The position numbers and the translations under genes are program-made. This document shows positions 1 through 64,000 of a stretch of 64,000 nt of DNA, one piece after another. The DNA comes from an uncultured Desulfobacteraceae bacterium (GTDB taxonomy: Bacteria > Desulfobacterota > Desulfobacteria > Desulfobacterales > UBA5852), in assembly GCA_913060875.1 (NCBI GenBank), contig CAJXSL010000006.1, positions 124,001-188,000 of the forward strand. Reading direction: 5' to 3'. The notes beneath the pieces are model-generated. The model was given only the letters and a program-made list of their open reading frames with translations, did no database searches and was not told the DNA's origin. Positions within the stretch are counted from its first letter, which is position 1; each line of letters starts with the position of its first letter.

Positions 1-6
1 GATCCA

Positions 7-1353
7 ATGGGCAAACATTTCGAACTGACCCGGGAAGGCAAGGGCGCCCTGGCGGTTTTCCTGCTGGCCGGTACCTGGTGGGTGTTCGAAGTGGTGCCTA
101 TCGGGGTGACCAGTCTGGCCATTGGTGTCTTGCAGGCCCTGTTTCTGATCCGTCCGGCCAAGGTGGCCTTCAAGGATTTCATGGATCCGTCAGTCATGTT
201 CATTTTCGCTTCGATCGTGATCGGGCTGGTGTTTACCAAAACAGGCTTGACCCGTCGTTTGGCCTACAAAATGCTGGCCATTGTGGGGGAGAAAACCAGT
301 ATGATCTATCTGGGCTGTTTTGTGGTGACATCAGCGCTGACCCACATCATGGCCCATACCGCTGTGGCGGCAACGATTTATCCCTTGCTGGTGGCCATCT
401 ACTCTCTTTATGGGGAAGGGGACAAACAAACCAGGTTCGGCAAGGGGCTTTTTATCGGCATGGCCTATGTGGCCGGCGCCGGGAGCATCGTCACCCTGCT
501 GGGAGCGGCCCGCGGAGCCGTGGCCCTGGGGTTTTACACCGACATCGTTGGTGAGACGATATCGTTTTTTCAACTGACCTACTATATGTTCCCCATCGGC
601 TGGCTCATGACCTTCCTGCTGTGGGGCTTTTTCATGATCTTCTTCAAGCCGGAAAAGGCCACCATCCCGGGGCTGCGCGAAAAAGCCAAACGCCTGTACA
701 CGGAGTTGGGGCCGCTGACCCGCAATGAAATCGTTGCCACCCTGATCGTGGGGGCCTGTATCCTGACCATGTCCCTGCGATCCTTTGTGCCCATCCTGAA
801 ACCGGTGGATAAAACCGGCATCATTCTGATTTCCACAATCTTGTTTTTTATCACGGGGATTTTGGATATCGACGACCTGGAGTCGGTGCCCTGGAATATC
901 ATCCTGCTTTTTGCCGGCGCCATGAGCATCGGGTTTTGCCTCTGGGAAACCGGTGCGGCCAAATGGCTGGCGGTAAACTGGCTGGTCATGTTCAAGGAAG
1001 CCAACTGGTTTATTTTTACCATGAGCATCGCTTTTTTCGTCATGATGATGACCAACTTCATCATGAACGTGGCCGCCATCGCCATTTCGTTGCCGGTGGC
1101 CTTCGTCATCGCTCCATATTTGGGGGTGGCCGCAGAAGTCATCTTGTTCGCCTCGCTGGTGACCGCCGGCATGCCCTTCCTGCTGCTTGTGGGAGCGGCG
1201 CCCAATGCGATTGCCTATGACTCCAAACAATTCACAACCGGGGAGTTTTTTCTCTACGGCATACCGGCCAGCATTATGCTAATGGTTGTCGTGGGTTTCG
1301 CCGTGTATGTCCTTTGGCCCATCATGGGCATGCCCGTGACGGTTCCCCTGTAA
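7..1353 (+). CDS. SLC13/DASS-family anion (dicarboxylate) transporter
   Basis: Polytopic inner-membrane protein of 448 residues, hydrophobic nearly throughout (about 11-12 helices), as in the divalent anion:sodium symporter family (CitT/SLC13). Two family-like motif regions are visible: HTAVAATIYP near residue 117, where the family has its first Asn-Thr-type substrate/sodium motif, and GAAPNAIAYD near residue 397, matching the second (SNAIVF-like) motif. Family members import di- and tricarboxylates, or sulfate, with sodium; the substrate here cannot be read from sequence. The frame stays open to the left edge, so the true start may lie outside the window; ATG at 7 is the first in view. A strong terminator follows, so this is the last gene of its transcript. 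Confidence 0.8.
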   Translation: MGKHFELTREGKGALAVFLLAGTWWVFEVVPIGVTSLAIGVLQALFLIRPAKVAFKDFMDPSVMFIFASIVIGLVFTKTGLTRRLAYKMLAIVGEKTSMIYLGCFVVTSALTHIMAHTAVAATIYPLLVAIYSLYGEGDKQTRFGKGLFIGMAYVAGAGSIVTLLGAARGAVALGFYTDIVGETISFFQLTYYMFPIGWLMTFLLWGFFMIFFKPEKATIPGLREKAKRLYTELGPLTRNEIVATLIVGACILTMSLRSFVPILKPVDKTGIILISTILFFITGILDIDDLESVPWNIILLFAGAMSIGFCLWETGAAKWLAVNWLVMFKEANWFIFTMSIAFFVMMMTNFIMNVAAIAISLPVAFVIAPYLGVAAEVILFASLVTAGMPFLLLVGAAPNAIAYDSKQFTTGEFFLYGIPASIMLMVVVGFAVYVLWPIMGMPVTVPL

Positions 1354-1387
1354 CGTCGTCATCGCCATAGATTAAAAGGGCATTGTA

Positions 1388-1430
1388 AAAACCCCGGCCA
1401 TTCTTTTGAGATTTGGCCGGGGTTTTGTTT
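1388..1430 (+). terminator. Rho-independent terminator after the DASS gene
   Basis: A perfect 13-bp inverted repeat (1388-1400 with 1414-1426, GC-rich core CCCCGGCC) encloses a 13-nt loop and ends in a T-rich run. It lies 35 bases after the transporter stop codon. The left arm begins with A residues, so it could also work in the opposite direction and end leftward transcripts. Confidence 0.9.
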
Positions 1431-1580
1431 TAGGTAATTTGGCAAGGTGCAGCTGCCGAAGGGATGGGACGGTCGGGGGAAGAGACTGTATAAGCGAAAT
1501 TGGACTTGCGAAGGCGGTAGATCTGGGAAATAGATAAGCGAAGTGCGGACAATGGCATCCGCACTTCTTATGGGTGTTGA

Positions 1581-2132
1581 TCAGGAAAGATCACATTTAA
1601 GCAAGCGTTCACGCACGACTTCGAAAATATCGCCAAAGCGGACGACACCTGTTACCGTATCCCCGTTTTTGACGATAAGGGGTTGGTGAACGCCCATGAC
1701 ATATAGGCTCAGGGCTTTTTCCAGGGTGTCTGTCTCCTGGATATATTCCGATTTTTCCGGGACGTGCATTGCGTCGGCAACCGTAACGTTGCCACCCCGT
1801 GCGCACACATCTTCCACAGGTTCCAACCAGAGATTAAGCTCCTGGACGGCCTTGCGCACAAACGCGTCCGTCAGTGTTTGCTCTTGTTGTGCTTTTTGAA
1901 CCTTTCGGAAATTGGGTTCCAGAGCGCGAAAGATATCGATCATGGTGACCTTGCCGATGAAAATACCATTTTCATCGATTACGATGGCATCACGATGGGC
2001 ATGCCCCTGTTCAGCATGGCGTTTTTTTTCAATGGCCGCCAGGACATCAACCAAACGATCTTCTTTTTTGACGGATACATAGTTGGCAATCGGGATCATC
2101 AATTCCTTGGCTACAATGTCTTTCACGTTCAC
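1581..2132 (-). CDS. Tandem CBS-domain protein
   Basis: Soluble protein of 183 residues made of two CBS motifs, roughly residues 1-75 and 110-183, joined by a charged helix. Each has the usual ending: GKVTMIDIFRAL in the first, GVVRFGDIFEVV in the second. CBS pairs bind adenine nucleotides (AMP, ATP, SAM, sometimes c-di-AMP) and regulate partners. No catalytic domain is attached, so this is a free-standing nucleotide sensor of unknown target. The start is GTG at 2132, with a purine-rich AGTGAGGT just upstream. Neighbours (superoxide dismutase upstream, transporter downstream on the other strand) give no clear functional link. Confidence 0.85.
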   Translation of the reverse strand: MNVKDIVAKELMIPIANYVSVKKEDRLVDVLAAIEKKRHAEQGHAHRDAIVIDENGIFIGKVTMIDIFRALEPNFRKVQKAQQEQTLTDAFVRKAVQELNLWLEPVEDVCARGGNVTVADAMHVPEKSEYIQETDTLEKALSLYVMGVHQPLIVKNGDTVTGVVRFGDIFEVVRERLLKCDLS

Positions 2133-2289
2133 ACCTCACTTGATCCTAAATGGTTTACTATGTTGAAGAAAGAGTGTTGTAACGTAACCATTTTTATATA
2201 AAAATACAAGCCAAATAAAATCGCAAAGATTAACTGAAAAAGCATGTCCAGCATGCCGTTTGAGGTTGCCGGCATCATCGGAGCAATGG

Positions 2290-2997
2290 TCAGATTTCAC
2301 CAAGATTATTGGCAGCGAATTCCCAGTTGATCAGGTGGTCGAAGAAAACGTCGATATATTGATCGCGGCGGTTTTTATAGTCCAGATAATACGCGTGCTC
2401 CCAGACATCCAGAACCAGCAGGGGCTGTATGCCATGAACAATGGGCGTCTCGGCGTTGGCGGTAGTGAGCACCTGCAGCTTGCCATCAAGAAGTACCAGC
2501 CAGGTCCATCCGCTGGCAAATTGCTTGCGGGCCTTATTTGAAAAGGTTTCACGGAAAACAGAAAAGCTGCCGAAGGACTTCTCGATCCATTCCAACATCA
2601 GGCCGCCAGGTTCGCCTCCACCTTCAGGCGTCATGCTGTTCCAGTAGATGGTGTGATTATAGACCTGGGCCGTATTATTGAAAATACTGCTTTGGCGACA
2701 CGCTTTGGGTTCAAAAGATTGACGCATGATTTCGATCAGCGTGCGTTTTGCCAGGCTGGTATTCGCTACCAGATGATTGGTATTGGCAACGTATCCGCGG
2801 TGGTGTTTGCCATAATGGATCCGCAGGGTTTCTTCCGAGATGTAGGGCTCCAACGCATCCAGGGCATAAGGCAGGGATGGCAGCTGAAAAGGCTGGTTGC
2901 TGTTCTCCGGATCGCGAGAACAGCCGAATGGGGTCAACCCAAATGTCGCCATGGCAGCTGCGCCGAATGACCATTTTAGGAATGCCCTACGCTGCAT
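2290..2997 (-). CDS. Tat-exported iron-type superoxide dismutase
   Basis: Fe/Mn-family superoxide dismutase (235 residues), converting superoxide to oxygen and peroxide. Metal ligands are all present: His61, His115, Asp197 and His201 (motif DVWEHAYY). Gln111, four residues before His115, matches the Gln of iron enzymes (AQVWNH type) and argues for Fe over Mn. The N-terminus begins MQRRAFLKW, a twin-arginine signal, followed by a hydrophobic stretch ending FGC at residue 26. Export is therefore likely; a lipid anchor at Cys26 is possible but the lipobox is poor. An exported SOD would protect the periplasm of an anaerobe from superoxide. A downstream-facing SD (GGAGG) precedes the ATG. Confidence 0.93.
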   Translation of the reverse strand: MQRRAFLKWSFGAAAMATFGLTPFGCSRDPENSNQPFQLPSLPYALDALEPYISEETLRIHYGKHHRGYVANTNHLVANTSLAKRTLIEIMRQSFEPKACRQSSIFNNTAQVYNHTIYWNSMTPEGGGEPGGLMLEWIEKSFGSFSVFRETFSNKARKQFASGWTWLVLLDGKLQVLTTANAETPIVHGIQPLLVLDVWEHAYYLDYKNRRDQYIDVFFDHLINWEFAANNLGEI

Positions 2998-3075
2998 GAT
3001 TCACCTCCTTATGACAAGCTCAATTTTTGAAGTTGGCGCTTCGATTTCTGCCGGGGTGGGAACATGGCCAACCAT

Positions 3076-3483
3076 CTACCCCTCCGCCTGGGGCAAAGCC
3101 GGCCGTACTTTCAACACAATTTCTTTGCGGATTTGCACCGTACCCGGTTTGGCGCCCTGGGGTTTGGTAACATAGCGGGCCCGTGTCGCCGATACCGGCA
3201 CAATGCCTCCCTTGCGAGACTTGCTGTGGTAAGCCGCTATCGCAGCGGCCATCTTTAAGATGGTCCGGTTCGGATCCTGCCCCTTCGGAACCCTCAGAAT
3301 CACATGGCTTCCCGGCTGCCCCCTGACATGGAACCACCAGTCATTCGGTGCCGCCATCTGCAAGCTCAATCGGTCGTTGTCCATGTCGGTGCGGCCGGCC
3401 AGAACGACCCAGTCCGGCGCAAGAACGTACTCGAAAACACGGGGTGGCGCTTGACGGTATCGCGATGGAGGGGGCTGGGGCAT
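3076..3483 (-). CDS. Stand-alone NFACT-R (DUF814) RNA-binding-type protein
   Basis: Small 135-residue protein consisting almost entirely of an NFACT-R domain, normally the C-terminal part of RqcH/NEMF ribosome-quality-control and FbpA-like proteins. Diagnostic stretches are the pattern DWWFHVRGQPGSHV near residues 50-63 (the family's D.W.H..G.PG.H motif) and the K-rich AAYHSKSRKGG near residue 90, followed by the usual VTKPQGAKPG turn. The N-terminal fibronectin-binding-like part of full NFACT proteins is absent. Single-domain NFACT-R proteins are known, but their role is poorly defined; tRNA or rRNA binding is the family-level expectation. The gene lies 78 bases upstream of the SOD gene on the same strand. 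Confidence 0.8.
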   Translation of the reverse strand: MPQPPPSRYRQAPPRVFEYVLAPDWVVLAGRTDMDNDRLSLQMAAPNDWWFHVRGQPGSHVILRVPKGQDPNRTILKMAAAIAAYHSKSRKGGIVPVSATRARYVTKPQGAKPGTVQIRKEIVLKVRPALPQAEG

Positions 3484-3660
3484 GGGATTGAATCCAGTAC
3501 GAAGGGTGAACGATTTCAGGGCTATTGGGAATGCTAAACAAGACTCTTATATCTGAAAATTGTATAGATTTCAATGAATTAATTATGGATAAAGGCACAG
3601 CCGGAGGCAAGGGCGCAGGAGGGAGGCTAACAACCATTTCCGGAAAATAGAGCCTTTATG

Positions 3661-3975
3661 TCATTGCTTCGGGGGCGGCACAAAGCGGACGCCGATTAAG
3701 AAGCGATTGGGAGCCCCTTTATGATGGCTTTGGCACCAAACAACTTCAGCCCGGTATCCTTTCTCAAGGGCGCCGTTCACGGTATCGGATCGAGGCTCTC
3801 CGGAATTAATGATCACTTGCGAGCCGGGTTTTATGAAGTTCTCGGAGATCAATTGCATGCCGCCACCGCAGCAGTCACACATCTGGGCCGGATGGCTGTG
3901 GCCTGCACCGTCAGGCTGGACGAGGACAAGTGCCTCCCTATATTTGCGGAGAAATGATCGGCGGATATATTCCAT
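3661..3975 (-). CDS. Small PilZ-like domain protein
   Basis: Protein of 104 residues. The C-terminal half (FIKPGSQVIIN..., then YRAEVVWCQSH and RFLIGVRFVPP) has the beta-barrel rhythm of PilZ domains, which bind cyclic di-GMP. The basic N-terminus (RRSFLRKYR) might supply the RxxxR half of the c-di-GMP site, but the usual D.S.GG motif is not clear, so nucleotide binding is uncertain. A CDCCGGG cluster near residue 33 is unusual for PilZ and could bind metal. A good SD (GAGGGGG) lies 7 bases before the ATG. Other PilZ proteins occur at 8619-9104 and 47236-48354. Confidence 0.55.
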   Translation of the reverse strand: MEYIRRSFLRKYREALVLVQPDGAGHSHPAQMCDCCGGGMQLISENFIKPGSQVIINSGEPRSDTVNGALEKGYRAEVVWCQSHHKGAPNRFLIGVRFVPPPKQ

Positions 3976-4321
3976 TTAATACCCCCTCATAATGGCACGA
4001 ACCAAGATCGGTTTTGGCCGTCACGAGGTATCTCGTCTATCGGGACAAACCTGAAAAGGAGGAACCGGCATAAGGCGTCGGAAATGTGTTCCATCCATTC
4101 AATTTCACACTGAAAAAGGAAACCGACGATAGCAAATGGAAAGTAGGAATGGCGCCTAAACGTTGGGATAATTGCAGTACCGATTTGGAAAATGCCGGCA
4201 GTAAGCCCTACTATTTACGTATTAACTAATTATTAGCGATGCTGTCGTTAAAAGTCAAACGGAAAGGTTGGTAAAGGGTTTAGACCGCCACCTGCTGAAA
4301 TAGTAAATAAATCGCAAAATA
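3976..4321. other. Gene-free interval, 346 bases
   Basis: Lies between the end of the transglycosylase gene (4322) and the start of the PilZ-like gene (3975), both on the minus strand. It should hold the promoter and leader of the PilZ-like gene. I see no convincing -35/-10 pair, riboswitch or tRNA. A purine-rich AAAAGGAGGAA at about 4056 has no start codon after it. Confidence 0.5.
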
Positions 4322-6148
4322 TCAATTATTTGCAAGTATTTCAGAGGGGGCGTCAAGCGGGGGTGATTTGGATTTGAGGGCTTCGATATGTTGTGCTTTG
4401 AGACACTCCATAATATGGCCCAGGCTATAGGCCAAATAGTATCGCTTAATATTGGAAACGTAGCGCACGGTTTCCGATCCGATCAGACGCATGGCGGCAA
4501 TCTCTGTGTGATGAAACCACTGGTTGGGATCGTATCCCAGTTTGGCGGCCAACCGGCGACACTGCTGAATACGGTTCGGACCGGCATTGTAAGCTGCCAG
4601 GATGAAGTGGATTCGCTCGTGGGAAGGAAGGTCTGGAGCTGGAAAATAGACATCCCGCAACACGGCAAGGTATTTGGCCCCGGCATGCACGTTGTTCTCC
4701 GGGTTGTTTATATTTTGAATATCGACGTGCGTATCTTTGGAAGTCGATGGCATTACTTGCATGAGGCCAATGGCGCCGGAACGTGATCGGCGATGATGAT
4801 TCAGCTCCGATTCCTGATAGGCAACGGCGGCGAGGAGCATCCAGTCGAAACCATAACGAGCCCCATATTTGCGAAAAAGAGGGGCATAACGGGAAAATTT
4901 GGCGTAGTCGGTCGGTGCAAGCGGGTTGCGGATCCAGCGTGTTTGTTTAAAGTACTGGCGGTAGTAAATATTGCCGAAATGGGATCCCCGCCGACGGTTC
5001 ATGAGAAAACCGTTCAATTTGTTCTTGAGCGCGGGATTGTTTTTGCGCACCATCCAGGCAATCGGCGTGTGCTCACTGATTTCGGGAAATTCGTAAATTT
5101 TCAATTGGGGAAGTGTTTCAGCCCAAATATGGGCGATATGACTTTCCGCAATGCTGAGTTCGATGACGCCGGCGTTGATCAGTTCCAGGATATCTTCGCT
5201 GTTGAGAATGCCGTTGGTGCGCCTTATCTGCATCGGAGGCAGGTCCCGAATCCGCAGGCGTGCGTTGATGCGTCGAAGCGTTTTGCTCGATTCCCAGCCG
5301 GGTTGAAGATAAATAAACCGATTGCTCAAATCGTCGATATGGTTGATGCTTGTCGTTTGGGAGTGAGCAACCAGCACTTCACTGACGCTTTTAAGATAAG
5401 GAATCGTAAAATCAACTTCTTCGCGACGTTCCGGTGTCATGCGCACGCCGGCGGCAACGATATCGCCAAGGCCGGCTTTTAGGCAGGGCAGGAGCAGATT
5501 TTCGGGTACGGGGATAAATTCAACGACAATGGGCAGCCTTCCATAAATGGGGCCGCGATTCAGATGGGTCTCGAAATCCTTCAAGAGGCGGTACTCAAAT
5601 CCATAACCCTGACCATTGGAAATAAAATAGGTTGAGGGTGCATATGTCGTCAATACGCGTATGGTGCGTCGGCGGAGCATATCGGGGAGATCTTCGGTAT
5701 GCGGTTCGTGAATGCGCGACAATTGCGGTACAACGGTCAGCAATGCTTTTTGGTTGTAGTAGTAATCCAGTTTGCAAAATTCTTCGCTGAGGGAGATACG
5801 GGGATCGTGCTGTTTGTTGAGAGCGGTTTCCCAGACATTCTGCATGTATTGGGAATAAGGCTTGAGCAGGGGGGCATAGGCATATCCCAACGCAAGGGAT
5901 TCATCGCGTTGGTTCGCGTGTTTTTCAAAAATGGCGGCCCAGTTATTTCCGATAAAATCGGCCCTTATCCATTCTCCGGGCTGAATGGCGCCGACGACCT
6001 GGGCATCGATATGGCGGGCTGACATGATGACAATTGGTGTGCTGACAGTACGGAGATGTCCCCATGGTTGTGCCAATGCAGAGGGTTGCACGACCGATAC
6101 GCCGAGGAGACACAGCAACAGCAGCAATCTTTGGGCGGATAATATCAT
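4322..6148 (-). CDS. MltF-like lytic transglycosylase with substrate-binding-protein domain
   Basis: Secreted murein hydrolase of 608 residues. A signal peptide (about residues 1-26, ending ALA) is followed by a region near 30-98 that resembles an SH3b-like barrel, then an ABC solute-binding type 3 domain (about 160-395, RTIRVLTTYAPSTYF start) and a C-terminal SLT domain (about 425-575). The catalytic Glu is residue 446 in AYQESELN, followed by the family motifs SGAIGLMQVMPST and AAYNAGPNR. MltF enzymes cleave the MurNAc-GlcNAc bond to give 1,6-anhydro products; the solute-binding domain regulates activity. E. coli MltF is about 518 residues, so the extra N-terminal module and a longer C-terminal tail account for the size. 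No lipobox is evident, unlike many lytic transglycosylases. Confidence 0.88.
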   Translation of the reverse strand: MILSAQRLLLLLCLLGVSVVQPSALAQPWGHLRTVSTPIVIMSARHIDAQVVGAIQPGEWIRADFIGNNWAAIFEKHANQRDESLALGYAYAPLLKPYSQYMQNVWETALNKQHDPRISLSEEFCKLDYYYNQKALLTVVPQLSRIHEPHTEDLPDMLRRRTIRVLTTYAPSTYFISNGQGYGFEYRLLKDFETHLNRGPIYGRLPIVVEFIPVPENLLLPCLKAGLGDIVAAGVRMTPERREEVDFTIPYLKSVSEVLVAHSQTTSINHIDDLSNRFIYLQPGWESSKTLRRINARLRIRDLPPMQIRRTNGILNSEDILELINAGVIELSIAESHIAHIWAETLPQLKIYEFPEISEHTPIAWMVRKNNPALKNKLNGFLMNRRRGSHFGNIYYRQYFKQTRWIRNPLAPTDYAKFSRYAPLFRKYGARYGFDWMLLAAVAYQESELNHHRRSRSGAIGLMQVMPSTSKDTHVDIQNINNPENNVHAGAKYLAVLRDVYFPAPDLPSHERIHFILAAYNAGPNRIQQCRRLAAKLGYDPNQWFHHTEIAAMRLIGSETVRYVSNIKRYYLAYSLGHIMECLKAQHIEALKSKSPPLDAPSEILANN

Positions 6149-6413
6149 GGCAGCATAGATTCGTTACGGAGCTGATGGGACAAACAGCGTTCAGGTGGCG
6201 ATATCCTTAGCATGTCAAGTCGATGGTTGTTGCCATAAGAATAAGCTGTGGCGTGCGGAAGGGTCAAGCTGAAAGAACGATTTCATCCGAGCACTTGATT
6301 ATGGGGTATCGCGGTTTTGAATGGGGTACCCCAAATAAAATCGCAAAAATGTTAAAAAGGATGGTCGATACCGCATTGACACCGGAAGGAAGGCGCACGT
6401 CAGGGCTTCATTG

Positions 6414-8114
6414 TCACCGGCTTCGGGCACCCCGTATCGAAATCTCGCGCAGCCCTTCCAGGAAGGACTGAGTGAGTTGGTTGTCGGTGATGTGGTTTAC
6501 AATCTCACCATGTTGTCCGAGACCGCGGATGATGCCGTCCTCCAGAAACCAGCCTAACAGTTGGCGGCCCATTTCATGACGGTTTGGCGCTATCACGGGT
6601 TTATGGTTAGGGAAGGGTTCCGGGGGCGGCAGAAAGCCGTCCTTGTCCATGCATTGTTTCATGAAGTTGAGGAGGCGGGACAGGCGCAGGAGGGTAAGAC
6701 TTGCGTTGCAACGGGTCATGCGATCGAGCGACAGGGCCGTGGAACGCCAACAGAGTGGGGAAGAGGGGAGCATGCCTGTCTTATGGCAGTAGGCAAAATC
6801 CCAACTGGCCGGCGCCGGGTAATAAATGGAAAGGCCCACCAGCACGCGGCGTGATGCCAGGAATAGAAGGTCCCTGATGGACGAATGCGGATCCTGGTCA
6901 GGGGCGCCGGCGATAATATAGCCGACGGCACTAAGATCCAACTCCTCTGCCCAGGCCAGAACGCGATCAAAGGCATCGCGAACATACGGCCTTCGGAAGC
7001 GTCGGGTTTGGTCTTTGTCGCAGGAGCCGAGGGAAAGGTTTAATTCCCGGAAACCGGCCTTTCGCATCCGGGCGATTAGATTTCGATTCAAGGTGGGGGG
7101 GTAAATGCCATTCATGGCGCGGAGCTCCGGTGGTCGATCACCGAAAAATAAAATGATTTCGGTCAGCAGACGTTCGAACCAGCCCCGGTCCATGGACAGG
7201 TTTTCGTCTTCGAAATCAATGAGACCGATGTGACGCCCGCGCGCGGCGTGTCTGATTTCCTGCATGACGTGATTCACGCTGCGGCGGCGGTAGGGGATGC
7301 CGGTATGGGCGCCCATGCAGCAGTAGGAGCAGTGCATGGGGCATCCCCGACTGGCGGCAATGACCAGTGTGTCCCCCCCCATTCGGCGGTAGTATCGGGT
7401 TTTCACCAATTCGGTCGCCGGCGTCGGCAACTGATCCAGATAATCGACATAAGCCGGTGCACGAATGCATCGTTCGCCATTTTTCCTGTCATAGGCAATG
7501 CCGGGAACCGACGCCAACGGTCCCTTTTCCCGAAGTCTGTCAGCCAGGACCGGTAACCCCGCCTCGCCGTCGCCGCGCAGGACGAAATCCACGGCGGGGT
7601 GGTCCAGAACGCGATCCGGGAACTGGGTGGGATGGTGCCCCCCCAGTACGATCCGGGCGTCCGGACACATTGATTTAACGCTACGGGCGCATTCGAGGGC
7701 CATATCTTCATAGGCCGAGAAAAGGGAAGCGATACCGATGAGAAAGGCGCCGGAGCGACTGGCTTTTTCGGCAATGGTTGTAAGCGCATAGCCGTAATGG
7801 CGGTACTGGTGAAAAAGGCCAAAGGGGGAAAGGTCTGCGGAGGCGTACAGTGCTTCCAGGTAGCCCAGTTCAGGAGGGAGGGGCGCCGGACGTGATTTTC
7901 CCCGGGCCAGCCCGTCAAGAATCGCAACCCGGTAGCCTTTGTCCTGCAGGACGGCCGCAATAGTGATCAATCCATAGGGAAGGGTGCGCTTGGCCGTGAG
8001 ATAGAAATCTTGAATGGGCGGCTGGATCAGCAGGATATCGCAGGGCTCGGAGCCTTTAGCAAGGGAATGCTTTCCCTCCGGACTGGTGGCGGTTAGTGCC
8101 CGCCGCATCCGCAC
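6414..8114 (-). CDS. B12-binding radical SAM protein
   Basis: Class B (cobalamin-dependent) radical SAM protein of about 566 residues. An N-terminal B12-binding Rossmann domain (CDILLIQPP start; VLGGHHPTQFP near residue 165; LRGDGEAGLP) precedes the radical SAM core, where SRGCPMHCSYC near residue 258 supplies the CxxxCxxC cysteines for the 4Fe-4S cluster. Family members methylate or rearrange unactivated carbons; the substrate is unknown. Several starts are possible: TTG 8132, GTG 8114 and ATG 8108. GTG 8114 has a GGAG at good spacing and is preferred. Each overlaps the end of the upstream gene (8093-8470), so the two are translationally coupled. It is not similar to the YgiQ protein at 12126. 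Confidence 0.85.
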   Translation of the reverse strand: MRMRRALTATSPEGKHSLAKGSEPCDILLIQPPIQDFYLTAKRTLPYGLITIAAVLQDKGYRVAILDGLARGKSRPAPLPPELGYLEALYASADLSPFGLFHQYRHYGYALTTIAEKASRSGAFLIGIASLFSAYEDMALECARSVKSMCPDARIVLGGHHPTQFPDRVLDHPAVDFVLRGDGEAGLPVLADRLREKGPLASVPGIAYDRKNGERCIRAPAYVDYLDQLPTPATELVKTRYYRRMGGDTLVIAASRGCPMHCSYCCMGAHTGIPYRRRSVNHVMQEIRHAARGRHIGLIDFEDENLSMDRGWFERLLTEIILFFGDRPPELRAMNGIYPPTLNRNLIARMRKAGFRELNLSLGSCDKDQTRRFRRPYVRDAFDRVLAWAEELDLSAVGYIIAGAPDQDPHSSIRDLLFLASRRVLVGLSIYYPAPASWDFAYCHKTGMLPSSPLCWRSTALSLDRMTRCNASLTLLRLSRLLNFMKQCMDKDGFLPPPEPFPNHKPVIAPNRHEMGRQLLGWFLEDGIIRGLGQHGEIVNHITDNQLTQSFLEGLREISIRGARSR

Positions 8115-8470
8115 CCGCAATCTCCACCGCAACCCTTCTGGTCAGCCGCATGGGCCATGGCCCGAACGATTTCCCGTGGATCGGGCTCGCTGACGGACGT
8201 GATGGATACGGTTAGATCGAGTATCTCGGGAAGGTCTGTTAAGGCGAGTGCCGTTCGCAGAGGGGTGCTTAGATGGGCGAAGGTCGGAAGAAGCTTGGCC
8301 CTAGGTATGGTCAGGTGCAATTGATCGCCGGTGACCTTGTGAAGAAGATCATACTCAAACGGGCACAAGCCTTCGCTAGCGGTGCCACATATGAATTCAA
8401 AGGGCGTTTTGCCGGAGGCGGTTTGCAGTTCAAGGGCAATTTTCTTTAAATGATCGACGGCCGCAGTCAT
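8093..8470 (-). CDS. Small protein with Cys/Gly-rich C-terminal tail
   Basis: Unrecognised protein of 125 residues. Residues 1-110 look like a compact soluble fold; the stretch FICGTASEGLCPFEYDLL followed by GDQLHLTIP is loosely like FKBP/SlyD-type domains, but this is a weak resemblance. The last 13 residues read GCGGDCGCGCGGH, four cysteines plus a terminal His, which should bind a metal or Fe-S cluster, or could be a modification site. Its end overlaps the start of the B12 radical SAM gene, implying co-translation and perhaps a physical partnership (metal or cluster delivery, or substrate). SD-like AGGAGAA lies just upstream of the ATG. Confidence 0.65.
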   Translation of the reverse strand: MTAAVDHLKKIALELQTASGKTPFEFICGTASEGLCPFEYDLLHKVTGDQLHLTIPRAKLLPTFAHLSTPLRTALALTDLPEILDLTVSITSVSEPDPREIVRAMAHAADQKGCGGDCGCGCGGH

Positions 8471-8618
8471 GCATTTCTCCTATAGTGCCTAAGCGTCATA
8501 TGAACGAAAAGTTAATGCTCAATCTATGTACGAATCGCTTTCCTGGCAACCGATAAAAGTTTCTTGTGATTGATTTTAGGCTCAGGGGAGGGAACCGGTC
8601 GGCGGGCTGGGCCCGATA

Positions 8619-9104
8619 TCAGGCCGCACGCCCCTTCATCCAGTTGACGAGGGCATTGATGCGGTCTTCCTGCTGCTTGGTCAGGTTTTTAAACTGGACG
8701 CCGATACCATCTTCTTTGATGTAAATGACGTCTGCATAGACGCGGAAAATATCCGGAAATTTGGGGTGGGAGAATGCCAGCGCGAGTTCATCGCCAACTT
8801 TGAAGTCTTCTTTGGTGCCGATAAACAAGCCGTTGGGGTTAATATCTTCAATATAATCCGTATAAAAGCGGTTGCCGGCTGAAAAGTTGACAATCAGTGA
8901 GGATGGCTTGCGGGGATGGCTGGGGCGGCCGCGCATGATGGCACTGGAATCTTTCTGAACTTCAGGTTTTTTATGACGGTAGAGCAGTTCTTCGGCCAGA
9001 CGCAGCATGATGAGCTGTTGCTTTTCGGACATGCCCACCACCGTCTGGATCAGACGGGAGAGGGTTACATTGTATTTGCGTCCCTCCAGGTCGATGGGGT
9101 CCAT
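8619..9104 (-). CDS. PilZ-domain protein
   Basis: Protein of 161 residues from ATG 9104, which has AAGGA at good spacing; a longer TTG start at 9128 is possible. Residues 1-60 form a helical region (SRLIQTVVGMSEKQQLIMLRL). The C-terminal half is a PilZ-type domain: INPNGLFIGT resembles the D.S..G..... motif with Asn replacing Ser, then FKVGDELALAFSHP and a final IGVQFKNL strand. The basic residues that should precede the barrel are weak (RGRPSHPRKPS). Such stand-alone PilZ proteins commonly act as c-di-GMP effectors in motility or adhesion. Nothing nearby names a target. Confidence 0.8.
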   Translation of the reverse strand: MDPIDLEGRKYNVTLSRLIQTVVGMSEKQQLIMLRLAEELLYRHKKPEVQKDSSAIMRGRPSHPRKPSSLIVNFSAGNRFYTDYIEDINPNGLFIGTKEDFKVGDELALAFSHPKFPDIFRVYADVIYIKEDGIGVQFKNLTKQQEDRINALVNWMKGRAA

Positions 9105-9259
9105 GCCTCTGTCCTTGCGTCGATGCAACCGAATGGATGGTGTTGTTCGATAGGATCAAGTTAATCATATTTTTGATGGTTTTTCAAACATGGTCCAACG
9201 GTTTGACCCGCCGGCAAACGGCATGGCGCCGTGCCCCTTCCGTCTATTGCAACATGGCG

Positions 9260-10192
9260 TTAGGCATTGCGACTGCGATTGAGGAAGATATCCAGCCGTT
9301 CAACCGCCAGCGAACAGGAGAGGGTCAGCACCAGATAGAGCAGGGTGACCGTTATCCAGATTTCGAAGGTGAGATAGGTGGACGCCATGAGTTCCATCCC
9401 CCGAAAGGTCAGCTCCTGTATGGAAATCACGGACACGATGGCGGAGTCTTTGATGGTGGAAATAAACTGGCCGGAAAGAGGCGGCAGGATGCGTCGTACC
9501 GCCTGGGGGCCCACGACATGGATCATCTGCTGGCGGGGTGTGAGTCCCAGCGCTGCGGATGCTTCCCACTGACCGTTTTCGATGGACTGGATGCCGGCCC
9601 GGACGATTTCGGTGATATAGGCGCCCTCAAAAAGGGACAGCGTTATCAGGGCGGACAGAAAGGCGGGAAGCTCCGACGGCGGTGCCAGCAGGATCGACAG
9701 GCCCTTTTGTATGGAAGGCGGTGCATTCTCCGCCAGCGACTGAATTCCCAATAGCGGCATCAACTGATCACTGATAAAAAAATAAAAAATAAAAATGAGT
9801 ACGAGGGGCGGCGTATTGCGGATGAGTTCGACATAGCTTGCCCCCAGCATGCGACGGAAGGGCCGTCGGCTGATGCGGGTCAGCCCCATGACCACCCCGA
9901 TGAGGGTTGCCAGGATCGTGCCCCAAATGCTGAGGCGGATGGTGTTCAAAAATCCACGGGAAAGGGTGTTCAGGACCCAGCGACCGGTGTCGTCGTCATA
10001 GCGTACGAGATATTGGGGGATCAATTCCCATCGCCATTTGTACTGCAGGCCGGCGGATACGCGATGATAGATATAAAAAGCCGTTATCAACAGCAATACG
10101 CCAAGGACGATGTCAAGCAACGGTATGCGGCGATTGAAAAGAATCAAGAGGTATCGTACCTGTCCTGATGCCACGTCGGCCCGTTGGCCCAT
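9260..10192 (-). CDS. Polar amino-acid ABC transporter permease
   Basis: Membrane subunit (about 310 residues) of a HisM/GlnP-type importer. The core begins with the TM region FLNTIRLSIWGTILATL and carries the family segment ELIRNTPPLVLIFI and the coupling-helix motif EAAALG-like EASAALGLTPRQ near residue 230, where the ATPase docks. Three or more N-terminal helices precede it. The start is uncertain: ATG 10192 has no good SD, and GTG 10174 or a TTG further in are alternatives. It is the third gene of a three-gene minus-strand set (permease 11124-11930, binding protein 10231-11061, this gene). No ATPase gene follows. Confidence 0.87.
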   Translation of the reverse strand: MGQRADVASGQVRYLLILFNRRIPLLDIVLGVLLLITAFYIYHRVSAGLQYKWRWELIPQYLVRYDDDTGRWVLNTLSRGFLNTIRLSIWGTILATLIGVVMGLTRISRRPFRRMLGASYVELIRNTPPLVLIFIFYFFISDQLMPLLGIQSLAENAPPSIQKGLSILLAPPSELPAFLSALITLSLFEGAYITEIVRAGIQSIENGQWEASAALGLTPRQQMIHVVGPQAVRRILPPLSGQFISTIKDSAIVSVISIQELTFRGMELMASTYLTFEIWITVTLLYLVLTLSCSLAVERLDIFLNRSRNA

Positions 10193-10230
10193 CTGCCGGC
10201 GGGCCGATGGCGGCACCCTGTCCCCATGGG

Positions 10231-11061
10231 TTATTGCAGATTTGCTTTCCAGTCCTGGGTCATGAACCAGTAGGCTTTGCGTTCGGCCAACCACCCCTCG
10301 GCCGCGACGTACTGGATCCAGTTGTTGAAAAAATTCAGGGTGTCGGCATCCCCTTTGCGGACGGCGAACCCGATGGGTTCTTTGGTGAACGTATCCTTGA
10401 TCGGCAAAAAGAGCGTGTCGGGGTGCTCGATGGCCTGGAAGGCCGGGGTCGGTGCCGAAGCCACGGCAGCGTGAGCCTTGCCGTTGATGACCTCCTGGAA
10501 AATCTGGGCCTCGCCGTCGAACTGGCGCAGGGTGGCCTTGGGCATGTATCTTTTGGCGGCCATCACCGAGGTGGAACCGAGTTTGACGGCCAGGACCACA
10601 TCGGGCCGGTTGAAATCTTCCAGGGATTGGAACCCGGCCGCCAGTTTCTTGCTGGCCACCAGGGACATGCCCGAATAGTCGTAGGGCTGGGTAAAATTGA
10701 TTTTCAGGTTGCGGCTGGGGATTATCCCCATGCCGCCGATGATGACATCGAATTTGCCGGTCAGAAGCGCCGGGATGATACCGGACCATTTGGTGGGAAC
10801 GAACTCCACCTTGACGCCCATGTCGGCGGCCAGGCGGGTGGCGACATCGATTTCAAAGCCGATCAGTTTGCCGGTTTTATCCCGCATGGCCCAGGGAACG
10901 AAGGTGTCCATGCCGACGCGCAGGACACCTTTTTTCATGACCTGGTCGATCGTGCTTTCCTGAATCAGTTTTTGCTGCAGTTCGCCGGCGGCAACGGTTC
11001 CCGCCAGCATGAGCAGGGCGATGAAGACCAGCAATGTCTGGAAAACAGGGCGATTTTTCAT
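10231..11061 (-). CDS. Polar amino-acid ABC transporter substrate-binding protein
   Basis: Periplasmic receptor of 276 residues, SBP_bac_3 family. ATG 11061 is chosen because AAGGAG lies 8 bases upstream and it gives a clean signal peptide (MKNRPVFQT..., cleavage near VAAGE at about residue 26). The mature part shows the family order: GVLRVGMDTFVPWA, GFEIDVATRLA, VKVEFVPTKWSGIIPAL, GKFDVIIGGMGI. The motif around the ligand carboxylate site is present, but the ligand cannot be told from sequence. It sits between two permease genes, the usual arrangement for this importer type. Confidence 0.9.
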   Translation of the reverse strand: MKNRPVFQTLLVFIALLMLAGTVAAGELQQKLIQESTIDQVMKKGVLRVGMDTFVPWAMRDKTGKLIGFEIDVATRLAADMGVKVEFVPTKWSGIIPALLTGKFDVIIGGMGIIPSRNLKINFTQPYDYSGMSLVASKKLAAGFQSLEDFNRPDVVLAVKLGSTSVMAAKRYMPKATLRQFDGEAQIFQEVINGKAHAAVASAPTPAFQAIEHPDTLFLPIKDTFTKEPIGFAVRKGDADTLNFFNNWIQYVAAEGWLAERKAYWFMTQDWKANLQ

Positions 11062-11123
11062 GATTGGCTCCTTTTGGCTGCTATGGTTGGCTGCAGCGGC
11101 TCCGGTCGTTTTTGTCGGCGGGT

Positions 11124-11930
11124 TCAACCGGCCGTTCGGAGACGTCGCTCCAGCAGATTGATCAATAGTGACAGGGATACGGTCAACACCAGATAGATGG
11201 CCGCAATTACGAACCAGATTTCAAATACCAGATACGTTTCCGCGATGATCGACTGCCCCTGCATGGCCAGGTCGTAAATCGCGATGGTGCTCACCAGCGC
11301 GGAATCCTTGATCAGCGATATGGCCTGACTGGCCAAAGGCGGCAAAATCAGGCGTGTGGCCTGGGGCAGGATAATGTGACGATAGGTCTGGGGCATGCTG
11401 AACCCCAGACTGTAAGCGGCTTCCCACTGCCCGCGGTGGATCGAGACGATGCCGGCACGAAATATTTCCGAGGCATAGGCCCCCTCGAACAGGCTGAGGG
11501 CCATGACGGCGGAGGCAAAACGGCTCCAGTCGAACACCGGTGCGACCACAAAATAAATAAAGAACAACTGGACCAGCAAGGGGGTGTTGCGAATGCTCTC
11601 CAGATAGGCGCGGGCCACGAGATTGCCCAGCAAGGACCGGGAAAGGCGCAGAAACGCGGTCGTCAGGCCGATAAGGGTTGCCAGCACCAGGCTGATGGCC
11701 GTAATTTTTAAGGTTACGGCGAGTCCTTTGAGAAGGGGGCCGGCCACCCATTGGCCGGCATCCATGCTGAAAAGATAGCGGGGAACGCGATACCATTGCC
11801 AGTAGTAGCCCAACTTTTCCGACCCCAGGAGCAGGACGTAGACCAGCAGCCCGGCCAGGGCGATGAATTTCATGAAATCCAGCCAGGGCAGGCGTCGGAT
11901 TCCAGCGCTGGTATGCTCCCGAAGCTTCAT
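11124..11930 (-). CDS. Polar amino-acid ABC transporter permease
   Basis: First gene of the importer operon, 268 residues. Motifs match the HisM/GlnP family: LAVTLKITAISLVLATLIG-type start of the core, ESIRNTPLLVQLFFIYF, and EAAYSLGFSMPQ as the coupling helix. It pairs with the permease at 9260-10192 to form the heterodimeric channel. The N-terminal 50 residues add one membrane helix. Upstream, at 12073-12101, lies a good promoter candidate. The matching ATPase must be encoded elsewhere or shared with another system. Confidence 0.9.
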   Translation of the reverse strand: MKLREHTSAGIRRLPWLDFMKFIALAGLLVYVLLLGSEKLGYYWQWYRVPRYLFSMDAGQWVAGPLLKGLAVTLKITAISLVLATLIGLTTAFLRLSRSLLGNLVARAYLESIRNTPLLVQLFFIYFVVAPVFDWSRFASAVMALSLFEGAYASEIFRAGIVSIHRGQWEAAYSLGFSMPQTYRHIILPQATRLILPPLASQAISLIKDSALVSTIAIYDLAMQGQSIIAETYLVFEIWFVIAAIYLVLTVSLSLLINLLERRLRTAG

Positions 11931-12072
11931 TTAAGGCGTATTCGTTGCGGTCGCCATGTGAGCGGATGGTCAGAGTTAGGGCAAGAAATGGTTTCGGCCG
12001 TCCCCGGCAATCAGCCGTTCGCAACGATCATTCGACCGGGGAAGCCTATTGCTCCACGATTGGTTGCGCGCC

Positions 12073-12101
12073 TATATAACAATAATGGCCGGGAATGTAA
12101 A
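12073..12101 (-). promoter_or_regulatory. Candidate sigma70 promoter for the amino-acid ABC operon
   Basis: Read on the minus strand: TTTACA, 17 bases, TATATA. The start site would be near 12066, about 135 bases before the first permease codon at 11930. It overlaps no gene (the YgiQ gene stops at 12126). Match to consensus is good at -35 and fair at -10; not tested. Confidence 0.45.
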
Positions 12102-12125
12102 GCTGGGGCCAAGCCAATGATAACG

Positions 12126-13862
12126 TTATGCTTTTTTGCGCGAAACCCGACGTTTAGGGTATGAACGCCGGTGCGGGTGAGCCGGCAGAACCGCTTCTTT
12201 TTGTCGTTTTTTCCCCCGGTTGTCTTTTTCCACGAAGAGGGGCTCGCCGTCGAACGGATCCTGTCCCGTATAGTACATGAGGGCGCCGTAGGTGGAGGGC
12301 GTGGGAGTGAAAATCTGGATTTGTTCCGGCGCTATTTTCAGATGGGTGCGCGTGAAATGACGCAGACGCTGCATGTCGCCCATGGTGCACCCCGGAAAAG
12401 CGGCCATCAGGTAGTAGCTGAGAAATTGATTGAGCCCCGCCTGCCGGGAAATGCGGTTGAATTGCTGGCGAAACGCGATGCAGGCATCGATGGAGGGCTT
12501 ACCCATTCGGGCCAGAACATGGGGTTCGCTGTGTTCGGGGGCGATTTTGAGCTGGCCGGAAACATGATGACGAACAAGGGCTTCGAGGTAGCGGGTTCCT
12601 GCGGTGCGGTCCGCGAGGATCAAGTCGGGCCGCAGGCCTGAAGCCACGAAAATTTTGCGGATACCCGGAATCCGGCGAAGGTCATGCATCAATCGCCGCA
12701 GGCGGTCGTGATTGACCGGCAGGTGCGGACATACCCGCGGATAAAGACAGTGCTTTTGGGGACAGGCGCCTTTTTCCAGTTTGCGGGCGCACTCGAAGCC
12801 GTACATGTTGGCGGTGGGCCCCCCCAGGTCGCTGATGATGCCTTTGAAACGCGGGTGAGCCGTCATCCGGCGGGCTTCGTGAAGGAGAGAGGCTTCGCTG
12901 CGCCCATAGACGGTGCGCCCCTGATGGACGGCGATGGCGCAGAAACGACATTCGCCATAACAACCGCGGTGGGTTGCCAGCGCAAACCGAATGGTGTCCA
13001 AAGCGCGTACCGGACCTTGGGCCTCATAAAAGGGATGCTGCTCCAGCGTATAGGGGAGTTCGTAAACGGCGTCCAGGTCCGCGGTGGTCGGGGCCAAGGC
13101 CGGCGGGTTTTGCACCAGCCAGCGGGTGTCCTGTTGCTGACAGAGGCCCCGGGCCGTAAGGGGATCGTTATTGCGGTAGAACTGGTGGAACATCCGGGTA
13201 AACGCCTGCGGGTCCCGGGACACCTCGGTATGGGACGGAAGACGCAGATAATTTTCTTTCGGCCGGGAGGCGATATAACACAGGCCTCGCAGGGTACGGA
13301 AGTCCGTCTGCCGATCCATTGCCGCCGCCAGTTCCAGCACGGTCTGTTCGCCCATTCCATAGACCAGGACATCCGCCCGGGCATCGAACAGAATCGAGCG
13401 CCGGATGCGGTTGGACCAGAAATCATAATGGGAAATCCGGCGCAGGCTGGCTTCGATTCCCCCCAGGACGATGGGCGCCGTCGGTCGCCAATAGCGCCGG
13501 ATCAGGTTGGCATAGACGATCGCCGCCCGGTCGGGACGCCGCTCGTTTTGGCCGCCGGGGGTGTAGTCGTCGGATCGACGCCTTTTGCCCAGGGGGGTGT
13601 AGTTGGCAACCATGGAATCGACGCTTCCGGCGGTGATGCCCCAGAAAAGGCGCGGCTCCCCCAGTCGCCGGATATCGTCTGCGGAGTGAACATCCGGATG
13701 GGCGATAATCCCGACGCGGTAGCCGGCGTTCAGTAGCACGCGGCCAATGACGGCAATCCCGATATGGGGGCTGTCGATGTAGCTGTCCCCTGTGACCAGA
13801 ATGATGTCGAGGCGGCGCCAGCCAAGGCTTGCAACTTCCCGGGATGTGGTGGGGATAAACAA
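12126..13862 (-). CDS. YgiQ-family radical SAM protein
   Basis: Radical SAM protein of the UPF0313/YgiQ family, 578 residues. The N-terminus matches the family (PTTSREV...GW, then [14 protein letters not shown]), which supports the TTG start at 13862 even though the SD is weak. The cluster motif is [11 protein letters not shown] near residue 300, and the conserved tail region has [16 protein letters not shown]. The family has an N-terminal B12-binding-like segment and is widespread in anaerobes, but its reaction is not established. It diverges from ileS with only 88 bases between start codons. The basic lysine/arginine-rich C-terminus is typical. Confidence 0.92.
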
Positions 13863-13882
13863 AATACCAATCCTATCTTATC

Positions 13883-13911
13883 TTGACACGCTTTCCAATA
13901 CTCGGTATCTG
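13883..13911 (+). promoter_or_regulatory. Candidate sigma70 promoter for ileS
   Basis: TTGACA at 13883, a 17-base spacer, then TATCTG at 13906. The -35 is perfect and the -10 matches at three of six positions. It lies about 35 bases upstream of the ileS SD. No T-box leader (no specifier hairpin or T-box sequence) is visible in the short 88-base interval, so tRNA-controlled attenuation is unlikely. Confidence 0.45.
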
Positions 13912-13950
13912 TCAGCGTTTAACAATCTTTCCCATCGCCCGGAGGAGTCC

Positions 13951-16770
13951 ATGGATTACAAGAAGACCCTGAACCTGCCGAAAACCAAATTTCCCATGAA
14001 GGCGAATCTCGCCCAGCGCGAACCCCAACGCCTGAAAGAATGGGAGCAGCGCCACCTGTACGAAGAAATCCGGCAACGTTCCAATGGACGCCCCCGGTTC
14101 ATTCTGCATGACGGACCTCCTTACGCCAACGGGCATATTCATATTGGTACCGCATTGAACAAAATTTTGAAAGATATCATCATACGATCCCGCCAGATGA
14201 TGGGGTTCGATGCCGTGTATGTGCCGGGCTGGGACTGCCATGGACTGCCCATCGAACACAACGTGGACAAGGAACTGGGGCCCAAGAAAAAGGAATTGAG
14301 CCTGAACCAGGTTCGCCAGCGCTGCCGCCGCTATGCCGAGAAGTTCATCGACATCCAGCGGGGGGAATTCAAGCGGTTGGGCGTCATGGGAGAGTGGGAA
14401 AACCCTTATCTCACCATGAGCTATGGATATGAGGCCACCATTGCAGCGGAATGCTGCCGTTTTGCCCTGGACGGCAGTCTCTTTCGGAGCAAAAAACCCA
14501 TTCACTGGTGTTGCAGCTGCCAGACCGCCCTGGCCGAAGCGGAGATCGAGTACGCGGACGAGGCCTCGCCTTCCATTTTCGTCAAATTTCCTTTTAGCGA
14601 CGATCTGGGCGATGTCGACCCGGTTCTAAAAGACCGCCGGGTCGACTGTGTGATCTGGACCACGACGCCCTGGACCCTGCCGGCCAACCTGGCTATCGCC
14701 CTGCATCCGGATTTCGTCTACGCCGCCGTGGAAGATGCCGATGGCAACATCTACATCCTGGCCAAGGAATTGGTGGACAGCTGCATGTCCCGGTTCGGTC
14801 TGGACGATTATCGCATTGTGAGCGAATTGGCGGCTGCCGATCTGGAGAAAAAACGCTGCCGTCATCCTTTCTACCAGCGGGATTCCATCATCGTGCTGGG
14901 TGATCACGTAACCCTCGAAGCCGGCACCGGCTGCGTGCATACAGCCCCCGGGCATGGTCGCGAGGACTACGAGGTGGGCCTGGCCTACGGGCTCGATGCC
15001 TATTCACCGGTGGACGACCGTGGGGTCTTCACCGACGAGGTCGAGCTTTTCAAGGGGCAGTTCGTTTTCAAAGCCAATCAACCCATTATCGATCACCTTA
15101 AGGCCAATGGATCCCTTTTGGCCCAGGAAGACCTGGCCCACAGTTATCCCCATTGCTGGCGGTGCAAGAAACCGGTCATTTTCAGGGCCACGCCCCAATG
15201 GTTCATCTCCATGGAGAAAACCGGTCTGCGGCAAAAATCGCTGCAGGAGATCGATCGTGTCCAGTGGGTCCCCCACTGGGGGCGGGAGCGCATTTACGGC
15301 ATGATCGAAAACCGTCCCGACTGGTGCGTTTCACGCCAGCGCGCCTGGGGCGTGCCCATTGCCATTTTTTATTGCCGGGATTGCGGCAAGCTTTATATCG
15401 ACGAGGCCATGATCGAGCGGGTGGAGGCCCTGTTCAGCAACAAGGGCGCGGATGCCTGGTTTACCGAGGAAGCCGACCGCCTGATCCCCGAAGGGGCTGT
15501 GTGTGAGGGGTGCGGGGGGCATTCATTTGCCAAGGAGACGGATATCCTGGATGTCTGGTTCGATTCCGGTGTCAGCCATGCCGCTGTTCTGGACAAGCGG
15601 GAAAACCTGCGTTGGCCGGCCGACCTCTATCTGGAAGGCAGCGATCAGCATCGGGGCTGGTTTCACAGTTCGCTTCTCACGGCCGTCGGTTTGCGGGGGG
15701 CCGCCCCCTACCGTTCCGTTTTGACCCACGGCTTCGTGGTCGATGCCGATGGGCGCAAAATGTCAAAATCACTGGGCAACGTCATGGCACCCAAAACGGT
15801 GATCGACAAGTTCGGAGCGGAAATTCTCCGGCTATGGGTATCGGCCGCGGATTATCGCGACGACATCCGGATTTCGGACACCATTCTCAAACAACTCAGT
15901 GATGCCTATCGCCGTATTCGCAACACCAGCCGGTTCATGCTGGGCAACCTCGAGGATTTCGATCCGGATGCGGACAAGATCCGCTACGATGATTTACAGG
16001 ACATCGACCGCTATCTCCTGCATCGCCTTCAGCAGCTGATACGGCGGGCGCGCAACGCCTACGAGCAGTATGACTTTCATGTCATCTACCATGCCCTGCA
16101 CAATTTTTGTGTGCTGGATCTGTCGTCCTTTTACCTGGATATCCTCAAGGATCGGCTCTATACCTCCCCGCCGGCCTCAAAAGCACGGCGTTCGGCCCAG
16201 ACGGTCATGTTCACGCTGCTCAGTGCCATGGCGCGGATGATGGCGCCGATTATGGCGTTCACCGCGGATGAAATCTGGCAGCACATGCCGGCCTGGCAAG
16301 ATAAGGCGGACAACGTTCATTTTGCGAGACTGCCCGAAGAAAATCCGGAGTGGATCGACGATTCGCTGGCCGGGAAATGGCAGCAAATTCTCAGTGTCCG
16401 GGGTGAGGTCACCAAAGCTCTGGAAAAGGCCCGGGTCGACAAACTGATCGGCCATCCGCTGGATGCCGCGGTGACCCTTGCGGTGCAGGGAGGCGTCTAT
16501 GACGTGCTCCAGGAATACCACCGCGAGCTCAGTCATATTTTCATTGTTTCCCAGGCGGTCTTGAACGGGAAGGGCGAATCCCTGAACGAAGCCTTCCAGA
16601 GTGAAGAAATCGAGGGACTGCAAGTGCGTGTGGCCCGGGCGGACGGTGACAAATGCGACCGGTGCTGGATACATGATCCCACCGTCGGGGAAGACCGCGA
16701 CCACCCCACGGTATGCCTGCGCTGTCGAACCCAACTGGCGGAAATCGACTTGCCGATGGATGACGCATGA
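13951..16770 (+). CDS. ileS: Isoleucyl-tRNA synthetase
   Basis: Class I aminoacyl-tRNA synthetase of 939 residues that charges tRNA-Ile with isoleucine in the cytoplasm. ATG 13951 follows GGAGGAG. The HIGH-type motif is GHIHIG at 61-66 and KMSKS is at 603-607; the editing domain ([12 protein letters not shown] with the catalytic Asp of REDYE) lies between them. The C-terminus carries a zinc-binding pair, CDRCW near residue 902 and CLRC near 922, typical of bacterial-type IleRS. The stop overlaps the lspA start (ATGA), an arrangement known from many Gram-negative bacteria. Confidence 0.98.
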
Positions 16771-17309
16771 CCGTCAAAGACCACCATGCCGGGGGGGGGG
16801 GCTCCCCTCCCGGAAGAACGGAATCCGCCTGGCGGAAATACAGCCGGCTGGGCTGGATCGCCGGGAGCATTGTCGTTCTGGACCAAGCCACCAAATGGAT
16901 CATTTTGGATCGGCTTGAACTCTACCATACCATTCCGGTCATCCCCGGCTTTTTCAATATCACCCACGTCCAGAACCCGGGAGGCGCTTTTGGTTTCCTG
17001 GCCCAGCAAAGCCCTCTCCTGCGAGGGATCGTTTTTTTGTTGATGTCCTTCCTGGCGGTCTGCCTGATTTTTTGGTTTTATCGCCAAACACCGCCAACCC
17101 ACCGCTGGCTGGCGATCGGTTTTGCGCTAATATTCGGCGGGGCCATCGGGAATCTGATCGATCGGGTTCGATTCGGCCGTGTCGTCGATTTTCTGGATTT
17201 CTACATCAACGGATGGCACTGGCCGGCCTTCAACGTGGCGGACAGCGCGATTACCACCGGAATTGCCATCTTTCTTCTGCATGTCGTTTTAGGCCGTATG
17301 CCGGAGTAG
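16767..17309 (+). CDS. lspA: Lipoprotein signal peptidase (signal peptidase II)
   Basis: Inner-membrane aspartic protease of 180 residues that removes signal peptides from diacylglyceryl-modified prolipoproteins. Four helices are evident. The catalytic pair corresponds to Asp141 (GRVVDFLDF) and Asp159 (FNVADSA); other family motifs are DQATKW near 39 and [11 protein letters not shown] near 68. ATG 16767 overlaps the ileS stop. The first 28 residues are extra, hydrophilic and Gly-rich, and contain a run of 11 G bases (16791-16801) coding Gly9-Gly12, a slippage-prone site. A second ATG at 16786 lies in another frame and would join the lspA frame if the run were 12 G. Confidence 0.95.
16791..16801 (+). 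repeat. Homopolymer run of 11 G inside lspA
   Basis: Eleven consecutive G bases, 24 bases after the lspA start codon. The next longest G or C runs noticed in the window are 8 bases (7373-7380, 40777-40784, about 54114-54121). Runs of this length are classic sites of slipped-strand mispairing and of sequencing error; the present length keeps lspA in frame from ATG 16767. Confidence 0.95.
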
Positions 17310-17398
17310 GTGCGGTATAGAGCGCCGTAAGGTTTCAGGCCCGGCGATTTCCGGACCCGGGTCGCCCCAGCCATCGCCGCAGCATTGGCACGGAACAG

Positions 17399-18922
17399 AT
17401 GACCGATATCCATTTTCACGAGTTGGAGCACTTTCTCAAAAGGGAAGACGGCCGCGACGGCCCCTCATGGCCTCCGGTGTGTCTTCTGTTCGGAGAAGAC
17501 GTCCTTTACCAGAAAGCCCTGGATAAAGTGCTCACGGCCTTCCTTGGCAATGCGGACCGGAATATGAATTACGAGGCTTTGGACGGATCGAACGAAAACG
17601 TTTCCGGCGCCCTCGAACGCATCAATACCTATTCGCTATTATCCACGTGCAAAATCATCGCCCTCACCGATGCTCGCGTTTTTCATTCACGCCAGAATAT
17701 GGACCGCATTTGGGAACAGGCGGCTAAAGCGGCCAAAACCGGTAAAATGAAAAAGGCGGCTCGCCATTTCCTGGACCTGTTGCGGGTTCAGGGCATGACC
17801 CTGGATGATATGACGGGAGAATCACCGGCGAAAGTTTTCAAAACGGCCGGTGCCGACCTGGATTGGGTCCCGGCCGTGACCGACTATTGCCGGCAGAACG
17901 GATTGCAGGTGTCGGCGGCCGCCGACCCTCAGCAAGCGCTGGAGCAGGCCATTGACCAAGGATTCCCGGCCGGGCATCATCTCATTGTGACCACGGCGGT
18001 GGTGGACAAACGCCGCCGGCTGTATAAGGTCATTCGCGAGAAAGGTCTGGTGGTGGACTGTTCGGTACCCAGAGGGGATCGCAAAGCCGACCGCATGGCC
18101 CAGGAAAGCGTCTTGGACGCCGTTGTCGAGGAAGTTTTGCGGGAAAACGGCAAGCATATGGACCCGGGGGCGCGCCGGGCCCTGTATGAGCTGACGGGTT
18201 TTGACCTGCGGACGGTCGCCGCCAATGTTGAAAAATTGGCGCATTTTACGGGTGAGCGTGATAAAATTGAGGCGGCGGATATCAAAAAGGTTCTCCAGCG
18301 GACGCGGCGTGATCCCCTCTATGAACTGACCGAGGCCGTTGCGAACCGCAATTTGGGGCAGGCTCTCTTTTACCTGCAGTCGCTTCTGAACGGTGGGGAC
18401 TTTGATCATCCGTTGCCACTATTGGCAGCGGTGGCCAACCAGATGCGGCGACTGTTGGTGGCCAAGGAATTTACGGCAAGCTCCCACGGGCGACTGTGGC
18501 ATCCCGGTTGTTCCTACCCTCAGTTTCAGAGCCAGGTATTGCCGGCCATCAAAGCGTATGATGAAGCGTTGCAGACCCGGTTGGACGCATGGCACCTAAC
18601 GCTGAATGCGCCAACCACGCCACAGGGAAAAAAACGTCGAAAAAAAACCAATGCGACGGGGCGATCCGATCTCTTCTTGGCGGCCAAGGGCCGCAGTCCT
18701 TATCCGATTTACAAGACGTTGCAGAAAGCCGAGCGGTTCACGCTGCTGGAATTGAAACAGGCCGTGCAAAAAATCAGTGCGGCGGATCAGCAATTGAAGC
18801 GTTCGGGCCAGTCGGGGCGGCTTATTCTCGAACACCTTATTCTCTGGATCTGCCAGCCGGCTACCATGGGGAATTCCAAAGCCCGGCCGAATAGCAACCG
18901 GCCGCCCCGTCAACATCCCTAA
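17399..18922 (+). CDS. holA: DNA polymerase III delta subunit (HolA-like)
   Basis: Clamp-loader delta subunit, 507 residues, longer than the usual 320-350. The N-terminal domain starts with PPVCLLFGEDVLYQKALDKVL (family: fLlyGeE.yli.ea...i); the middle has GHHLIVTTAVVDKRRRLYK and RENGKHMDPGARRALYELTG; the C-terminal collar has DPLYELTEAVANRN and LLAAVANQMRRLLVAKEF. Two insertions explain the length: a stretch near residues 105-150, and a basic region (KKRRKKTNATG) near 412. In the replisome, delta opens the beta clamp during loading. ATG 17399 lacks a strong SD. The gene lies between lspA and pyk on the same strand. Confidence 0.85.
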   Translation: MTDIHFHELEHFLKREDGRDGPSWPPVCLLFGEDVLYQKALDKVLTAFLGNADRNMNYEALDGSNENVSGALERINTYSLLSTCKIIALTDARVFHSRQNMDRIWEQAAKAAKTGKMKKAARHFLDLLRVQGMTLDDMTGESPAKVFKTAGADLDWVPAVTDYCRQNGLQVSAAADPQQALEQAIDQGFPAGHHLIVTTAVVDKRRRLYKVIREKGLVVDCSVPRGDRKADRMAQESVLDAVVEEVLRENGKHMDPGARRALYELTGFDLRTVAANVEKLAHFTGERDKIEAADIKKVLQRTRRDPLYELTEAVANRNLGQALFYLQSLLNGGDFDHPLPLLAAVANQMRRLLVAKEFTASSHGRLWHPGCSYPQFQSQVLPAIKAYDEALQTRLDAWHLTLNAPTTPQGKKRRKKTNATGRSDLFLAAKGRSPYPIYKTLQKAERFTLLELKQAVQKISAADQQLKRSGQSGRLILEHLILWICQPATMGNSKARPNSNRPPRQHP

Positions 18923-18938
18923 CAGGGGAGGAGGCCCT

Positions 18939-20342
18939 ATGCCGAAAACCAAAATCGTATGCACGATCGGGCCCGCCAGCAGTTCTCCGGAAACCATCCG
19001 CGCCATGATCAAAAGCGGTATGAATGTGGCCCGCCTCAATTTTTCCCATGGCAGTCATGCCGATCATGCCGACAAAATAAAAACCATTCGGGCGATTGCC
19101 GATGAACTCAATTGCCCGGTGGCCATCCTGCAGGATCTTTGCGGTCCGAAAATCCGGGTGGGGCAGATACCGGAGCCGGGCATTCAGATCAAACCCGGGG
19201 AAACATTCATCCTGACCAGCGATGCGGTGCCCGGCACCAACGGGCGGGTTTCCGTCTCCTATCGCGGCCTGCCGGCCGATGTTAAGGTGGGCGACCGGCT
19301 GCTTTTGGCCGACGGGATGATGGAGTTGGAAGTGGTCCGCAGCGCTGGCGCCGATATCACCACCCGTGTTATTACCGGAGGGCTGCTCACGTCCCACAAA
19401 GGGGTCAATTTGCCCACGGGAAGCATGCAGCTCCAGGCCCTGACGGATAAAGACCGGGAAGACCTCAAGTTCGGGCTGGCCCATGATGTGGACTATGTGG
19501 CCCTTTCTTTCGTCCGCACGTCGGATGATATTAGAGACATCAAGGCTTTGATTGCCGCCGAGGGCCGCAAGACCCCCGTCGTTGCCAAGATCGAAAAGCA
19601 TGAGGCCCTGGACCACGTCGATGACCTTGTGGAGGCCGCGGATGCCATTATGGTGGCACGGGGGGATCTGGGGGTCGAGATACCCCTTGAGAATGTTCCC
19701 AATATCCAGAAAATGCTTATCCAGAAGGCGAACCGGCGTGGACGTCCGGTGATAATTGCAACCCAGATGCTGCGGTCCATGGTGGATGCGCCCCGGCCCA
19801 CCCGGGCCGAGGCGGCCGACGTGGCCAACGGTGTCCTGGACGGTGCCGATGCGGTCATGCTCTCCGAGGAAACCGCCAGCGGCCAATACCCCGTTCAGGC
19901 CGTACAGTTCATGGCCAATATTGCCCGGGCCGCCGAGGAGGGGTTCCCCTATCGGCGCTATCTCAAACAGGTCCACAATCTGGGTATCTCCCAGTCGGTG
20001 GCCGCCGCGGCATGCAACCTGGCCGATAATCTCAATGCCGCGGCGATAGTGGCCACCACCCGGTCGGGGGCCACGGCGCGTCATGTCGCGCGCTTCAGGC
20101 CGCGTGGACGTATCATTGCCCTGTCCCCCAGCCAAAAGACTGTCCGTCGTCTGGCCATGTGCTGGGGATGCACGCCCTGCTATCTGTCGCTCTCCGACGA
20201 TACGGACGAAATGATCGAAACAGCGGCGGAGTCGGCTTTGCAGAGCGGCCAGGTCCAGCCGGGTGATTTGGTGGTGATCACCGCTGGAAGACCCATGTAC
20301 GCGGCCGGCACCACGAATATGTTGTGGGTCAAACACCTTTAG
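18939..20342 (+). CDS. pyk: Pyruvate kinase
   Basis: Glycolytic enzyme of 467 residues that transfers phosphate from PEP to ADP. N-terminal KIVCTIGPASSS and NVARLNFSHG carry the substrate-binding Arg and Asn; the active-site region VVAKIEKHEAL contains the catalytic Lys and a metal-binding Glu, and ARGDLGVEIP the metal-binding Asp. IATQMLRSM and ADAVMLSEETA are further signatures. The C-terminal allosteric domain is complete and ends GTTNMLWVKHL. The SD is GGGGAGGAGG before ATG 18939, only 16 bases after holA, so the two are likely cotranscribed. Confidence 0.97.
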   Translation: MPKTKIVCTIGPASSSPETIRAMIKSGMNVARLNFSHGSHADHADKIKTIRAIADELNCPVAILQDLCGPKIRVGQIPEPGIQIKPGETFILTSDAVPGTNGRVSVSYRGLPADVKVGDRLLLADGMMELEVVRSAGADITTRVITGGLLTSHKGVNLPTGSMQLQALTDKDREDLKFGLAHDVDYVALSFVRTSDDIRDIKALIAAEGRKTPVVAKIEKHEALDHVDDLVEAADAIMVARGDLGVEIPLENVPNIQKMLIQKANRRGRPVIIATQMLRSMVDAPRPTRAEAADVANGVLDGADAVMLSEETASGQYPVQAVQFMANIARAAEEGFPYRRYLKQVHNLGISQSVAAAACNLADNLNAAAIVATTRSGATARHVARFRPRGRIIALSPSQKTVRRLAMCWGCTPCYLSLSDDTDEMIETAAESALQSGQVQPGDLVVITAGRPMYAAGTTNMLWVKHL

Positions 20343-20391
20343 CGGGGTCGGCCGACCTTTTGCCGCCACAGATATTGTTGAGAAGGCACTG

Positions 20392-20601
20392 ATGGGATTC
20401 ATACGCCGACAGGAAGAAAAGATGGCCGCCCGATTGATTCAGTGGCATCTGCAGCAGCAATCGCGAGCGCCGCTGCCCCCGGACCAATTGTCCGCCAAAG
20501 CCGTTCTGCTGGTGGACGAAGCCCACCGTGTGGCCCGTAAACGAGGGAAAAACCTGATGACGATTATGCGGGAGTTGGTTGCCGATATCATGAAGAAATA
20601 A
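20392..20601 (+). CDS. Small hypothetical protein downstream of pyk
   Basis: Sixty-nine residues, basic and predicted helical (for example MAARLIQWHLQQQ and KKRGKNL-like C-terminal segment ending DIMKK). No membrane segment, signal peptide or known motif. ATG 20392 has AGAAGG at 8 bases, and the gene starts 50 bases after pyk on the same strand, so cotranscription is likely. Codon use resembles its neighbours, which supports a real gene. Function unknown. Confidence 0.55.
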   Translation: MGFIRRQEEKMAARLIQWHLQQQSRAPLPPDQLSAKAVLLVDEAHRVARKRGKNLMTIMRELVADIMKK

Positions 20602-20630
20602 ACGCATGGCAGGGGTAACCGACTTAAATA

Positions 20631-20659
20631 TTGAATTATTACGGACGGCATGGTATGCA
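20631..20659 (+). promoter_or_regulatory. Weak sigma70 promoter candidate for the liv operon
   Basis: TTGAAT, 17 bases, TATGCA, about 85 bases upstream of the livJ start. The -10 matches the consensus at only three positions. It is the best pair I see in the 143-base gap. Confidence 0.25.
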
Positions 20660-20744
20660 CCCAAGCTTAAGCTGATATGGCCCACGCTTACTGTTTTCTT
20701 TAACCGCTTCATCCCAACAAAAGGCAGAGCAAAAGGAGGTCGTA

Positions 20745-21917
20745 ATGCGAAAAGGTTTTCTGGTACTCGTGGCAATCCTTGTTCTGGGGCTGGCCCTGGC
20801 ACCCTGCGGCTGGACCGCACAAAAAACGATTAAAATCGGCATCAACGCGCCGATTACCGGCGATATCCCCAAGGTCGGCGAAGGTTCCAAGTATGCCGCC
20901 GAAATGTGGCTGGAGGATATCAATGCGGCTGGCGGCCTTGAAGTCGGGGGCGTCAAATACAATGTCGAAGTGGTCGTAGAAGACAACGAATCCAAACCTG
21001 AATCGGCTGCCAAGGCGGCGACCAAGCTGATTACCGAAGATGAGGTCCTTGCCATCGTGGGGCCCCAGGCATCTTCCCAGGCCATTCCGGCCGGTGAAAT
21101 GGCCAACAATTACGGCACCCCCATGATCAGCCCCTGGTCCACCAATCCGGACACCACCAAAGATCGTCCTTTTGTCTTCCGGGGCTGTTTCCTGGACCCC
21201 TTCCAGGGTCCGGTCGTGGCCAACTTTATCAAGGAAGAATTCGGCTTCACGAAAGCCGCGGTCCTTTACGACGTCGCCAGCGATTATCCCAAAGGGTTGG
21301 CCGAGGTGTTCAAAGAAGCCTGGGAAAAGAACAACGGACCGGGATCCGTGGTGGCCTTCGAAAGCTTCACCACGAAAGACGCCGATTTCAGCTCCCAGTT
21401 GACCAATATCATCAACTCCGGTGCCCAGGTCCTGTTTACGCCCCAGTACTACAACGAAGTGGCCCTGATCGTTCAGCAGGCCCATGAGCTGGGCTGGAAG
21501 AATCCCATCGTGGGCAGTGACTCATGGGGATCGGCGGAAACGGTCAAGCTGTGCGGCGAAGACTGCTACGGCCTGTTTTTCAGCACCCACTACGCTTCGG
21601 CCGGTGCCACCGGCGCCACCAAGGCATTCATCGAACGTTACAACAAAAAATATGGTTATGTTCCCGATGATGTCGGCGCTCTGACCTGGGATGCCCTGCG
21701 CATCGTCCAGGCGGCCATCGAGGGTACGGGCGGACTGAGCGGCGATCTGAAAAAAGACCGTGAAAAAGTCAAGGATGCCCTGGCCGGCATCAAAGAGTTT
21801 GCCGGCATTACCGGCAAAATGACGTTCACCCCCGACGGTGACCCCATCAAATGTGCGGTTATCGTTCGCATCAGCGACAAGGGCGAATTCGAGTTTTTCA
21901 AGTCGGTTTGCCCCTAG
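20745..21917 (+). CDS. livJ: Branched-chain amino-acid ABC transporter substrate-binding protein
   Basis: Periplasmic binding protein of 390 residues, type I fold (LivJ/LivK family). Signal peptide about residues 1-25 (MRKGFLVLVAIL..., cleavage near GWTAQ). The mature start IKIGINAPITGDIPKVGEG and the segment AIVGPQASSQAIPAGEMAN are typical. First gene of the livJHMGF set; AAAAGGAGG precedes ATG 20745. Ligand assignment to Leu/Ile/Val is by context; the family also contains amide and urea receptors. Confidence 0.9.
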   Translation: MRKGFLVLVAILVLGLALAPCGWTAQKTIKIGINAPITGDIPKVGEGSKYAAEMWLEDINAAGGLEVGGVKYNVEVVVEDNESKPESAAKAATKLITEDEVLAIVGPQASSQAIPAGEMANNYGTPMISPWSTNPDTTKDRPFVFRGCFLDPFQGPVVANFIKEEFGFTKAAVLYDVASDYPKGLAEVFKEAWEKNNGPGSVVAFESFTTKDADFSSQLTNIINSGAQVLFTPQYYNEVALIVQQAHELGWKNPIVGSDSWGSAETVKLCGEDCYGLFFSTHYASAGATGATKAFIERYNKKYGYVPDDVGALTWDALRIVQAAIEGTGGLSGDLKKDREKVKDALAGIKEFAGITGKMTFTPDGDPIKCAVIVRISDKGEFEFFKSVCP

Positions 21918-22008
21918 ATTGCTTCAATCCAAGCGGTCGGTTGCCCGAAGCAGGCAGCCGGCCGCAGTTGCATTTGAGTTACGCTTTCCAACCGGGAATG
22001 CGTGCGAA

Positions 22009-22032
22009 GGGCGCAGACATTCAGCTGCGCCC
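22009..22032 (+). promoter_or_regulatory. Intercistronic hairpin between livJ and livH
   Basis: Perfect 8-bp stem GGGCGCAG/CTGCGCCC with an 8-base loop in the 147-base gap after the binding-protein gene. No T-run follows, so it is not a terminator. Such hairpins often protect the 3' end of a highly made binding-protein message from decay; that role is inferred. Confidence 0.5.
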
Positions 22033-22064
22033 GACGCTTTGAGAGAAGACGAGGAGTCCACTCA

Positions 22065-22988
22065 ATGCAGTTATTTTTCCAGAACCTGATCAATGCACTG
22101 CAGTGGGGCAGTTTCTATGCCTTGATCGCATTGGGGTATTCGATGGTTTACGGTATCCTGATGCTGTTCAATTTTGCCCATGGCGATATCTTCATGGTCG
22201 GGGCCTACATCGGCTTCGGCGTTGCTACCGGGCTGACCGCCCTGGCCGCCATGGGGGCGCTGGCCCTGCCCAACTGGGTTATTCTGGTGTTGACCATTCT
22301 GATTTCCATGTTCCTGACGTCCTTCGTGGGGATGCTGGTGGAACGTATCGGTTATCGGCCATTGCGGGAGGCCCCCCGGGCGTCCGCCGCCATTACCGGG
22401 CTTATGATCGGTATCATCCTGGAGACCGGCAACCTTGCCATCTTAGGCGCCCAGCGGATTCGTTTTCCTTCCCTCATCAAATCCACCACCTATGACCTGG
22501 GTGGTGTTTTCGTGACCAACAAGAAAATCATGATCGTGGTTGTGTCACTGGTTTTGATGCTGGCGTTGAATGAATTCATCCGACGCACGCGTTGGGGCAT
22601 GGCCATGCGGGCCATGGCCTTTGATTACGTGGTCATTCCGCTGATGGGAGTTCCGCTGAACACCATTGCCAGCCTCACTTTTGCGCTGGGGTCGGGTTTG
22701 GCGGCGGCCGCCGGGATTTTGTTTGCCATCGCCTATCCTGTTTTGGACCCCTATATCGGGATCATCTACGGGTGGAAAGCGTTTGTGGCGGCTATCCTCG
22801 GCGGAAGGGGATCGATCAAAGGGGCCTGCCTGGCGGGATTCCTGCTCGGGTTCATCGAGATTTTTGTGGGCGCCTATATGCCGTCCACGGTAAGGGACCT
22901 GATTGCCTATTCCATCATTCTCCTGATTCTTGTTTTCCGGCCCCATGGATTTTTTGGAGAGCCGCACAGTGCCAAGCTGCGGCTTTAG
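22065..22988 (+). CDS. livH: Branched-chain amino-acid ABC transporter permease LivH
   Basis: Inner-membrane permease of 307 residues. ATG 22065 follows GAGGAG and gives the family N-terminus (QNLINALQWGSFYALIALGYSM); a longer in-frame opening from 22002 lacks support. Motifs: MVYGILMLFNFAHGDIFM near residue 24 and KAFVAAILGGRGSIKGA near 240, the segment that contacts the ATPase. It pairs with LivM in the channel. Confidence 0.93.
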   Translation: MQLFFQNLINALQWGSFYALIALGYSMVYGILMLFNFAHGDIFMVGAYIGFGVATGLTALAAMGALALPNWVILVLTILISMFLTSFVGMLVERIGYRPLREAPRASAAITGLMIGIILETGNLAILGAQRIRFPSLIKSTTYDLGGVFVTNKKIMIVVVSLVLMLALNEFIRRTRWGMAMRAMAFDYVVIPLMGVPLNTIASLTFALGSGLAAAAGILFAIAYPVLDPYIGIIYGWKAFVAAILGGRGSIKGACLAGFLLGFIEIFVGAYMPSTVRDLIAYSIILLILVFRPHGFFGEPHSAKLRL

Positions 22989-23049
22989 GACGACTCACGG
23001 CCGGTGATAGACGTGTGTATCCGTTATAGTGACTGAACGAGGGTTTGAT

Positions 23050-24357
23050 ATGGTCGAAAAAAATGGTGCATCATCGATAGATACACCGAAACGATTTGTT
23101 CGCCTGCGCCAATTTCTGGGTGACATCCCCCTGCTGGCATGGTTGTTCGGCGGTCTGATATCGGTTTTGGTCGAAACCCAGGTCGGGGACGCGTTGGCAT
23201 CCCTTTTGGGCCTGCCCAAGGTCCCGGTGCTGTTCGGGTGCGTGCTGGCGCTCAAGCATCCGCTTCTGCTTCCCGGCGCCCTGGCATATGTCTCTGTCAT
23301 CTACATAGCGACAATTGTCCTGGTCGGGAAAATAACGGCGCGGCCTTTCAATCTTCTGGCGGAAAAGATGATTCAATGGCCGATCGTTATTCCGGTGGCC
23401 ATTCATCTGATCACGCTTTACGCCATCATGCATGTATGGTCGGATATCAGCCTCTACCGGGAGTTGACGCTCAAACTGACCCTCATCGCCATCATGCTGA
23501 CCCTCAGTTTGAATATCATCAACGGGTACATGGGCGAATTTTCATGCTCTCATCCGGGGTTTATGTCCCTCGGAGCTTATGGCGCATCCGCCATCATGGT
23601 CCTTTTCTTTGTCAATGACCGTCTTTTCGGCAAAGCCCTGTTGCCGGAAGCATTGGGCCCCTTCTTTTTCCCGATAGCACTCATTCTAGGCGGTGTGGCC
23701 GCCGCTTTGGGGGCCTTGCTCATTGCCATTCCCTCCTTCAAAACCCGGGGGGATTACCTGGCGATTATTTCCCTGGCGTTTATGTTCATTGTCAAAAGCC
23801 TGTTCGAGAATCTGCAGTTCATGGGTGGTGCCCGGGGCATCAAGGGGCAACCCGATCTGGCCAATTTGCCGACCGTGTTTATCTGGCTGGTGATCTGCGT
23901 CTGGGTGATCAACAACTTTGTGCGATCCACCATGGGAAAAGCCCTGAATGCCGTTCGGGACGATGAAATGGCTGCCGAGGCCATGACCGTCAATACGCGC
24001 CGCACCAAGATGGTGGCCTTTTTGTTTGCGGCTTTCTGGGCCGGGGTGGCCGGAGGCCTGTTTGCCCACACCGTTCGCTTCATCAACCCCAATACCTTTG
24101 GCGTCCAACGGTTGGCTGAAGTGCTGGCCATGGTCTATTTCGGCGGGTTGAATTCGGTCTATGGGTCCATTGTCGGGGCCGTCAGTCTCAATCTGCTCAG
24201 CGAAATGTTACGCCCTCTGGCCCTGTTTAAATGGATCATCATACCGCTTTTGCTTATTCTAATCATGATTTACCGACCGACCGGGCTGGTGGCGTTCAAG
24301 GAGTTTGATGTCCGCAAATTGATCCAACCCAAGCACAAATCAGAAAAAGAGGTATAG
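23050..24357 (+). CDS. livM: Branched-chain amino-acid ABC transporter permease LivM
   Basis: Second permease, 435 residues from ATG 23050 (GAGGG at 6-7 bases); GTG 23029 is an alternative start. The conserved core runs from about residue 150 (TLSLNIINGYMGEFSCSHPG) through GDYLAIISLAF and MVAFLFAAFWAGVAGGLFAH to the end. The N-terminal 130 residues add several helices before the core, as in E. coli LivM-type proteins. Stop at 24357 lies one base before livG. Confidence 0.92.
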   Translation: MVEKNGASSIDTPKRFVRLRQFLGDIPLLAWLFGGLISVLVETQVGDALASLLGLPKVPVLFGCVLALKHPLLLPGALAYVSVIYIATIVLVGKITARPFNLLAEKMIQWPIVIPVAIHLITLYAIMHVWSDISLYRELTLKLTLIAIMLTLSLNIINGYMGEFSCSHPGFMSLGAYGASAIMVLFFVNDRLFGKALLPEALGPFFFPIALILGGVAAALGALLIAIPSFKTRGDYLAIISLAFMFIVKSLFENLQFMGGARGIKGQPDLANLPTVFIWLVICVWVINNFVRSTMGKALNAVRDDEMAAEAMTVNTRRTKMVAFLFAAFWAGVAGGLFAHTVRFINPNTFGVQRLAEVLAMVYFGGLNSVYGSIVGAVSLNLLSEMLRPLALFKWIIIPLLLILIMIYRPTGLVAFKEFDVRKLIQPKHKSEKEV

Positions 24358-24358
24358 C

Positions 24359-25129
24359 ATGTCGTTGCTGCAAGTGGAGAACATGACCCATTATTTTGGG
24401 GGACTGCGGGCGGTTCACAATTTCAGCCTTGACATCGAACCGGGGCAGATCCGTGCCTTGATCGGACCGAACGGGGCTGGCAAAACCACCATCTTCAATT
24501 TAATCACCGGTATCTATACGCCCACGGAAGGGCGCATTGCGCTGGATGGCGAGGAAATCATCGGCCTGCAGCCCCATGAAGTGGCTTCGCGTGGTTTGGG
24601 GCGTACCTTCCAGAATTTGTGCCTCTGGCGCCATATGACCGTGCTGGAGCATGTGATGATGGCCCGCTATTCGCGGTTGACCTACGGGCTCGTGGGGGCC
24701 TTTTTCGGAACGCCCAGGCGCAATCGGGAGGAGGCCGCCAGCAGATCGAAGGCCCTGGAGTTGCTGGAGCTGATGGATATCGCCCATCTTGCCGATCAAA
24801 CTGTTATCAACCTTCCCTACGGTGCCCAGCGCCGGGTCGAAATGGCCCGTGCTTTGGCCAGCGAGCCCAAAATCCTTTTTCTGGACGAGCCGACCGTCGG
24901 CATGACGCCCGAAGAGCTGGATCAGATGCTGGGCATCATCCGCACGGTGCATCAGGAACTCGGGCTGGCCATTTATCTCATCGAGCACCGGTTGAAGATG
25001 GTGATGGAACTCTGTGAAAGAATCCAGACCCTCGTTTTCGGGGAGGTCATTGCAGAGGGGACGCCGGAGGAGATTCAGAGCAATCCCAAAGTTATCGAGG
25101 CTTATCTGGGCAAGGAGGCGGTGCATTAA
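24359..25129 (+). CDS. livG: Branched-chain amino-acid ABC transporter ATPase LivG
   Basis: Cytoplasmic ATPase of 256 residues. Walker A is GPNGAGKTT near residue 37, the signature region is LPYGAQRRVEMARAL near 155 (LPYG-type, as usual in LivG), and Walker B is ILFLDEPTVGM near 180, followed by the switch His in IEHRLKMV. LivG and LivF form the heterodimer that drives uptake. The ATG lies directly after the livM stop. Confidence 0.95.
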   Translation: MSLLQVENMTHYFGGLRAVHNFSLDIEPGQIRALIGPNGAGKTTIFNLITGIYTPTEGRIALDGEEIIGLQPHEVASRGLGRTFQNLCLWRHMTVLEHVMMARYSRLTYGLVGAFFGTPRRNREEAASRSKALELLELMDIAHLADQTVINLPYGAQRRVEMARALASEPKILFLDEPTVGMTPEELDQMLGIIRTVHQELGLAIYLIEHRLKMVMELCERIQTLVFGEVIAEGTPEEIQSNPKVIEAYLGKEAVH

Positions 25130-25842
25130 TGCTTAAAGTCGAGAATCTCAAAGTATCCTACGGCAACATCAAGGCCCTGCATGGCATCGACTTCAGGATC
25201 GACAGCGGGGAAATCGTTTGTATCATCGGCGCCAATGGTGCCGGCAAAAGCACCACCCTCAGGGCTATATCCCGACTCGTCAAGGTGGAAGAGGGGACCC
25301 GAATGACCTATGACGGGAAAAACCTTCTGGATTTTCCGGCGGATCAGGTCGTAAGCGAACTCGGCATTACCCATGTTCCGGAAGGGCGGCGGCTTTTCGG
25401 CAATTTGACCGTTATGGAGAACTTGAAGCTGGCCACGTTCGCCCGCAAGGATAACGACCAGATCGGAAAAGACCTGGAGCGCATGTTCGGCATTTTCCCC
25501 CGGCTCAAAGAGCGCGAAAATCAGAAATCCGGAACGCTGAGCGGCGGCGAACAGCAAATGCTTGCCATCGCACGCGCCTTCATGAGCGGGCGCAAAGTCA
25601 TGCTGCTGGATGAGCCCTCCATGGGATTGGCTCCGCTTTTAATGATGAACGTGTTCGATGCCCTCAAAGAGATCAACCAGCAGGAGGGCACCGCGATTAT
25701 GCTCGTGGAGCAGAATGCCCGCCTGGCCCTGCAGTTTTCGGCCCGGGGCTATGTATTGGAAAACGGCAATCTCGTTCTGGAAGGCAAGTCGGCCGACTTG
25801 CTCAACGATCCCGAGGTTCAGAAAGCCTACCTTGGGGGGTAG
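25129..25842 (+). CDS. livF: Branched-chain amino-acid ABC transporter ATPase LivF
   Basis: Second ATPase, 237 residues. Walker A GANGAGKST near residue 36, LivF-type segment HVPEGRRLFGNLTV near 83, signature LSGGEQQMLAIARAFM near 136, Walker B MLLDEPSMGLAP near 156. The ATG overlaps the livG stop by one base (TAATG), so translation is coupled. Last gene of the operon, followed by a hairpin terminator. Confidence 0.95.
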   Translation: MLKVENLKVSYGNIKALHGIDFRIDSGEIVCIIGANGAGKSTTLRAISRLVKVEEGTRMTYDGKNLLDFPADQVVSELGITHVPEGRRLFGNLTVMENLKLATFARKDNDQIGKDLERMFGIFPRLKERENQKSGTLSGGEQQMLAIARAFMSGRKVMLLDEPSMGLAPLLMMNVFDALKEINQQEGTAIMLVEQNARLALQFSARGYVLENGNLVLEGKSADLLNDPEVQKAYLGG

Positions 25843-25863
25843 CGACCCTCTCGCATTTTTCCC

Positions 25864-25900
25864 AAACCGCCCGGTTGGCTTAGGCCCCGGGCGGTTTGCG
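25864..25900 (+). terminator. Terminator after livF
   Basis: Perfect 11-bp inverted repeat AAACCGCCCGG/CCGGGCGGTTT (25864-25874 and 25887-25897) with a 12-base loop, 22 bases after the livF stop. The downstream T-run is short (GCGTTTG), so termination may be partial. Confidence 0.7.
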
Positions 25901-25942
25901 TTTGCAGGGCTTAGCTTGCCGAATGAGGTCTGAGGTCATGGC

Positions 25943-26386
25943 ATGAAATGGATGCTAGCCGCTTTGGCACTTTTGTACGCTTTGGTGCCTTTTGATTTAT
26001 TGCCCGATCTGCTTGTTGGGTGGGGGTGGCTGGACGATCTGTTCCTCTTGGGGCTGGTCTGGTATCTATTCTTTTGGCGGGGGCGACGGCCCACCCGCAG
26101 GACGGTGCCCGGAGGGGATGACGAATCGGGCAAGACGCAGGAGCACGCGCAGGCATCATCCGCAGAAACGGATCGGGACGGGGCGGAACCCCCAGAAAAT
26201 CCCTACGACGTTCTGGGGGTCCCAGTCGGGGCCAGTCAAGCCGAGATTCAGGCGGCCTACAGGCGTTTGGCCGCCCGTTATCATCCGGACAAGCTGGCCC
26301 ATTTGGGCTCGGAGTTTCAGATCCTGGCCGAAGAAAAATTCAAAGTCATCCAGTCGGCCTACGAGATCTTGCGCGAGCGGCGGTAG
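25943..26386 (+). CDS. Membrane-anchored J-domain protein with YkvA/DUF1232-like segment
   Basis: Protein of 147 residues with two parts. Residues 1-48 are hydrophobic and contain [13 protein letters not shown]...GWLDDL, the core motif of DUF1232 (YkvA) proteins. A charged linker follows, then a C-terminal J domain (about residues 82-147) starting [13 protein letters not shown] with the essential HPD in [12 protein letters not shown] domains stimulate DnaK-type ATPases; the membrane part would hold the chaperone at the inner membrane. DUF1232-J fusions occur in proteobacteria, but the client is unknown. It is convergent with the P-loop gene that ends at 26398. Confidence 0.85.
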
Positions 26387-26397
26387 ACGGGTTGGCC

Positions 26398-27096
26398 TTA
26401 TTGGGATTCCTTGATGAGCATGGTGGCCGGGTCAAACCTCGCAGCCGTCTCCTGCGTAGAAGTTTCCAGACCTTTCAAAATGCGAATGTGAATATCCTTG
26501 CCCTCCGGCAATAGCTGAACCGCAACATCGAAAAGGTCTTGCAGGGAAGTCAATTGGGGCGGTATCCCATCGGGAGTAGGCGCTTCATGGCGGTGGGTAC
26601 GCACCGTAAACCAACAGCGGACGCCGGTGGCGGCGCATAGCGCTTTCAATTCTTCAATCTGATGGCGGATATCTCCGTCGAAGGGCATGCCGTCAACGAT
26701 GAGGGTATGGGGCCGGAAAATATTCTGCTCCATCAAATCCGTCAAACGCTCCTTGAGCTTGGGCACACTGAAGCCTTCCACCTTGAAGGTCATGATGAAT
26801 CGGTGGGGCAGGAGCTCATCCCAAAGAGAGGCCGAGGCCCGCAAATTTCGTTTTTCCGCCAACAGGTTGAAAACTTCCCGGTACCATAAGGTAACCTTGT
26901 CCACCGGGTCTTCCAGACTGATGTGAAGAATATTGCGGTCACGCAACATGGTATGCAGGGCGATTTGGACCAGGAAGGCGGTCTTGCCGATGCCAGCACG
27001 GGCCAAAACAGCACCGAAAGCGCCGTCCGGCAGACTGTCTTCCGAGGTCAACCCAAGCTGGTGCAGTGGATTTCTCAAAATAAGATCTTTTTTCAT
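26398..27096 (-). CDS. DnaB/RecA-like P-loop ATPase
   Basis: Protein of 232 residues from ATG 27096. Walker A is ARAGIGKTAFL (residues 32-42), of the DnaB/KaiC style in which the first Gly is replaced by Ala. The segment ILHISLEDPVDKV resembles the strand after Walker A in DnaB-type RecA folds, and TLIVDGMPF near residue 130 is a Walker B candidate. There is no helicase N-terminal domain and no obvious partner. The same frame continues open upstream through ATG 27237 and ATG 27261, so the N-terminus could be longer. It lies downstream of the EF-G gene on the same strand, 238 bases away. Function unknown. Confidence 0.65.
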   Translation of the reverse strand: MKKDLILRNPLHQLGLTSEDSLPDGAFGAVLARAGIGKTAFLVQIALHTMLRDRNILHISLEDPVDKVTLWYREVFNLLAEKRNLRASASLWDELLPHRFIMTFKVEGFSVPKLKERLTDLMEQNIFRPHTLIVDGMPFDGDIRHQIEELKALCAATGVRCWFTVRTHRHEAPTPDGIPPQLTSLQDLFDVAVQLLPEGKDIHIRILKGLETSTQETAARFDPATMLIKESQ

Positions 27097-27334
27097 CGTG
27101 GTCAGGTTCCTTTCCCTGATGGTGATGACCCGTCCTTTCGGCTTAAGAGAGGGAAGTTGAGCCTCTCTGGAAGCTGTGGCTGGCGACCCGACGGGTTGTA
27201 GCCGATCTATTGCCGGCCGGATTATACGCGAGCGCATATCTTTTAACAGTCTCCTTGTCATAGGATAAAGGGGAAACCCGGGAACGCCGCCACCGCAATG
27301 GAAAACGTTCCGCTTAAAAGATGCGTTCGTGCGC

Positions 27335-29422
27335 TTAGGCCACCTGCTTCTTTTCGGCCTGACGTTGTTTTTCGAGGTCTTCCGCCACCGACTGCGGTAC
27401 CTGGCGGTAGGTGGCAAACTCCATGGTAAATTGCGCCTTGCCCTGGGTCAGGGACCGCAGGACCGTGGAATAGCCAAACATCTCGGCCAATGGAACCTGA
27501 CACTCGATAGCGCATTGGCTGCCCTCATCCTGTGAGCCCACAATCATGCCGCGGCGCTGGTTCAAGGACCCCATAACAGCCCCCTGGAATTCGTTGGGTG
27601 TTTCCACCACGACCTTCATTACCGGTTCCTGAATCACGGGTTTGGCTTTGGCATATCCCTGCCGAAAGGCCCCGCGGGCAGCCGCTTGAAAGGCCATGTC
27701 GGATGAATCCACCGAATGGGAAGCACCATCATTGATGACGATTTTGATACCGGTCACCGGGAATTCCATTTTGGGACCCTTGGCCAGGCAATTGCGGAAG
27801 CCCTTTTCGCAGGCCGGAATGTATTGGGTCGGAATCGCACCGCCCACGATCTTGCTTTCAAATTCGAACTCACCATCTTCAAGAGGCTCGATAAAGCCGG
27901 CAACCCGCCCGAACTGTCCGGCCCCGCCGGTTTGCTTTTTGTGGATGTAATCGAATTCGGCCTGGGCGGTGATGGTCTCGCGATAGGCCACCTGGGGTTT
28001 TCCGGTGCTGACCGCTGCCGCGTACTCGCGCTTCATGCGTTCGACATAGACCTCGAGATGGAGTTCTCCCATGCCGGAGATGATGGTGTCGCCGGTTTCT
28101 TCGCTGACATACGTCCGGAAGGTCGGGTCTTCCTTGGTGAAGCGGTTGAGCGCCTTGGACATGTTGATCTCGGCCTTGTGGTCATCCGGCTTGATGGCCA
28201 GCGAGATGACCGGCTCGGGCACGTACATGGACGTCATGGTGAGATTCTGGCCCGGGGCCACGAAAGTGTCGCCGGACGCACAGTCGATGCCGAACAAGGC
28301 GCCGATGTAACCGGCCGGGATGGCCTCGATATCCTCCATCTGGTCGGCATGCATGCGAACCACCCGGCCGATTTTGACCTTCTTGCCCGTGCGGACATTG
28401 ATCACGGTATCGCCTTTGGCCAGACGTCCCTGGTAGACGCGTATGTAGGTCAGCTGGCCGTACTGTCCGTCTTCCAGTTTGAAGGCCAGTGCTACCAAAG
28501 GATCGGTCTGCTGGCTGCTGAGGGTAACCGGGGTTTCGTCATGTTCGGTGTCGAGCGCGGTGTTTTCGACCTCGGCGGGACAGGGCAGGTAGGTCGTAAC
28601 AGCGTCCAGCAGGGGTTGTACGCCTTTGTTTTTGTAGGCCGATCCGATAAATACGGGGGTAATGCCCCGCTGCAAAACACCTTCCCGCAGCGCGGCATGA
28701 ACGAGTTCGACCGGGAGGTCCTGTTCCTCAAGGACGGCTTCCATCAGTTCGTCCGAAAACATGGTGGCCGCGTCGATGAGTTCCTCACGCCGCTGATTGG
28801 CTTCCTCCTGCAGGGCTTCCGGGATTGTTTCGATACGGAGGGATTCCCCGTTATCACCATCAAAGTAGATGGCCTGCATGCGGACCAGGTCCACGATACC
28901 CTCAAAATCGGCTTCCAAACCGATGGGGATTTGCAGGGCCACCGGCTTGTGGCCGAGTTTGTCCTGCAACTGGTCAATTACCCTGAAAGGGTTGGCACCG
29001 CTGCGGTCGCATTTGTTGATGAAGGCAATCGAAGGGACTTTGTAGCGCTTCATCTGCTGATCGACGGTGATCGACTGGGATTGAACCCCGCCGACGGCGC
29101 AGAGGACAAGGATACCGCCATCGAGTACCCGCAGGGAACGTTCCACTTCGATGGTAAAATCCACGTGGCCCGGGGTGTCGATGATATTGATTTCGTGTCC
29201 ATCCCATTCGCAGTAGGTGGCGGCAGAAGCGATGGTAATGCCACGCTCTTTTTCCAACTCCATGGAGTCCATGGTGGCGCCTACACCATCTTTGCCTTTG
29301 ACGTCATGAATGGCGTGGATGCGCTGGGTATAGAACAAAATGCGTTCGGTCAGGGTGGTTTTTCCGGAATCAATATGGGCACTGATACCGATGTTTCTAA
29401 CTCTTTGAATATCCGTTTTCAT
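27335..29422 (-). CDS. fusA: Elongation factor G, spd/mitochondrial-type (EF-G1-like)
   Basis: Translational GTPase of 695 residues with all five EF-G domains. G1 is AHIDSGKTT (Ser where classical EF-G has Ala), G3 DTPGHVDF, G4 INKCD. The block [24 protein letters not shown] and [13 protein letters not shown] closely match the mitochondrial EF-G1 / spdEFG1 subfamily found in spirochaetes, planctomycetes and deltaproteobacteria, where translocation and recycling functions are divided between two EF-Gs. It is not next to rpsL, rpsG or tuf as a classical fusA would be. A promoter and a terminator-like hairpin lie upstream, suggesting transcriptional attenuation. Confidence 0.95.
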
Positions 29423-29503
29423 GTTGCGATCCTCTGCGATGTTCGTCTGAAAACCATTCTCGGGGTTGTCGCGCCCGTCTGTCAGCGGTCATCCCCGCAA
29501 CCA

Positions 29504-29537
29504 TAAAAAAATCACCCGGACCATCGATCCGGGCGAT
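29504..29537 (-). terminator. Terminator-like hairpin in the EF-G leader (attenuator candidate)
   Basis: On the minus-strand RNA a 10-bp stem (29528-29537 with 29511-29520, one G-U pair, GC-rich core) with a 7-base loop is followed directly by six U. It stands about 80 bases upstream of the EF-G start and downstream of a promoter candidate at 29571-29598. No minus-strand gene ends here, so it cannot be an ordinary gene-end terminator. Confidence 0.75.
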
Positions 29538-29570
29538 ATTCTTTTGGCAAGTTAATGTTTAAACTTTATT

Positions 29571-29603
29571 AATATATAATGTTAGTTTGATTTGTCAATC
29601 AAA
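29571..29603 (-). promoter_or_regulatory. Promoter with overlapping palindrome upstream of the EF-G gene
   Basis: Minus strand: perfect TTGACA (29598-29593), 16 bases, TATATT (29576-29571). The -35 sits in the centre of a palindrome with 7-base arms, TTTGATT-TGTC-AATCAAA (29586-29603), a possible operator. The interval is shared with the divergent azlC gene, so a regulator bound here could affect both. Confidence 0.5.
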
Positions 29604-29752
29604 ATATTGACTTGTCTGCAAGAATTTGGTTTACCTGCCGTGGTTAGCGTGTCGGCAGCGTTTGGGCCGCAGCTAAACTTGATGGATCGCCAACGCACGC
29701 CGCCCATTGGCAGGGTCGCTTTTTAGAGCAACAAGTCAGCCTCAGGAAAACA

Positions 29753-30454
29753 ATGCCGCCATCAATTGCTTCATCCGTACTGGGCCGCGGCCTATCGGCC
29801 GCCTGGCCCATTTGCTTAGGCTATTTACCCATCGGCATGGCCTTGGGCGTATTGGGGCAAAAGGCCGGCCTGCATCCCCTGGCCATCGGATTCATGTCCC
29901 TTGTTGTTTTTGCCGGAAGCTCCCAATTTATTGCGGTATCGATGATAAGCAGCGGCATGCCGGCTTTTACCATCGTCATCACCACGTTTGTCGTTAATCT
30001 TCGTCACCTCCTTATGAGTTCCGCCCTGGCCATACCCTTTCGCGGGCGTTCGCGCAGCGTGTTGACACTGTTCGCTTACGGCGTGACCGATGAAAGTTTT
30101 GCGGTCAACTACCCCAAATTGCTTGAAGGCGATTGGCATATTGAACACGCTTTGGTGGTCAATCATGCCGCCAACTTAACCTGGATTGCCAGCACCGTAG
30201 CCGGTGGGTACGGCGGTCAATACATACCGGAAGGTGCGTTCGGCATTGACTACGCTCTGATCGCGATGTTCATCTGTTTGCTCGTTTTTCAATTGCGGGG
30301 AAAAATATACCTTGTCACCGCCATCCTTGGCGGCGCACTGGCGGTAGGGCTTGCACTGGTGTTGCCAAGCAATTGGCATATTATCGTGGCATCCACCCTG
30401 GCGGCGGTTTGCGGGGCGTCTATTAAGCGTTATTACAGGCGGTTGTCATCATGA
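29753..30454 (+). CDS. azlC: AzlC-family branched-chain amino-acid exporter, large subunit
   Basis: Inner-membrane protein of 233 residues. Family stretches: LGYLPIGMALGVLG near residue 22, FAGSSQFIAVSMI near 52, VVNLRHLLMSSAL near 80 and YGVTDESFAVN near 107. AzlC with AzlD forms a BrnFE-type exporter for branched-chain amino acids and analogues. ATG 29753 follows AGGA at 8 bases; the gene overlaps azlD by 4 bases. It faces away from the EF-G gene across a 330-base regulatory interval. Confidence 0.92.
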   Translation: MPPSIASSVLGRGLSAAWPICLGYLPIGMALGVLGQKAGLHPLAIGFMSLVVFAGSSQFIAVSMISSGMPAFTIVITTFVVNLRHLLMSSALAIPFRGRSRSVLTLFAYGVTDESFAVNYPKLLEGDWHIEHALVVNHAANLTWIASTVAGGYGGQYIPEGAFGIDYALIAMFICLLVFQLRGKIYLVTAILGGALAVGLALVLPSNWHIIVASTLAAVCGASIKRYYRRLSS

Positions 30455-30786
30455 GGGCATTCTGGCCGGATTACACGATGATGATTTTCGCTATGGGGCT
30501 GGTGACCTTTATTCCCCGCTGGCTGCCACTGCTGTTCCTGAGTCGTCGCGATCTGCCGCAGTGGCTGGTGGATTGGCTGGATTTTATTCCGGTGGCCATT
30601 TTGAGTGCGCTTCTGGCGCCCTTGCTGGTGACATCCGGACCTTTACCGCACCTGGATTTTCAACGCATTGAGTTGGTTGCGGCTCTTCCGACATTTGGCG
30701 TAGCATGCTGGACGCGCTCTTTGGGCGTCACGGTACTGGCCGGTATGTTCAGTTTCTGGCTGTTAGGGTTATTCTGGCCGATTTAG
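30451..30786 (+). CDS. azlD: AzlD-family branched-chain amino-acid exporter, small subunit
   Basis: Membrane protein of 111 residues with four predicted helices, DUF/AzlD family: GLVTFIPRWLPLLFL near residue 17, WLDFIPVAILSALLAP near 45. Start ATG overlaps the azlC stop (ATGA), so production is coupled. It completes the two-subunit exporter. With livJHMGF about 5 kb away, the region holds both import and export for branched-chain amino acids, though they are separate operons. Confidence 0.9.
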   Translation: MRAFWPDYTMMIFAMGLVTFIPRWLPLLFLSRRDLPQWLVDWLDFIPVAILSALLAPLLVTSGPLPHLDFQRIELVAALPTFGVACWTRSLGVTVLAGMFSFWLLGLFWPI

Positions 30787-30815
30787 CCGGCTGTTCTTTG
30801 CGTGAAATATCCGGA

Positions 30816-31508
30816 CTATATGCGGTGCGGGTTGCGCAGACGTTTTGGAAGGGGGCGGCTTCTGAGCAGGATATAGGTGGCGCCGGCCCCCCCATCGCAG
30901 ATACGTGCACTCGTATAAGCCATGACCCATTTTCGCCAGGAGCCCTGATGGAGCCATTTCACGAGATGTGACTTCAGAACCGGTTCGACGGGTGAGGAAA
31001 GACCGCGGCCGTGAACGATGAGAACCATTCGCAGGCCTTGACGAACGGCCTGATGAAAAAACTTGTCGACGGCCTCCCGGGCTTGTCGGACTGTCATGCC
31101 ATGCAGGTCGATATGGGCTTGAATGGCAAACTGGCCTTGATGAAGGCGACGTGCCATTTCATGGGGCACATCATGCCCCTTGCCTTCAATATACTCCGGC
31201 GTATACGCGACATGGAAGCCACGGCCGTTTTCGATAAGATCTTCTAAGCATATCAGACTATTGTCATCTTCGTTGGGCAGGTGCCTGGTCTGAAGTCGGC
31301 GGGGGGGCATGGCCACCGCGTTCACCGATTTCAATGGTATGACACCTTCCACGGCTTTAAGAAAGAGGGCCTTTTCCTGTTGCGGAGTGAGAACCTTGCC
31401 GCCGCTGTCCGGAATGCGAACGGCCGGGAAATTTTCTACCGGCAGGTCATTCTCCCTCAAGAGTCGTTTTAAATGGCGAAATGATTTGCACGTCGCTTTC
31501 TTCTTCAT
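30816..31508 (-). CDS. Smr-domain protein
   Basis: Protein of 230 residues from ATG 31508. The C-terminal half is an Smr (small MutS-related) domain: IDLHGMTVRQAREAV near residue 140 supplies the DLHG motif and LIVHGRGLSSP near 173 the HGRG motif; the tail has GGAGATYILLR. The N-terminal 130 residues are Lys/Arg-rich and unstructured-looking. Smr domains are nucleases or RNA/DNA-binding modules; stand-alone forms act in RNA or ribosome quality control in other bacteria. The frame extends further upstream but without start support. Confidence 0.87.
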   Translation of the reverse strand: MKKKATCKSFRHLKRLLRENDLPVENFPAVRIPDSGGKVLTPQQEKALFLKAVEGVIPLKSVNAVAMPPRRLQTRHLPNEDDNSLICLEDLIENGRGFHVAYTPEYIEGKGHDVPHEMARRLHQGQFAIQAHIDLHGMTVRQAREAVDKFFHQAVRQGLRMVLIVHGRGLSSPVEPVLKSHLVKWLHQGSWRKWVMAYTSARICDGGAGATYILLRSRPLPKRLRNPHRI

Positions 31509-32103
31509 GACGCCCCCGCTTTGCACGCCATTGCTGTGACACGAAAAATGGTTGGTTTTAATATGGCGTCTGAATGTCATTACCATAGTAGTGTTCGGCA
31601 AGACGGTTGACAATGACAAATCTAATGCGGGCTGGATCGACCAAAATTTTATTTGGTCCAGAAAACCTGGTCCTCTGTGCCAGGTCGGAGATAATTGGCT
31701 CCGCCGTAATCGTCGTATAGGAATTCAGGCGTCAGAATCCAGAAGTCAGAATAAGGTTTTCGCCTTCGGCGCAATCGATTTTTTTCAAAAGACGGAGCGA
31801 AGCGACATCAAAATCCTTCTGGCTCCTGAATTCTGTCTTCTGGCGCCTATTGTCTCTCGTGATTGGAGCATCCCCCCTTCCAGGGGGAACCAAAAGCCGG
31901 GTCCTGCGGGCCCGGATATATACGTGTTTTGCCAAAAGATCATCGCATGCTTTTTTGGGCGGATGCGATATTCACCTGAGAACGGAAAATATAGATCTAG
32001 GCCTCGCAGTAAATTCCCAAAGGTGGCATTGCTTGACTAAGCAGTGGTTTTGGGATGAAATACCATGCAGCAACGTTCCTTAAAAAATCTGAAGGAGTGC
32101 GCA
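31509..32103. other. Gene-free interval, 595 bases, with hairpins
   Basis: Divergent gap between the Smr gene and the CoA-transferase gene. It contains the long imperfect inverted repeat listed separately, and two short perfect hairpins near 31870-31920: CCCCC-ttcca-GGGGG and CCGGG-tcctgcggg-CCCGG. A TTGACA at 31607 has no -10 partner. No coding potential beyond chance ORFs was seen. Confidence 0.5.
31727..31848. repeat. Imperfect inverted repeat of CAGAA-type units
   Basis: The left arm 31727-31756 (AGGCGTCAGAATCCAGAAG...) and the reverse complement of 31814-31848 (AGGCGCCAGAAGACAGAAT...) are clearly related over about 30 bases, separated by 57 bases that hold a smaller GGCGAA-type hairpin. 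Each arm is itself built of repeated CAGAAx units. It looks like an intergenic repeat element rather than a gene part; copies elsewhere in the genome would confirm. Confidence 0.55.
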
Positions 32104-33996
32104 ATGGATATCAATATGTGCTGCCCCGAAAAAGTTGTTTCCGCCGAGATGGCGATTGCCAAAATCAAGCGGGGCAGCCGTGTATTCGTCGGAACGGGAT
32201 GCGGTGAACCCCAGCATCTAATTCGAGCCATGGTAAAAAACGAGCAATTGCAGGATATTATGCTTTACCAGATGATGTCGTCCACTTTGGCGGATTATGT
32301 GGACGACCCGTCATTTGCCAATCGTTTTAATCTCAAACTCTTTTTTATCAGCAAAACAATGCGGAAGGCCGCTTTTGAAGGGAAAATCGACTATATCCCA
32401 GCTTATTTATCAAAGATACCAAGGCTTTTTTCAAGCCATCGCATCGGGTTGGATGTCGCATTGGTTCAGGTGAGTCCTCCCGATCATTTCGGGTATTGCA
32501 GTTTGGGTGTATCGGTCGATATTACCCGTTCGGCCATGGACCACGCCCAAATGGTTATTGCCCAGATCAATCCCAGAATGCCACGCACATGGGGGGATAG
32601 CTTTGTGCATGTGGATGAAATTGATTATCTGGTTCCGAAGGATGAAAACATCGTTGAGACCCTGACCTATCATGAAGACAATCAGATCTCCATGCGCATC
32701 GGCCATTTTGTATCCCAGTTGGTTGAGGATGGCGCCACGCTCCAAATAGGATTCGGATACTTACCCAATGCCATTTTACGCTATCTGGATCAAAAGAACG
32801 ATCTTGGCATTCATACTCAACTCATCACAGACGGGCTCCTGCCGCTGTTTGAAAAAGGTGTTATTACCAATAAAAGAAAAACCCTACTGCCCGGTCGCGT
32901 CGTCGCTTCCCTGTGCATGGGGACTGAAAAGCTGTATCGTTTTGTAGACAATAACCCGGTTTTCTATTTTCGCTCCTCAGAATTCGTCAACGATCCCACC
33001 GTTATTGCCCGCAATGACAATTTGATATCCATCAGTAGTGCCTTGGAAGTCGATTTGACCGGTCAGGTTTGCTCGGATTCGATGGGGCAACTTTTTTACA
33101 GCGGCATTGGTGACCAGGTGGATTTTTTAAGGGGCAGCGCCATGTCAGACGGTGGGTTTTCAATCATTGCCCTGCCGTCAACCGCATGCAATGGGAGTGT
33201 TTCCCGCATTGTGCCGTACCTCAGTGAGGGCTCGGGTGTGGCCACGACGCGTGCCGATGTCAATTTCGTCGTCACCGAGTACGGCATTGCTGAATTGCAG
33301 GGTAAAAGCATATTCCAGCGGGTCATGGAGCTTACCCAGATTGCCCATCCGAAATTTCGTGATCAGCTAATCCAGACAGCGAAAAACAGACACTATATTT
33401 TTTCCGATCAGCTGGCACCCGCACAGGAGGACCTTCTGTTCCTTGAAGGATACAAATCAACGCTGGATATCAAAAACGGAAAGACCCTGCATTTTCGACC
33501 CTTGTTGCCCTCAGATGAATTTGCATACCGAAATTTCTTTTATTCGCTTCAAGAAGAAACCATTTATTACCGGTTTTTCTACCAAATGAAGTTGTTTTCC
33601 CATGAAATCATTCAGAAACAATGGGCCAACGTCGATTACCGTAAGAATATGTCCATGATTGGGCTGGTTCAGAAAGCCGGTCATCAGGAAATCGTTGCGA
33701 TCGGGACATATGCCCAGGAAAACGAGATCAGTGCAGAGGTGGCCTTTGTTGTTCGTGAGGATTTCCAGGGAATGGGGATCGCTTCCTATATGCTTGAAAT
33801 ATTGGAAGGTATCGCCAAGGAAAACGAGTATGAACAGTTCACGGCTACGGTTTTGAAAGATAACCAAGGCATGCTGAAGGTATTCCGGAAATGCTATCCG
33901 GAAGCACGCATCAAGGTCAGTGGCGGGAGCGAAGTGTCCGTCGTGATGAAATTTGAGCCGCAAAGGGGCAATGCGGATGGCAAAGAGCAGGGTTAG
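32104..33996 (+). CDS. Acetyl-CoA hydrolase/CoA-transferase fused to a GNAT acetyltransferase
   Basis: Cytoplasmic fusion protein of 630 residues; ATG 32104 follows GGAG at 6-7 bases. Residues 1-450 belong to the acetyl-CoA hydrolase/4-hydroxybutyrate CoA-transferase family: GSRVFVGTGCGEPQHL near residue 24, VALVQVSPPDHFGYCSLG near 120, ATLQIGFGYLPNA near 215 and FVVTEYGIAEL near 395. The C-terminal 160 residues form a GNAT domain (FRPLLPSDE start; acetyl-CoA-binding VREDFQGMGIASYML near 554). The first part would exchange or hydrolyse acyl-CoA thioesters; the GNAT part could acetylate this or another protein. Such fusions are annotated in anaerobic deltaproteobacteria; the physiological role is not settled. 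Confidence 0.9.
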   Translation: MDINMCCPEKVVSAEMAIAKIKRGSRVFVGTGCGEPQHLIRAMVKNEQLQDIMLYQMMSSTLADYVDDPSFANRFNLKLFFISKTMRKAAFEGKIDYIPAYLSKIPRLFSSHRIGLDVALVQVSPPDHFGYCSLGVSVDITRSAMDHAQMVIAQINPRMPRTWGDSFVHVDEIDYLVPKDENIVETLTYHEDNQISMRIGHFVSQLVEDGATLQIGFGYLPNAILRYLDQKNDLGIHTQLITDGLLPLFEKGVITNKRKTLLPGRVVASLCMGTEKLYRFVDNNPVFYFRSSEFVNDPTVIARNDNLISISSALEVDLTGQVCSDSMGQLFYSGIGDQVDFLRGSAMSDGGFSIIALPSTACNGSVSRIVPYLSEGSGVATTRADVNFVVTEYGIAELQGKSIFQRVMELTQIAHPKFRDQLIQTAKNRHYIFSDQLAPAQEDLLFLEGYKSTLDIKNGKTLHFRPLLPSDEFAYRNFFYSLQEETIYYRFFYQMKLFSHEIIQKQWANVDYRKNMSMIGLVQKAGHQEIVAIGTYAQENEISAEVAFVVREDFQGMGIASYMLEILEGIAKENEYEQFTATVLKDNQGMLKVFRKCYPEARIKVSGGSEVSVVMKFEPQRGNADGKEQG

Positions 33997-34357
33997 CCGG
34001 GAAAGGTATCGGGACGGCGCTGTGTTTCCTGGAGCTTCGCCAACCATTTTGGCATCGCGATATCGCTGGGGAGATTGAGTTTTTTCTTGATAAAACACTA
34101 TTTTTTCTGCTATTTATGAAAAATTGTGTAACGGACGGGGGCTGCCTAAGCGTCACCTGATGATGGGTGATGCGTCCATACAGAAAATTCCAAAAATTGA
34201 AGACCATTAGAATCGTATTTTGAAATGTACGGTGATAAAGGTTTGCGAAGCATGCGGGGCGCTATCGGCCGAATGGCCTGCAACCCCCATATAAGCGCCT
34301 GAAGGAAGCTCAGGGCGGCTTGGATATAAGCCGAATATATTCAGGGAGGTACATCAA
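33997..34357. other. Gene-free interval, 361 bases, upstream of the signalling cluster
   Basis: Separates the CoA-transferase gene from the roadblock/GTPase cluster and should hold the cluster promoter. The best pair is TTGATA (34087), 18 bases, TATTTA (34111), about 240 bases before the first gene. No sigma54 -24/-12 pattern, riboswitch or terminator was recognised. Confidence 0.45.
34087..34116 (+). promoter_or_regulatory. Weak sigma70 promoter candidate for the signalling cluster
   Basis: TTGATA, 18-base spacer, TATTTA in an AT-rich stretch. Five of six bases match at -35 and four of six at -10, but the spacing to the first gene is long. Confidence 0.3.
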
Positions 34358-34762
34358 TTGTCTTATACGCTTGGCCAGAAACAGCTCGATAGTATAGACG
34401 AGATTCTCCAGACGGATTTGGTCGACATCGGTGTTCATTGTGTCTTCCTTATCGATATGTCTGGAAACATTATCGCCAGCCTCGACGACGGGGAGAATAA
34501 ACATGATATTTATTCCCTGGCAGCATTGGCGGCGGGCAATTTTGGCGCCGTAAGTGCAATGGCCAAGATTGTGGGGGAAGGAGAATTTTCCCTTCTGTTT
34601 CATAAGGGAAAAAAGGAAAATATTCATTTCAGCAAAGTTTTGACAGAGTTTCTGCTGATTACCCTCTTTGGAAACGACCTTTCTCTTGGTTTCCTTAGGT
34701 TGAAAGTTGCCGAATCCGTTGAAAAAATTAAAAAAATTCTAGAGCCCATCCACACACCCTGA
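34358..34762 (+). CDS. Roadblock/LC7 (MglB-type) protein
   Basis: Protein of 134 residues starting at TTG 34358, justified by a strong SD (AGGGAGGT). The fold pattern is roadblock/LC7: CVFLIDMSGNIIASLDDG near residue 28, IYSLAALAAGNFGAVSAMAKIVG near 50, EFSLLFHKGKKENIHFSKV near 74, then FLLITLFGN and a final helix. Roadblock proteins are GTPase-activating or scaffold partners of MglA-like GTPases; the next gene encodes one. It is therefore a probable MglB-like regulator, although overall similarity to MglB cannot be judged here. First of ten same-strand genes. Confidence 0.8.
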   Translation: MSYTLGQKQLDSIDEILQTDLVDIGVHCVFLIDMSGNIIASLDDGENKHDIYSLAALAAGNFGAVSAMAKIVGEGEFSLLFHKGKKENIHFSKVLTEFLLITLFGNDLSLGFLRLKVAESVEKIKKILEPIHTP

Positions 34763-34822
34763 AAAATGGTGCCGGCCAGGGATTTCATAATCATATGACT
34801 ATAGACGGCAGGTAAAATTTCA

Positions 34823-35428
34823 ATGGCATTTGTAAATTTAAAAAAGAAGGAAGTTCAGGTCAAAATCGTATATTACGGTCCCGGTCGCGGCGGGAAGACT
34901 ACCAACCTTGAATATATTTATACCAAGTTCAATGAACGCATCCAGACGGAGATGGTTACCGTCAAAACCCATGGTGATCGAACACTTTTTTTTGACTTTC
35001 TCCCTATCGATATTGGGAAAATTAACGGCTATACCGCCAAGATGCAATTGTATACCGTCCCCGGGCAAGTAAAATATAACGCGACCCGTCGTCTGGTCCT
35101 TCGCGGCGCCGATGGTATCGTATTTGTCGCGGATTCCATGGCCGTCCGAAGGGAAAAGAATATCCTTTCGCTAAAAAACCTGCATGAAAATCTGAAGAAC
35201 TATAAAAAGAGCATTTTTACCATTCCGCTTGTTTTTCAGTACAACAAGGTTGACCTCGCGGAACAGGGAATTCCATTGCTTCCATTTGCTACAATGGAGA
35301 AAGATCTCAATAGCCAACTTAAACGCCCGGCTTTTGAAGCGAGCGCCGTAACAGGTTCCAATGTCGTCCCGACATTAAAAAAGATTATTACCATGACGAT
35401 GACCTCTATCAAGGACGAACTCAAATAG
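34823..35428 (+). CDS. MglA-like Ras-family GTPase
   Basis: Small GTPase of 201 residues. G1 is GPGRGGKT (19-26), the switch I region has TLFFDFLP (54-61), G3 is TVPGQ (78-82) with Thr in place of the Asp of Ras, the hallmark of the MglA family, and G4 is NKVD (141-144). In Myxococcus MglA sets cell polarity for gliding and for type IV pili; MglB is its GAP. The chain ends with a helical KKIITMTMTSIKDELK tail. It follows the roadblock gene by 60 bases. Here it heads a cluster with a pilus-type ATPase rather than gliding genes. Confidence 0.93.
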   Translation: MAFVNLKKKEVQVKIVYYGPGRGGKTTNLEYIYTKFNERIQTEMVTVKTHGDRTLFFDFLPIDIGKINGYTAKMQLYTVPGQVKYNATRRLVLRGADGIVFVADSMAVRREKNILSLKNLHENLKNYKKSIFTIPLVFQYNKVDLAEQGIPLLPFATMEKDLNSQLKRPAFEASAVTGSNVVPTLKKIITMTMTSIKDELK

Positions 35429-35438
35429 GAGGTGGCCG

Positions 35439-36125
35439 TTGAGCAATGATTTTCAGGAAAAGAAAGTGGACAGCGAGTTGGAGAACCGTTTGGATTCACT
35501 TTTTGATGAAGACGGCCTGGATGAAGAGATGCCCAAAGGTGTCGGTAGCTCTTCAAAAGACCCTTTAGATGAACTGAAATCGCTCGTTATGTCCATAGAA
35601 TGGGAGATTACGGACGATATCATGGAGCGGTTTCTTGATCAGATCGATTCACTCAAAACGCGCTTTGGGGAAGATCGAATTATTGTTATGTTCCTGCAGT
35701 TACTTGGCTCCCTGGGGTTGTATGTCAAAACCAATAAAGGGAAAGCGCATCCCAGTTCGTTCAAGTTGTTAAATTCAGTCTATGAAAGTTTTGAAAAAGC
35801 GGTTTCTCCTGGGAAAATATCGCCTTCCGAAAAGAAAAAGTTGCTCTATATTGAACTCAATAAATACAAAGAATTAAAAGAACAAATAGAATCTGTGAGG
35901 GAACCTGAGCCCTCTCGGTCGTCTACGATGACCGCGGGGGCTTCGGAGGGTAATGGCCCGAAGAAACCCCCGGCCGGTGAGGCAAATGCCAAGGCTACCC
36001 CAGTCCAAGGCTCTGGTGGGATAACACAAGCCTATTTTGATGAAGTTGTAAATAATCTGAAAAACGCTATTTTGGGCGAACTTGTTGGTATCCGAAAGGA
36101 ACTGAAACGGATCGCAAAATCTTGA
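35439..36125 (+). CDS. Hypothetical protein of the GTPase cluster
   Basis: Unrecognised 228-residue protein. TTG 35439 is chosen because AGGAGGTGG precedes it, 10 bases after the GTPase stop. The N-terminal 40 residues are acidic; residues 45-150 look like a helical bundle (SLVMSIEWEITDDIMERFLDQI, then FEKAVSPGKISPSEKKKLL); a Pro/Ala/Gly-rich linker (about 155-190) leads to a C-terminal helix FDEVVNNLKNAILGELVGIRKELKR. The helical bundle and flexible linker suggest a scaffold or adaptor. No enzyme motif is visible. Position between the GTPase and the next regulators implies involvement in the same process. Confidence 0.7.
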   Translation: MSNDFQEKKVDSELENRLDSLFDEDGLDEEMPKGVGSSSKDPLDELKSLVMSIEWEITDDIMERFLDQIDSLKTRFGEDRIIVMFLQLLGSLGLYVKTNKGKAHPSSFKLLNSVYESFEKAVSPGKISPSEKKKLLYIELNKYKELKEQIESVREPEPSRSSTMTAGASEGNGPKKPPAGEANAKATPVQGSGGITQAYFDEVVNNLKNAILGELVGIRKELKRIAKS

Positions 36126-36223
36126 TGCGATTATTCGGGATTAAGCTCGGTTGCGTAAAAGAATAGGACGCCTCTGATCGACGGATACGAATGCATTGGG
36201 TTAAAGAGATGAGGAGGTAGGCG

Positions 36224-36694
36224 ATGGATTTATCGTCTGGAGATATTTCTGATCTAATCTTTAAGCCGGTTGTTAGGGATGATTTAGGGAACTTCTCTCT
36301 CGATGGTCATATGTTGAGTGTCCTTATGGCACTCGACGGAAAAAAAGCGCTTCGCCAGGTTGCGCAAGAGACTGGCCTCAACATGGCGACCTTACGTGAA
36401 GCTGCCGGTAAACTTCTCGAACTGAAATTGATTGAAACGGTTGAAGTCGGCATTGCTGTTGTCGATAACGAGTTTATTTCATATATGATTACGGAACTTT
36501 CGATGGCCATCGGTCCATTAGGAGAGGTCATTGTGGAAGATGGTTTGGAAGATCTGGGCTTTAGCCGTAATAATTTTCCAACCCATCGTGCCGCTGAACT
36601 CATCAATTTACTGGCCCAAGAGATTCAGCGAGAGGAAAAGAAAACAGAATTCAAACAGAACATGGTAAAGAAAATTAGAGAAAAAGGCTACTGA
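36224..36694 (+). CDS. Winged-helix-like protein of the GTPase cluster
   Basis: Protein of 156 residues after GAGGAGG. Residues 25-70 (LDGHMLSVLMALDGKKALRQVAQETG...) resemble a winged helix like those preceding DUF4388-type or PqqD-like segments. The C-terminal half, MAIGPLGEVIVEDGLEDLG...AAELINLLAQEIQ, recalls a short helical domain found at the ends of some bacterial roadblock-associated and response-regulator proteins. No DNA-recognition helix is obvious, so a protein-interaction role is as likely as DNA binding. Function unknown. Confidence 0.65.
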   Translation: MDLSSGDISDLIFKPVVRDDLGNFSLDGHMLSVLMALDGKKALRQVAQETGLNMATLREAAGKLLELKLIETVEVGIAVVDNEFISYMITELSMAIGPLGEVIVEDGLEDLGFSRNNFPTHRAAELINLLAQEIQREEKKTEFKQNMVKKIREKGY

Positions 36695-36831
36695 TACACG
36701 CTCTGTATCATCACCTTTGCATAAAATTTGACACATCGGATTGAACAATTCAGGTTGTCGGCGTTTTAAACCGATCTGGATCCCATCTGGCATTCCAGAA
36801 ATTTGTCGATATTGCAGACAAGGAGTAGGCC

Positions 36832-38184
36832 ATGATCGTAATTTGTGAGGAGTGCGGGAAAAAATACAAGATCGACCCTGCTAAAATCAAAGGTGATCAA
36901 GCACGCTTCAAATGCAAGGCATGTTCGCATGTTATCACCGTTACAAAACAAGAGGGCGTAAAAGAACCTGATGTTACGCCGGATCCGACACCTGCGGTGC
37001 CCAGTGTACAGGATGATAATGCGTCGCAGGAAGCGTCTTTTGATGATAGCGCAACGGCGTCTCCGGAAGCTAAGCCCGCAAGAGAATCGACCGCCAGAAG
37101 GGTTGAGAGTCGGAAAAAGAAAACAGGTATGGGTTTGACAACCAAAGTCATTCTATTGATGCTGCTGGTCAGTTTATTGCCCGGAGCAATATATTTCGTC
37201 ATTTCATTTAAACAAACCAACGACCGTATTCTCACCGATACAACGCGATTCGGCAACCAGATAACCACTGCTTTGGCTGATGAAGTCAACGAATGGATTG
37301 ACAAGAATGTGCGGGTTTTAAAGGCGGTTGCCAAGATGCCCGGCATACAATCCATGAATCGTTTCGAGCAGGAAATTTTGCTTAAAACCGTTCAAAAGGA
37401 ATACCCTTGGATGTATTTGGTTTTCACAACCGACATCAATGGGATGAATGTCGCAAGAAACGACGGAAAAGACCTGAAAGACTATTCGGATCGCCAATAT
37501 GTCCAGGACGTCACCTCAGGCAAGGAAGTTGCGTGGCAGAATCTGATAGGAAAAACATCCAAAAAGCCTGCCCTCGTTATTGCCGTACCCATTAAGAAAA
37601 ACAACCAGATGATCGGCGTCCTTGCCGCTGCAATGACCCGGGATGCCATCAGCAAACGTATCGCTACATGGAGTCAAGGACAGACAGGATACGCCTTTCT
37701 GGTCGATCAAGACGGTAAAGTCGTTGCCCACCAGAAGAAGGAATTTGTAGAAAAACAGGAAGATTTTAGCAAACATGATCTTGTCAAAGCGAGTAATAGA
37801 AAACAAAAGGGAATGATAGAATTTAAAGATACCGGCCGCGATGCTATTGGGTTTGCCCAAAAAACCGATCTGGGTTGGACTCTGGCCACTCAGCAGGAAA
37901 GAAATGAAGCTTTTGTTATCCTAAAAGAGGCTCAAACCTATGCGTTTATTCTTATGGGTGCGACCTTTGTGGTCGTTGTTTTAATTGCCTATCTTGCGAG
38001 CCGGGCGATTGTTACCCCCATACGCAAACTGACAGATGCAGCCAACCGGATCAGTGTCGGGGAGCTTGGTGTGGAAATTGAAAATAAATCTAAAGACGAG
38101 ATTGGTGACCTGGCTGAAGCTATTACGCGGATGCAGGATAGTATCCGTTTGTCGATAGAACGATTAAGGCGGCGGAGAAGATGA
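36832..38184 (+). CDS. Zinc-ribbon, Cache and HAMP membrane sensor without output domain
   Basis: Membrane protein of 450 residues. It opens with an MJ0042-type zinc ribbon: C5, C8, C28 and C31 (CEEC...CKAC). A Ser/Ala/Pro-rich linker leads to TM1 (about 100-122), a periplasmic Cache-type sensor region (about 130-350; ILTDTTRFGNQITTALADEV start, VVAHQKKEF near 297), TM2 (about 362-386) and a HAMP domain ending ELGVEIENKSKDEIGDLAEA. It stops at RRRRR directly after HAMP, with no methyl-accepting, kinase or cyclase domain. The frame is intact to that stop, so this is a natural length or an old truncation. It may signal through protein contacts with neighbours. Confidence 0.85.
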   Translation: MIVICEECGKKYKIDPAKIKGDQARFKCKACSHVITVTKQEGVKEPDVTPDPTPAVPSVQDDNASQEASFDDSATASPEAKPARESTARRVESRKKKTGMGLTTKVILLMLLVSLLPGAIYFVISFKQTNDRILTDTTRFGNQITTALADEVNEWIDKNVRVLKAVAKMPGIQSMNRFEQEILLKTVQKEYPWMYLVFTTDINGMNVARNDGKDLKDYSDRQYVQDVTSGKEVAWQNLIGKTSKKPALVIAVPIKKNNQMIGVLAAAMTRDAISKRIATWSQGQTGYAFLVDQDGKVVAHQKKEFVEKQEDFSKHDLVKASNRKQKGMIEFKDTGRDAIGFAQKTDLGWTLATQQERNEAFVILKEAQTYAFILMGATFVVVVLIAYLASRAIVTPIRKLTDAANRISVGELGVEIENKSKDEIGDLAEAITRMQDSIRLSIERLRRRRR

Positions 38185-38409
38185 CAAACAGTTAATAGAG
38201 CGGTAGGTGAATTGATTAAAAACAGTTCTCTTGAATGCCGCAGGCCTGTTCAAAAGCTACAGTGTATCCATTCTGAAAAGGGCTGCGGCATTGGCTTTGA
38301 ATGTTTGTAATTGTCACAACATATTCTGCATCTTGGTAAATGGAGAAAGCGTAATTAATAGATGTAAACCCGTTGGACCCATTTTATCATTTGATGCTCA
38401 GGAATCAGA
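38185..38409. other. Gap of 225 bases inside the signalling cluster
   Basis: AT-rich, no hairpin terminator. A chance 60-codon frame at 38231-38413 has no SD and unusual composition and is not accepted. If the sensor gene once continued with an output domain, no recognisable remnant (such as the MCP hairpin-tip motif) remains here. Confidence 0.4.
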
Positions 38410-39411
38410 ATGATTGTTATACCCAAAGAAAATCCTATTATCGGAAATATGAACAGTTATTATGTTCAGATTGAGCGGCTCATTGAACACTATCAAGGTG
38501 AAGTGGGTTGTGGTGGGCTATATTTCAAATCCATGTCGTCTGAAGGAATTATTTTTTTTGATAAAGACGAGGTGCTAAACGGGTTATTTCTAAAAAAGGA
38601 AGACAGGACCAAGGGCAAAGATGCTGTCGATCGCCTGATCAAATCGTCTGAAGCAACAAACTATGCTTTGAGTGTTTATATCCTTAGGCCTGAAGATATT
38701 TATTTTTGGTCTACGATTCCAGATGCACAAAAAATTTATCAAGACCTCTCAACCGAATTTACGGATTTAGAGGGGCTGATAAAGAAGATGAAATCGGAAG
38801 GTTTGACCGGCTTTATTGAGGTTTTCATAAATGATAAAACGGGTGGCGGTCTGATTTTTTTTAATAATGGCCAGATCGCTGGTGGTTCCTACAGCTGGGG
38901 GAAAGGTGACAGCCTCAGGGACGTTGACGATCAGAAAAGGCTTATTCAGTTGACAAAAGACCATGGCGGGTCTTTTCATGTAAGCCGGATACCATTGAAT
39001 CAGAACGAATTAGCTGAAGATGACGAGATGGAATTGGATGCTGAAGAAGTCTCTGATAAACCCTCCAAGCGTATTCTTGTAGCAATGGAGGAAATGATTG
39101 CCATCTTTGAACGTACGGTTCGTGGCACCAAAAGTATCGATACCGATTTTGCGACCCTTTTAAGACGCAAATTTGTTGAAAAAGCTGACCGATATCCATT
39201 TCTTGATCCTTTTGCCGCTGAGTTCAAGTACGCCGATGAGAAAATCACTTTCGACGGCAGTACGACCGACGGAGAGTTAACGAAAGGCGTCATGGAATCA
39301 ATTTCGGAACTTTCCGAAGAACTCAAGGCATCAGATCGTTTCAAGAGTAATCTTGCCACGTGGATGAAAAAGTATAAAGAAGAAGTTGAAACTTTTGGAA
39401 TCAAATTTTGA
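38410..39411 (+). CDS. DUF4388-like protein of the GTPase cluster
   Basis: Protein of 333 residues. Residues 30-70 and 125-165 each have the pattern of a short beta-rich module ending in a turn with Asn/Asp-Gly: the second, GLTGFIEVFINDKTGGGLIFFNNGQIAGGSYSW, follows the DUF4388/PATAN logic (GxLxv...gxlyfxxGxixxA). An acidic linker (about 200-220) precedes a helical C-terminal domain (RILVAMEEMIAIFERTVRG... KYADEKITFDG). DUF4388/PATAN modules occur in polarity and motility regulators and bind small GTPase or response-regulator partners in some systems. Function otherwise unknown; assignment by motif only. Confidence 0.65.
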   Translation: MIVIPKENPIIGNMNSYYVQIERLIEHYQGEVGCGGLYFKSMSSEGIIFFDKDEVLNGLFLKKEDRTKGKDAVDRLIKSSEATNYALSVYILRPEDIYFWSTIPDAQKIYQDLSTEFTDLEGLIKKMKSEGLTGFIEVFINDKTGGGLIFFNNGQIAGGSYSWGKGDSLRDVDDQKRLIQLTKDHGGSFHVSRIPLNQNELAEDDEMELDAEEVSDKPSKRILVAMEEMIAIFERTVRGTKSIDTDFATLLRRKFVEKADRYPFLDPFAAEFKYADEKITFDGSTTDGELTKGVMESISELSEELKASDRFKSNLATWMKKYKEEVETFGIKF

Positions 39412-39460
39412 TTTTTCTGCCGTGCTGTAGTGAACCATACGCGATTTTTTTACATCAATT

Positions 39461-40468
39461 ATGGATGCTTCTTTACGCAATTATTCAGAGTTTGTTCGGA
39501 ACTTGCCCGTAGCCGTATATCGCGTCACGGTCGAAGGCAAAATCGCTTTTTGTAACGACCCATTCGCGCGCATATTTGGTTTTGAGTCGGTAAACGAGGC
39601 CATTGGATTTCCCGAAATTAAGCTCTATCGGAATAAAAGAGACCGCGGGACACTGGTTCAGGCTGTTCTACAAAATGGCATGATAAGTGAAATGCCGGTA
39701 CCTTTTTCAAGGCTGGATCGGACGCCCATTTGGTGTTCGGTAACAACCAAAGCCATTATTGATGATGATGGCGAGGCCGTATTCCTCGATGGTCTTGTTC
39801 GTGACATTACGGGTGAAATCGAGGAATCCGTCGGTTATAATAACCTGATAGACCGAATGGATACAATCGAGTCCGCTGTTTTTCTTTTGGATCCTAAAGG
39901 TATCATTTTACAGGCGAATCACGCTGCTGAACAACTGATCGGTTATAACGGACATGATTTAAAAGAGCGTCTTTTTGCCGATTTTTTGGCAAAGGAGGAT
40001 CAGAAGCTGTTTTTCCTTTTCCTAGGCGATACAATTCGTATTGGACGGGAACAAATTATTCTGAAACTTAGCGGCAATACACAGCAGGAGCGTTTCATAC
40101 GTATCGAAACAGCCGTGCAAAAAAACGAAGGGCGTTCAAGGCAAATCAATTGTATTGTCAGTGATGTTACGGAAAAAGTAAGGCAAATCCGGGATAAAAC
40201 CAATCGTGATAAATTCCAGGGCGTGCTTGAAATGGCTGGCGGGGTAGCCCATAGGTTCAACCAGCCATTGACGATTATAACGAATATTATAAATGAAGCG
40301 CTTTCTATAATCAAACCTGATGATAGACTTTACAACAGCATGGTAAAGATGCAATCGCAAATTGAAAAACTAAACGATATTGCCCGAAAGGTGGGCAATA
40401 TCAAAAAATACGAAGCGGTTGATTATGTGGCCGGTGTCAAAATTGTTGATATCGACAGGGCATCTTAG
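39461..40468 (+). CDS. PAS-PAS-DHp protein lacking a kinase ATPase domain
   Basis: Protein of 335 residues with two PAS domains (about 10-118 and 128-240; each ends with a DIT/DVTE motif) and a DHp-type dimerisation region: GGVAHRFNQPLT with the phospho-acceptor His at residue 264. The chain stops at 335 (IVDIDRAS) after the second DHp helix, so the HATPase (N-, G1-, G2-box) region is absent. It cannot autophosphorylate alone; it may receive phosphate from another kinase, act as a phosphatase, or sense without phosphate transfer. The receiver protein encoded 22 bases downstream is the obvious partner. Confidence 0.85.
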   Translation: MDASLRNYSEFVRNLPVAVYRVTVEGKIAFCNDPFARIFGFESVNEAIGFPEIKLYRNKRDRGTLVQAVLQNGMISEMPVPFSRLDRTPIWCSVTTKAIIDDDGEAVFLDGLVRDITGEIEESVGYNNLIDRMDTIESAVFLLDPKGIILQANHAAEQLIGYNGHDLKERLFADFLAKEDQKLFFLFLGDTIRIGREQIILKLSGNTQQERFIRIETAVQKNEGRSRQINCIVSDVTEKVRQIRDKTNRDKFQGVLEMAGGVAHRFNQPLTIITNIINEALSIIKPDDRLYNSMVKMQSQIEKLNDIARKVGNIKKYEAVDYVAGVKIVDIDRAS

Positions 40469-40489
40469 GCTGCTATAGAGGATGAATAG

Positions 40490-41512
40490 ATGATACGGAA
40501 AGTTCTTTTTGTCGATGATGACCAGGAAATGTTGCAAGCTCTAAAAGAAGGACTAGAGAAATATCGCGAAACCTTTACGGCCGTGCTGGCTGAGGATGGG
40601 GTCGATGCGGTCAATCAGTTAAAACGCCATCCGATATCTCTCGTTGTGACAGATCTTAAAATGCCAAATATGGATGGGTTCAGTCTGCTCGCTCATGTTA
40701 TGGAAAAATATCCTGAAATTCCTGTAATCATCATTACAGGATACAGTACATCCGAGATGAAACGGCTCGCTCAGGAGGGGGGGGCTGTCGGATATATCAG
40801 CAAACCCTTTTTGATAGAGGATTTAGCAAAACACATCATGAAAACGCTTCGGAAGGAATCCGATGGGGGCACACTCCATGGCGTTTCATCTGGTATATTC
40901 CTCCAATTGATGGAAATGGAGGAAAGAACATGCACAATACGCTTGCACGACAAAGGATCGGGGATGAAGGGCGTCCTGTTTTTCAGAGATGGCGAGCTTT
41001 TGGACGCTCGCGTCGATGAAAAGCAGGGACTTGACGCGGCCTATCTCATATTTTCATGGGAACAGGTAACGTTGTCGATACAGAACGAATGCCCACAAAG
41101 GGACAACAAGATCAATAGTGACCTCCAGCCGATAATACTAGAGGCGATGCGTCTGAAAGACGAGGCTGAAGATGAAAAGGAATTAATCGCCGATGACGAA
41201 AAGGTGGAAGAAATTTCAAGCAAAGAAGAGCCAAGTTCCTCAGTTGAAAACATCAAAATGATTTTGAGCAGAGAAGTCGGAGAGCGTTGTGGGCTTGAAG
41301 ACATCTATCAAGATGGTAGTATGAACGCCGTAATTCAAACCATTTCAGAATTGGGCATGGCACACCAATATGGTGCGTTGAAAGTAGGCTACATCGATAA
41401 ACGGGCAGCGCATGATACCATCATATTACCGGGGGAGCCATCGACGATTATATCTGTTAATCCAAAATGCCCACGAGATAAAATCATTCAGGTGTTGAGC
41501 GACTACAACTGA
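40490..41512 (+). CDS. Response regulator: receiver plus DUF4388-like output
   Basis: Protein of 340 residues. Receiver domain 1-120 is intact: acidic pair D10/D11, phospho-acceptor Asp55 in VVTDLKMPNMDG, the switch Thr in ITGYST and Lys105 in SKPF. Residues 135-240 form a DUF4388/PATAN-like module (IFLQLMEMEERTCTIRL, GVLFFRDGELLDARV). After an acidic linker, residues 250-340 make a further small domain (MILSREVGERCGLEDIYQDG) that resembles a roadblock-like sandwich weakly. No DNA-binding or cyclase domain is present, so output is likely by protein contact, perhaps with the GTPase or the motor ATPase. Confidence 0.85.
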   Translation: MIRKVLFVDDDQEMLQALKEGLEKYRETFTAVLAEDGVDAVNQLKRHPISLVVTDLKMPNMDGFSLLAHVMEKYPEIPVIIITGYSTSEMKRLAQEGGAVGYISKPFLIEDLAKHIMKTLRKESDGGTLHGVSSGIFLQLMEMEERTCTIRLHDKGSGMKGVLFFRDGELLDARVDEKQGLDAAYLIFSWEQVTLSIQNECPQRDNKINSDLQPIILEAMRLKDEAEDEKELIADDEKVEEISSKEEPSSSVENIKMILSREVGERCGLEDIYQDGSMNAVIQTISELGMAHQYGALKVGYIDKRAAHDTIILPGEPSTIISVNPKCPRDKIIQVLSDYN

Positions 41513-41566
41513 GGCGAACGATAACGGCGTCAGCAAATTCGATAAATCATTGGCAGTGCGGGGCGA

Positions 41567-41926
41567 ATGACAAATATGAAAGATCTCTTCAATGATGTGT
41601 TAAGCATCAGCGGCGTTCAGGGTGTGATACTGTTTTCCGGGCAAGGAAATATTATTTACGATTCAATTGAAGACCAGCAACAGGGAAAACCGCCGACATT
41701 CAAAAATTGGAAAAAACTTTTTGGAATACTTCAAAATACGCATGAGGCTGATTTTGTTTTCGATAAAGGACGGTTTTATTTGCGCCGATTGGATGATGGC
41801 TTTTTGTTAATTCTGATGCAATCATTTGCTTCGATAGCGATGGTGAAATTAAATTGCGACATTTTGCTTCCTCAAATCAAAACTTCGAGAAGCAGCAGGG
41901 GAATAAAGGGTTTTTTTAAACGGTGA
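41567..41926 (+). CDS. Small roadblock-like protein
   Basis: Protein of 119 residues. The sequence GVQGVILFSGQGNIIYDSIED near residue 15 and FYLRRLDDGFLLILMQSFASIAMVKLNCDIL near 70 give the alternating strand/helix pattern of a roadblock/LC7 domain, shorter than the one at 34358. The end is basic (RSSRGIKGFFKR). A second roadblock-like protein in the same cluster could form a heterodimer with the first or a different GTPase complex. Assignment is by pattern, not by a clear motif; unrelated small proteins remain possible. Confidence 0.6.
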   Translation: MTNMKDLFNDVLSISGVQGVILFSGQGNIIYDSIEDQQQGKPPTFKNWKKLFGILQNTHEADFVFDKGRFYLRRLDDGFLLILMQSFASIAMVKLNCDILLPQIKTSRSSRGIKGFFKR

Positions 41927-41993
41927 GTTAATGTGACAATTACATTAAGACAATTCCAGCGTGGTTTGTCGCTAAATAATTGAGAGTGCTAAC

Positions 41994-44375
41994 ATGGCCA
42001 AGACTGACCAAACATTGAAGTCTGATCAAAGTTCTAAAATTAACGAAGCTGAAGTTTGTTATTCAATGGGGCTATACGATGAAGCCTTGTCCATTTTTAG
42101 TCAAGTTATAGACGACTTCCCTGATCTCGATAATGAAAGTAAGAAGAAAGTACAGCAGAAAATTAAAGAGATAAAAGCGCACTTGGAAGAGCAGGAAGGC
42201 GATGAAGCCGGTAGTGTTTCAACCGAAGAAATTTCCATGTTGAAGAAGTCACTTTCCGGCCAGGAAGACGCGCCTGCGATACTCGATAGTGCATCTGCTT
42301 TCAAAGACCTGGGGCTTTTTGAGGAAGCTCTGGCTGAATATGAAAAGATTTTACTTCTCGAATATCCTCCCGAAAGCGTTATTCCAGACATCGTTGACTG
42401 TTTGCTGAAACTATTCTCACCAAATGATCTTTTTGATAAAATTTTGAAAATTGTAAGTGATCAAAGATTGGACGTCGAAAAGCGCGGTTTGGTTAAATAC
42501 CATTTCGGATTGGAAATGGAAAAACGCGATTATCGCGATCTGGCCTTAGATCTTTACGAAGAAGCTGAGAAGGACACTCCCGAAGAACCCGAGCTGGTAA
42601 AACGGATTGAAACGTTACGCTCAAGACTATCAAGTGGTTCCAAATATGACTTTCTCCTCCGACAACAGCTCGTTACTACGGAACAACTTCAAAAGGCCGC
42701 AAGCCTGTCAAAACAAACACGCAAAAGTGTTGAAACAGTTCTCATTGAAAATTTTGGGATCAGTAAAGACGATATCGGAAAATCATTCGGACAATTCTAT
42801 GGGTGTAGTTTTCGAATTTACGATGAGGACTTGTCGACTCCGTATGAATTGCTTGGCAATCTGAAAAAAGCTTTTCTGTTGCACGAACTGTGGGTGCCCT
42901 TAAGTTGGGGAAAAGAGGGTGTCGAAGTCCTTGTTGCCGATCCACGTGACCTGAATAAGACTGACAATATCAAAGCCTTGATGAAGACCGGAAAGATAAA
43001 TTTTTGTGTCGCTATCCGTGAAGATATCGAGGCTTTCATCAAGAGGTTTTATTCGACCGACCAGTACAGTGACATGGCACAGGGCGGCGAGATGATCGAT
43101 AACTTCGATGATATTCTCGATGTGTCTTTTGAGGAAGAAGATGATGTTGATGATGCCATCGATGAGTTGGACGAGAGCTCAAGCAAAGTTGTTAAATTGG
43201 TGGACCAATGCCTAATTGCCGCCTATCGAAAAAATGCATCCGACATTCATATCGAACCATCGCCCCAGACCAAGTCGACGAATATACGCTTCAGAATGGA
43301 CGGTGTATGCCAGGATTACATCAAAGTGCCGAATTCGCTCGCAAGAGGAATTATTTCCCGAATTAAAATTATGTCCAATCTGGACATTGCCGAGCGACGA
43401 CTGCCTCAGGATGGAAAAATTAAGTTCAAACGAAAGGGCATTCCACCATTCGAGTTGCGCGTTGCGACGCTTCCGACAGCTGGTGGGTATGAAGACGCGG
43501 TGATGCGTATCCTTGCAACTGCTGGTGCCATGAAGCTAGAAGATATGGGGCTGGATGATCGCAACTACGAAGTTTTGACCAATGCCATTGCCAAGCCCTA
43601 TGGACTAATTCTATGTGTGGGACCGACAGGTTCTGGGAAAACGACTACGCTGCACTCAGCGTTAGGGCATATTAACAAACCCGGTATCAAAATATGGACC
43701 GCCGAAGATCCTGTAGAGATAACGCAATTAGGACTTCGACAGGTTGAAGCCAAGCCAAAAATCGGATTGGATTTTGCAAGGATCATGCGCGCCTTCCTGC
43801 GTGCTGATCCCGATGTTATTATGATCGGCGAAATGCGTGATGAAGAAACGGCCTCTATTGGTGTGGAAGCATCCCTTACGGGACATCTCGTGTTTTCAAC
43901 GTTGCATACCAACAGTGCGCCGGAAACCATTACCCGATTGCTGGATATGGGGCTGAATCCACTTAATTTTTCGGATGCTTTTCTTGCTGTTTTGGCGCAA
44001 CGGCTCGTTAGAAGATTGTGCGACTGTAAAAAAGAATTTCATCCAAGCCGCGAAGAATTCGACCAGATTGTAGAAGACTACGGGGCCGAACATTTTGAAA
44101 AATCAGGAATGGAATATTCAGACGATCTAATTCTCTATCATGCTGGAAGCTGTGAAAAGTGCTCTGGAACGGGCTACAAAGGTCGTATGGGAATCCATGA
44201 ACTGATGGATGGTACCAAAATAATTAAACGCCTTATTAAGCAGGCCGCTCCAACTGATAAAATTTTTGAACAGGCCATTACAGAAGGGATGTCTACCCTG
44301 AAACAGGATGGTATTCACAAAGCGTTTAAAGGATTTACTGATATGACCGAAGTAAAGCGCGTTTGTATCCAGTAA
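41994..44375 (+). CDS. PilB/GspE-type ATPase with N-terminal TPR-like region
   Basis: Hexameric-motor-type ATPase of 793 residues, longer than usual PilB (about 570). Residues 15-205 are helical with TPR-like pairs (AEVCYSMGLYDEALSIFSQVI; KDLGLFEEALAEYEKIL). Residues 215-350 form a GspE N-terminal (MshEN-like) domain starting LLRQQLVTTEQLQKA. The motor follows: Walker A GPTGSGKT (543-550), Walker B with Glu in IMIGEMRDEETA, and a zinc-binding set CDC...CEKC near residues 675-725. PilB/GspE proteins power pilus extension or type II secretion. No pilin, platform (PilC/GspF) or secretin gene is in the window, so the apparatus is elsewhere, or the ATPase serves another machine. Confidence 0.92.
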   Translation: MAKTDQTLKSDQSSKINEAEVCYSMGLYDEALSIFSQVIDDFPDLDNESKKKVQQKIKEIKAHLEEQEGDEAGSVSTEEISMLKKSLSGQEDAPAILDSASAFKDLGLFEEALAEYEKILLLEYPPESVIPDIVDCLLKLFSPNDLFDKILKIVSDQRLDVEKRGLVKYHFGLEMEKRDYRDLALDLYEEAEKDTPEEPELVKRIETLRSRLSSGSKYDFLLRQQLVTTEQLQKAASLSKQTRKSVETVLIENFGISKDDIGKSFGQFYGCSFRIYDEDLSTPYELLGNLKKAFLLHELWVPLSWGKEGVEVLVADPRDLNKTDNIKALMKTGKINFCVAIREDIEAFIKRFYSTDQYSDMAQGGEMIDNFDDILDVSFEEEDDVDDAIDELDESSSKVVKLVDQCLIAAYRKNASDIHIEPSPQTKSTNIRFRMDGVCQDYIKVPNSLARGIISRIKIMSNLDIAERRLPQDGKIKFKRKGIPPFELRVATLPTAGGYEDAVMRILATAGAMKLEDMGLDDRNYEVLTNAIAKPYGLILCVGPTGSGKTTTLHSALGHINKPGIKIWTAEDPVEITQLGLRQVEAKPKIGLDFARIMRAFLRADPDVIMIGEMRDEETASIGVEASLTGHLVFSTLHTNSAPETITRLLDMGLNPLNFSDAFLAVLAQRLVRRLCDCKKEFHPSREEFDQIVEDYGAEHFEKSGMEYSDDLILYHAGSCEKCSGTGYKGRMGIHELMDGTKIIKRLIKQAAPTDKIFEQAITEGMSTLKQDGIHKAFKGFTDMTEVKRVCIQ

Positions 44376-44401
44376 ATTTCGATGAACCCGTAACGTCAGT
44401 C

Positions 44402-44443
44402 AAAAGCGAAGGCCTTTCGCAGTTGAGAAGCCTTCGCTTTTTT
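44402..44443 (+). terminator. Terminator closing the signalling cluster
   Basis: Twelve-base inverted repeat AAAAGCGAAGGC/GCCTTCGCTTTT (44402-44413 and 44430-44441) with a 16-base loop, ending in TTTTTT. It begins 27 bases after the ATPase stop and just before rsmG, marking the end of the ten-gene unit. Confidence 0.9.
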
Positions 44444-44459
44444 GCCATTAGCGATAGAC

Positions 44460-45134
44460 ATGCAGATCGATTACAACCATTGGGAAAATATCCTGCGGCG
44501 CAGTGCCGCTTCGTTCGGTATCGTCTTGTCCGACCAACAGATTCGGCAATTTTTAATACATGGCGAAGAATTGCAGCGATGGACGCGGAGAACGAATCTT
44601 ACGGCAATTAAAGAGGTCGAAGAAATAGCCATAAAGCACTTTATTGATTCAATCGCGCCGTCGATATACTTTGAACCGATGCACGATGTTCTTGATATCG
44701 GATCCGGTGGCGGGTTCCCCGGATTGCCGCTAAAGGTTCTTTATCCGCATATACATTTGACGTTGATTGATGCGGTTCGCAAAAAGGCAAGTTTTCTTAA
44801 ACACATGGTTCGTTTGATAGCTGTAAAGGATACCGACGTAATTCATGGAAGGGTTGAGGCGCTTTCTACACGGCATGAGATGGCACTTTTTGATACCATT
44901 ATTTCTCGCGCTTATAGCAACATAACGATTATTCTGAAAAATGCGCTGCCGCTGCTGAAACCGGGAGGTCAGATTCTTATCTGGAAAGGACCTTCCCCCG
45001 ACAATGAGATCAAGGCGGCTAACGCTGTTATCGAACGCCAACGGCGGTTGTTAACCCTAAAGGTGCGACCCTATGCGTTGCCGGAAATATCCGCACAGCG
45101 TACGCTTATTGCCATACATGCGTCCGATGTATAG
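44460..45134 (+). CDS. rsmG: 16S rRNA (guanine-527-N7)-methyltransferase
   Basis: SAM-dependent methyltransferase of 224 residues (RsmG/GidB), which makes m7G at position 527 of 16S rRNA; loss gives low-level streptomycin resistance in other bacteria. Family motifs: NLTAIKEVEEIAIKHFIDSI near residue 46, SAM-binding DIGSGGGFPGLPL near 75, and IISRAYSN near 148. ATG 44460 is preferred to TTG 44442, which lies inside the preceding terminator. It is followed by the DUF368 gene on the same strand. The usual mnmG/parA/parB neighbours are not present. Confidence 0.95.
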   Translation: MQIDYNHWENILRRSAASFGIVLSDQQIRQFLIHGEELQRWTRRTNLTAIKEVEEIAIKHFIDSIAPSIYFEPMHDVLDIGSGGGFPGLPLKVLYPHIHLTLIDAVRKKASFLKHMVRLIAVKDTDVIHGRVEALSTRHEMALFDTIISRAYSNITIILKNALPLLKPGGQILIWKGPSPDNEIKAANAVIERQRRLLTLKVRPYALPEISAQRTLIAIHASDV

Positions 45135-45171
45135 CTTCGCCGCGTGGTCTGTTAAATGAGGAGCGTAATCG

Positions 45172-46125
45172 TTGTCCCAACGTTTTAAAAATATGAATAA
45201 TCATTGGGGAAGTCATAACCGTTCCAAACGGTCGCTAAGGGCTGCGATGGTTTTGTTTGCCAAAGGATTCATTATGGGGGCTTCCGATGTGGTCCCTGGT
45301 GTGTCCGGTGGCACAATGGCGCTGATTCTCGGAATCTATGAGAAACTCATTCTGTCCATAAAAATGTTTGATAGCAGGTTGTTACGCCTGGTCTTGCGGG
45401 GGCGCTTCAAACAGGCAGCGAGCACGATACCTTTTGGATTTCTGTTACCCTTGGGATTTGGCATTCTGACCGCTATTTTTACCATGGCACGGGGGCTTGG
45501 TTGGCTGCTGGAAAACTATCCTTCGGCAATATGGTCTTTTTTTTTCGGGCTTGTGCTGGCATCCGCTATGGTGGTGGCCAGAAGAATTGATAAATGGGAT
45601 TGGAAGACCGCCGCAAGCTTTCTAATGGCAACTGCGGGAGCCTATGTTTTGGTCGGGATGGTACCCTTGAATACACCGCAAACAATTCCGTATATTTTCA
45701 TGTGTGGCGCCATTGCCATATGTGCGATGATCCTACCGGGTATTTCCGGATCCTTTATTTTAGTCTTGCTGGGAAAATATAAATATATCCTGGATGCCGT
45801 GGCAACATTCGATTTAAGCGTACTTTTCGTATTCACCATTGGAACGATCTCGGGCATTATGATTTTTGTACGCCTCCTTAGCTGGCTCCTTCGCCACTAT
45901 TACCGAATCACCATGGCCGCCTTGACGGGCCTTATGATCGGTTCACTGCGTAAAATTTGGCCGTGGAAATCAATCGCCGCACCGAACACCGATGGGTCCG
46001 TTGGCGATGTTGTTTTTGTTAACATATTACCCCAAGAAGTCGACGGTCATTTGTTCTTAGCCATTGCCTTAGCGATAATTGGTGGGCTTATGGTTGTATT
46101 CCTGCAACGTCTCGCTGAGAAATAG
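45172..46125 (+). CDS. DUF368 family (PopT-like) polyprenyl-phosphate transporter
   Basis: Polytopic membrane protein of 317 residues, TTG start at 45172 supported by GAGGAG at 8 bases; ATG 45193 is an alternative. Signature near residue 36: GASDVVPGVSGGTMALILGIYE, and a second related motif AICAMILPGISGSFILVLLGKY near 185, the two inverted halves of the family. DUF368 proteins have been shown to be undecaprenyl-phosphate flippases (PopT), which return the lipid carrier to the inner face for cell-wall and glycan synthesis. Assignment to that role here is by family. Confidence 0.9.
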   Translation: MSQRFKNMNNHWGSHNRSKRSLRAAMVLFAKGFIMGASDVVPGVSGGTMALILGIYEKLILSIKMFDSRLLRLVLRGRFKQAASTIPFGFLLPLGFGILTAIFTMARGLGWLLENYPSAIWSFFFGLVLASAMVVARRIDKWDWKTAASFLMATAGAYVLVGMVPLNTPQTIPYIFMCGAIAICAMILPGISGSFILVLLGKYKYILDAVATFDLSVLFVFTIGTISGIMIFVRLLSWLLRHYYRITMAALTGLMIGSLRKIWPWKSIAAPNTDGSVGDVVFVNILPQEVDGHLFLAIALAIIGGLMVVFLQRLAEK

Positions 46126-46142
46126 AGATTTAGGGCATCTGG

Positions 46143-46670
46143 TCATTTTTTGCTTTTGCGAATTTCATTGGCCAGTTCAAATTCGATAATCTTTTTTAGG
46201 TCGGTTTTTTTAATCCCCGGAATAATCAGTGCCGGTCGTATGCGACGCGACCACCGTTTAAAAATACCGGTGTCTTTGTGGTCCTCAATTTCAACAATGC
46301 CTAAAAGGGAGTAGGATGCCTCAGAAGATGCAATGAGGGTAATCACATCCGGTGAACATCGCAGTGCATTTATAAAAAGATCTAATTCGTTGCGGGTCCA
46401 TCGCGGGCTAAAAATCAACTGACTTATTTTCTTGAAATATCCCTGCAGAAGCCATTGCCCCGCCCGCCGGTTGTTGATCAGGGCCACCGCTGAGAAAGCC
46501 TTCCGGGTGCCGCCCTCTTGATAAACCTGGCGATTGTAGCTCAGATAACGTACGTTTTGTGTGTTATCCGGAACACCACTGATAATAAGAACCTCTTTGA
46601 GATCCGCACTATCCGAAGAGAACACCCGCTGTGTGGCTTCAAGGAGGTCGTTAATGAAATCAGCGCTCAT
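46143..46670 (-). CDS. Hypothetical protein
   Basis: Unrecognised protein of 175 residues without signal peptide or membrane helix. It has mixed alpha/beta character: LKEVLIISGVPDN near residue 24, AFSAVALINNRRAGQWLL near 58, DVITLIASSEASYSLLGIVEIEDHK near 108, and a basic C-terminal tail (ANEIRKSKK). Codon use matches neighbours. It lies convergent to the DUF368 gene and upstream... on the minus strand after the phosphodiesterase gene, so may be the last gene of that operon. No function can be proposed. Confidence 0.6.
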   Translation of the reverse strand: MSADFINDLLEATQRVFSSDSADLKEVLIISGVPDNTQNVRYLSYNRQVYQEGGTRKAFSAVALINNRRAGQWLLQGYFKKISQLIFSPRWTRNELDLFINALRCSPDVITLIASSEASYSLLGIVEIEDHKDTGIFKRWSRRIRPALIIPGIKKTDLKKIIEFELANEIRKSKK

Positions 46671-46745
46671 TGGTCACAAGCTCCTATCCCGGATCGTTCC
46701 TGATTATAGTGGCATGCCTGCTACGTCCTGCTCATTAGCCGGGCT

Positions 46746-47246
46746 CTAAAAATCGATATGACGGCAAAGGATGCGATGGTTGGCAATGTCGACTATCGCA
46801 ACAGAGGGATGATGTCCTCCTCGCGGAAAAGAGGCACTGCCTGGATTGAGATAAATAACCCCATTTTTTTCGATTAGCGAGGGCCGATGGGTATGACCGC
46901 TGACGACAACCCGTATACCGGATGCCTCCGGATCCAAACCGATATGGCTTAGATCGTGAATCATGTAAATGAGTGTCCCGCCGGCTTCAATGTATTCCTC
47001 TGATGGCAGTGCCTGTGTCCAATTGCCAAAATCCATATTGCCGCGAACCGGACAGACATGGCCAATGTCTGCTAATGACTTCAATACCTTTGGGTTGTCG
47101 ATATCACCGGCATGAAGGATGAGATCCGTTCCGGTTAAGGCATCAAGAACTTGGCTGTCAAGATGGCCGTGTGTATCGGAAAGGACTCCAACTTTAACGC
47201 TATCGCGGCGCGCAAGTGGCGTATCGTGCTGATGTTTAGCGTGCAT
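46746..47246 (-). CDS. YfcE/MJ0936-type metallophosphodiesterase
   Basis: Calcineurin-like phosphodiesterase of 166 residues. Metal-binding motifs are in family order: VGVLSDTHGHLD near residue 17, DLILHAGDIDNP near 36, VRGNMDFG near 60 (GNCD-type, with Met-Asp), YMIHDLSHIG near 87 (usually GH; here IHDL), and VVSGHTHRPSLIE near 107. ATG 47246 overlaps the end of the upstream gene by 11 bases, implying coupled translation. Family members hydrolyse phosphodiesters such as bis-pNPP or cyclic nucleotides in vitro. Its pairing with a cNMP-binding/PilZ protein is suggestive but unproven. Confidence 0.87.
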   Translation of the reverse strand: MHAKHQHDTPLARRDSVKVGVLSDTHGHLDSQVLDALTGTDLILHAGDIDNPKVLKSLADIGHVCPVRGNMDFGNWTQALPSEEYIEAGGTLIYMIHDLSHIGLDPEASGIRVVVSGHTHRPSLIEKNGVIYLNPGSASFPRGGHHPSVAIVDIANHRILCRHIDF

Positions 47247-48354
47247 GGTACAAATTATCGGCAAAAACGAGCAACAAACCACTTAAATTGGGCGACATGG
47301 CATTGAACTGAATGCCAAGCGCCTGGGCATCCCCAGGCTCTGTGGAAATGATCTGGGACCAAATAATTTTACCTTTGATATTTAACGTCATGGCGTCGTT
47401 TGGCGGACTCATCATAATGGTGACGGATTTCCCAATAAGCTGGCTGGGTCGGGATGGCTGTGTGTCACCGTCTAGGACAAGGCACGCCCCGCCAATCGAC
47501 AAATCCCGTGCAAAACCGCTGAGCTTTAAAAGAGAGGTTAATTCGTCGTATTCGTGAACTTCTAATGTGACCCTTACCGGAATCGAATGGCGGCGAAGTT
47601 TGCGGTCGACATGGGGGGCGGGATTTCGTTGGCGATGGTTAGCGAACAACTCTGATACGGCCGGCCCAATGGAAGGAAACAGTTCGCTGATGTCAATCAG
47701 GCTTTCACGGGATATCTTGACCAGTTCCACTCGTGTTGCGGTTTCCGTGTAGGATTGTGAAAAATGATCTTCCTCCAAGGGGAAAATTTCACCGAAAATT
47801 TCGGATTCGATGCTTTCCAGGCACTGATCACGTTCTTCGGATTGCTGGACGGAGGGATAGGTGCGGCGACGGAGTTGGCCGGAGACGACCATGTAAAGGC
47901 TGTTTTCAGGGTCACCGAATTTTTTGACCATTTTACCGGCGGGAAGCACGATGCGTTCCAGTCGTGTGATGAGGGCGATAAGCTCTCTGAAAGAGAGACC
48001 GGCGAAAAACATATTCAACGGCGTCGCTCGTGGATTGTTTTCGATAAGGCTGTGATAGAATTGCTTAATGGCTTTGAAGGAGGGTTTTACGATTTGCCAT
48101 TGCATCATTTTGGCAACAACGGCTTGGAGTACGAATCCCGAATCGATGAAAATAGCGGCGGTTTTGTCATAGTACTCCGCCGCGGCTGCAAATGACTTGC
48201 GCTTTATCAAAAGGTCAGCCAGGGCGCGGTGAAGATGCGGATTACCGGGAAAAATTTTAAGCATGCTTTGAAATTCACCAATGGAGTCAATGGTGATCGA
48301 CCCATCCGTGATTTGGTTGACAATGCTGCTTTGCAATTTGGCGGTATTAGCCAA
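47236..48354 (-). CDS. TPR, cyclic-nucleotide-binding and PilZ protein
   Basis: Protein of 372 residues with three parts. Residues 30-115 are TPR-like helices (NPHLHRALADLLIKRKSFAAAAEYY). Residues 120-230 form a cNMP-binding fold (FRELIALITRLERIVLPAGKMV; SLYMVVSGQLRRR; EIFGEIFPLEE; ATRVELVKISRESL), though the phosphate-binding cassette is divergent. The C-terminus is a PilZ domain: RKLRRHSIPV gives an R..RR motif near residue 253, FARDLSIGGACL matches the D.S.GG motif, and QALGIQFNAM closes the barrel. The intact PilZ motifs favour c-di-GMP binding. It would join two nucleotide signals in one protein. Operon with the phosphodiesterase and the DUF2062 protein. Confidence 0.85.
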   Translation of the reverse strand: MANTAKLQSSIVNQITDGSITIDSIGEFQSMLKIFPGNPHLHRALADLLIKRKSFAAAAEYYDKTAAIFIDSGFVLQAVVAKMMQWQIVKPSFKAIKQFYHSLIENNPRATPLNMFFAGLSFRELIALITRLERIVLPAGKMVKKFGDPENSLYMVVSGQLRRRTYPSVQQSEERDQCLESIESEIFGEIFPLEEDHFSQSYTETATRVELVKISRESLIDISELFPSIGPAVSELFANHRQRNPAPHVDRKLRRHSIPVRVTLEVHEYDELTSLLKLSGFARDLSIGGACLVLDGDTQPSRPSQLIGKSVTIMMSPPNDAMTLNIKGKIIWSQIISTEPGDAQALGIQFNAMSPNLSGLLLVFADNLYHAR

Positions 48355-48369
48355 GAAAATCTCCCTGCG

Positions 48370-48957
48370 CTAACGGCGTTTTTTCTTTTTTTTCTTTTTC
48401 TTTTTGCGTGAAGCTTTGGTCTTGAATTTTTGGGCAAGGGTGTATTTTTTAACTTCCAGCTTTATGCGAATGGATTTGCGGTACTCCGTAATCGCTTTGA
48501 AAGCGAAATAGTATCCCACGCCCGCCAGCGGCAGACCGACAACAATCCCTCCCACCAGGAGAATACCGATAATTTCAGGGGCACTGCGAAGGGTGTAAAG
48601 CAGTGCATCCAAGTTAAACGCGTTGGGTAATTTATAGCCATCCTGGATTAAAAGTACCTTGGCGCCGGTGTAATAGGTGATGCCGTAAATGATCGGCGCT
48701 GAAATCGGGTTAGAAATCCAAACGGCCAAAGCGGCTGAAAATTTATTCCATTTAAACAGTGCCGCCACTGGGACGGCGATCGCCGTGTGAAGCCCCATAA
48801 AGGGACTCATGCCAACAAACAGGCCCAATGCAAATCCGCGTGCAATTTCCTTAGGGGTTCCACGAATTTTAAGAAACCGGCTGTAGGCCTTCTTAAGAGG
48901 CTCCATCCAACGGTTACCGGAACCGCGCAATTCATTCTGAGGTATATCTTCTGACAT
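48370..48957 (-). CDS. DUF2062 membrane protein with poly-lysine tail
   Basis: Protein of 195 residues, DUF2062 family: GTPKEIARGFALGLFVGMSPF near residue 33, LWISNP-type AVWISNPISAPIIYG near 80, then a transmembrane pair and EIIGILLVGGIVVGLPLAGVGYYFAF near 130. It ends in a run of nine lysines and two arginines encoded by an A-rich tract (48370-48400 on the complement), which could slip. DUF2062 proteins often lie beside glycosyltransferase or lipid-carrier genes; function unknown. First gene of a minus-strand run with the cNMP/PilZ and phosphodiesterase genes. Confidence 0.85.
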   Translation of the reverse strand: MSEDIPQNELRGSGNRWMEPLKKAYSRFLKIRGTPKEIARGFALGLFVGMSPFMGLHTAIAVPVAALFKWNKFSAALAVWISNPISAPIIYGITYYTGAKVLLIQDGYKLPNAFNLDALLYTLRSAPEIIGILLVGGIVVGLPLAGVGYYFAFKAITEYRKSIRIKLEVKKYTLAQKFKTKASRKKKKKKKKKRR

Positions 48958-49300
48958 AACACATCATTAGAGCCTGACGATGTCAGTTGCAATGCCCCTG
49001 ATGGTGGCTGTTGATTCAAAGGTTTCGGAACGGCTGTATTGCCGGGATTATACCATTGGGTTCTCTGAAAACGGGCCTATGCTCCCGTCCAAAGAAGGTC
49101 CAAACGAACATTTCATTGAACCATTTCGCTTCTGTTTTGTAAAGGAAATAAGGTTGGATAGGCTATGGGTTTTATGCTATGAACGCGTCGATATTACACT
49201 ATGGAAATTCCTAAGGCCAGTAGGATTCAGTGGTGTCATCGCTATCACGATGCCCTAGCAGAGGACTGCTGGCCGAAGGACAGACAGCGAGGAGCGATAC
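48958..49300. other. Gene-free interval, 343 bases
   Basis: Divergent gap between the DUF2062 gene and the universal stress gene; promoters of both must lie here. I see no convincing -35/-10 pair. A 92-codon frame at 48980-49258 lacks an SD and known features and is not accepted. The overall composition shifts from AT-richer on the left to GC-richer on the right. Confidence 0.45.
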
Positions 49301-49693
49301 ATGAAGATTCTAGTCGCTTTTGAGGGATCGAATGCCGCCAATGCCGCGTTGGAACTCGCCGTGAAACATGCCCGGGCCTTTGACGGTCAGCTCGTGCTGG
49401 CCTGGTCGATGGCCAAAGGTGGTGAAGACGAGCAGGAAACCATCCAGCACGCGGAAAAGAAACTGGCTTACTGGAAAGGCCATCTGGAACAACAGGGCCT
49501 GGACTGTCAGACCCATTTGCTGATCCGGGGTGTTGAGGCCGGGGAGGATCTGGTGCGTTTTGCCGTTGAACTTGAAGCGGATGAAATCATCATGGGGGTT
49601 CGCCGGCGGTCGAAAGTGGGGAAATTATTGTTTGGCTCCACAGCGCAATATGTCATCCTGAATGCGCCCTGTCCTGTGGTAACCGTTCGTTAG
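49301..49693 (+). CDS. Universal stress protein, UspA family
   Basis: Single-domain protein of 130 residues. The start MKILVAFEGSNAANAALELA is the usual first strand and ADP-binding loop, and the nucleotide-binding motif GVRRRSKVGKLLFGST near residue 100 fits G-2x-G-9x-G-S/T with a changed spacing in the middle, followed by the conserved end NAPCPVVTVR. ATP-binding Usps act as stress or energy sensors. ATG 49301 follows GAGGAG. It is 128 bases before the ABC importer genes and may be separate. Confidence 0.9.
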   Translation: MKILVAFEGSNAANAALELAVKHARAFDGQLVLAWSMAKGGEDEQETIQHAEKKLAYWKGHLEQQGLDCQTHLLIRGVEAGEDLVRFAVELEADEIIMGVRRRSKVGKLLFGSTAQYVILNAPCPVVTVR

Positions 49694-49820
49694 TAACGTT
49701 ATCTTCCGTCAAGGCCGGGCCTGGGGGCAGGGCTGAATCCGGTTGATGGGCGATATCCTGTTAGTGTCGGACATAAGATGCGGACATAAGATGTGCCCCA
49801 ACGTTATGGAAGGAGGTGCA

Positions 49821-50789
49821 ATGAAAAAAATACAATTGATTGCCATTATGATGATGGTCCTGGCCATGCCCTTGGCAGGGGCTGCCGATCCAGGCTACCA
49901 GATTTCGGTGAGCCAATTTGTGGAACATCCTGCACTGGATGCTGTGTTAAAAGGGTTCCAGGATTATTTGGCCGAAGAAGGCATTAAGGCTGTCTATAAT
50001 GTTCACAATGCCCAGGCCAACATGGCCACGGCCGGTCAGATCGGCACCCAAATTATGGGCGAAAAGCCGGATCTCATTCTGGCCATCGCAACCCCGACTG
50101 CCCAGGCGGTGGCCCAGGCCCTTAAAAAAGCACCGCATATGCACGCGACCCCTTTCCTTTTTACCGCCATCACAAACCCTGTTGGCGCTGGATTGGTGAA
50201 GGATTTGAATCGCCCTGGGGGGAATATCAGTGGTGTTTCCGACCGGCTGCCCCTGGACCAACATATGGGGATGGTGCTCCGTTTCTTTCCCCGGTTAAAA
50301 ACCCTTGGCGTTATCTACAATGCCGGCGAAGCCAATTCCAAATCAACCGTGCGTGGAATTCAGGCTCTTGGAAAGGAAAAAGGCTTTGCGGTCATCGAGG
50401 CCACCGTATCCAAATCCAGCGATGTCTACCAGGCAACGAAGAGTCTCGTCGGTCGAGTTGACGCCGTTTTCATTCCCACCGACAATACGGTGGTGTCCGC
50501 TCTCGAATCCGCCATCAAAGTCTGTACCCAGGCTAAATTGGCCTTGTTCTGTGCCGATGTCGACAGTGTCAAACGGGGGGCCATTGCCGCCATGGGATTT
50601 GATTATTACAAGCATGGCCGTCAGACAGGTGCCATGGCGCAAAGGATCTTCAATGGGGCCAAGCCCGGTGACATGCCTGTTGAATCCCAGAAGGAACTGG
50701 AACTACACTTGAATCTGGCGTCTGCCCGGCAAATGGGCGTCAATGTGCCCCAGGCCATTGTCGATTCCGCCGATAAAACCTACGAATAA
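49821..50789 (+). CDS. TrpX-like ABC transporter substrate-binding protein
   Basis: Periplasmic protein of 322 residues, ABC_sub_bind family. ATG 49821 follows GGAGG and gives a signal peptide ending near GAADP (about residue 24). Family stretches are HPALDAVLKGFQDYLAEEG near residue 38, KPDLILAIATPTAQAVAQA near 88 and GAIAAMGFDYYKHGRQTG near 254. The same three-gene layout is the tryptophan/tyrosine-type importer (TrpXYZ) of some Gram-positives; in proteobacteria ligands are mostly unknown. First gene of the operon. Confidence 0.88.
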   Translation: MKKIQLIAIMMMVLAMPLAGAADPGYQISVSQFVEHPALDAVLKGFQDYLAEEGIKAVYNVHNAQANMATAGQIGTQIMGEKPDLILAIATPTAQAVAQALKKAPHMHATPFLFTAITNPVGAGLVKDLNRPGGNISGVSDRLPLDQHMGMVLRFFPRLKTLGVIYNAGEANSKSTVRGIQALGKEKGFAVIEATVSKSSDVYQATKSLVGRVDAVFIPTDNTVVSALESAIKVCTQAKLALFCADVDSVKRGAIAAMGFDYYKHGRQTGAMAQRIFNGAKPGDMPVESQKELELHLNLASARQMGVNVPQAIVDSADKTYE

Positions 50790-50809
50790 ACCGGGGTTTG
50801 GTATCGTTT

Positions 50810-51697
50810 ATGTCCTGGTATGCTGTCATCGGCGCCGTTGAGCAGGGTTTTCTATATGGCATCATGGTTGTCGGTGTATTTTTGACGTTCAGGGTTCTGG
50901 ATTTTCCGGATCTCACGGTGGATGGAAGCCTGCCTTTAGGCGCGGCCGTTTCCGCGGTGGCCATCACCCATGGCGTACACCCCTTTGCTGCTTTGGGATT
51001 GGCCATGGTTGCCGGTTTTCTGGCCGGCATGGTAACCGCTTTGCTCAACACCAAACTGAAAATTTTGCACCTGCTGGCTTCGATCCTGACCATGATCGCC
51101 CTTTATTCCATCAACATCCGCATCATGGACGGCCCGAATGTCTCCCTTTTAGGGGCGAACACCGTATTGGATCTATTGGTTCAGTGGGGATTGACCGGCT
51201 ATTGGGCGGCCCCCCTGCTTTATGGCATTCTGGCGGCCATCGTCACGGGGGCCGTGATATGGTTTCTCCATACGGAAATCGGTCTGGCCGTTCTGGCCAC
51301 CGGCGACAATCCGCGCATGATTACAGCCCAGGGGGTCAATACCCATCATATTATTCTTTTGGGTGTCGGGCTTTCCAATGCCATGGTCGCGCTGAGTGGT
51401 GCTTTGGTGGCCCAGAATCAGGGTGCCGCCGATGTCAACATGGGGGTGGGAACCATCATCGCAGGGCTGGCATCGGTTATCGTCGGTGAAACCGTATTCG
51501 GACACGGTGGGATCACGCGTGGCTGCATTGCCGCGCTTTTGGGCTCCATCGTTTATCGTGTGGCCATCGCCTTGGCGTTGGGGATCAAATGGGGCGCCTT
51601 TGCGTTTACGCCCAGTGATCTCAACCTGATCACGGCTCTTCTGGTTATCGGTGCGCTCATGACGCCCATGATCAAGAAAAAATGGAGCCGGCCATGA
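50810..51697 (+). CDS. TrpY-like ABC transporter permease
   Basis: Membrane permease of 295 residues, BPD_transp_2 family as in LivH-type and TrpY proteins: EQGFLYGIMVVGVFLTFRVLDFPDLTVDGS near residue 11 and GLASVIVGETVFG near 220, the coupling segment. ATG 50810 is preferred to TTG 50798. It lies 20 bases after the binding-protein gene and overlaps the ATPase gene (ATGA). Confidence 0.88.
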   Translation: MSWYAVIGAVEQGFLYGIMVVGVFLTFRVLDFPDLTVDGSLPLGAAVSAVAITHGVHPFAALGLAMVAGFLAGMVTALLNTKLKILHLLASILTMIALYSINIRIMDGPNVSLLGANTVLDLLVQWGLTGYWAAPLLYGILAAIVTGAVIWFLHTEIGLAVLATGDNPRMITAQGVNTHHIILLGVGLSNAMVALSGALVAQNQGAADVNMGVGTIIAGLASVIVGETVFGHGGITRGCIAALLGSIVYRVAIALALGIKWGAFAFTPSDLNLITALLVIGALMTPMIKKKWSRP

Positions 51698-52488
51698 TCC
51701 GCATTGCCGGGTATTCCCAATATTTTAACCGTGGCGGCGTCAACGAGGTCCTGGCACTTGAGAACGTCGATCTGCGACTTGAAAAGGGCGATTTCGTTAC
51801 CGTCATCGGCTCCAACGGAGCCGGGAAATCGACATTGCTTAATGGTTTGGCAGGGATGTACCCACCGGATGCCGGCACCATGTCCATCGGCGAATGGGAT
51901 GTGACCGCATGGGCTGAACATCGCCGGGCCGCCCACATCGGTCGGGTCTTCCAGGATCCGCTGGTGGGTACCTGTGCCTCGCTGAATATTGAACAGAATC
52001 TGGCGCTGGCCCTCAAACGGGGTCGGCCGCGCCGTTTGGGAATCGGTGTCAAACGCCGTCAACGCGACCATTTCCGGGAACAGTTGCGGACCATCGGACT
52101 GGGACTGGAAGATCGGTTGAAATCTTCGGTGGGGCTGCTTTCCGGAGGACAGCGGCAGGCCCTGACCATGGTCATGGCAACCATGGTGGACCCCGAAGTG
52201 CTGCTGCTGGACGAGCATACGGCCGCCCTGGATCCCAAAACAGCGCTTCAAATTCTTGAACTGACCGATCAGATTGTGCGGGCCAAACAGTTGACCACCC
52301 TGATGGTGACCCACAACATGGCCCAGGCCTTGACCTACGGCAACCGTTTGATCATGCTCCACCAGGGGCGCATTATCCTGGATGTCGCCGGAGAAGAGAA
52401 AACGTCCCTGACGGTCGATGAACTGCTGGAACGGTTTTACAGCGTCAAAGGGGAGGCATTTGCTCTGGATCGGTCCTTGTTGTGCTGA
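51694..52488 (+). CDS. TrpZ-like ABC transporter ATPase
   Basis: ATPase of 264 residues. Walker A GSNGAGKST near residue 41, signature LLSGGQRQALTMVMA near 148, Walker B LLLDEHTAALDP near 170 (DEHT as usual for this subgroup), switch His in VTHNMAQAL. ATG 51694, with GGAG at 7 bases, overlaps the permease stop. The operon ends with a hairpin terminator. Confidence 0.92.
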   Translation: MIRIAGYSQYFNRGGVNEVLALENVDLRLEKGDFVTVIGSNGAGKSTLLNGLAGMYPPDAGTMSIGEWDVTAWAEHRRAAHIGRVFQDPLVGTCASLNIEQNLALALKRGRPRRLGIGVKRRQRDHFREQLRTIGLGLEDRLKSSVGLLSGGQRQALTMVMATMVDPEVLLLDEHTAALDPKTALQILELTDQIVRAKQLTTLMVTHNMAQALTYGNRLIMLHQGRIILDVAGEEKTSLTVDELLERFYSVKGEAFALDRSLLC

Positions 52489-52516
52489 AGGCCTTTACCA
52501 CGCTTTGAACAAGGCG

Positions 52517-52560
52517 AGGGGCTGCTGATTCCACGGACGATAGCGGCAGCCCTAATTTTT
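52517..52560 (+). terminator. Terminator after the TrpXYZ-like operon
   Basis: Seven-base GC stem GGGCTGC/GCAGCCC (52519-52525 and 52546-52552) with a 20-base loop, followed by TAATTTTT. The right arm overlaps the stop codon of the convergent UPF0210 gene. Confidence 0.65.
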
Positions 52561-53934
52561 CATGCTGTGGATCGGCGCCGGGATCCGGCCGCCATGCAGA
52601 ATGAACGGATTGTCGCCCCGGGCGTTGTTGACGGGCATGATGACGGATTGCCCCAGCAGTCCCCCGAAATAGGCGTTTTCTCCGGCCTTTTTGCCCGGTA
52701 CCGGGATCAGACGGGTGGCGGTCGTCTTGAAGTTGATCACACCGATGGCCATTTCATCGGCAATGATGGCGGCAATGGTTTCCGTCGTGGTGTCACCGGG
52801 TATGGCCACCATATCGAGTCCCACCGAACAGACACTGGTCATGGCTTCCAGTTTTTCGATGCAGAGATGCCCCTCACGGGCCGCATCGGCAATATTCAGG
52901 TCTTCACTGACAGGAATAAAGGCACCGCTCAGGCCGCCCACGTGGGAACTGGCAAAGGCGCCGCCTTTTTTCACCGCATCGTTCAGCATGGCCAGGGCGG
53001 CCGTGCTGCCGGGCACACCGATGTTGCGCAATCCTAAACTTTGAAAGATTTCTCCGACGCTGTCGCCGACGTTGGGGGTCGGCGCCAGGCTGAGATCCAC
53101 GGCGCCGAATTCAATTCCGATGCTTTCCGCCACTTCACGACCGATGAGTTCACCCACCCGGGTGACTTTATAGGCCGTTCGTTTGATCAGGTCGGAAATC
53201 ATTCCCAGGTCCCACCCCGGGTTTTGGGCCAGGGCGCGGTCGATGGCCTTGCGCACCACGCCGGGGCCGCTGACACCGACATTGATGACGGCATCCGGTT
53301 CCCCGATGCCCAGGTAGGCTCCGGCCATAAAGGGAACATCCTGGGGAATATTGGCAAACACACACAATTTAGCGGCGGCCAGGCCATCTTGCGCCGCCGT
53401 TTTCTCGGCGGCCGCTTTGACGACTTCGCCCATCATGAGAACGGCGTCCATGTTGATTCCGGCACGGGTGCTGGCGACATTGACCGAAGCGCATACCCGC
53501 TCGGTCCGGGACAGTGCCTCGGGAATGGCCTCGATCAGGGCGCGATCCCCACGGGCCAGGCCTTTTTCCACCAAAGCGGAAAAGCCACCGATGAAATCCA
53601 CATTGACCTCGGCCGCCACGTCATTCAGGGTCTGGGCCATGGCAACCATTTGACTGGCGTCGAAGGGCGCCGCCACAATGGCGATGGGGCTGACGGAGAT
53701 CCGTTTATTGACGACGGGAATTCCGTACTTGTCGCTGATTTGATTGCAGGTTGCGACGAGATGGCGGGCCAGGGTCTTGATTTTCGTACGCACATTACGG
53801 CGCAACGTCTCCAGGTCGTCGCTGACACAATCCATCAGATTGATACCCAGGGTGACCGTACGTAAATCAAGGTGTTCGCTTTGCAGCATTTCCAGAGTGG
53901 CAACAATTTCTCTACTTGTCAGCATGGTGTCCAT
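52552..53934 (-). CDS. UPF0210 (PFL-family, DUF711) protein
   Basis: Protein of 460 residues from ATG 53934; ATG 53925 and TTG 53967 are alternatives. Family stretches: TLGINLMDCVSD near residue 30, RVCASVNVASTRAGINMDAV near 150, GLSGAFIPVSEDLNIADAA near 340 and TTETIAAIIADEMAIGVIN near 390. Structures of the family show a glycyl-radical-enzyme-like (PFL) fold, but the C-terminal Gly-radical loop is not evident and the reaction is unknown. It occurs next to an ACT-domain protein (UPF0237), as here, in many bacteria and archaea. Confidence 0.93.
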   Translation of the reverse strand: MDTMLTSREIVATLEMLQSEHLDLRTVTLGINLMDCVSDDLETLRRNVRTKIKTLARHLVATCNQISDKYGIPVVNKRISVSPIAIVAAPFDASQMVAMAQTLNDVAAEVNVDFIGGFSALVEKGLARGDRALIEAIPEALSRTERVCASVNVASTRAGINMDAVLMMGEVVKAAAEKTAAQDGLAAAKLCVFANIPQDVPFMAGAYLGIGEPDAVINVGVSGPGVVRKAIDRALAQNPGWDLGMISDLIKRTAYKVTRVGELIGREVAESIGIEFGAVDLSLAPTPNVGDSVGEIFQSLGLRNIGVPGSTAALAMLNDAVKKGGAFASSHVGGLSGAFIPVSEDLNIADAAREGHLCIEKLEAMTSVCSVGLDMVAIPGDTTTETIAAIIADEMAIGVINFKTTATRLIPVPGKKAGENAYFGGLLGQSVIMPVNNARGDNPFILHGGRIPAPIHSMKN

Positions 53935-54003
53935 CTTCGGTGCTTGGCCGAAGCCGTTGAAATTCAATAAACATGCACGAACAGGTCATAAATCTACAGG
54001 GTT

Positions 54004-54558
54004 TCAGATGCGATTCAGGGCCTTAAAGATATCCCGGTGTTGAATGCTCACCTGCAGGCTCAGTTCGGCGCCCTTTTCGCGAAGATCCCTAAACAACGCG
54101 CTCTGATCGGCTTGGGGGGGGATATCCACCTCGTAGATCATGATATTGTCGTTGGGGTCCTTCCCACCCTTGAATACGGCCTGACAATTGGTGATATTGA
54201 CCTCATAGCGGGCGATGATCGCGGTGATACGGGCCACCAGGCCCTTCTGGTCGGGGCCGCGGGTCGTGATCACAAAAGACTCCGCCACGGCCGCGGTTTT
54301 TTTTTGATGCCGGGGTTCCACCGGTTTGACATGGACCTGAAGCCCCATCGGCTCTACCGTATCCGCCAGCTTTTGCTCTATTTCCGGAATCGGAACCGTG
54401 GCTGGAACGGTGGCGATAAAAATACCGGCAAATTCAGACTGCAAGCTTGTCTGGCTGACATTCTCGATGTTGCTGTCATTTTCATAAAGAAACCGGGAGA
54501 CGGTTGCGATGATGCCGGGACAATCAATTCCCAGTACGGATATGATGACTTTTTTCAT
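54004..54558 (-). CDS. ACT-domain regulatory protein
   Basis: Protein of 184 residues with two ACT domains (about 3-80: VIISVLGIDCPGIIATVSRFL; about 95-175: FVITTRGPDQKGLVARITAIIA). ATG 54558 is chosen; an in-frame extension to 54639 lacks an SD. ACT domains bind amino acids. It is similar in layout to GcvR-type and UPF0237 proteins and immediately precedes the UPF0210 gene on the same strand, the conserved pair, so it probably senses an amino acid for that partner. Confidence 0.88.
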   Translation of the reverse strand: MKKVIISVLGIDCPGIIATVSRFLYENDSNIENVSQTSLQSEFAGIFIATVPATVPIPEIEQKLADTVEPMGLQVHVKPVEPRHQKKTAAVAESFVITTRGPDQKGLVARITAIIARYEVNITNCQAVFKGGKDPNDNIMIYEVDIPPQADQSALFRDLREKGAELSLQVSIQHRDIFKALNRI

Positions 54559-54584
54559 GAGAGGTCCCAATCGGCCGGGGTAAA

Positions 54585-55604
54585 TTATCCGGCGGCCGGT
54601 CGCAGAATATCGCGACGAATAGCGTTTAGATCCGCACAACCGGTCAATACCATGGCCGATTGCAGTTCTGTCTTGATTTGCTCGATATAGGCGCCAACGC
54701 CCTCGGATTGCCCCCCGATGGTGGCAATGGAAAAGGGGCGGCCGATCAGCACGGCATCGGCCCCCAGGGCCAGCATCTTGAGGACGTCGACACCCGAGCG
54801 GATGCCGCCGTCCGCCAGAATGGCAATTTGACCCCGGACGGCATCGGCAATTTCCGGTAACACTTCGGCGGCACCCGGGGCATGATCGAGCACCCTGCCG
54901 CCATGGTTGGAGACGACGATGGCTTTGGCCCCCACATCCACGGCAATACGGGCCTGGTCGGCGGTCATGATCCCCTTGAGAATAAAGGGGACCGGCACCT
55001 GTTCGATAATGCGTTTCATTTTAGCGGGCGATTTCGGGCCCACGGGGCGTCCCATCTGTTTGAGGGTAATCAGTCCGGCCGCGTCGATGTCCATGCCAAC
55101 GGCGGGCGCGCCGGTATCGACCGCCTGCTCCAGTTTTTCGAAAAGCGCGTTGTCTTCCCACGGCTTGATGAAAGGGATGCCATGACCATCAACGGCACGG
55201 ATGGCCGCAAAAGCCGCTTCGTGAATAAACGGCGGGACACCGTCCCCTGTGCAGCCGAGAATGCCTTGCGCTTGGCATCCTTCGAGTTTGGCCAGGATGT
55301 AATCGTCTTCCGACATGGCGCCGCCCATGTTGAACGAAACGCCGCCGATGGGGGCGGCCATAACCGGGATGGCCAGTGGTTGGCCAAGAAATTGGGTTGC
55401 GGTGTCAGGTGTGTCGGCCTCATGAAGGAGGCGCATATTGAGACGCAAGGACGCCAGGGCACTCAGATTGTTGCGGAATGCGGCCCCTGTCCCAAGCCCG
55501 CCCATACCGGGTACTTCGCCGGCACAGGCCACGCCGTTGCAAATGGGGCATACCCGGCAATAGCCCCTCATCCGGTCTTTTGCGGCGGCACGTATCGTCT
55601 GCAT
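54585..55604 (-). CDS. FMN-dependent alpha-hydroxy-acid dehydrogenase family protein
   Basis: TIM-barrel flavoprotein of 339 residues. FMN-binding and catalytic segments: IPVMAAPIGGVS near residue 78, PFILKGIMTADQARIAVDVGAKAIVVSNHGGR near 210 (catalytic His in SNHGGR) and ADGGIRSGVDVLKMLALGADAVLIGRP near 265. An N-terminal CRVCPICNGVACAG (C16, C19, C22, C27) is unlike lactate oxidase and could bind a metal or Fe-S cluster. Members of this Cys-containing anaerobe subgroup have no settled substrate. It lies upstream of the ACT/UPF0210 pair on the same strand. Confidence 0.88.
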   Translation of the reverse strand: MQTIRAAAKDRMRGYCRVCPICNGVACAGEVPGMGGLGTGAAFRNNLSALASLRLNMRLLHEADTPDTATQFLGQPLAIPVMAAPIGGVSFNMGGAMSEDDYILAKLEGCQAQGILGCTGDGVPPFIHEAAFAAIRAVDGHGIPFIKPWEDNALFEKLEQAVDTGAPAVGMDIDAAGLITLKQMGRPVGPKSPAKMKRIIEQVPVPFILKGIMTADQARIAVDVGAKAIVVSNHGGRVLDHAPGAAEVLPEIADAVRGQIAILADGGIRSGVDVLKMLALGADAVLIGRPFSIATIGGQSEGVGAYIEQIKTELQSAMVLTGCADLNAIRRDILRPAAG

Positions 55605-55745
55605 TGGTACTACCTCCCCAGCGGCAATCGGGTTGTACTGTTCGATGGCCTTATGGTATTAACGCCTGGACGGACCGGCCTCTGGTCCTGCGAAAGGCAC
55701 GGCGCATTGAAAAACAGCGCACCATACAAGCAGAAGGACACCCAA

Positions 55746-56588
55746 ATGTCAAAAAAAAATCTCATGGCGATTGTCAGGGAGCATCGCACCCTGTTCATCG
55801 TTATCGCCGTGGGGTTGTTCCTGATCGAACTGGAAATATTTGTCATTGCAGCCATGAAATCCGGCAACAAATCCGTCATTCAGGTCCAAAACCCTGCCGG
55901 CGACGTGGTTTACGAATCGGATGGGAAAAATCTCAGTCAATTCGATAAATATTATTTCGAACAAAATTTCGGCCCCCTGGATCAGTACCAGCTCCGTCTG
56001 GTTTCCCGTCAGGTGCCGTTCCCTTTTCGCGCCTGGTTCGTGGCGGCTTTCGGACTGCCCGTCGGGGGCATCTTGCTGTTCGCATTTATTGTCAGGGCCT
56101 ATCTAAGTCTGTTTTTTCCCGACCAGATTGCCCGGGCATCAACGGGCGCTCCGCTGGAAGGCGATTCGCGCCTGGAGCGGTTTCTGCTGCGCGTCAGCCG
56201 CTACAATATTTTTATTATCGGCTTTCTGATGTTGATGGGCATTCTGGCCTACTGGGTTGTGCCCAATGTCATTATCTATATGGGGCGGTTGAGTGTCGAA
56301 ACCGTCATCCGGTATAAATGGTTTTTTATTGCCGCCGCAGTGATTTCTTTGGGGCTTTTGATCTGGGTTATTTATCTGCGGTACCTGCTGGCCCGCAAGA
56401 GTATCGAAAGCCAGACCGAACTTGAAAAGCATCGCCTGGAGCTCGAATACAAACACGGGCGCGCCCTTCCCAATTCCCGCGGGCATGATGGAAACGCCGG
56501 GTTTGTGACCTGGGAGGGCGAGGTCAAGCCTGATGCGCCACTGCCTTCCACGCCAGACCAACCATCGGACACTTCCCTGAATTCATAA
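55746..56588 (+). CDS. Hypothetical membrane protein
   Basis: Protein of 280 residues from ATG 55746 (AAGGA at 7 bases). Four membrane helices are likely: about 16-34, 98-118, 152-176 and 190-212. Between TM1 and TM2 lies a periplasmic loop of about 60 residues (QVQNPAGDVVYESDG...). The C-terminal 65 residues are cytoplasmic with a charged coiled-coil-like helix (SIESQTELEKHRLELEYKHG) and a disordered end. Not recognised. It diverges from the FMN enzyme gene and lies 19 bases before the DHH-CBS gene. Confidence 0.7.
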   Translation: MSKKNLMAIVREHRTLFIVIAVGLFLIELEIFVIAAMKSGNKSVIQVQNPAGDVVYESDGKNLSQFDKYYFEQNFGPLDQYQLRLVSRQVPFPFRAWFVAAFGLPVGGILLFAFIVRAYLSLFFPDQIARASTGAPLEGDSRLERFLLRVSRYNIFIIGFLMLMGILAYWVVPNVIIYMGRLSVETVIRYKWFFIAAAVISLGLLIWVIYLRYLLARKSIESQTELEKHRLELEYKHGRALPNSRGHDGNAGFVTWEGEVKPDAPLPSTPDQPSDTSLNS

Positions 56589-56607
56589 TGATGATATATT
56601 CGTGACC

Positions 56608-57906
56608 ATGCAGATTGCGACCACCCATAAAAATTGTGATTTCGACGGACTGGCCTCGGCCGTTGCCGTGACCCTGCTTTATCCCGATACCGTTGTGGTG
56701 GTCTCCAAGGCCGTCAACCCCAACGTGAAGGCGTTTCTGTCCATGCACAAGGATGTCTTCGACATTCGTCTGCCGACGGATATCGATATGGACGCGGTCA
56801 AGCGCCTGTTTGTTGTGGATGTCGCCCAGTGGGATCGATTGGACGGGCTAGGTGCGCTGCAGGACAGAGAAGATCTGGACATTCGCATCTGGGACCATCA
56901 TCCCGGTCAGGGCAATATTGCTGCCGGGGAAATCTGCCAGGAGCCCATAGGGGCCTGTATCACATTGCTGATACGAGAGCTCCAGGCGAAGAATATCCCC
57001 CTGACACCGATCCAGGCGACGTTGTTTATCACCGGTCTATACGAGGATACGGGGCGCCTGACGTTTTCGACAACGACGGCCGAAGATGCCCGTGCAGCCG
57101 CTTACCTGCTGGAAAACAGTGCGGACCTCCATATCGTCAGCCGAATTCTCCGCCCGGCCTATCGTGAAAAGCAGAAAGAGATTCTGCATAAGCTGTTGGC
57201 CAGCGCTCGCCGCCTCAAGGTAAACGGGTTTTCCATCGGCATCGGGCAAATCGAGATCCATGGGCATGTGGACAGCCTGGCGTTGGTGGTACGGTTGATT
57301 CGGGAGCTGTTGAACGTGGATGCCGCGATCGGCCTGTTTTATAATCCGGAACGGGAGCGCTGCATGGTCATCGGGCGCAGTGGCGTGGAAGAATTGAATA
57401 TCGGTTCGATTATGCGCCATCTTGGCGGCGGCGGTCATCCCGGGGCCGGTTCGGCGCTGATGAAAGGCGTGCAGCCGCACGCTATCGAAGAAATGATTCT
57501 TGGTCTGATCGAAGGCAATCAACAGGCATCCGTAAGGGTGAGCGACCTGATGTCTTTTCCGGTAATGAGTGTCAGCACGGGAACCAGCATGGCTGAAGTG
57601 GCCCAGCTGCTTCGCGAAAAGGGATGCACCGGCCTGCCGGTCATCGATGACGGTGAGCTCAAAGGCGTGATTTCACGACGCGATTTCAAACGGGTCCGTC
57701 GCAAGAACCAGCTGGCCGCACCGGTCAAAGCTTTCATGCGGAAAACGGTGTTCACCATCGCACCGGACAAAAGCCCCGCCCAGGCCGTGGGGCTGATGAT
57801 CAAACATGATATCGGACGGCTGCCGGTGGTTGAAGACGGAAAGGTGATCGGGATTGTCACCCGTTCGGATGCCATGCTTTACTTCTATGACCTACTCCCG
57901 GAATAG
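56608..57906 (+). CDS. DHH/DHHA1 phosphoesterase with C-terminal CBS pair
   Basis: Protein of 432 residues. DHH motifs: TTHKNCDFDGLAS near residue 6, VVDVAQWDRLD near 71, DHHPGQGN near 98 and the DHHA1 signature GGGGHPGAGSA near 270. Two CBS motifs follow (about 310-365, 372-430). This order resembles the N-terminal part of some archaeal-type and deltaproteobacterial poly(A)polymerase/CCA-enzyme relatives, but the nucleotidyltransferase domain is absent. Nano-RNase or cyclic-dinucleotide phosphodiesterase activity regulated by adenine nucleotides at the CBS pair is plausible. GTG 56602 is an equally possible start. Confidence 0.88.
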   Translation: MQIATTHKNCDFDGLASAVAVTLLYPDTVVVVSKAVNPNVKAFLSMHKDVFDIRLPTDIDMDAVKRLFVVDVAQWDRLDGLGALQDREDLDIRIWDHHPGQGNIAAGEICQEPIGACITLLIRELQAKNIPLTPIQATLFITGLYEDTGRLTFSTTTAEDARAAAYLLENSADLHIVSRILRPAYREKQKEILHKLLASARRLKVNGFSIGIGQIEIHGHVDSLALVVRLIRELLNVDAAIGLFYNPERERCMVIGRSGVEELNIGSIMRHLGGGGHPGAGSALMKGVQPHAIEEMILGLIEGNQQASVRVSDLMSFPVMSVSTGTSMAEVAQLLREKGCTGLPVIDDGELKGVISRRDFKRVRRKNQLAAPVKAFMRKTVFTIAPDKSPAQAVGLMIKHDIGRLPVVEDGKVIGIVTRSDAMLYFYDLLPE

Positions 57907-58028
57907 GATAGATGCCGCAACGATGCGCTTTTTCGCCAATTCTTACCGCAAGACCCGAACCGCAGGCCGCCCTGCGAATGAAACCGACGCTACCCGACAA
58001 CCCCCATCCGTAATCTTGAGGATCTGAC

Positions 58029-58628
58029 ATGGACGAGAAGAGCTACCCTTTTTACGAAATCGTAGAATTTCCTGCCATATTGCTGGAAACCCCCGGGTTC
58101 AAGGAAACCCTGGATCGGCTGATCGACTTTTGCCAGGTGCCGCGTTTTCTGGCCGGCTGCGGGCTTCCGCTGACCCCCGAGACTGAAAAGCGGTTGAGCC
58201 TTAAACTGGTCGCCCATCTTTTGGACCAAATGACAAGCGATCGAGTGGATGCTCCCTATATATCGGTATGGGAAAAGGGACGTCATCAGGAAGTCAAGAT
58301 GATCTATGTCAACCCGGCTATCGAAAAAATTACCGGGTTTACCGCTCAGCAGGTGCTTAAAGTGGGGTTCAGCATTTTTGTCCCGGATGATTTGATTACC
58401 AAGTTCGAACAAAAAGACGGCACCACAGAGAAGGTCGACGTACCGATCGAAAAAGCTCGTCAGGAGCGGCAATGGCAACAGATCGACGGACGCTGGGAGC
58501 GGGTTTACGAGATTCTGAACAAAAATGGAACCGCTTTTGTGAGAGACGTGGCCGTGATCGAGGAAATTGACAGCCTGTGTATTTCCACCGGCACCCTGAC
58601 CGACGCATCGCTCGAATTTCGGACCTGA
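58029..58628 (+). CDS. PAS-domain protein
   Basis: Protein of 199 residues. Residues 75-190 follow a PAS pattern: VKMIYVNPAIEKITGFTAQQVL near residue 96 is the classical PAS N-cap/helix, then FSIFVPDDLITKF and ERVYEILNKNGTAFVRDVAVI. The N-terminal 70 residues are helical with no recognised motif. No kinase, cyclase or other output domain is attached. ATG 58029 has a weak SD (TTGAGGATC). It is probably a small sensory protein; its partner is unknown. Confidence 0.75.
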   Translation: MDEKSYPFYEIVEFPAILLETPGFKETLDRLIDFCQVPRFLAGCGLPLTPETEKRLSLKLVAHLLDQMTSDRVDAPYISVWEKGRHQEVKMIYVNPAIEKITGFTAQQVLKVGFSIFVPDDLITKFEQKDGTTEKVDVPIEKARQERQWQQIDGRWERVYEILNKNGTAFVRDVAVIEEIDSLCISTGTLTDASLEFRT

Positions 58629-58831
58629 TGAGGAAATGACCGGCAATGCCGGCGATGTCTGAAGAGGCGCCCGGGGCTCCTGCCCATCGGGTATGCTAGA
58701 CCTATCTCTCCAAATTGTGCTTTGCGATTGATGGCCTTGTGGAGGGCGGTTTCATTGCGTGCGGCCAAGGGGCCATGTCAGACCATGACCCCTCGTGGCA
58801 TTGTGGCAATGGAACGGGGCCGCGCGTGGGT

Positions 58832-59338
58832 TTACCCTTGGTACGACGCCGTCAGACGATCGATTTCGCCGGCGATAAAGGCCGCCAGCTCTTCGGCTTT
58901 CTGTTGCGTAATGGCGCCAACGCTTTGGGCCAGCTCGGCAATTTTGTCTTCCGGCAGACTGGTGGTTTTATTGATCATGAAGGCGTCGATTTCGCCGTCT
59001 TCCATCAGCACGCCGCAGCCTCCGGCCGCTCCGATGAACGTATCGCCGGCAAAAATTGGGACCACGATCTTGACCATTCCGGCATCGCACTCTTCGATTA
59101 CGGGTGAACGACCGTTTTGCGCCATGGCGGCCATGTTCTGATGCGCGACGGCGCAGATATAGGTTTGCCCCTTGCCGGTCGCGCGGATGGCCGGGCACAG
59201 GTCATTGGAATGTTGGGACTGGCCGGTGATGCCGACACCGTCGATATCATAGACACTGGCGCGCATGCCGGAGCGTTGATGAATAGCATCTTCCAGTTCG
59301 ATCCATTTTTCAAGTGGTTGCAGATCCGTCAATTTCAT
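58832..59338 (-). CDS. PocR-type ligand-sensing domain protein
   Basis: Protein of 168 residues made of a PocR domain, a PAS-like fold found in sensors of hydrocarbons or propanediol. Family landmarks are NDLCPAIRATGKGQTYICAVAH near residue 45, the EECDAGMVKIVVPI near 83, and DTFIGAAGGCGVL near 98. A helix follows (IAELAQSVGAITQQKAEELAAFI). The conserved cysteines may coordinate a metal. No output domain is fused, so it may act with a partner. It faces the PAS protein gene across a 203-base gap and is on the same strand as the AIM24 and ole genes. Confidence 0.85.
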   Translation of the reverse strand: MKLTDLQPLEKWIELEDAIHQRSGMRASVYDIDGVGITGQSQHSNDLCPAIRATGKGQTYICAVAHQNMAAMAQNGRSPVIEECDAGMVKIVVPIFAGDTFIGAAGGCGVLMEDGEIDAFMINKTTSLPEDKIAELAQSVGAITQQKAEELAAFIAGEIDRLTASYQG

Positions 59339-59406
59339 TTTGTGTCACTCCTGATTCCAGTTACGGTTGTGTATTGAGAACCAATGCAAAATAAATACGC
59401 TGATGG

Positions 59407-60417
59407 TCAGCGGTTGTCGCCATCGATCAGATCGCCGAGGGAGCCGAGAAGGGAACCTTCACCCTTGCTGCCGCCCCGTTGCGGTGCGGCCTGGAGCATA
59501 CGTCCGGCCAGACGGGAGAAGGGCAGGGACTGCAGCCAGATTTTCCCCGGCCCTTGAAGGGTCGCAAAGAAAAGCCCCTCGCCGCCGAAAAGCGCGGTTT
59601 TGATATTGCCAGCCTGTTCGATATTGAAACTGACACTGGATTCGAAAGCCACGACACATCCGGTATCGGCTTGCAGAACCTCGCCGGCGGCCAGTTCCCG
59701 CTCCACCACCGTTCCACCGGCATGGACGAATACCTTGCCGTCCCCTTCCAGTTTTTGCATCACGAAACCTTCCCCGCCGAAAAGACCCGTCAAAATCTTG
59801 CGCTGCAAAAATATGCCGATGGCCACCCCTTTGGCGGCGCAAAGAAAACTGTCTTTTTGGCAGATCAGGCACCCGCCCACGCTTGAGAGGGAGATCGGGA
59901 TGATATTGCCGGGATAAGGGGCCCCGAAAGCCACATGGGATTTGCCGCTTCCGGTATGCGTAAAAACCGTCATGAAAAGGCTTTCACCGGTCAACAGGCG
60001 CTTGCCGGCGCCCAGGAGCTTATCCATGAAGCCGCCAGTGCTGCTGCTCTGGGACCCATCCCCGAAAACCGTTTCCATGGCAATCGAGGGGTCTTTGTAC
60101 ATCATGGCGCCGGCTTCGGCCACGGCACTTTCACCCGGGTCCAGTTCCACTTCCACGAACTGCATTTCGGCGCCAAATATTTTGAAGTCGATCTCATCGG
60201 CGCGGCTGGCGCTTTGGCCGGCAGGGGGCGGTGTGGGCACGGCGAAGGCTTTTGCAGAGGGCCTGGCTAATTCGGCAATTTGGGTGATGGGCACCCAATC
60301 GGTAAAGCCTTCGCGCCAGGCATAGCCGTTCGGGCTGGACTGTGCCTGGCGGGAGGCCTCGGCCTGGTTCATGGGGCCTGTTTGCTGGCCGTCATAACTC
60401 AGATACCATTGTGACAT
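59407..60417 (-). CDS. GYF-like plus AIM24 (TIGR00266) protein
   Basis: Protein of 336 residues. Residues 1-50 (WYLSYDGQQTGPMNQAEA, WREGFTDWVPI) form a GYF_2-like domain of the type that binds proline-rich peptides. Residues 75-310 are the TIGR00266/AIM24 beta-rich fold: FVEVELDPGESAVAEAGAMMY near residue 88, SFLCAAKGVAIGIF near 197, VMQKLEGDGKVFVHAGG near 217 and LQGPGKIWLQSLP near 288. The family is widespread and its role unknown; in yeast AIM24 is mitochondrial. ATG follows AAAGGAGA. It lies 98 bases downstream of oleD on the same strand. Confidence 0.85.
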   Translation of the reverse strand: MSQWYLSYDGQQTGPMNQAEASRQAQSSPNGYAWREGFTDWVPITQIAELARPSAKAFAVPTPPPAGQSASRADEIDFKIFGAEMQFVEVELDPGESAVAEAGAMMYKDPSIAMETVFGDGSQSSSTGGFMDKLLGAGKRLLTGESLFMTVFTHTGSGKSHVAFGAPYPGNIIPISLSSVGGCLICQKDSFLCAAKGVAIGIFLQRKILTGLFGGEGFVMQKLEGDGKVFVHAGGTVVERELAAGEVLQADTGCVVAFESSVSFNIEQAGNIKTALFGGEGLFFATLQGPGKIWLQSLPFSRLAGRMLQAAPQRGGSKGEGSLLGSLGDLIDGDNR

Positions 60418-60515
60418 AGTGTTCTCCTTTTTCAGGGTTGAACATCGGGATCCTCCCTCATTGTTTGACGATTACCGTCGCCGCATGCCCGTAGCAGTGG
60501 CTATAACGTTCCGGT

Positions 60516-61541
60516 TTACACTTTGGAACAAAGATTTTCATCCTGGAGCCATTGCCGCAGTCGACGCAATCCCTCCTCTGTCGATATCCGGGGACGATAG
60601 CCGAGATCCTGGCGGGCCGCACGGATGTCGAACCAGTGGGATGTGGCCAGCTCCTTGGCCACGAAGCGGGTCATCGGCGGCTCTCCCGGCAGCCGGAAGG
60701 TCAGGAAGATCCATTCCAGGAGCGTCCCGATACGGCAAGCGGTTGCCGCGGATACTTTGCGCTGGACCGGCGGAAGATCCGCAGCGGCCAGAATGGCGTT
60801 GACCATATCCCACAGACGGACAGGGGCATCCTGGCTGATGAAATAGACGCGCCCCGACAATTCCGGTCGCAGGGCAAGCTGTTCCGCTGCCAGGATATGG
60901 GCCTGGGCGGCATTGTCCACGTAGATGGTATCGACGCGATTTTGCCCGTCGCCAACCTGCCGCAGGCGACGCGCCCGCTGTATGATTCGGGGCACCAGAT
61001 GGTTGTCTTCCGGTCCCCAAATGAGGTGGGGGCGAAGCGCGATGGTTTTAAGATTTTTGTCGGCGGCTTGGCGGACGCATTGTTCCGCCATGGCTTTGGT
61101 CCGGGGATAAGGGGCGTGATAATGGGTCGCGTAGGGGGCGGATTCATCAACCCCTTCCATGTTGCCACCGTCGAATACCACACTCGGGGAACTGGTGTAG
61201 ACGAGTCGCCGGACACCGTTGCGCCGGCAGGCCTGGATCAAATGTTGGGTACCGACGACATTGGTCTGGTAATAGGTATCATCGGGCCCCCAGACGCCGG
61301 CTTTCGAGGCCACGTGGAAGACCAGATCGACATTTTGGCAGGCCTTGTGAAGGGCCCGGGCATCCGCCATGTCGCCCTGCATCTGCTCCACGCCCATGGT
61401 GTCCAATTTCATGTGGCGGGAGCGGGAAAAGCTGCGCACCTTATCGCCCCTGGCGATCAGCATCCGTACGATGGCCTTGCCAAGGAAACCGCCGCCGCCG
61501 GTGACGAGAATGGTCCGGGACGACAGGGAAGCGCTGGTCAT
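60516..61541 (-). CDS. oleD: OleD-type NAD(P)-dependent 2-alkyl-3-ketoacid reductase
   Basis: Short-chain (extended SDR) dehydrogenase of 341 residues. Cofactor motif TGGGGFLG near residue 14, VFHVASKAGVWG near 74 and active-site YPRTKAM near 145 with Ser in the preceding TSSPS. The family is 3-beta-HSD/NSDHL-like, and OleD reduces the 2-alkyl-3-ketoalkanoate made by OleA to the 2-alkyl-3-hydroxy acid. ATG 61541 follows GAGAAGGA. It lies 27 bases downstream of oleC, which together with oleB supports the assignment. Confidence 0.88.
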   Translation of the reverse strand: MTSASLSSRTILVTGGGGFLGKAIVRMLIARGDKVRSFSRSRHMKLDTMGVEQMQGDMADARALHKACQNVDLVFHVASKAGVWGPDDTYYQTNVVGTQHLIQACRRNGVRRLVYTSSPSVVFDGGNMEGVDESAPYATHYHAPYPRTKAMAEQCVRQAADKNLKTIALRPHLIWGPEDNHLVPRIIQRARRLRQVGDGQNRVDTIYVDNAAQAHILAAEQLALRPELSGRVYFISQDAPVRLWDMVNAILAAADLPPVQRKVSAATACRIGTLLEWIFLTFRLPGEPPMTRFVAKELATSHWFDIRAARQDLGYRPRISTEEGLRRLRQWLQDENLCSKV

Positions 61542-61568
61542 TGATCCTTCTCCGAACATCGCAAAGCG

Positions 61569-63278
61569 TTAGGCCTCATCAGGCTTTTCGTGGCCCTTTA
61601 CACGGCTGGCGGCCCAGACCGCAAGCTGTTCCCGGAAAATTTTGGAATTGTGCCGGATGTCCACCGGAAATCCGTTATGGTAGAGAATATCCCGGATGGC
61701 CCGGGTCAGCGGCGATGCGGCCGCCAATTCCAGCAGTTCCGCCGTCAGCTGTTGGCGTGCTATTTTACGGCCTTCCGGGGTGCGTTCGATACAGATAACG
61801 GGCTGCTGACGCGGGCGCGCGCCGATGCCCACCAGGGCGCTGCGAAAGACCCCCGGGTGGTTGTTTAAAATGGCTTCGCAGGGGATGGTGAACATTTCAC
61901 CGGTCGGTGTGGTTACCCGATGGCTTTTACGGCCACAGAACCAGATGCGGTTTTTGCTGTCCCGCCAGGCCAGATCCCCCATGCGATGCCAGAAAGAATC
62001 GCCGTCGTTGATCTTGGCCAGGCTGTTGGCCGCGTCGTTTTGAAAATACCGTCGCGTAACCAGGGGGCCGCGGACGATAATTTCGCCAATGTCGCCATCC
62101 TTCACCAGCAGCTCCTCCGACCAGGTTCGGATGGGCTCGTCGGATATGCGGATGATGCGGATATCGGTGTCGCCGATGGGGCGCCCGACGCACATGCCGT
62201 AGCCCTTTTCGCTGAGCGTCCGCGTATCGTTCAGGATTTCATGGCTGCCCATGGAAACGATGGGAACGGCTTCCGTGGCGCCATAGGGCGTATGAATCTC
62301 GCTGGCATCATCCAGCATGGCGGCGAACTGTTCCATATTGGCTGGTGCCACCGGGGCGCCGGCGGAAACCACCCGTCGCAGGGAGGGCAGGCGAACACGA
62401 CGTTTCTGGCCGAAGGCACCGACCCGGTTGAGCAGTGCCGGCGAAGCGAACATGTTGGTGACACCGTGATTCAGGATGGGGGTGATGATGTTTTCCGGGT
62501 TCACATGGGCCGGTTTGCGCGGATCCATATCCGGAATTACGGCGGTCATGCCCAGGGCCGGGTCGAAAAGGGCGAAGAGGGGGAAGGTCGGTAAATCGAT
62601 TTCATCATCGGCAATCGTGAAATGCGACTGGATTTGTCGAATCTGGGCGTCGAAATTGCCATGGGTGTAGACCACGCCCTTGGCCGGTCCGGTGCTTCCG
62701 GTGGTAAAGAGGATCGCGGCGGTTTCATCCCGGGTGGTGGCGGCCAATTCATATTCCTTCCAGGGACGAGTGTACAATTTGGCCAGGGAGGCGCCGCCCC
62801 AGAAGAGTTTCGGGCCCACGGTGACCGGGATGAGCACCGAACGGAAGTAGCGGGGGAAAAATGCCCGCAGGATGTGGGCCAGGGGAATACCGATGAAAGC
62901 CTCCGGGGCTGTGGACGCCAGACAGGCCAGCATACGGCGGATGCCCATGCCGGGATCCACCACGACGGGGACAGCGCCGCACTTGAACATGGCAAAGATC
63001 AGAACGAAAAATTCAATCCCGGGTTTGACCATGAGGACGGTTTTCGTGCCCTGCTGGATGCCGATGGAGCCCAGTCCGGCTGCAAGACAGTCGGATTCAC
63101 GATCGAGCTGTTCGAAGGTCAGGTGGGCATAGGTAACCCGGCCAAATCGATCCCGGCCGCTCGGGTTGACCACCGCCCGTTTATAGGGCATGCGCCGGGC
63201 CGTATCCCGGAGACGATAAGCGATGTTGACAACGGGTTTGCTGGTCGAGGCGTTTTTTGTTCCCATGGTGAAGTCCAC
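61569..63278 (-). CDS. oleC: OleC-type beta-lactone synthetase
   Basis: AMP-dependent ligase-fold enzyme of 569 residues. Motifs: TTGSTGPAKGVVYTHGNF near residue 190 (P-loop-like core), TPYGATEAVP near 338, and the C-terminal FCGRKSHRV near 455. OleC converts the beta-hydroxy acid to a cis-beta-lactone by adenylation in the long-chain olefin pathway. GTG 63278, preceded by AGGAAG, is chosen; ATG 63266 is an alternative. It follows oleB by 9 bases. Confidence 0.9.
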   Translation of the reverse strand: MDFTMGTKNASTSKPVVNIAYRLRDTARRMPYKRAVVNPSGRDRFGRVTYAHLTFEQLDRESDCLAAGLGSIGIQQGTKTVLMVKPGIEFFVLIFAMFKCGAVPVVVDPGMGIRRMLACLASTAPEAFIGIPLAHILRAFFPRYFRSVLIPVTVGPKLFWGGASLAKLYTRPWKEYELAATTRDETAAILFTTGSTGPAKGVVYTHGNFDAQIRQIQSHFTIADDEIDLPTFPLFALFDPALGMTAVIPDMDPRKPAHVNPENIITPILNHGVTNMFASPALLNRVGAFGQKRRVRLPSLRRVVSAGAPVAPANMEQFAAMLDDASEIHTPYGATEAVPIVSMGSHEILNDTRTLSEKGYGMCVGRPIGDTDIRIIRISDEPIRTWSEELLVKDGDIGEIIVRGPLVTRRYFQNDAANSLAKINDGDSFWHRMGDLAWRDSKNRIWFCGRKSHRVTTPTGEMFTIPCEAILNNHPGVFRSALVGIGARPRQQPVICIERTPEGRKIARQQLTAELLELAAASPLTRAIRDILYHNGFPVDIRHNSKIFREQLAVWAASRVKGHEKPDEA

Positions 63279-63287
63279 GTATTCTTC

Positions 63288-64000
63288 CTATCCGATGGGG
63301 TTGCGATGGAGAAAATCGCGAATCGTTCGGCTCACGGCGTCGGGTTCATCTTCCAGAAGGTAATGGCCGGCTTGTTCATAGAGATGGGCTTCCGCCTCGG
63401 GGAAGCGCCGCTGCCATTCCCTAAAATAATCGATGTCGAACACGAAGTCATGCCGGCCCCAGCAGATGAGCAGGGGAAGGTTGCGCAGACGATGCAGGTT
63501 GTCGTCCACGAACCGGACCAGATCGTAACTGGGATCTTTTTTTGAAAGCGGGATATCCTGAACGAATCGAAGGGTTGCCAGGCGGTTGCGAGGGCGGTTG
63601 TAAGGTGCTACCAGTGCCCGGCGGACATCGGATGTCAACCGGCGATGGGGACACATGACAAGGGCCGCCCGGGCAAAAAGGTTCAGCCCCAGAACCGCCG
63701 GCTCGGCAAACCGCCGAAAATTTCGTATTAGCCGCAACCGCAAGGGGATCGGTTTTCCGGCCGGTGGCAGAAATCCGCTGGTATTGGTCACGACGATGCG
63801 CCGGATGTTCGGCAGGTGCTGCAGAGCAAAGGCCAAACCGATCATTCCCCCCCAGTCGTGGACAATCAGTGTCAGGGGCGTGTCGGGCACCACCGTGGCC
63901 ACAAGATGTTCCAGGTCGGCTACGCGATCTTCCAGGCGGAAGCCATAGGCGTCCGCCCTGGGCTTGGACGACAGGCCGCAGCCGATATGGTCGGGCGCAA
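63288..64000 (-). CDS. oleB: OleB-type beta-lactone decarboxylase (5' end beyond the window)
   Basis: Alpha/beta-hydrolase of the haloalkane dehalogenase superfamily, cut by the right edge. About 237 residues are visible; the frame is open through position 64000 (APDHIGCGLS near the edge). The nucleophile elbow is HDWGG (Asp), with the catalytic His in QAGHYLLEDEPD near the C-terminus. OleB decarboxylates the beta-lactone to the cis-olefin. The oleB-oleC-oleD order on one strand is that of known Ole clusters; oleA (thiolase) would be expected upstream, outside the window. Confidence 0.88.
   Translation of the reverse strand, partial: APDHIGCGLSSKPRADAYGFRLEDRVADLEHLVATVVPDTPLTLIVHDWGGMIGLAFALQHLPNIRRIVVTNTSGFLPPAGKPIPLRLRLIRNFRRFAEPAVLGLNLFARAALVMCPHRRLTSDVRRALVAPYNRPRNRLATLRFVQDIPLSKKDPSYDLVRFVDDNLHRLRNLPLLICWGRHDFVFDIDYFREWQRRFPEAEAHLYEQAGHYLLEDEPDAVSRTIRDFLHRNPIG

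Follow-up and report, generated by a model that had tools for sequence, protein, structure and literature searches.

An MglA operon of Desulfobacterales that probably controls a type IVa pilus through a TPR–PilB fusion

In the window analysed here—the whole 64,000-nucleotide stretch from an uncultured Desulfobacteraceae bacterium—ten open reading frames, A to J, occupy positions 34358-44375 of the + strand, separated by short gaps. All ten are confirmed, and an intrinsic terminator follows them on the same strand (about 44403-44442): a 12-bp stem with an inner hairpin, then T6, with a stability of z = -4.3 against shuffles. The first-pass annotation had described ten such genes closed by a strong terminator, and rightly so; a simple scan overlooks the terminator because its loop is long. 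A search for an RNA element upstream of the operon gave chance-level matches only. Gene order is constant across the 33 Desulfobacterales loci with enough flank: gene C is present in 33 of 33, the receiver gene in 31 and the ATPase gene in 25, and the sole optional neighbour is the PAS/DHp gene, G, found in eight. This order is kept in dozens of species, and the ten-gene arrangement is therefore not due to chance. Conservation of the neighbourhood, when checked, reaches far beyond close relatives, for a four-gene core, MglB-MglA-C-ATPase, is retained in deep Desulfobacterota families. Literature searches, which covered papers available without subscription, found no description of this gene combination.

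The operon opens with an MglB-MglA pair. Protein A (34358..34762, +; 134 aa) is MglB-like and begins at a TTG that is kept in its relatives. It scores 27.8 bits on Pfam Robl_LC7, above the cut-off of 23, and 51.5 bits on the NCBIfam equivalog for MglB (Thermus), below the cut-off of 200. Its gene adjoins that of MglA wherever the flank is long enough; roadblock domain and mglA adjacency together place A among the MglBs, and it is presumed to be the GAP of B. Protein B (34823..35428, +; 201 aa) is a small GTPase of the MglA type, recognized by Pfam Ras, with a P-loop GPGRGGKT at 19, TVPGQ at 78 and NKVD at 141. The Thr78 that stands in place of Asp in G3, to which the first-pass annotation had drawn attention as a mark of the family, is thus present, and B is an MglA small GTPase. 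Its homologues, at 57 loci, are 67-97% identical. The annotation had also counted two roadblock-like proteins, and the other of these, I (41567..41926, +), bears this out by structure: it fails the Pfam roadblock model (12.9 bits), but its AlphaFold model matches MglB (1j3w) in Foldseek with a TM of 0.73 and E of 8e-5. The matches to this model are MglB, Ragulator and MglC, and the predicted fold of I is that of a roadblock protein.

At all loci with sufficient flank, MglA is followed by C (35439..36125, +), a core member and conserved helical protein with an AlphaFold model of pLDDT 80.5; no PDB fold matches the model at E <= 0.001. We propose that C binds MglA or the ATPase. A phospho-His in C was considered and rejected, as the His of its ‘AHP’ motif varies in the alignment and the CheA P1-like fold matches are not significant (E 0.5-1). 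In deep lineages C may have a CheW-like tail (15.1 bits, below cut-off). Protein D (36224..36694, +) appears to be a winged-helix protein by a sub-threshold match to HTH_47 (20.5 bits), and in deep lineages it is fused to DUF4388 (51.7 bits for the DUF4388 of a homologue). C and D are the two proteins previously left unrecognised: D now has a probable fold, and C is now a conserved helical core protein.

Four genes, E to H, come next. E (36832..38184, +) is, by Pfam, a zinc ribbon-dCache-HAMP membrane sensor without an output domain, as had been noticed earlier except for the zinc ribbon. F (38410..39411, +) had been called DUF4388-like; its own score (13.4 bits) falls below the cut-off of 25, but a distant homologue passes with 37.2 bits, and hhalign sets F in register with the core of H at a probability of 38%. 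F is best regarded as a DUF4388/PATAN-like protein. G (39461..40468, +) is a PAS-PAS-DHp protein in which Pfam finds no catalytic ATPase domain (HATPase), and which does not count as a histidine kinase. In its homologues the His is invariant and a conserved tail stands where the CA domain would be; in every homologue read, the acidic residue after the His is lost. The ‘split phosphorelay’ of the first-pass annotation thus holds in that G lacks the catalytic domain, but fails as a core feature, since a gene found in so few loci is not a core part. H (40490..41512, +) is a response regulator in which receiver and PATAN (DUF4388) domains are united in one protein (Pfam, 91.3 and 49.9 bits), the same combination as in PixG and PixE, and the fusion claimed for it is real. 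Its phospho-acceptor, Asp55, is nearly invariant and is replaced by Glu in two homologues.

The last and largest gene, J (41994..44375, +), encodes a TPR-MshEN-PilB extension ATPase (T2SSE, 377.7 bits). The protein retains both Walker motifs (A and B), the Asp and His boxes and the C-terminal Cys pairs of a PilB, and its nearest solved relatives are the type IVa pilus PilBs of Myxococcus and Geobacter. It misses the cut-off of the type IVa PilB equivalog, TIGR02538 (495.5 against 675.65 bits), which leaves it a motor of the PilB class but not a member of that curated family; its clade is well separated from canonical PilB. The MshEN domain is degenerate: J scores 22.3 on the c-di-GMP motif model NF053729 (cut-off 38), which is passed by the MshE (54.7) and C8 ATPase (67.9) of the same genome. 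Full-length J occurs in 45 genomes of the order, and in 37 of these it lies no more than about 10 kb from an MglA gene. Some copies neighbour chemosensory genes instead of MglA; at one locus (L101) a J paralogue is followed by a receiver, MCP, CheW and CheA, and at another (L104) a paralogue adjoins MshE.

What the first-pass annotation saw as an added helical region at the N-terminus of J is there, but was under-read: it belongs to a specific TPR family and is the key piece. The domain (residues about 1-214; 41994..42635, +) aligns with the TPR protein that adjoins a second MglA, MglA2, at an hhalign probability of 99% (E 6.7e-18), while control TPR comparisons gave 13.5% and 1.6%. The 5.9-Mb genome of the window has only three members of the family, the third of which adjoins a histidine kinase. 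Elsewhere the domain stands alone in J's place (L022 and L023), or, behind MglA-C, is fused to a Ser/Thr kinase (L166). The same kind of TPR beside a second MglA suggests direct action of the switch on the motor, with no separate go-between, and we infer that MglA-GTP docks on the TPR domain of J. Going further, it is conceivable, though we hold this tentatively, that the domain is a portable MglA-GTP effector of Desulfobacterota whose output can be exchanged between a PilB motor, a Ser/Thr kinase and a stand-alone adaptor. The pilus motor would then be gated through direct contact with a Ras-like GTPase, and the degenerate MshEN would show this input to have replaced c-di-GMP.

Which machine J drives can be approached by bookkeeping, setting every PilB-type ATPase against every PilC in nine deep-branching genomes. 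One of these, G344, is complete in a single contig and has one PilC, PilT, PilU and PilO; besides PilT and PilU, J is its only PilB-type ATPase, and hence its sole extension motor candidate. The PilC of G344 is 56% identical to the orphan PilC of the window genome. In five others (G151, G209, G184, G233 and G325) all other PilB-type ATPases adjoin a PilC of their own, leaving J for the orphan. The sole motor of G344 and these pairings make it most likely that J is PilB, the motor that extends the type IVa pilus, and that this pilus is the target which the first-pass annotation had called unknown. In the window genome there is no pilB beside pilC, pilTU or pilMNOPQ, all of which lie scattered. 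Nor, on checking, is the ATPase found elsewhere inside a complete operon for a pilus, and on this point the first-pass annotation holds up. Of 118 genomes of the order, 111 have a type IVa PilC and 45 have full-length J, so J is accessory within the order rather than obligatory, and the notion that it is the sole PilB of all Desulfobacterales was discarded. Within the order a GAF-PilB paralogue, K, has a wider distribution than J; it occurs with or without J and may share the orphan PilC with it.

Could J instead drive some other filament or secretion machine, MSHA-like or type II secretion-like, under MglA and receiver control? The window genome does contain one MSHA-like and one further pilus cluster, J falls short of the PilB equivalog, and there is the paralogue beside MshE; but each of those clusters has its own ATPase and PilC—the ground on which type II secretion and MSHA were rejected as targets—and G344 has no second platform whatsoever. 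We consider this quite unlikely. A little less so, but still unlikely, is that J is a regulatory ATPase and no motor in the window genome, with K extending the pilus and J modulating K or competing for PilC. K is present in most genomes of the order, and in the window genome a single orphan PilC is available to four ATPases, namely J, K and another two orphans; against this, the catalytic motifs of J are intact and in deep lineages J is the sole candidate motor.

The remaining alternative concerns the TPR domain, which might bind a receiver, PATAN or CheY-like protein while MglA acts on another product of the operon, such as C. Where a J copy has no MglA nearby, the TPR is still present and a receiver comes next, in some cases with MCP, CheW and CheA, so the domain may bind another partner, and the family member beside a histidine kinase points the same way. 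At the MglA2 locus, however, the stand-alone domain has no receiver beside it, nor is there one among the adjacent same-strand genes of the deep MglB-MglA-C-J cores, and SgmX and Bd2492 offer known cases of MglA binding by TPRs. We doubt this reading, if less than the other two. It is probable, in our view, that the ten genes form a type IVa pilus control operon in which J extends the pilus and its TPR is the MglA effector domain. J would power a pilus whose remaining genes (pilMNOPQ, the orphan pilC, pilTU) lie elsewhere in the genome; B, in its GTP state, would dock on the TPR and license J or position it at the active pole, and A would turn B off. To this, Desulfobacterales would have added inputs: the sensor E, the PATAN-type proteins D, F and H, and the second roadblock protein, I. 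For phosphorylated H we propose binding to J or PilC, after the example of PixG in Synechocystis. Conservation gives good support to the compact switch of the first-pass annotation, in which a Ras-like GTPase and a receiver act on a motor; that annotation's interpretation as a whole is supported in part.

Several known systems resemble this one. Likeness to Pseudomonas Pil-Chp is one of logic, and concerns the L101 paralogues with their receiver, MCP, CheW and CheA, outside the operon of the window. For the cyanobacterial PATAN receivers, we know of no description of an MglA. In cyanobacteria, PixG and PixE likewise combine receiver and PATAN/DUF4388 domains in proteins encoded beside PilB, and PATAN receivers bind PilB1 or PilC (PMC12288463, PMC9090330); in H, by contrast, the receiver is N-terminal with the PATAN domain after it, and there is no photoreceptor here. 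A survey noted that some mglA genes of Groups 1 and 5 have PATAN genes close by; it reports no fixed neighbourhood for Group 1 and is not known to name a PilB (PMC4316618). In the present case gene order and ATPase persist throughout the order, and the core throughout the phylum.

The closest parallel is Myxococcus xanthus, which likewise has an MglB-MglA pair, a TPR protein that presumably connects to PilB, a type IVa pilus as target, and receiver-type regulators (PMC7519303, PMC7668184, PMC11580455), and differs in that here all the genes are in one operon. In Myxococcus, MglA-GTP binds the TPRs of SgmX, which is needed for PilB localisation (PMC7668184, PMC11580455); direct contact between SgmX and PilB was not detected (PMC11580455). 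The last step, from MglA/SgmX to polar PilB, is still open, and the fusion described here bears on it. SgmX is a separate protein of 1,060 aa with 14 TPRs, whereas the TPR region of J is about 210 aa and fused to the motor, so the two are likened by kind of domain; a single J polypeptide would do the job of the whole MglA-SgmX(TPR)-PilB chain. Because the TPR is fused to PilB and kept beside mglBA across the phylum, direct coupling could be probed in a straightforward binding assay between two small recombinant proteins. If we read the operon correctly, a likely type IVa pilus extension ATPase can now be named for many sulfate reducers whose pil genes are scattered, and the Ras-like switches known to be coupled to molecular motors gain another example.

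The ten genes A to J all lie on the + strand at 34358–44375 and are closed by a genuine terminator, as the first-pass annotation had it. They encode an MglB-like roadblock protein (A), an MglA-type GTPase (B), a helical protein (C), a winged-helix protein (D), a dCache–HAMP sensor (E), a DUF4388/PATAN-like protein (F), a PAS–PAS–DHp protein (G), a receiver–PATAN (DUF4388) protein (H), a second roadblock-fold protein (I) and a TPR–MshEN–PilB ATPase (J). The GTPase carries the Thr78 of MglA; I is too divergent for Pfam, and is a second roadblock by predicted structure, its best matches among solved structures being MglB and Ragulator subunits. A TTGATAAAACAGGCTTTTTT-like stretch at 34086–34115, ~240 bases before A, is common to the close relatives L010, L011 and L012 and is possibly a conserved promoter. 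Near the operon, on the minus strand at 47236–48354, a gene encodes a protein that combines a TPR-like domain with cyclic-nucleotide-binding and PilZ domains.

A search with the GTPase as query found 57 loci, nearly all in Desulfobacterales. Among the 33 whose downstream flank is 9.5 kb or longer, gene order is maintained, and A and C are present in every one (33/33 each), H in 31, E in 30, D in 29, I in 28, F in 27 and J in 25, with one additional J near the module in L051, outside the 25. H is duplicated inside the module in L051 and L059, and I too in L059. In L034 (10616–11686) C is fused to a transmembrane–HAMP segment, which suggests that C and the membrane sensor E act together. Full-length J (a match beginning before residue 60) occurs in 45 of 118 genomes drawn evenly from the order, and 37 of the 45 have an MglA gene about 10 kb away or less, on the contig that carries J; the genome samples include MAGs, the linkage counts come from tables that omit some weaker matches, and several of the eight exceptions are contig ends.

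The TPR profile is positive in 23 of 247 genomes drawn from Desulfobacterota, and in nearly all of these the domain lies in a fused frame 720–850 aa long; the regions of 17 phylum-level loci were inspected. MglB–MglA–C–J recurs in deep-branching families (L159, L161, L163, L164, L165), one family (L157, L158, L162) has MglA, PATAN, F, I-like, D, E, C and J, and a few copies of J (L154, L160, L167, L168) come without MglA. From these deep-family gene sets, MglB–MglA–C–TPR–PilB appears to be the ancestral unit. The conservation for which the first-pass annotation proposed a search is thus present, as gene order in Desulfobacterales and as this core in deep families. In L155 (6962–11250) and L156 a ParA/MinD-like ATPase gene lies directly 5' of MglA and J, and the upstream genes include PATAN receivers.

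Residues 1–214 of J match the TPR protein encoded directly before MglA2, a second MglA of the genome from which the window comes (G000), with 99% probability and E 6.7e-18 over 183 columns, a non-repeat stretch included; a PilF-like TPR control gives 13.5% and 1.6%, a contrast that is indicative, not exact, the control being a single sequence and the test a pair of alignments. The profile finds only three members in G000—J, the MglA2-adjacent protein, and a third beside a histidine kinase—and the TPR–MglA2–DUF4388 unit is present in most of 20 loci. In G000 the MglA2 module (cluster C10, 52606–55450; L087, 8098–11334) comprises the TPR protein, MglA2 (60% identical to B), a DUF4388 protein with two cyclic-nucleotide-binding stretches, and a PilZ-like protein; in L057 and L058 it lies ~5 kb from a window-type module. 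A stand-alone TPR protein, 38–39% identical to J 11–208, closes the module in L022 and L023 where J otherwise stands, and in L166 (6396–11511) MglA and a long C homologue are followed by a TPR–Ser/Thr kinase fusion that replaces the TPR-ATPase. Since the domain occurs next to MglA as a separate protein and also joined to outputs of different kinds, it would best be read, from sequence, as an adaptor between MglA and those outputs.

The first-pass annotation saw no pilus, secretion or gliding structural gene in the module and left its target unknown; a type IVa pilus is now the parsimonious target of J. In G000, pilMNOPQ (C9), pilC with a PilS-like kinase (C1) and pilTU (C13) lie apart, and none has pilB; pilC–pilS without pilB is found in other genomes of the order, too. 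Two more pilus clusters are present, as is a Tad cluster, and these come with ATPases and PilC-like platforms of their own. T2SSE and T2SSF matches were set side by side in nine deep-branching genomes, all nine of which have PilO. The complete, single-contig G344 has three T2SSE proteins, J, PilT and PilU (the last two 71% and 63% identical to their G000 counterparts), and one PilC, which shares 56% identity with the orphan PilC of G000. In G151, G209, G184, G233 and G325 every other PilB-type ATPase adjoins a PilC and one PilC is spare; in G178, G326 and G249, where one more ATPase is an orphan or the contigs are broken, the pairing is not decisive. This pairing and the PilC identity argue for J as the putative type IVa extension ATPase. 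Within Desulfobacterales that role is less sure, because the GAF–PilB paralogue K forms one clade with J (support 100/100), grouping with deep J forms at 95/82, and is commoner than J among genomes of the order. K is an orphan GAF–MshEN–PilB ATPase (G000 C6, 252295–254013; L066, 7714–10020) present in most of these genomes. J itself has the structural features of PilB and falls short of the curated equivalog cut-off, so we treat it as a PilB-class motor belonging to a separate clade.

The module may have further inputs. H has a PATAN domain and, in most homologues, an intact receiver; in Synechocystis, PATAN receivers bind PilB1 and PilC (PMC12288463, PMC9090330). The MshEN domain of J scores below the c-di-GMP motif cut-off, and two other G000 ATPases score above it. 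G indeed has no ATPase domain: in all homologues inspected the His is kept, and that domain and the acidic residue after the His are absent; its place in the module held less well, G occurring in 8 of the 33 loci only. It may pass phosphate on or act as a scaffold. J paralogues distant from MglA are followed by a receiver–PAS protein, to which L101 adds MCP, CheW and CheA; receiver, MCP, CheW and CheA-like genes follow J paralogues in L100, L101, L103, L167 and L168, possibly the same kind of pilus control in chemosensory form.

A survey of prokaryotic GTPases saw PATAN neighbours only occasionally for the MglA group of B (PMC4316618). Our literature search, which took in few subscription journals, found no description of one operon that unites MglA–TPR and PATAN-receiver control and in which the motor itself carries the TPR domain, in keeping with the first-pass view of the combination. 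MglA is known to control type IVa pili by way of a TPR protein (PMC7668184, PMC11580455), and PATAN receivers are known to control PilB (PMC12288463, PMC9090330), the two cases being in different phyla.
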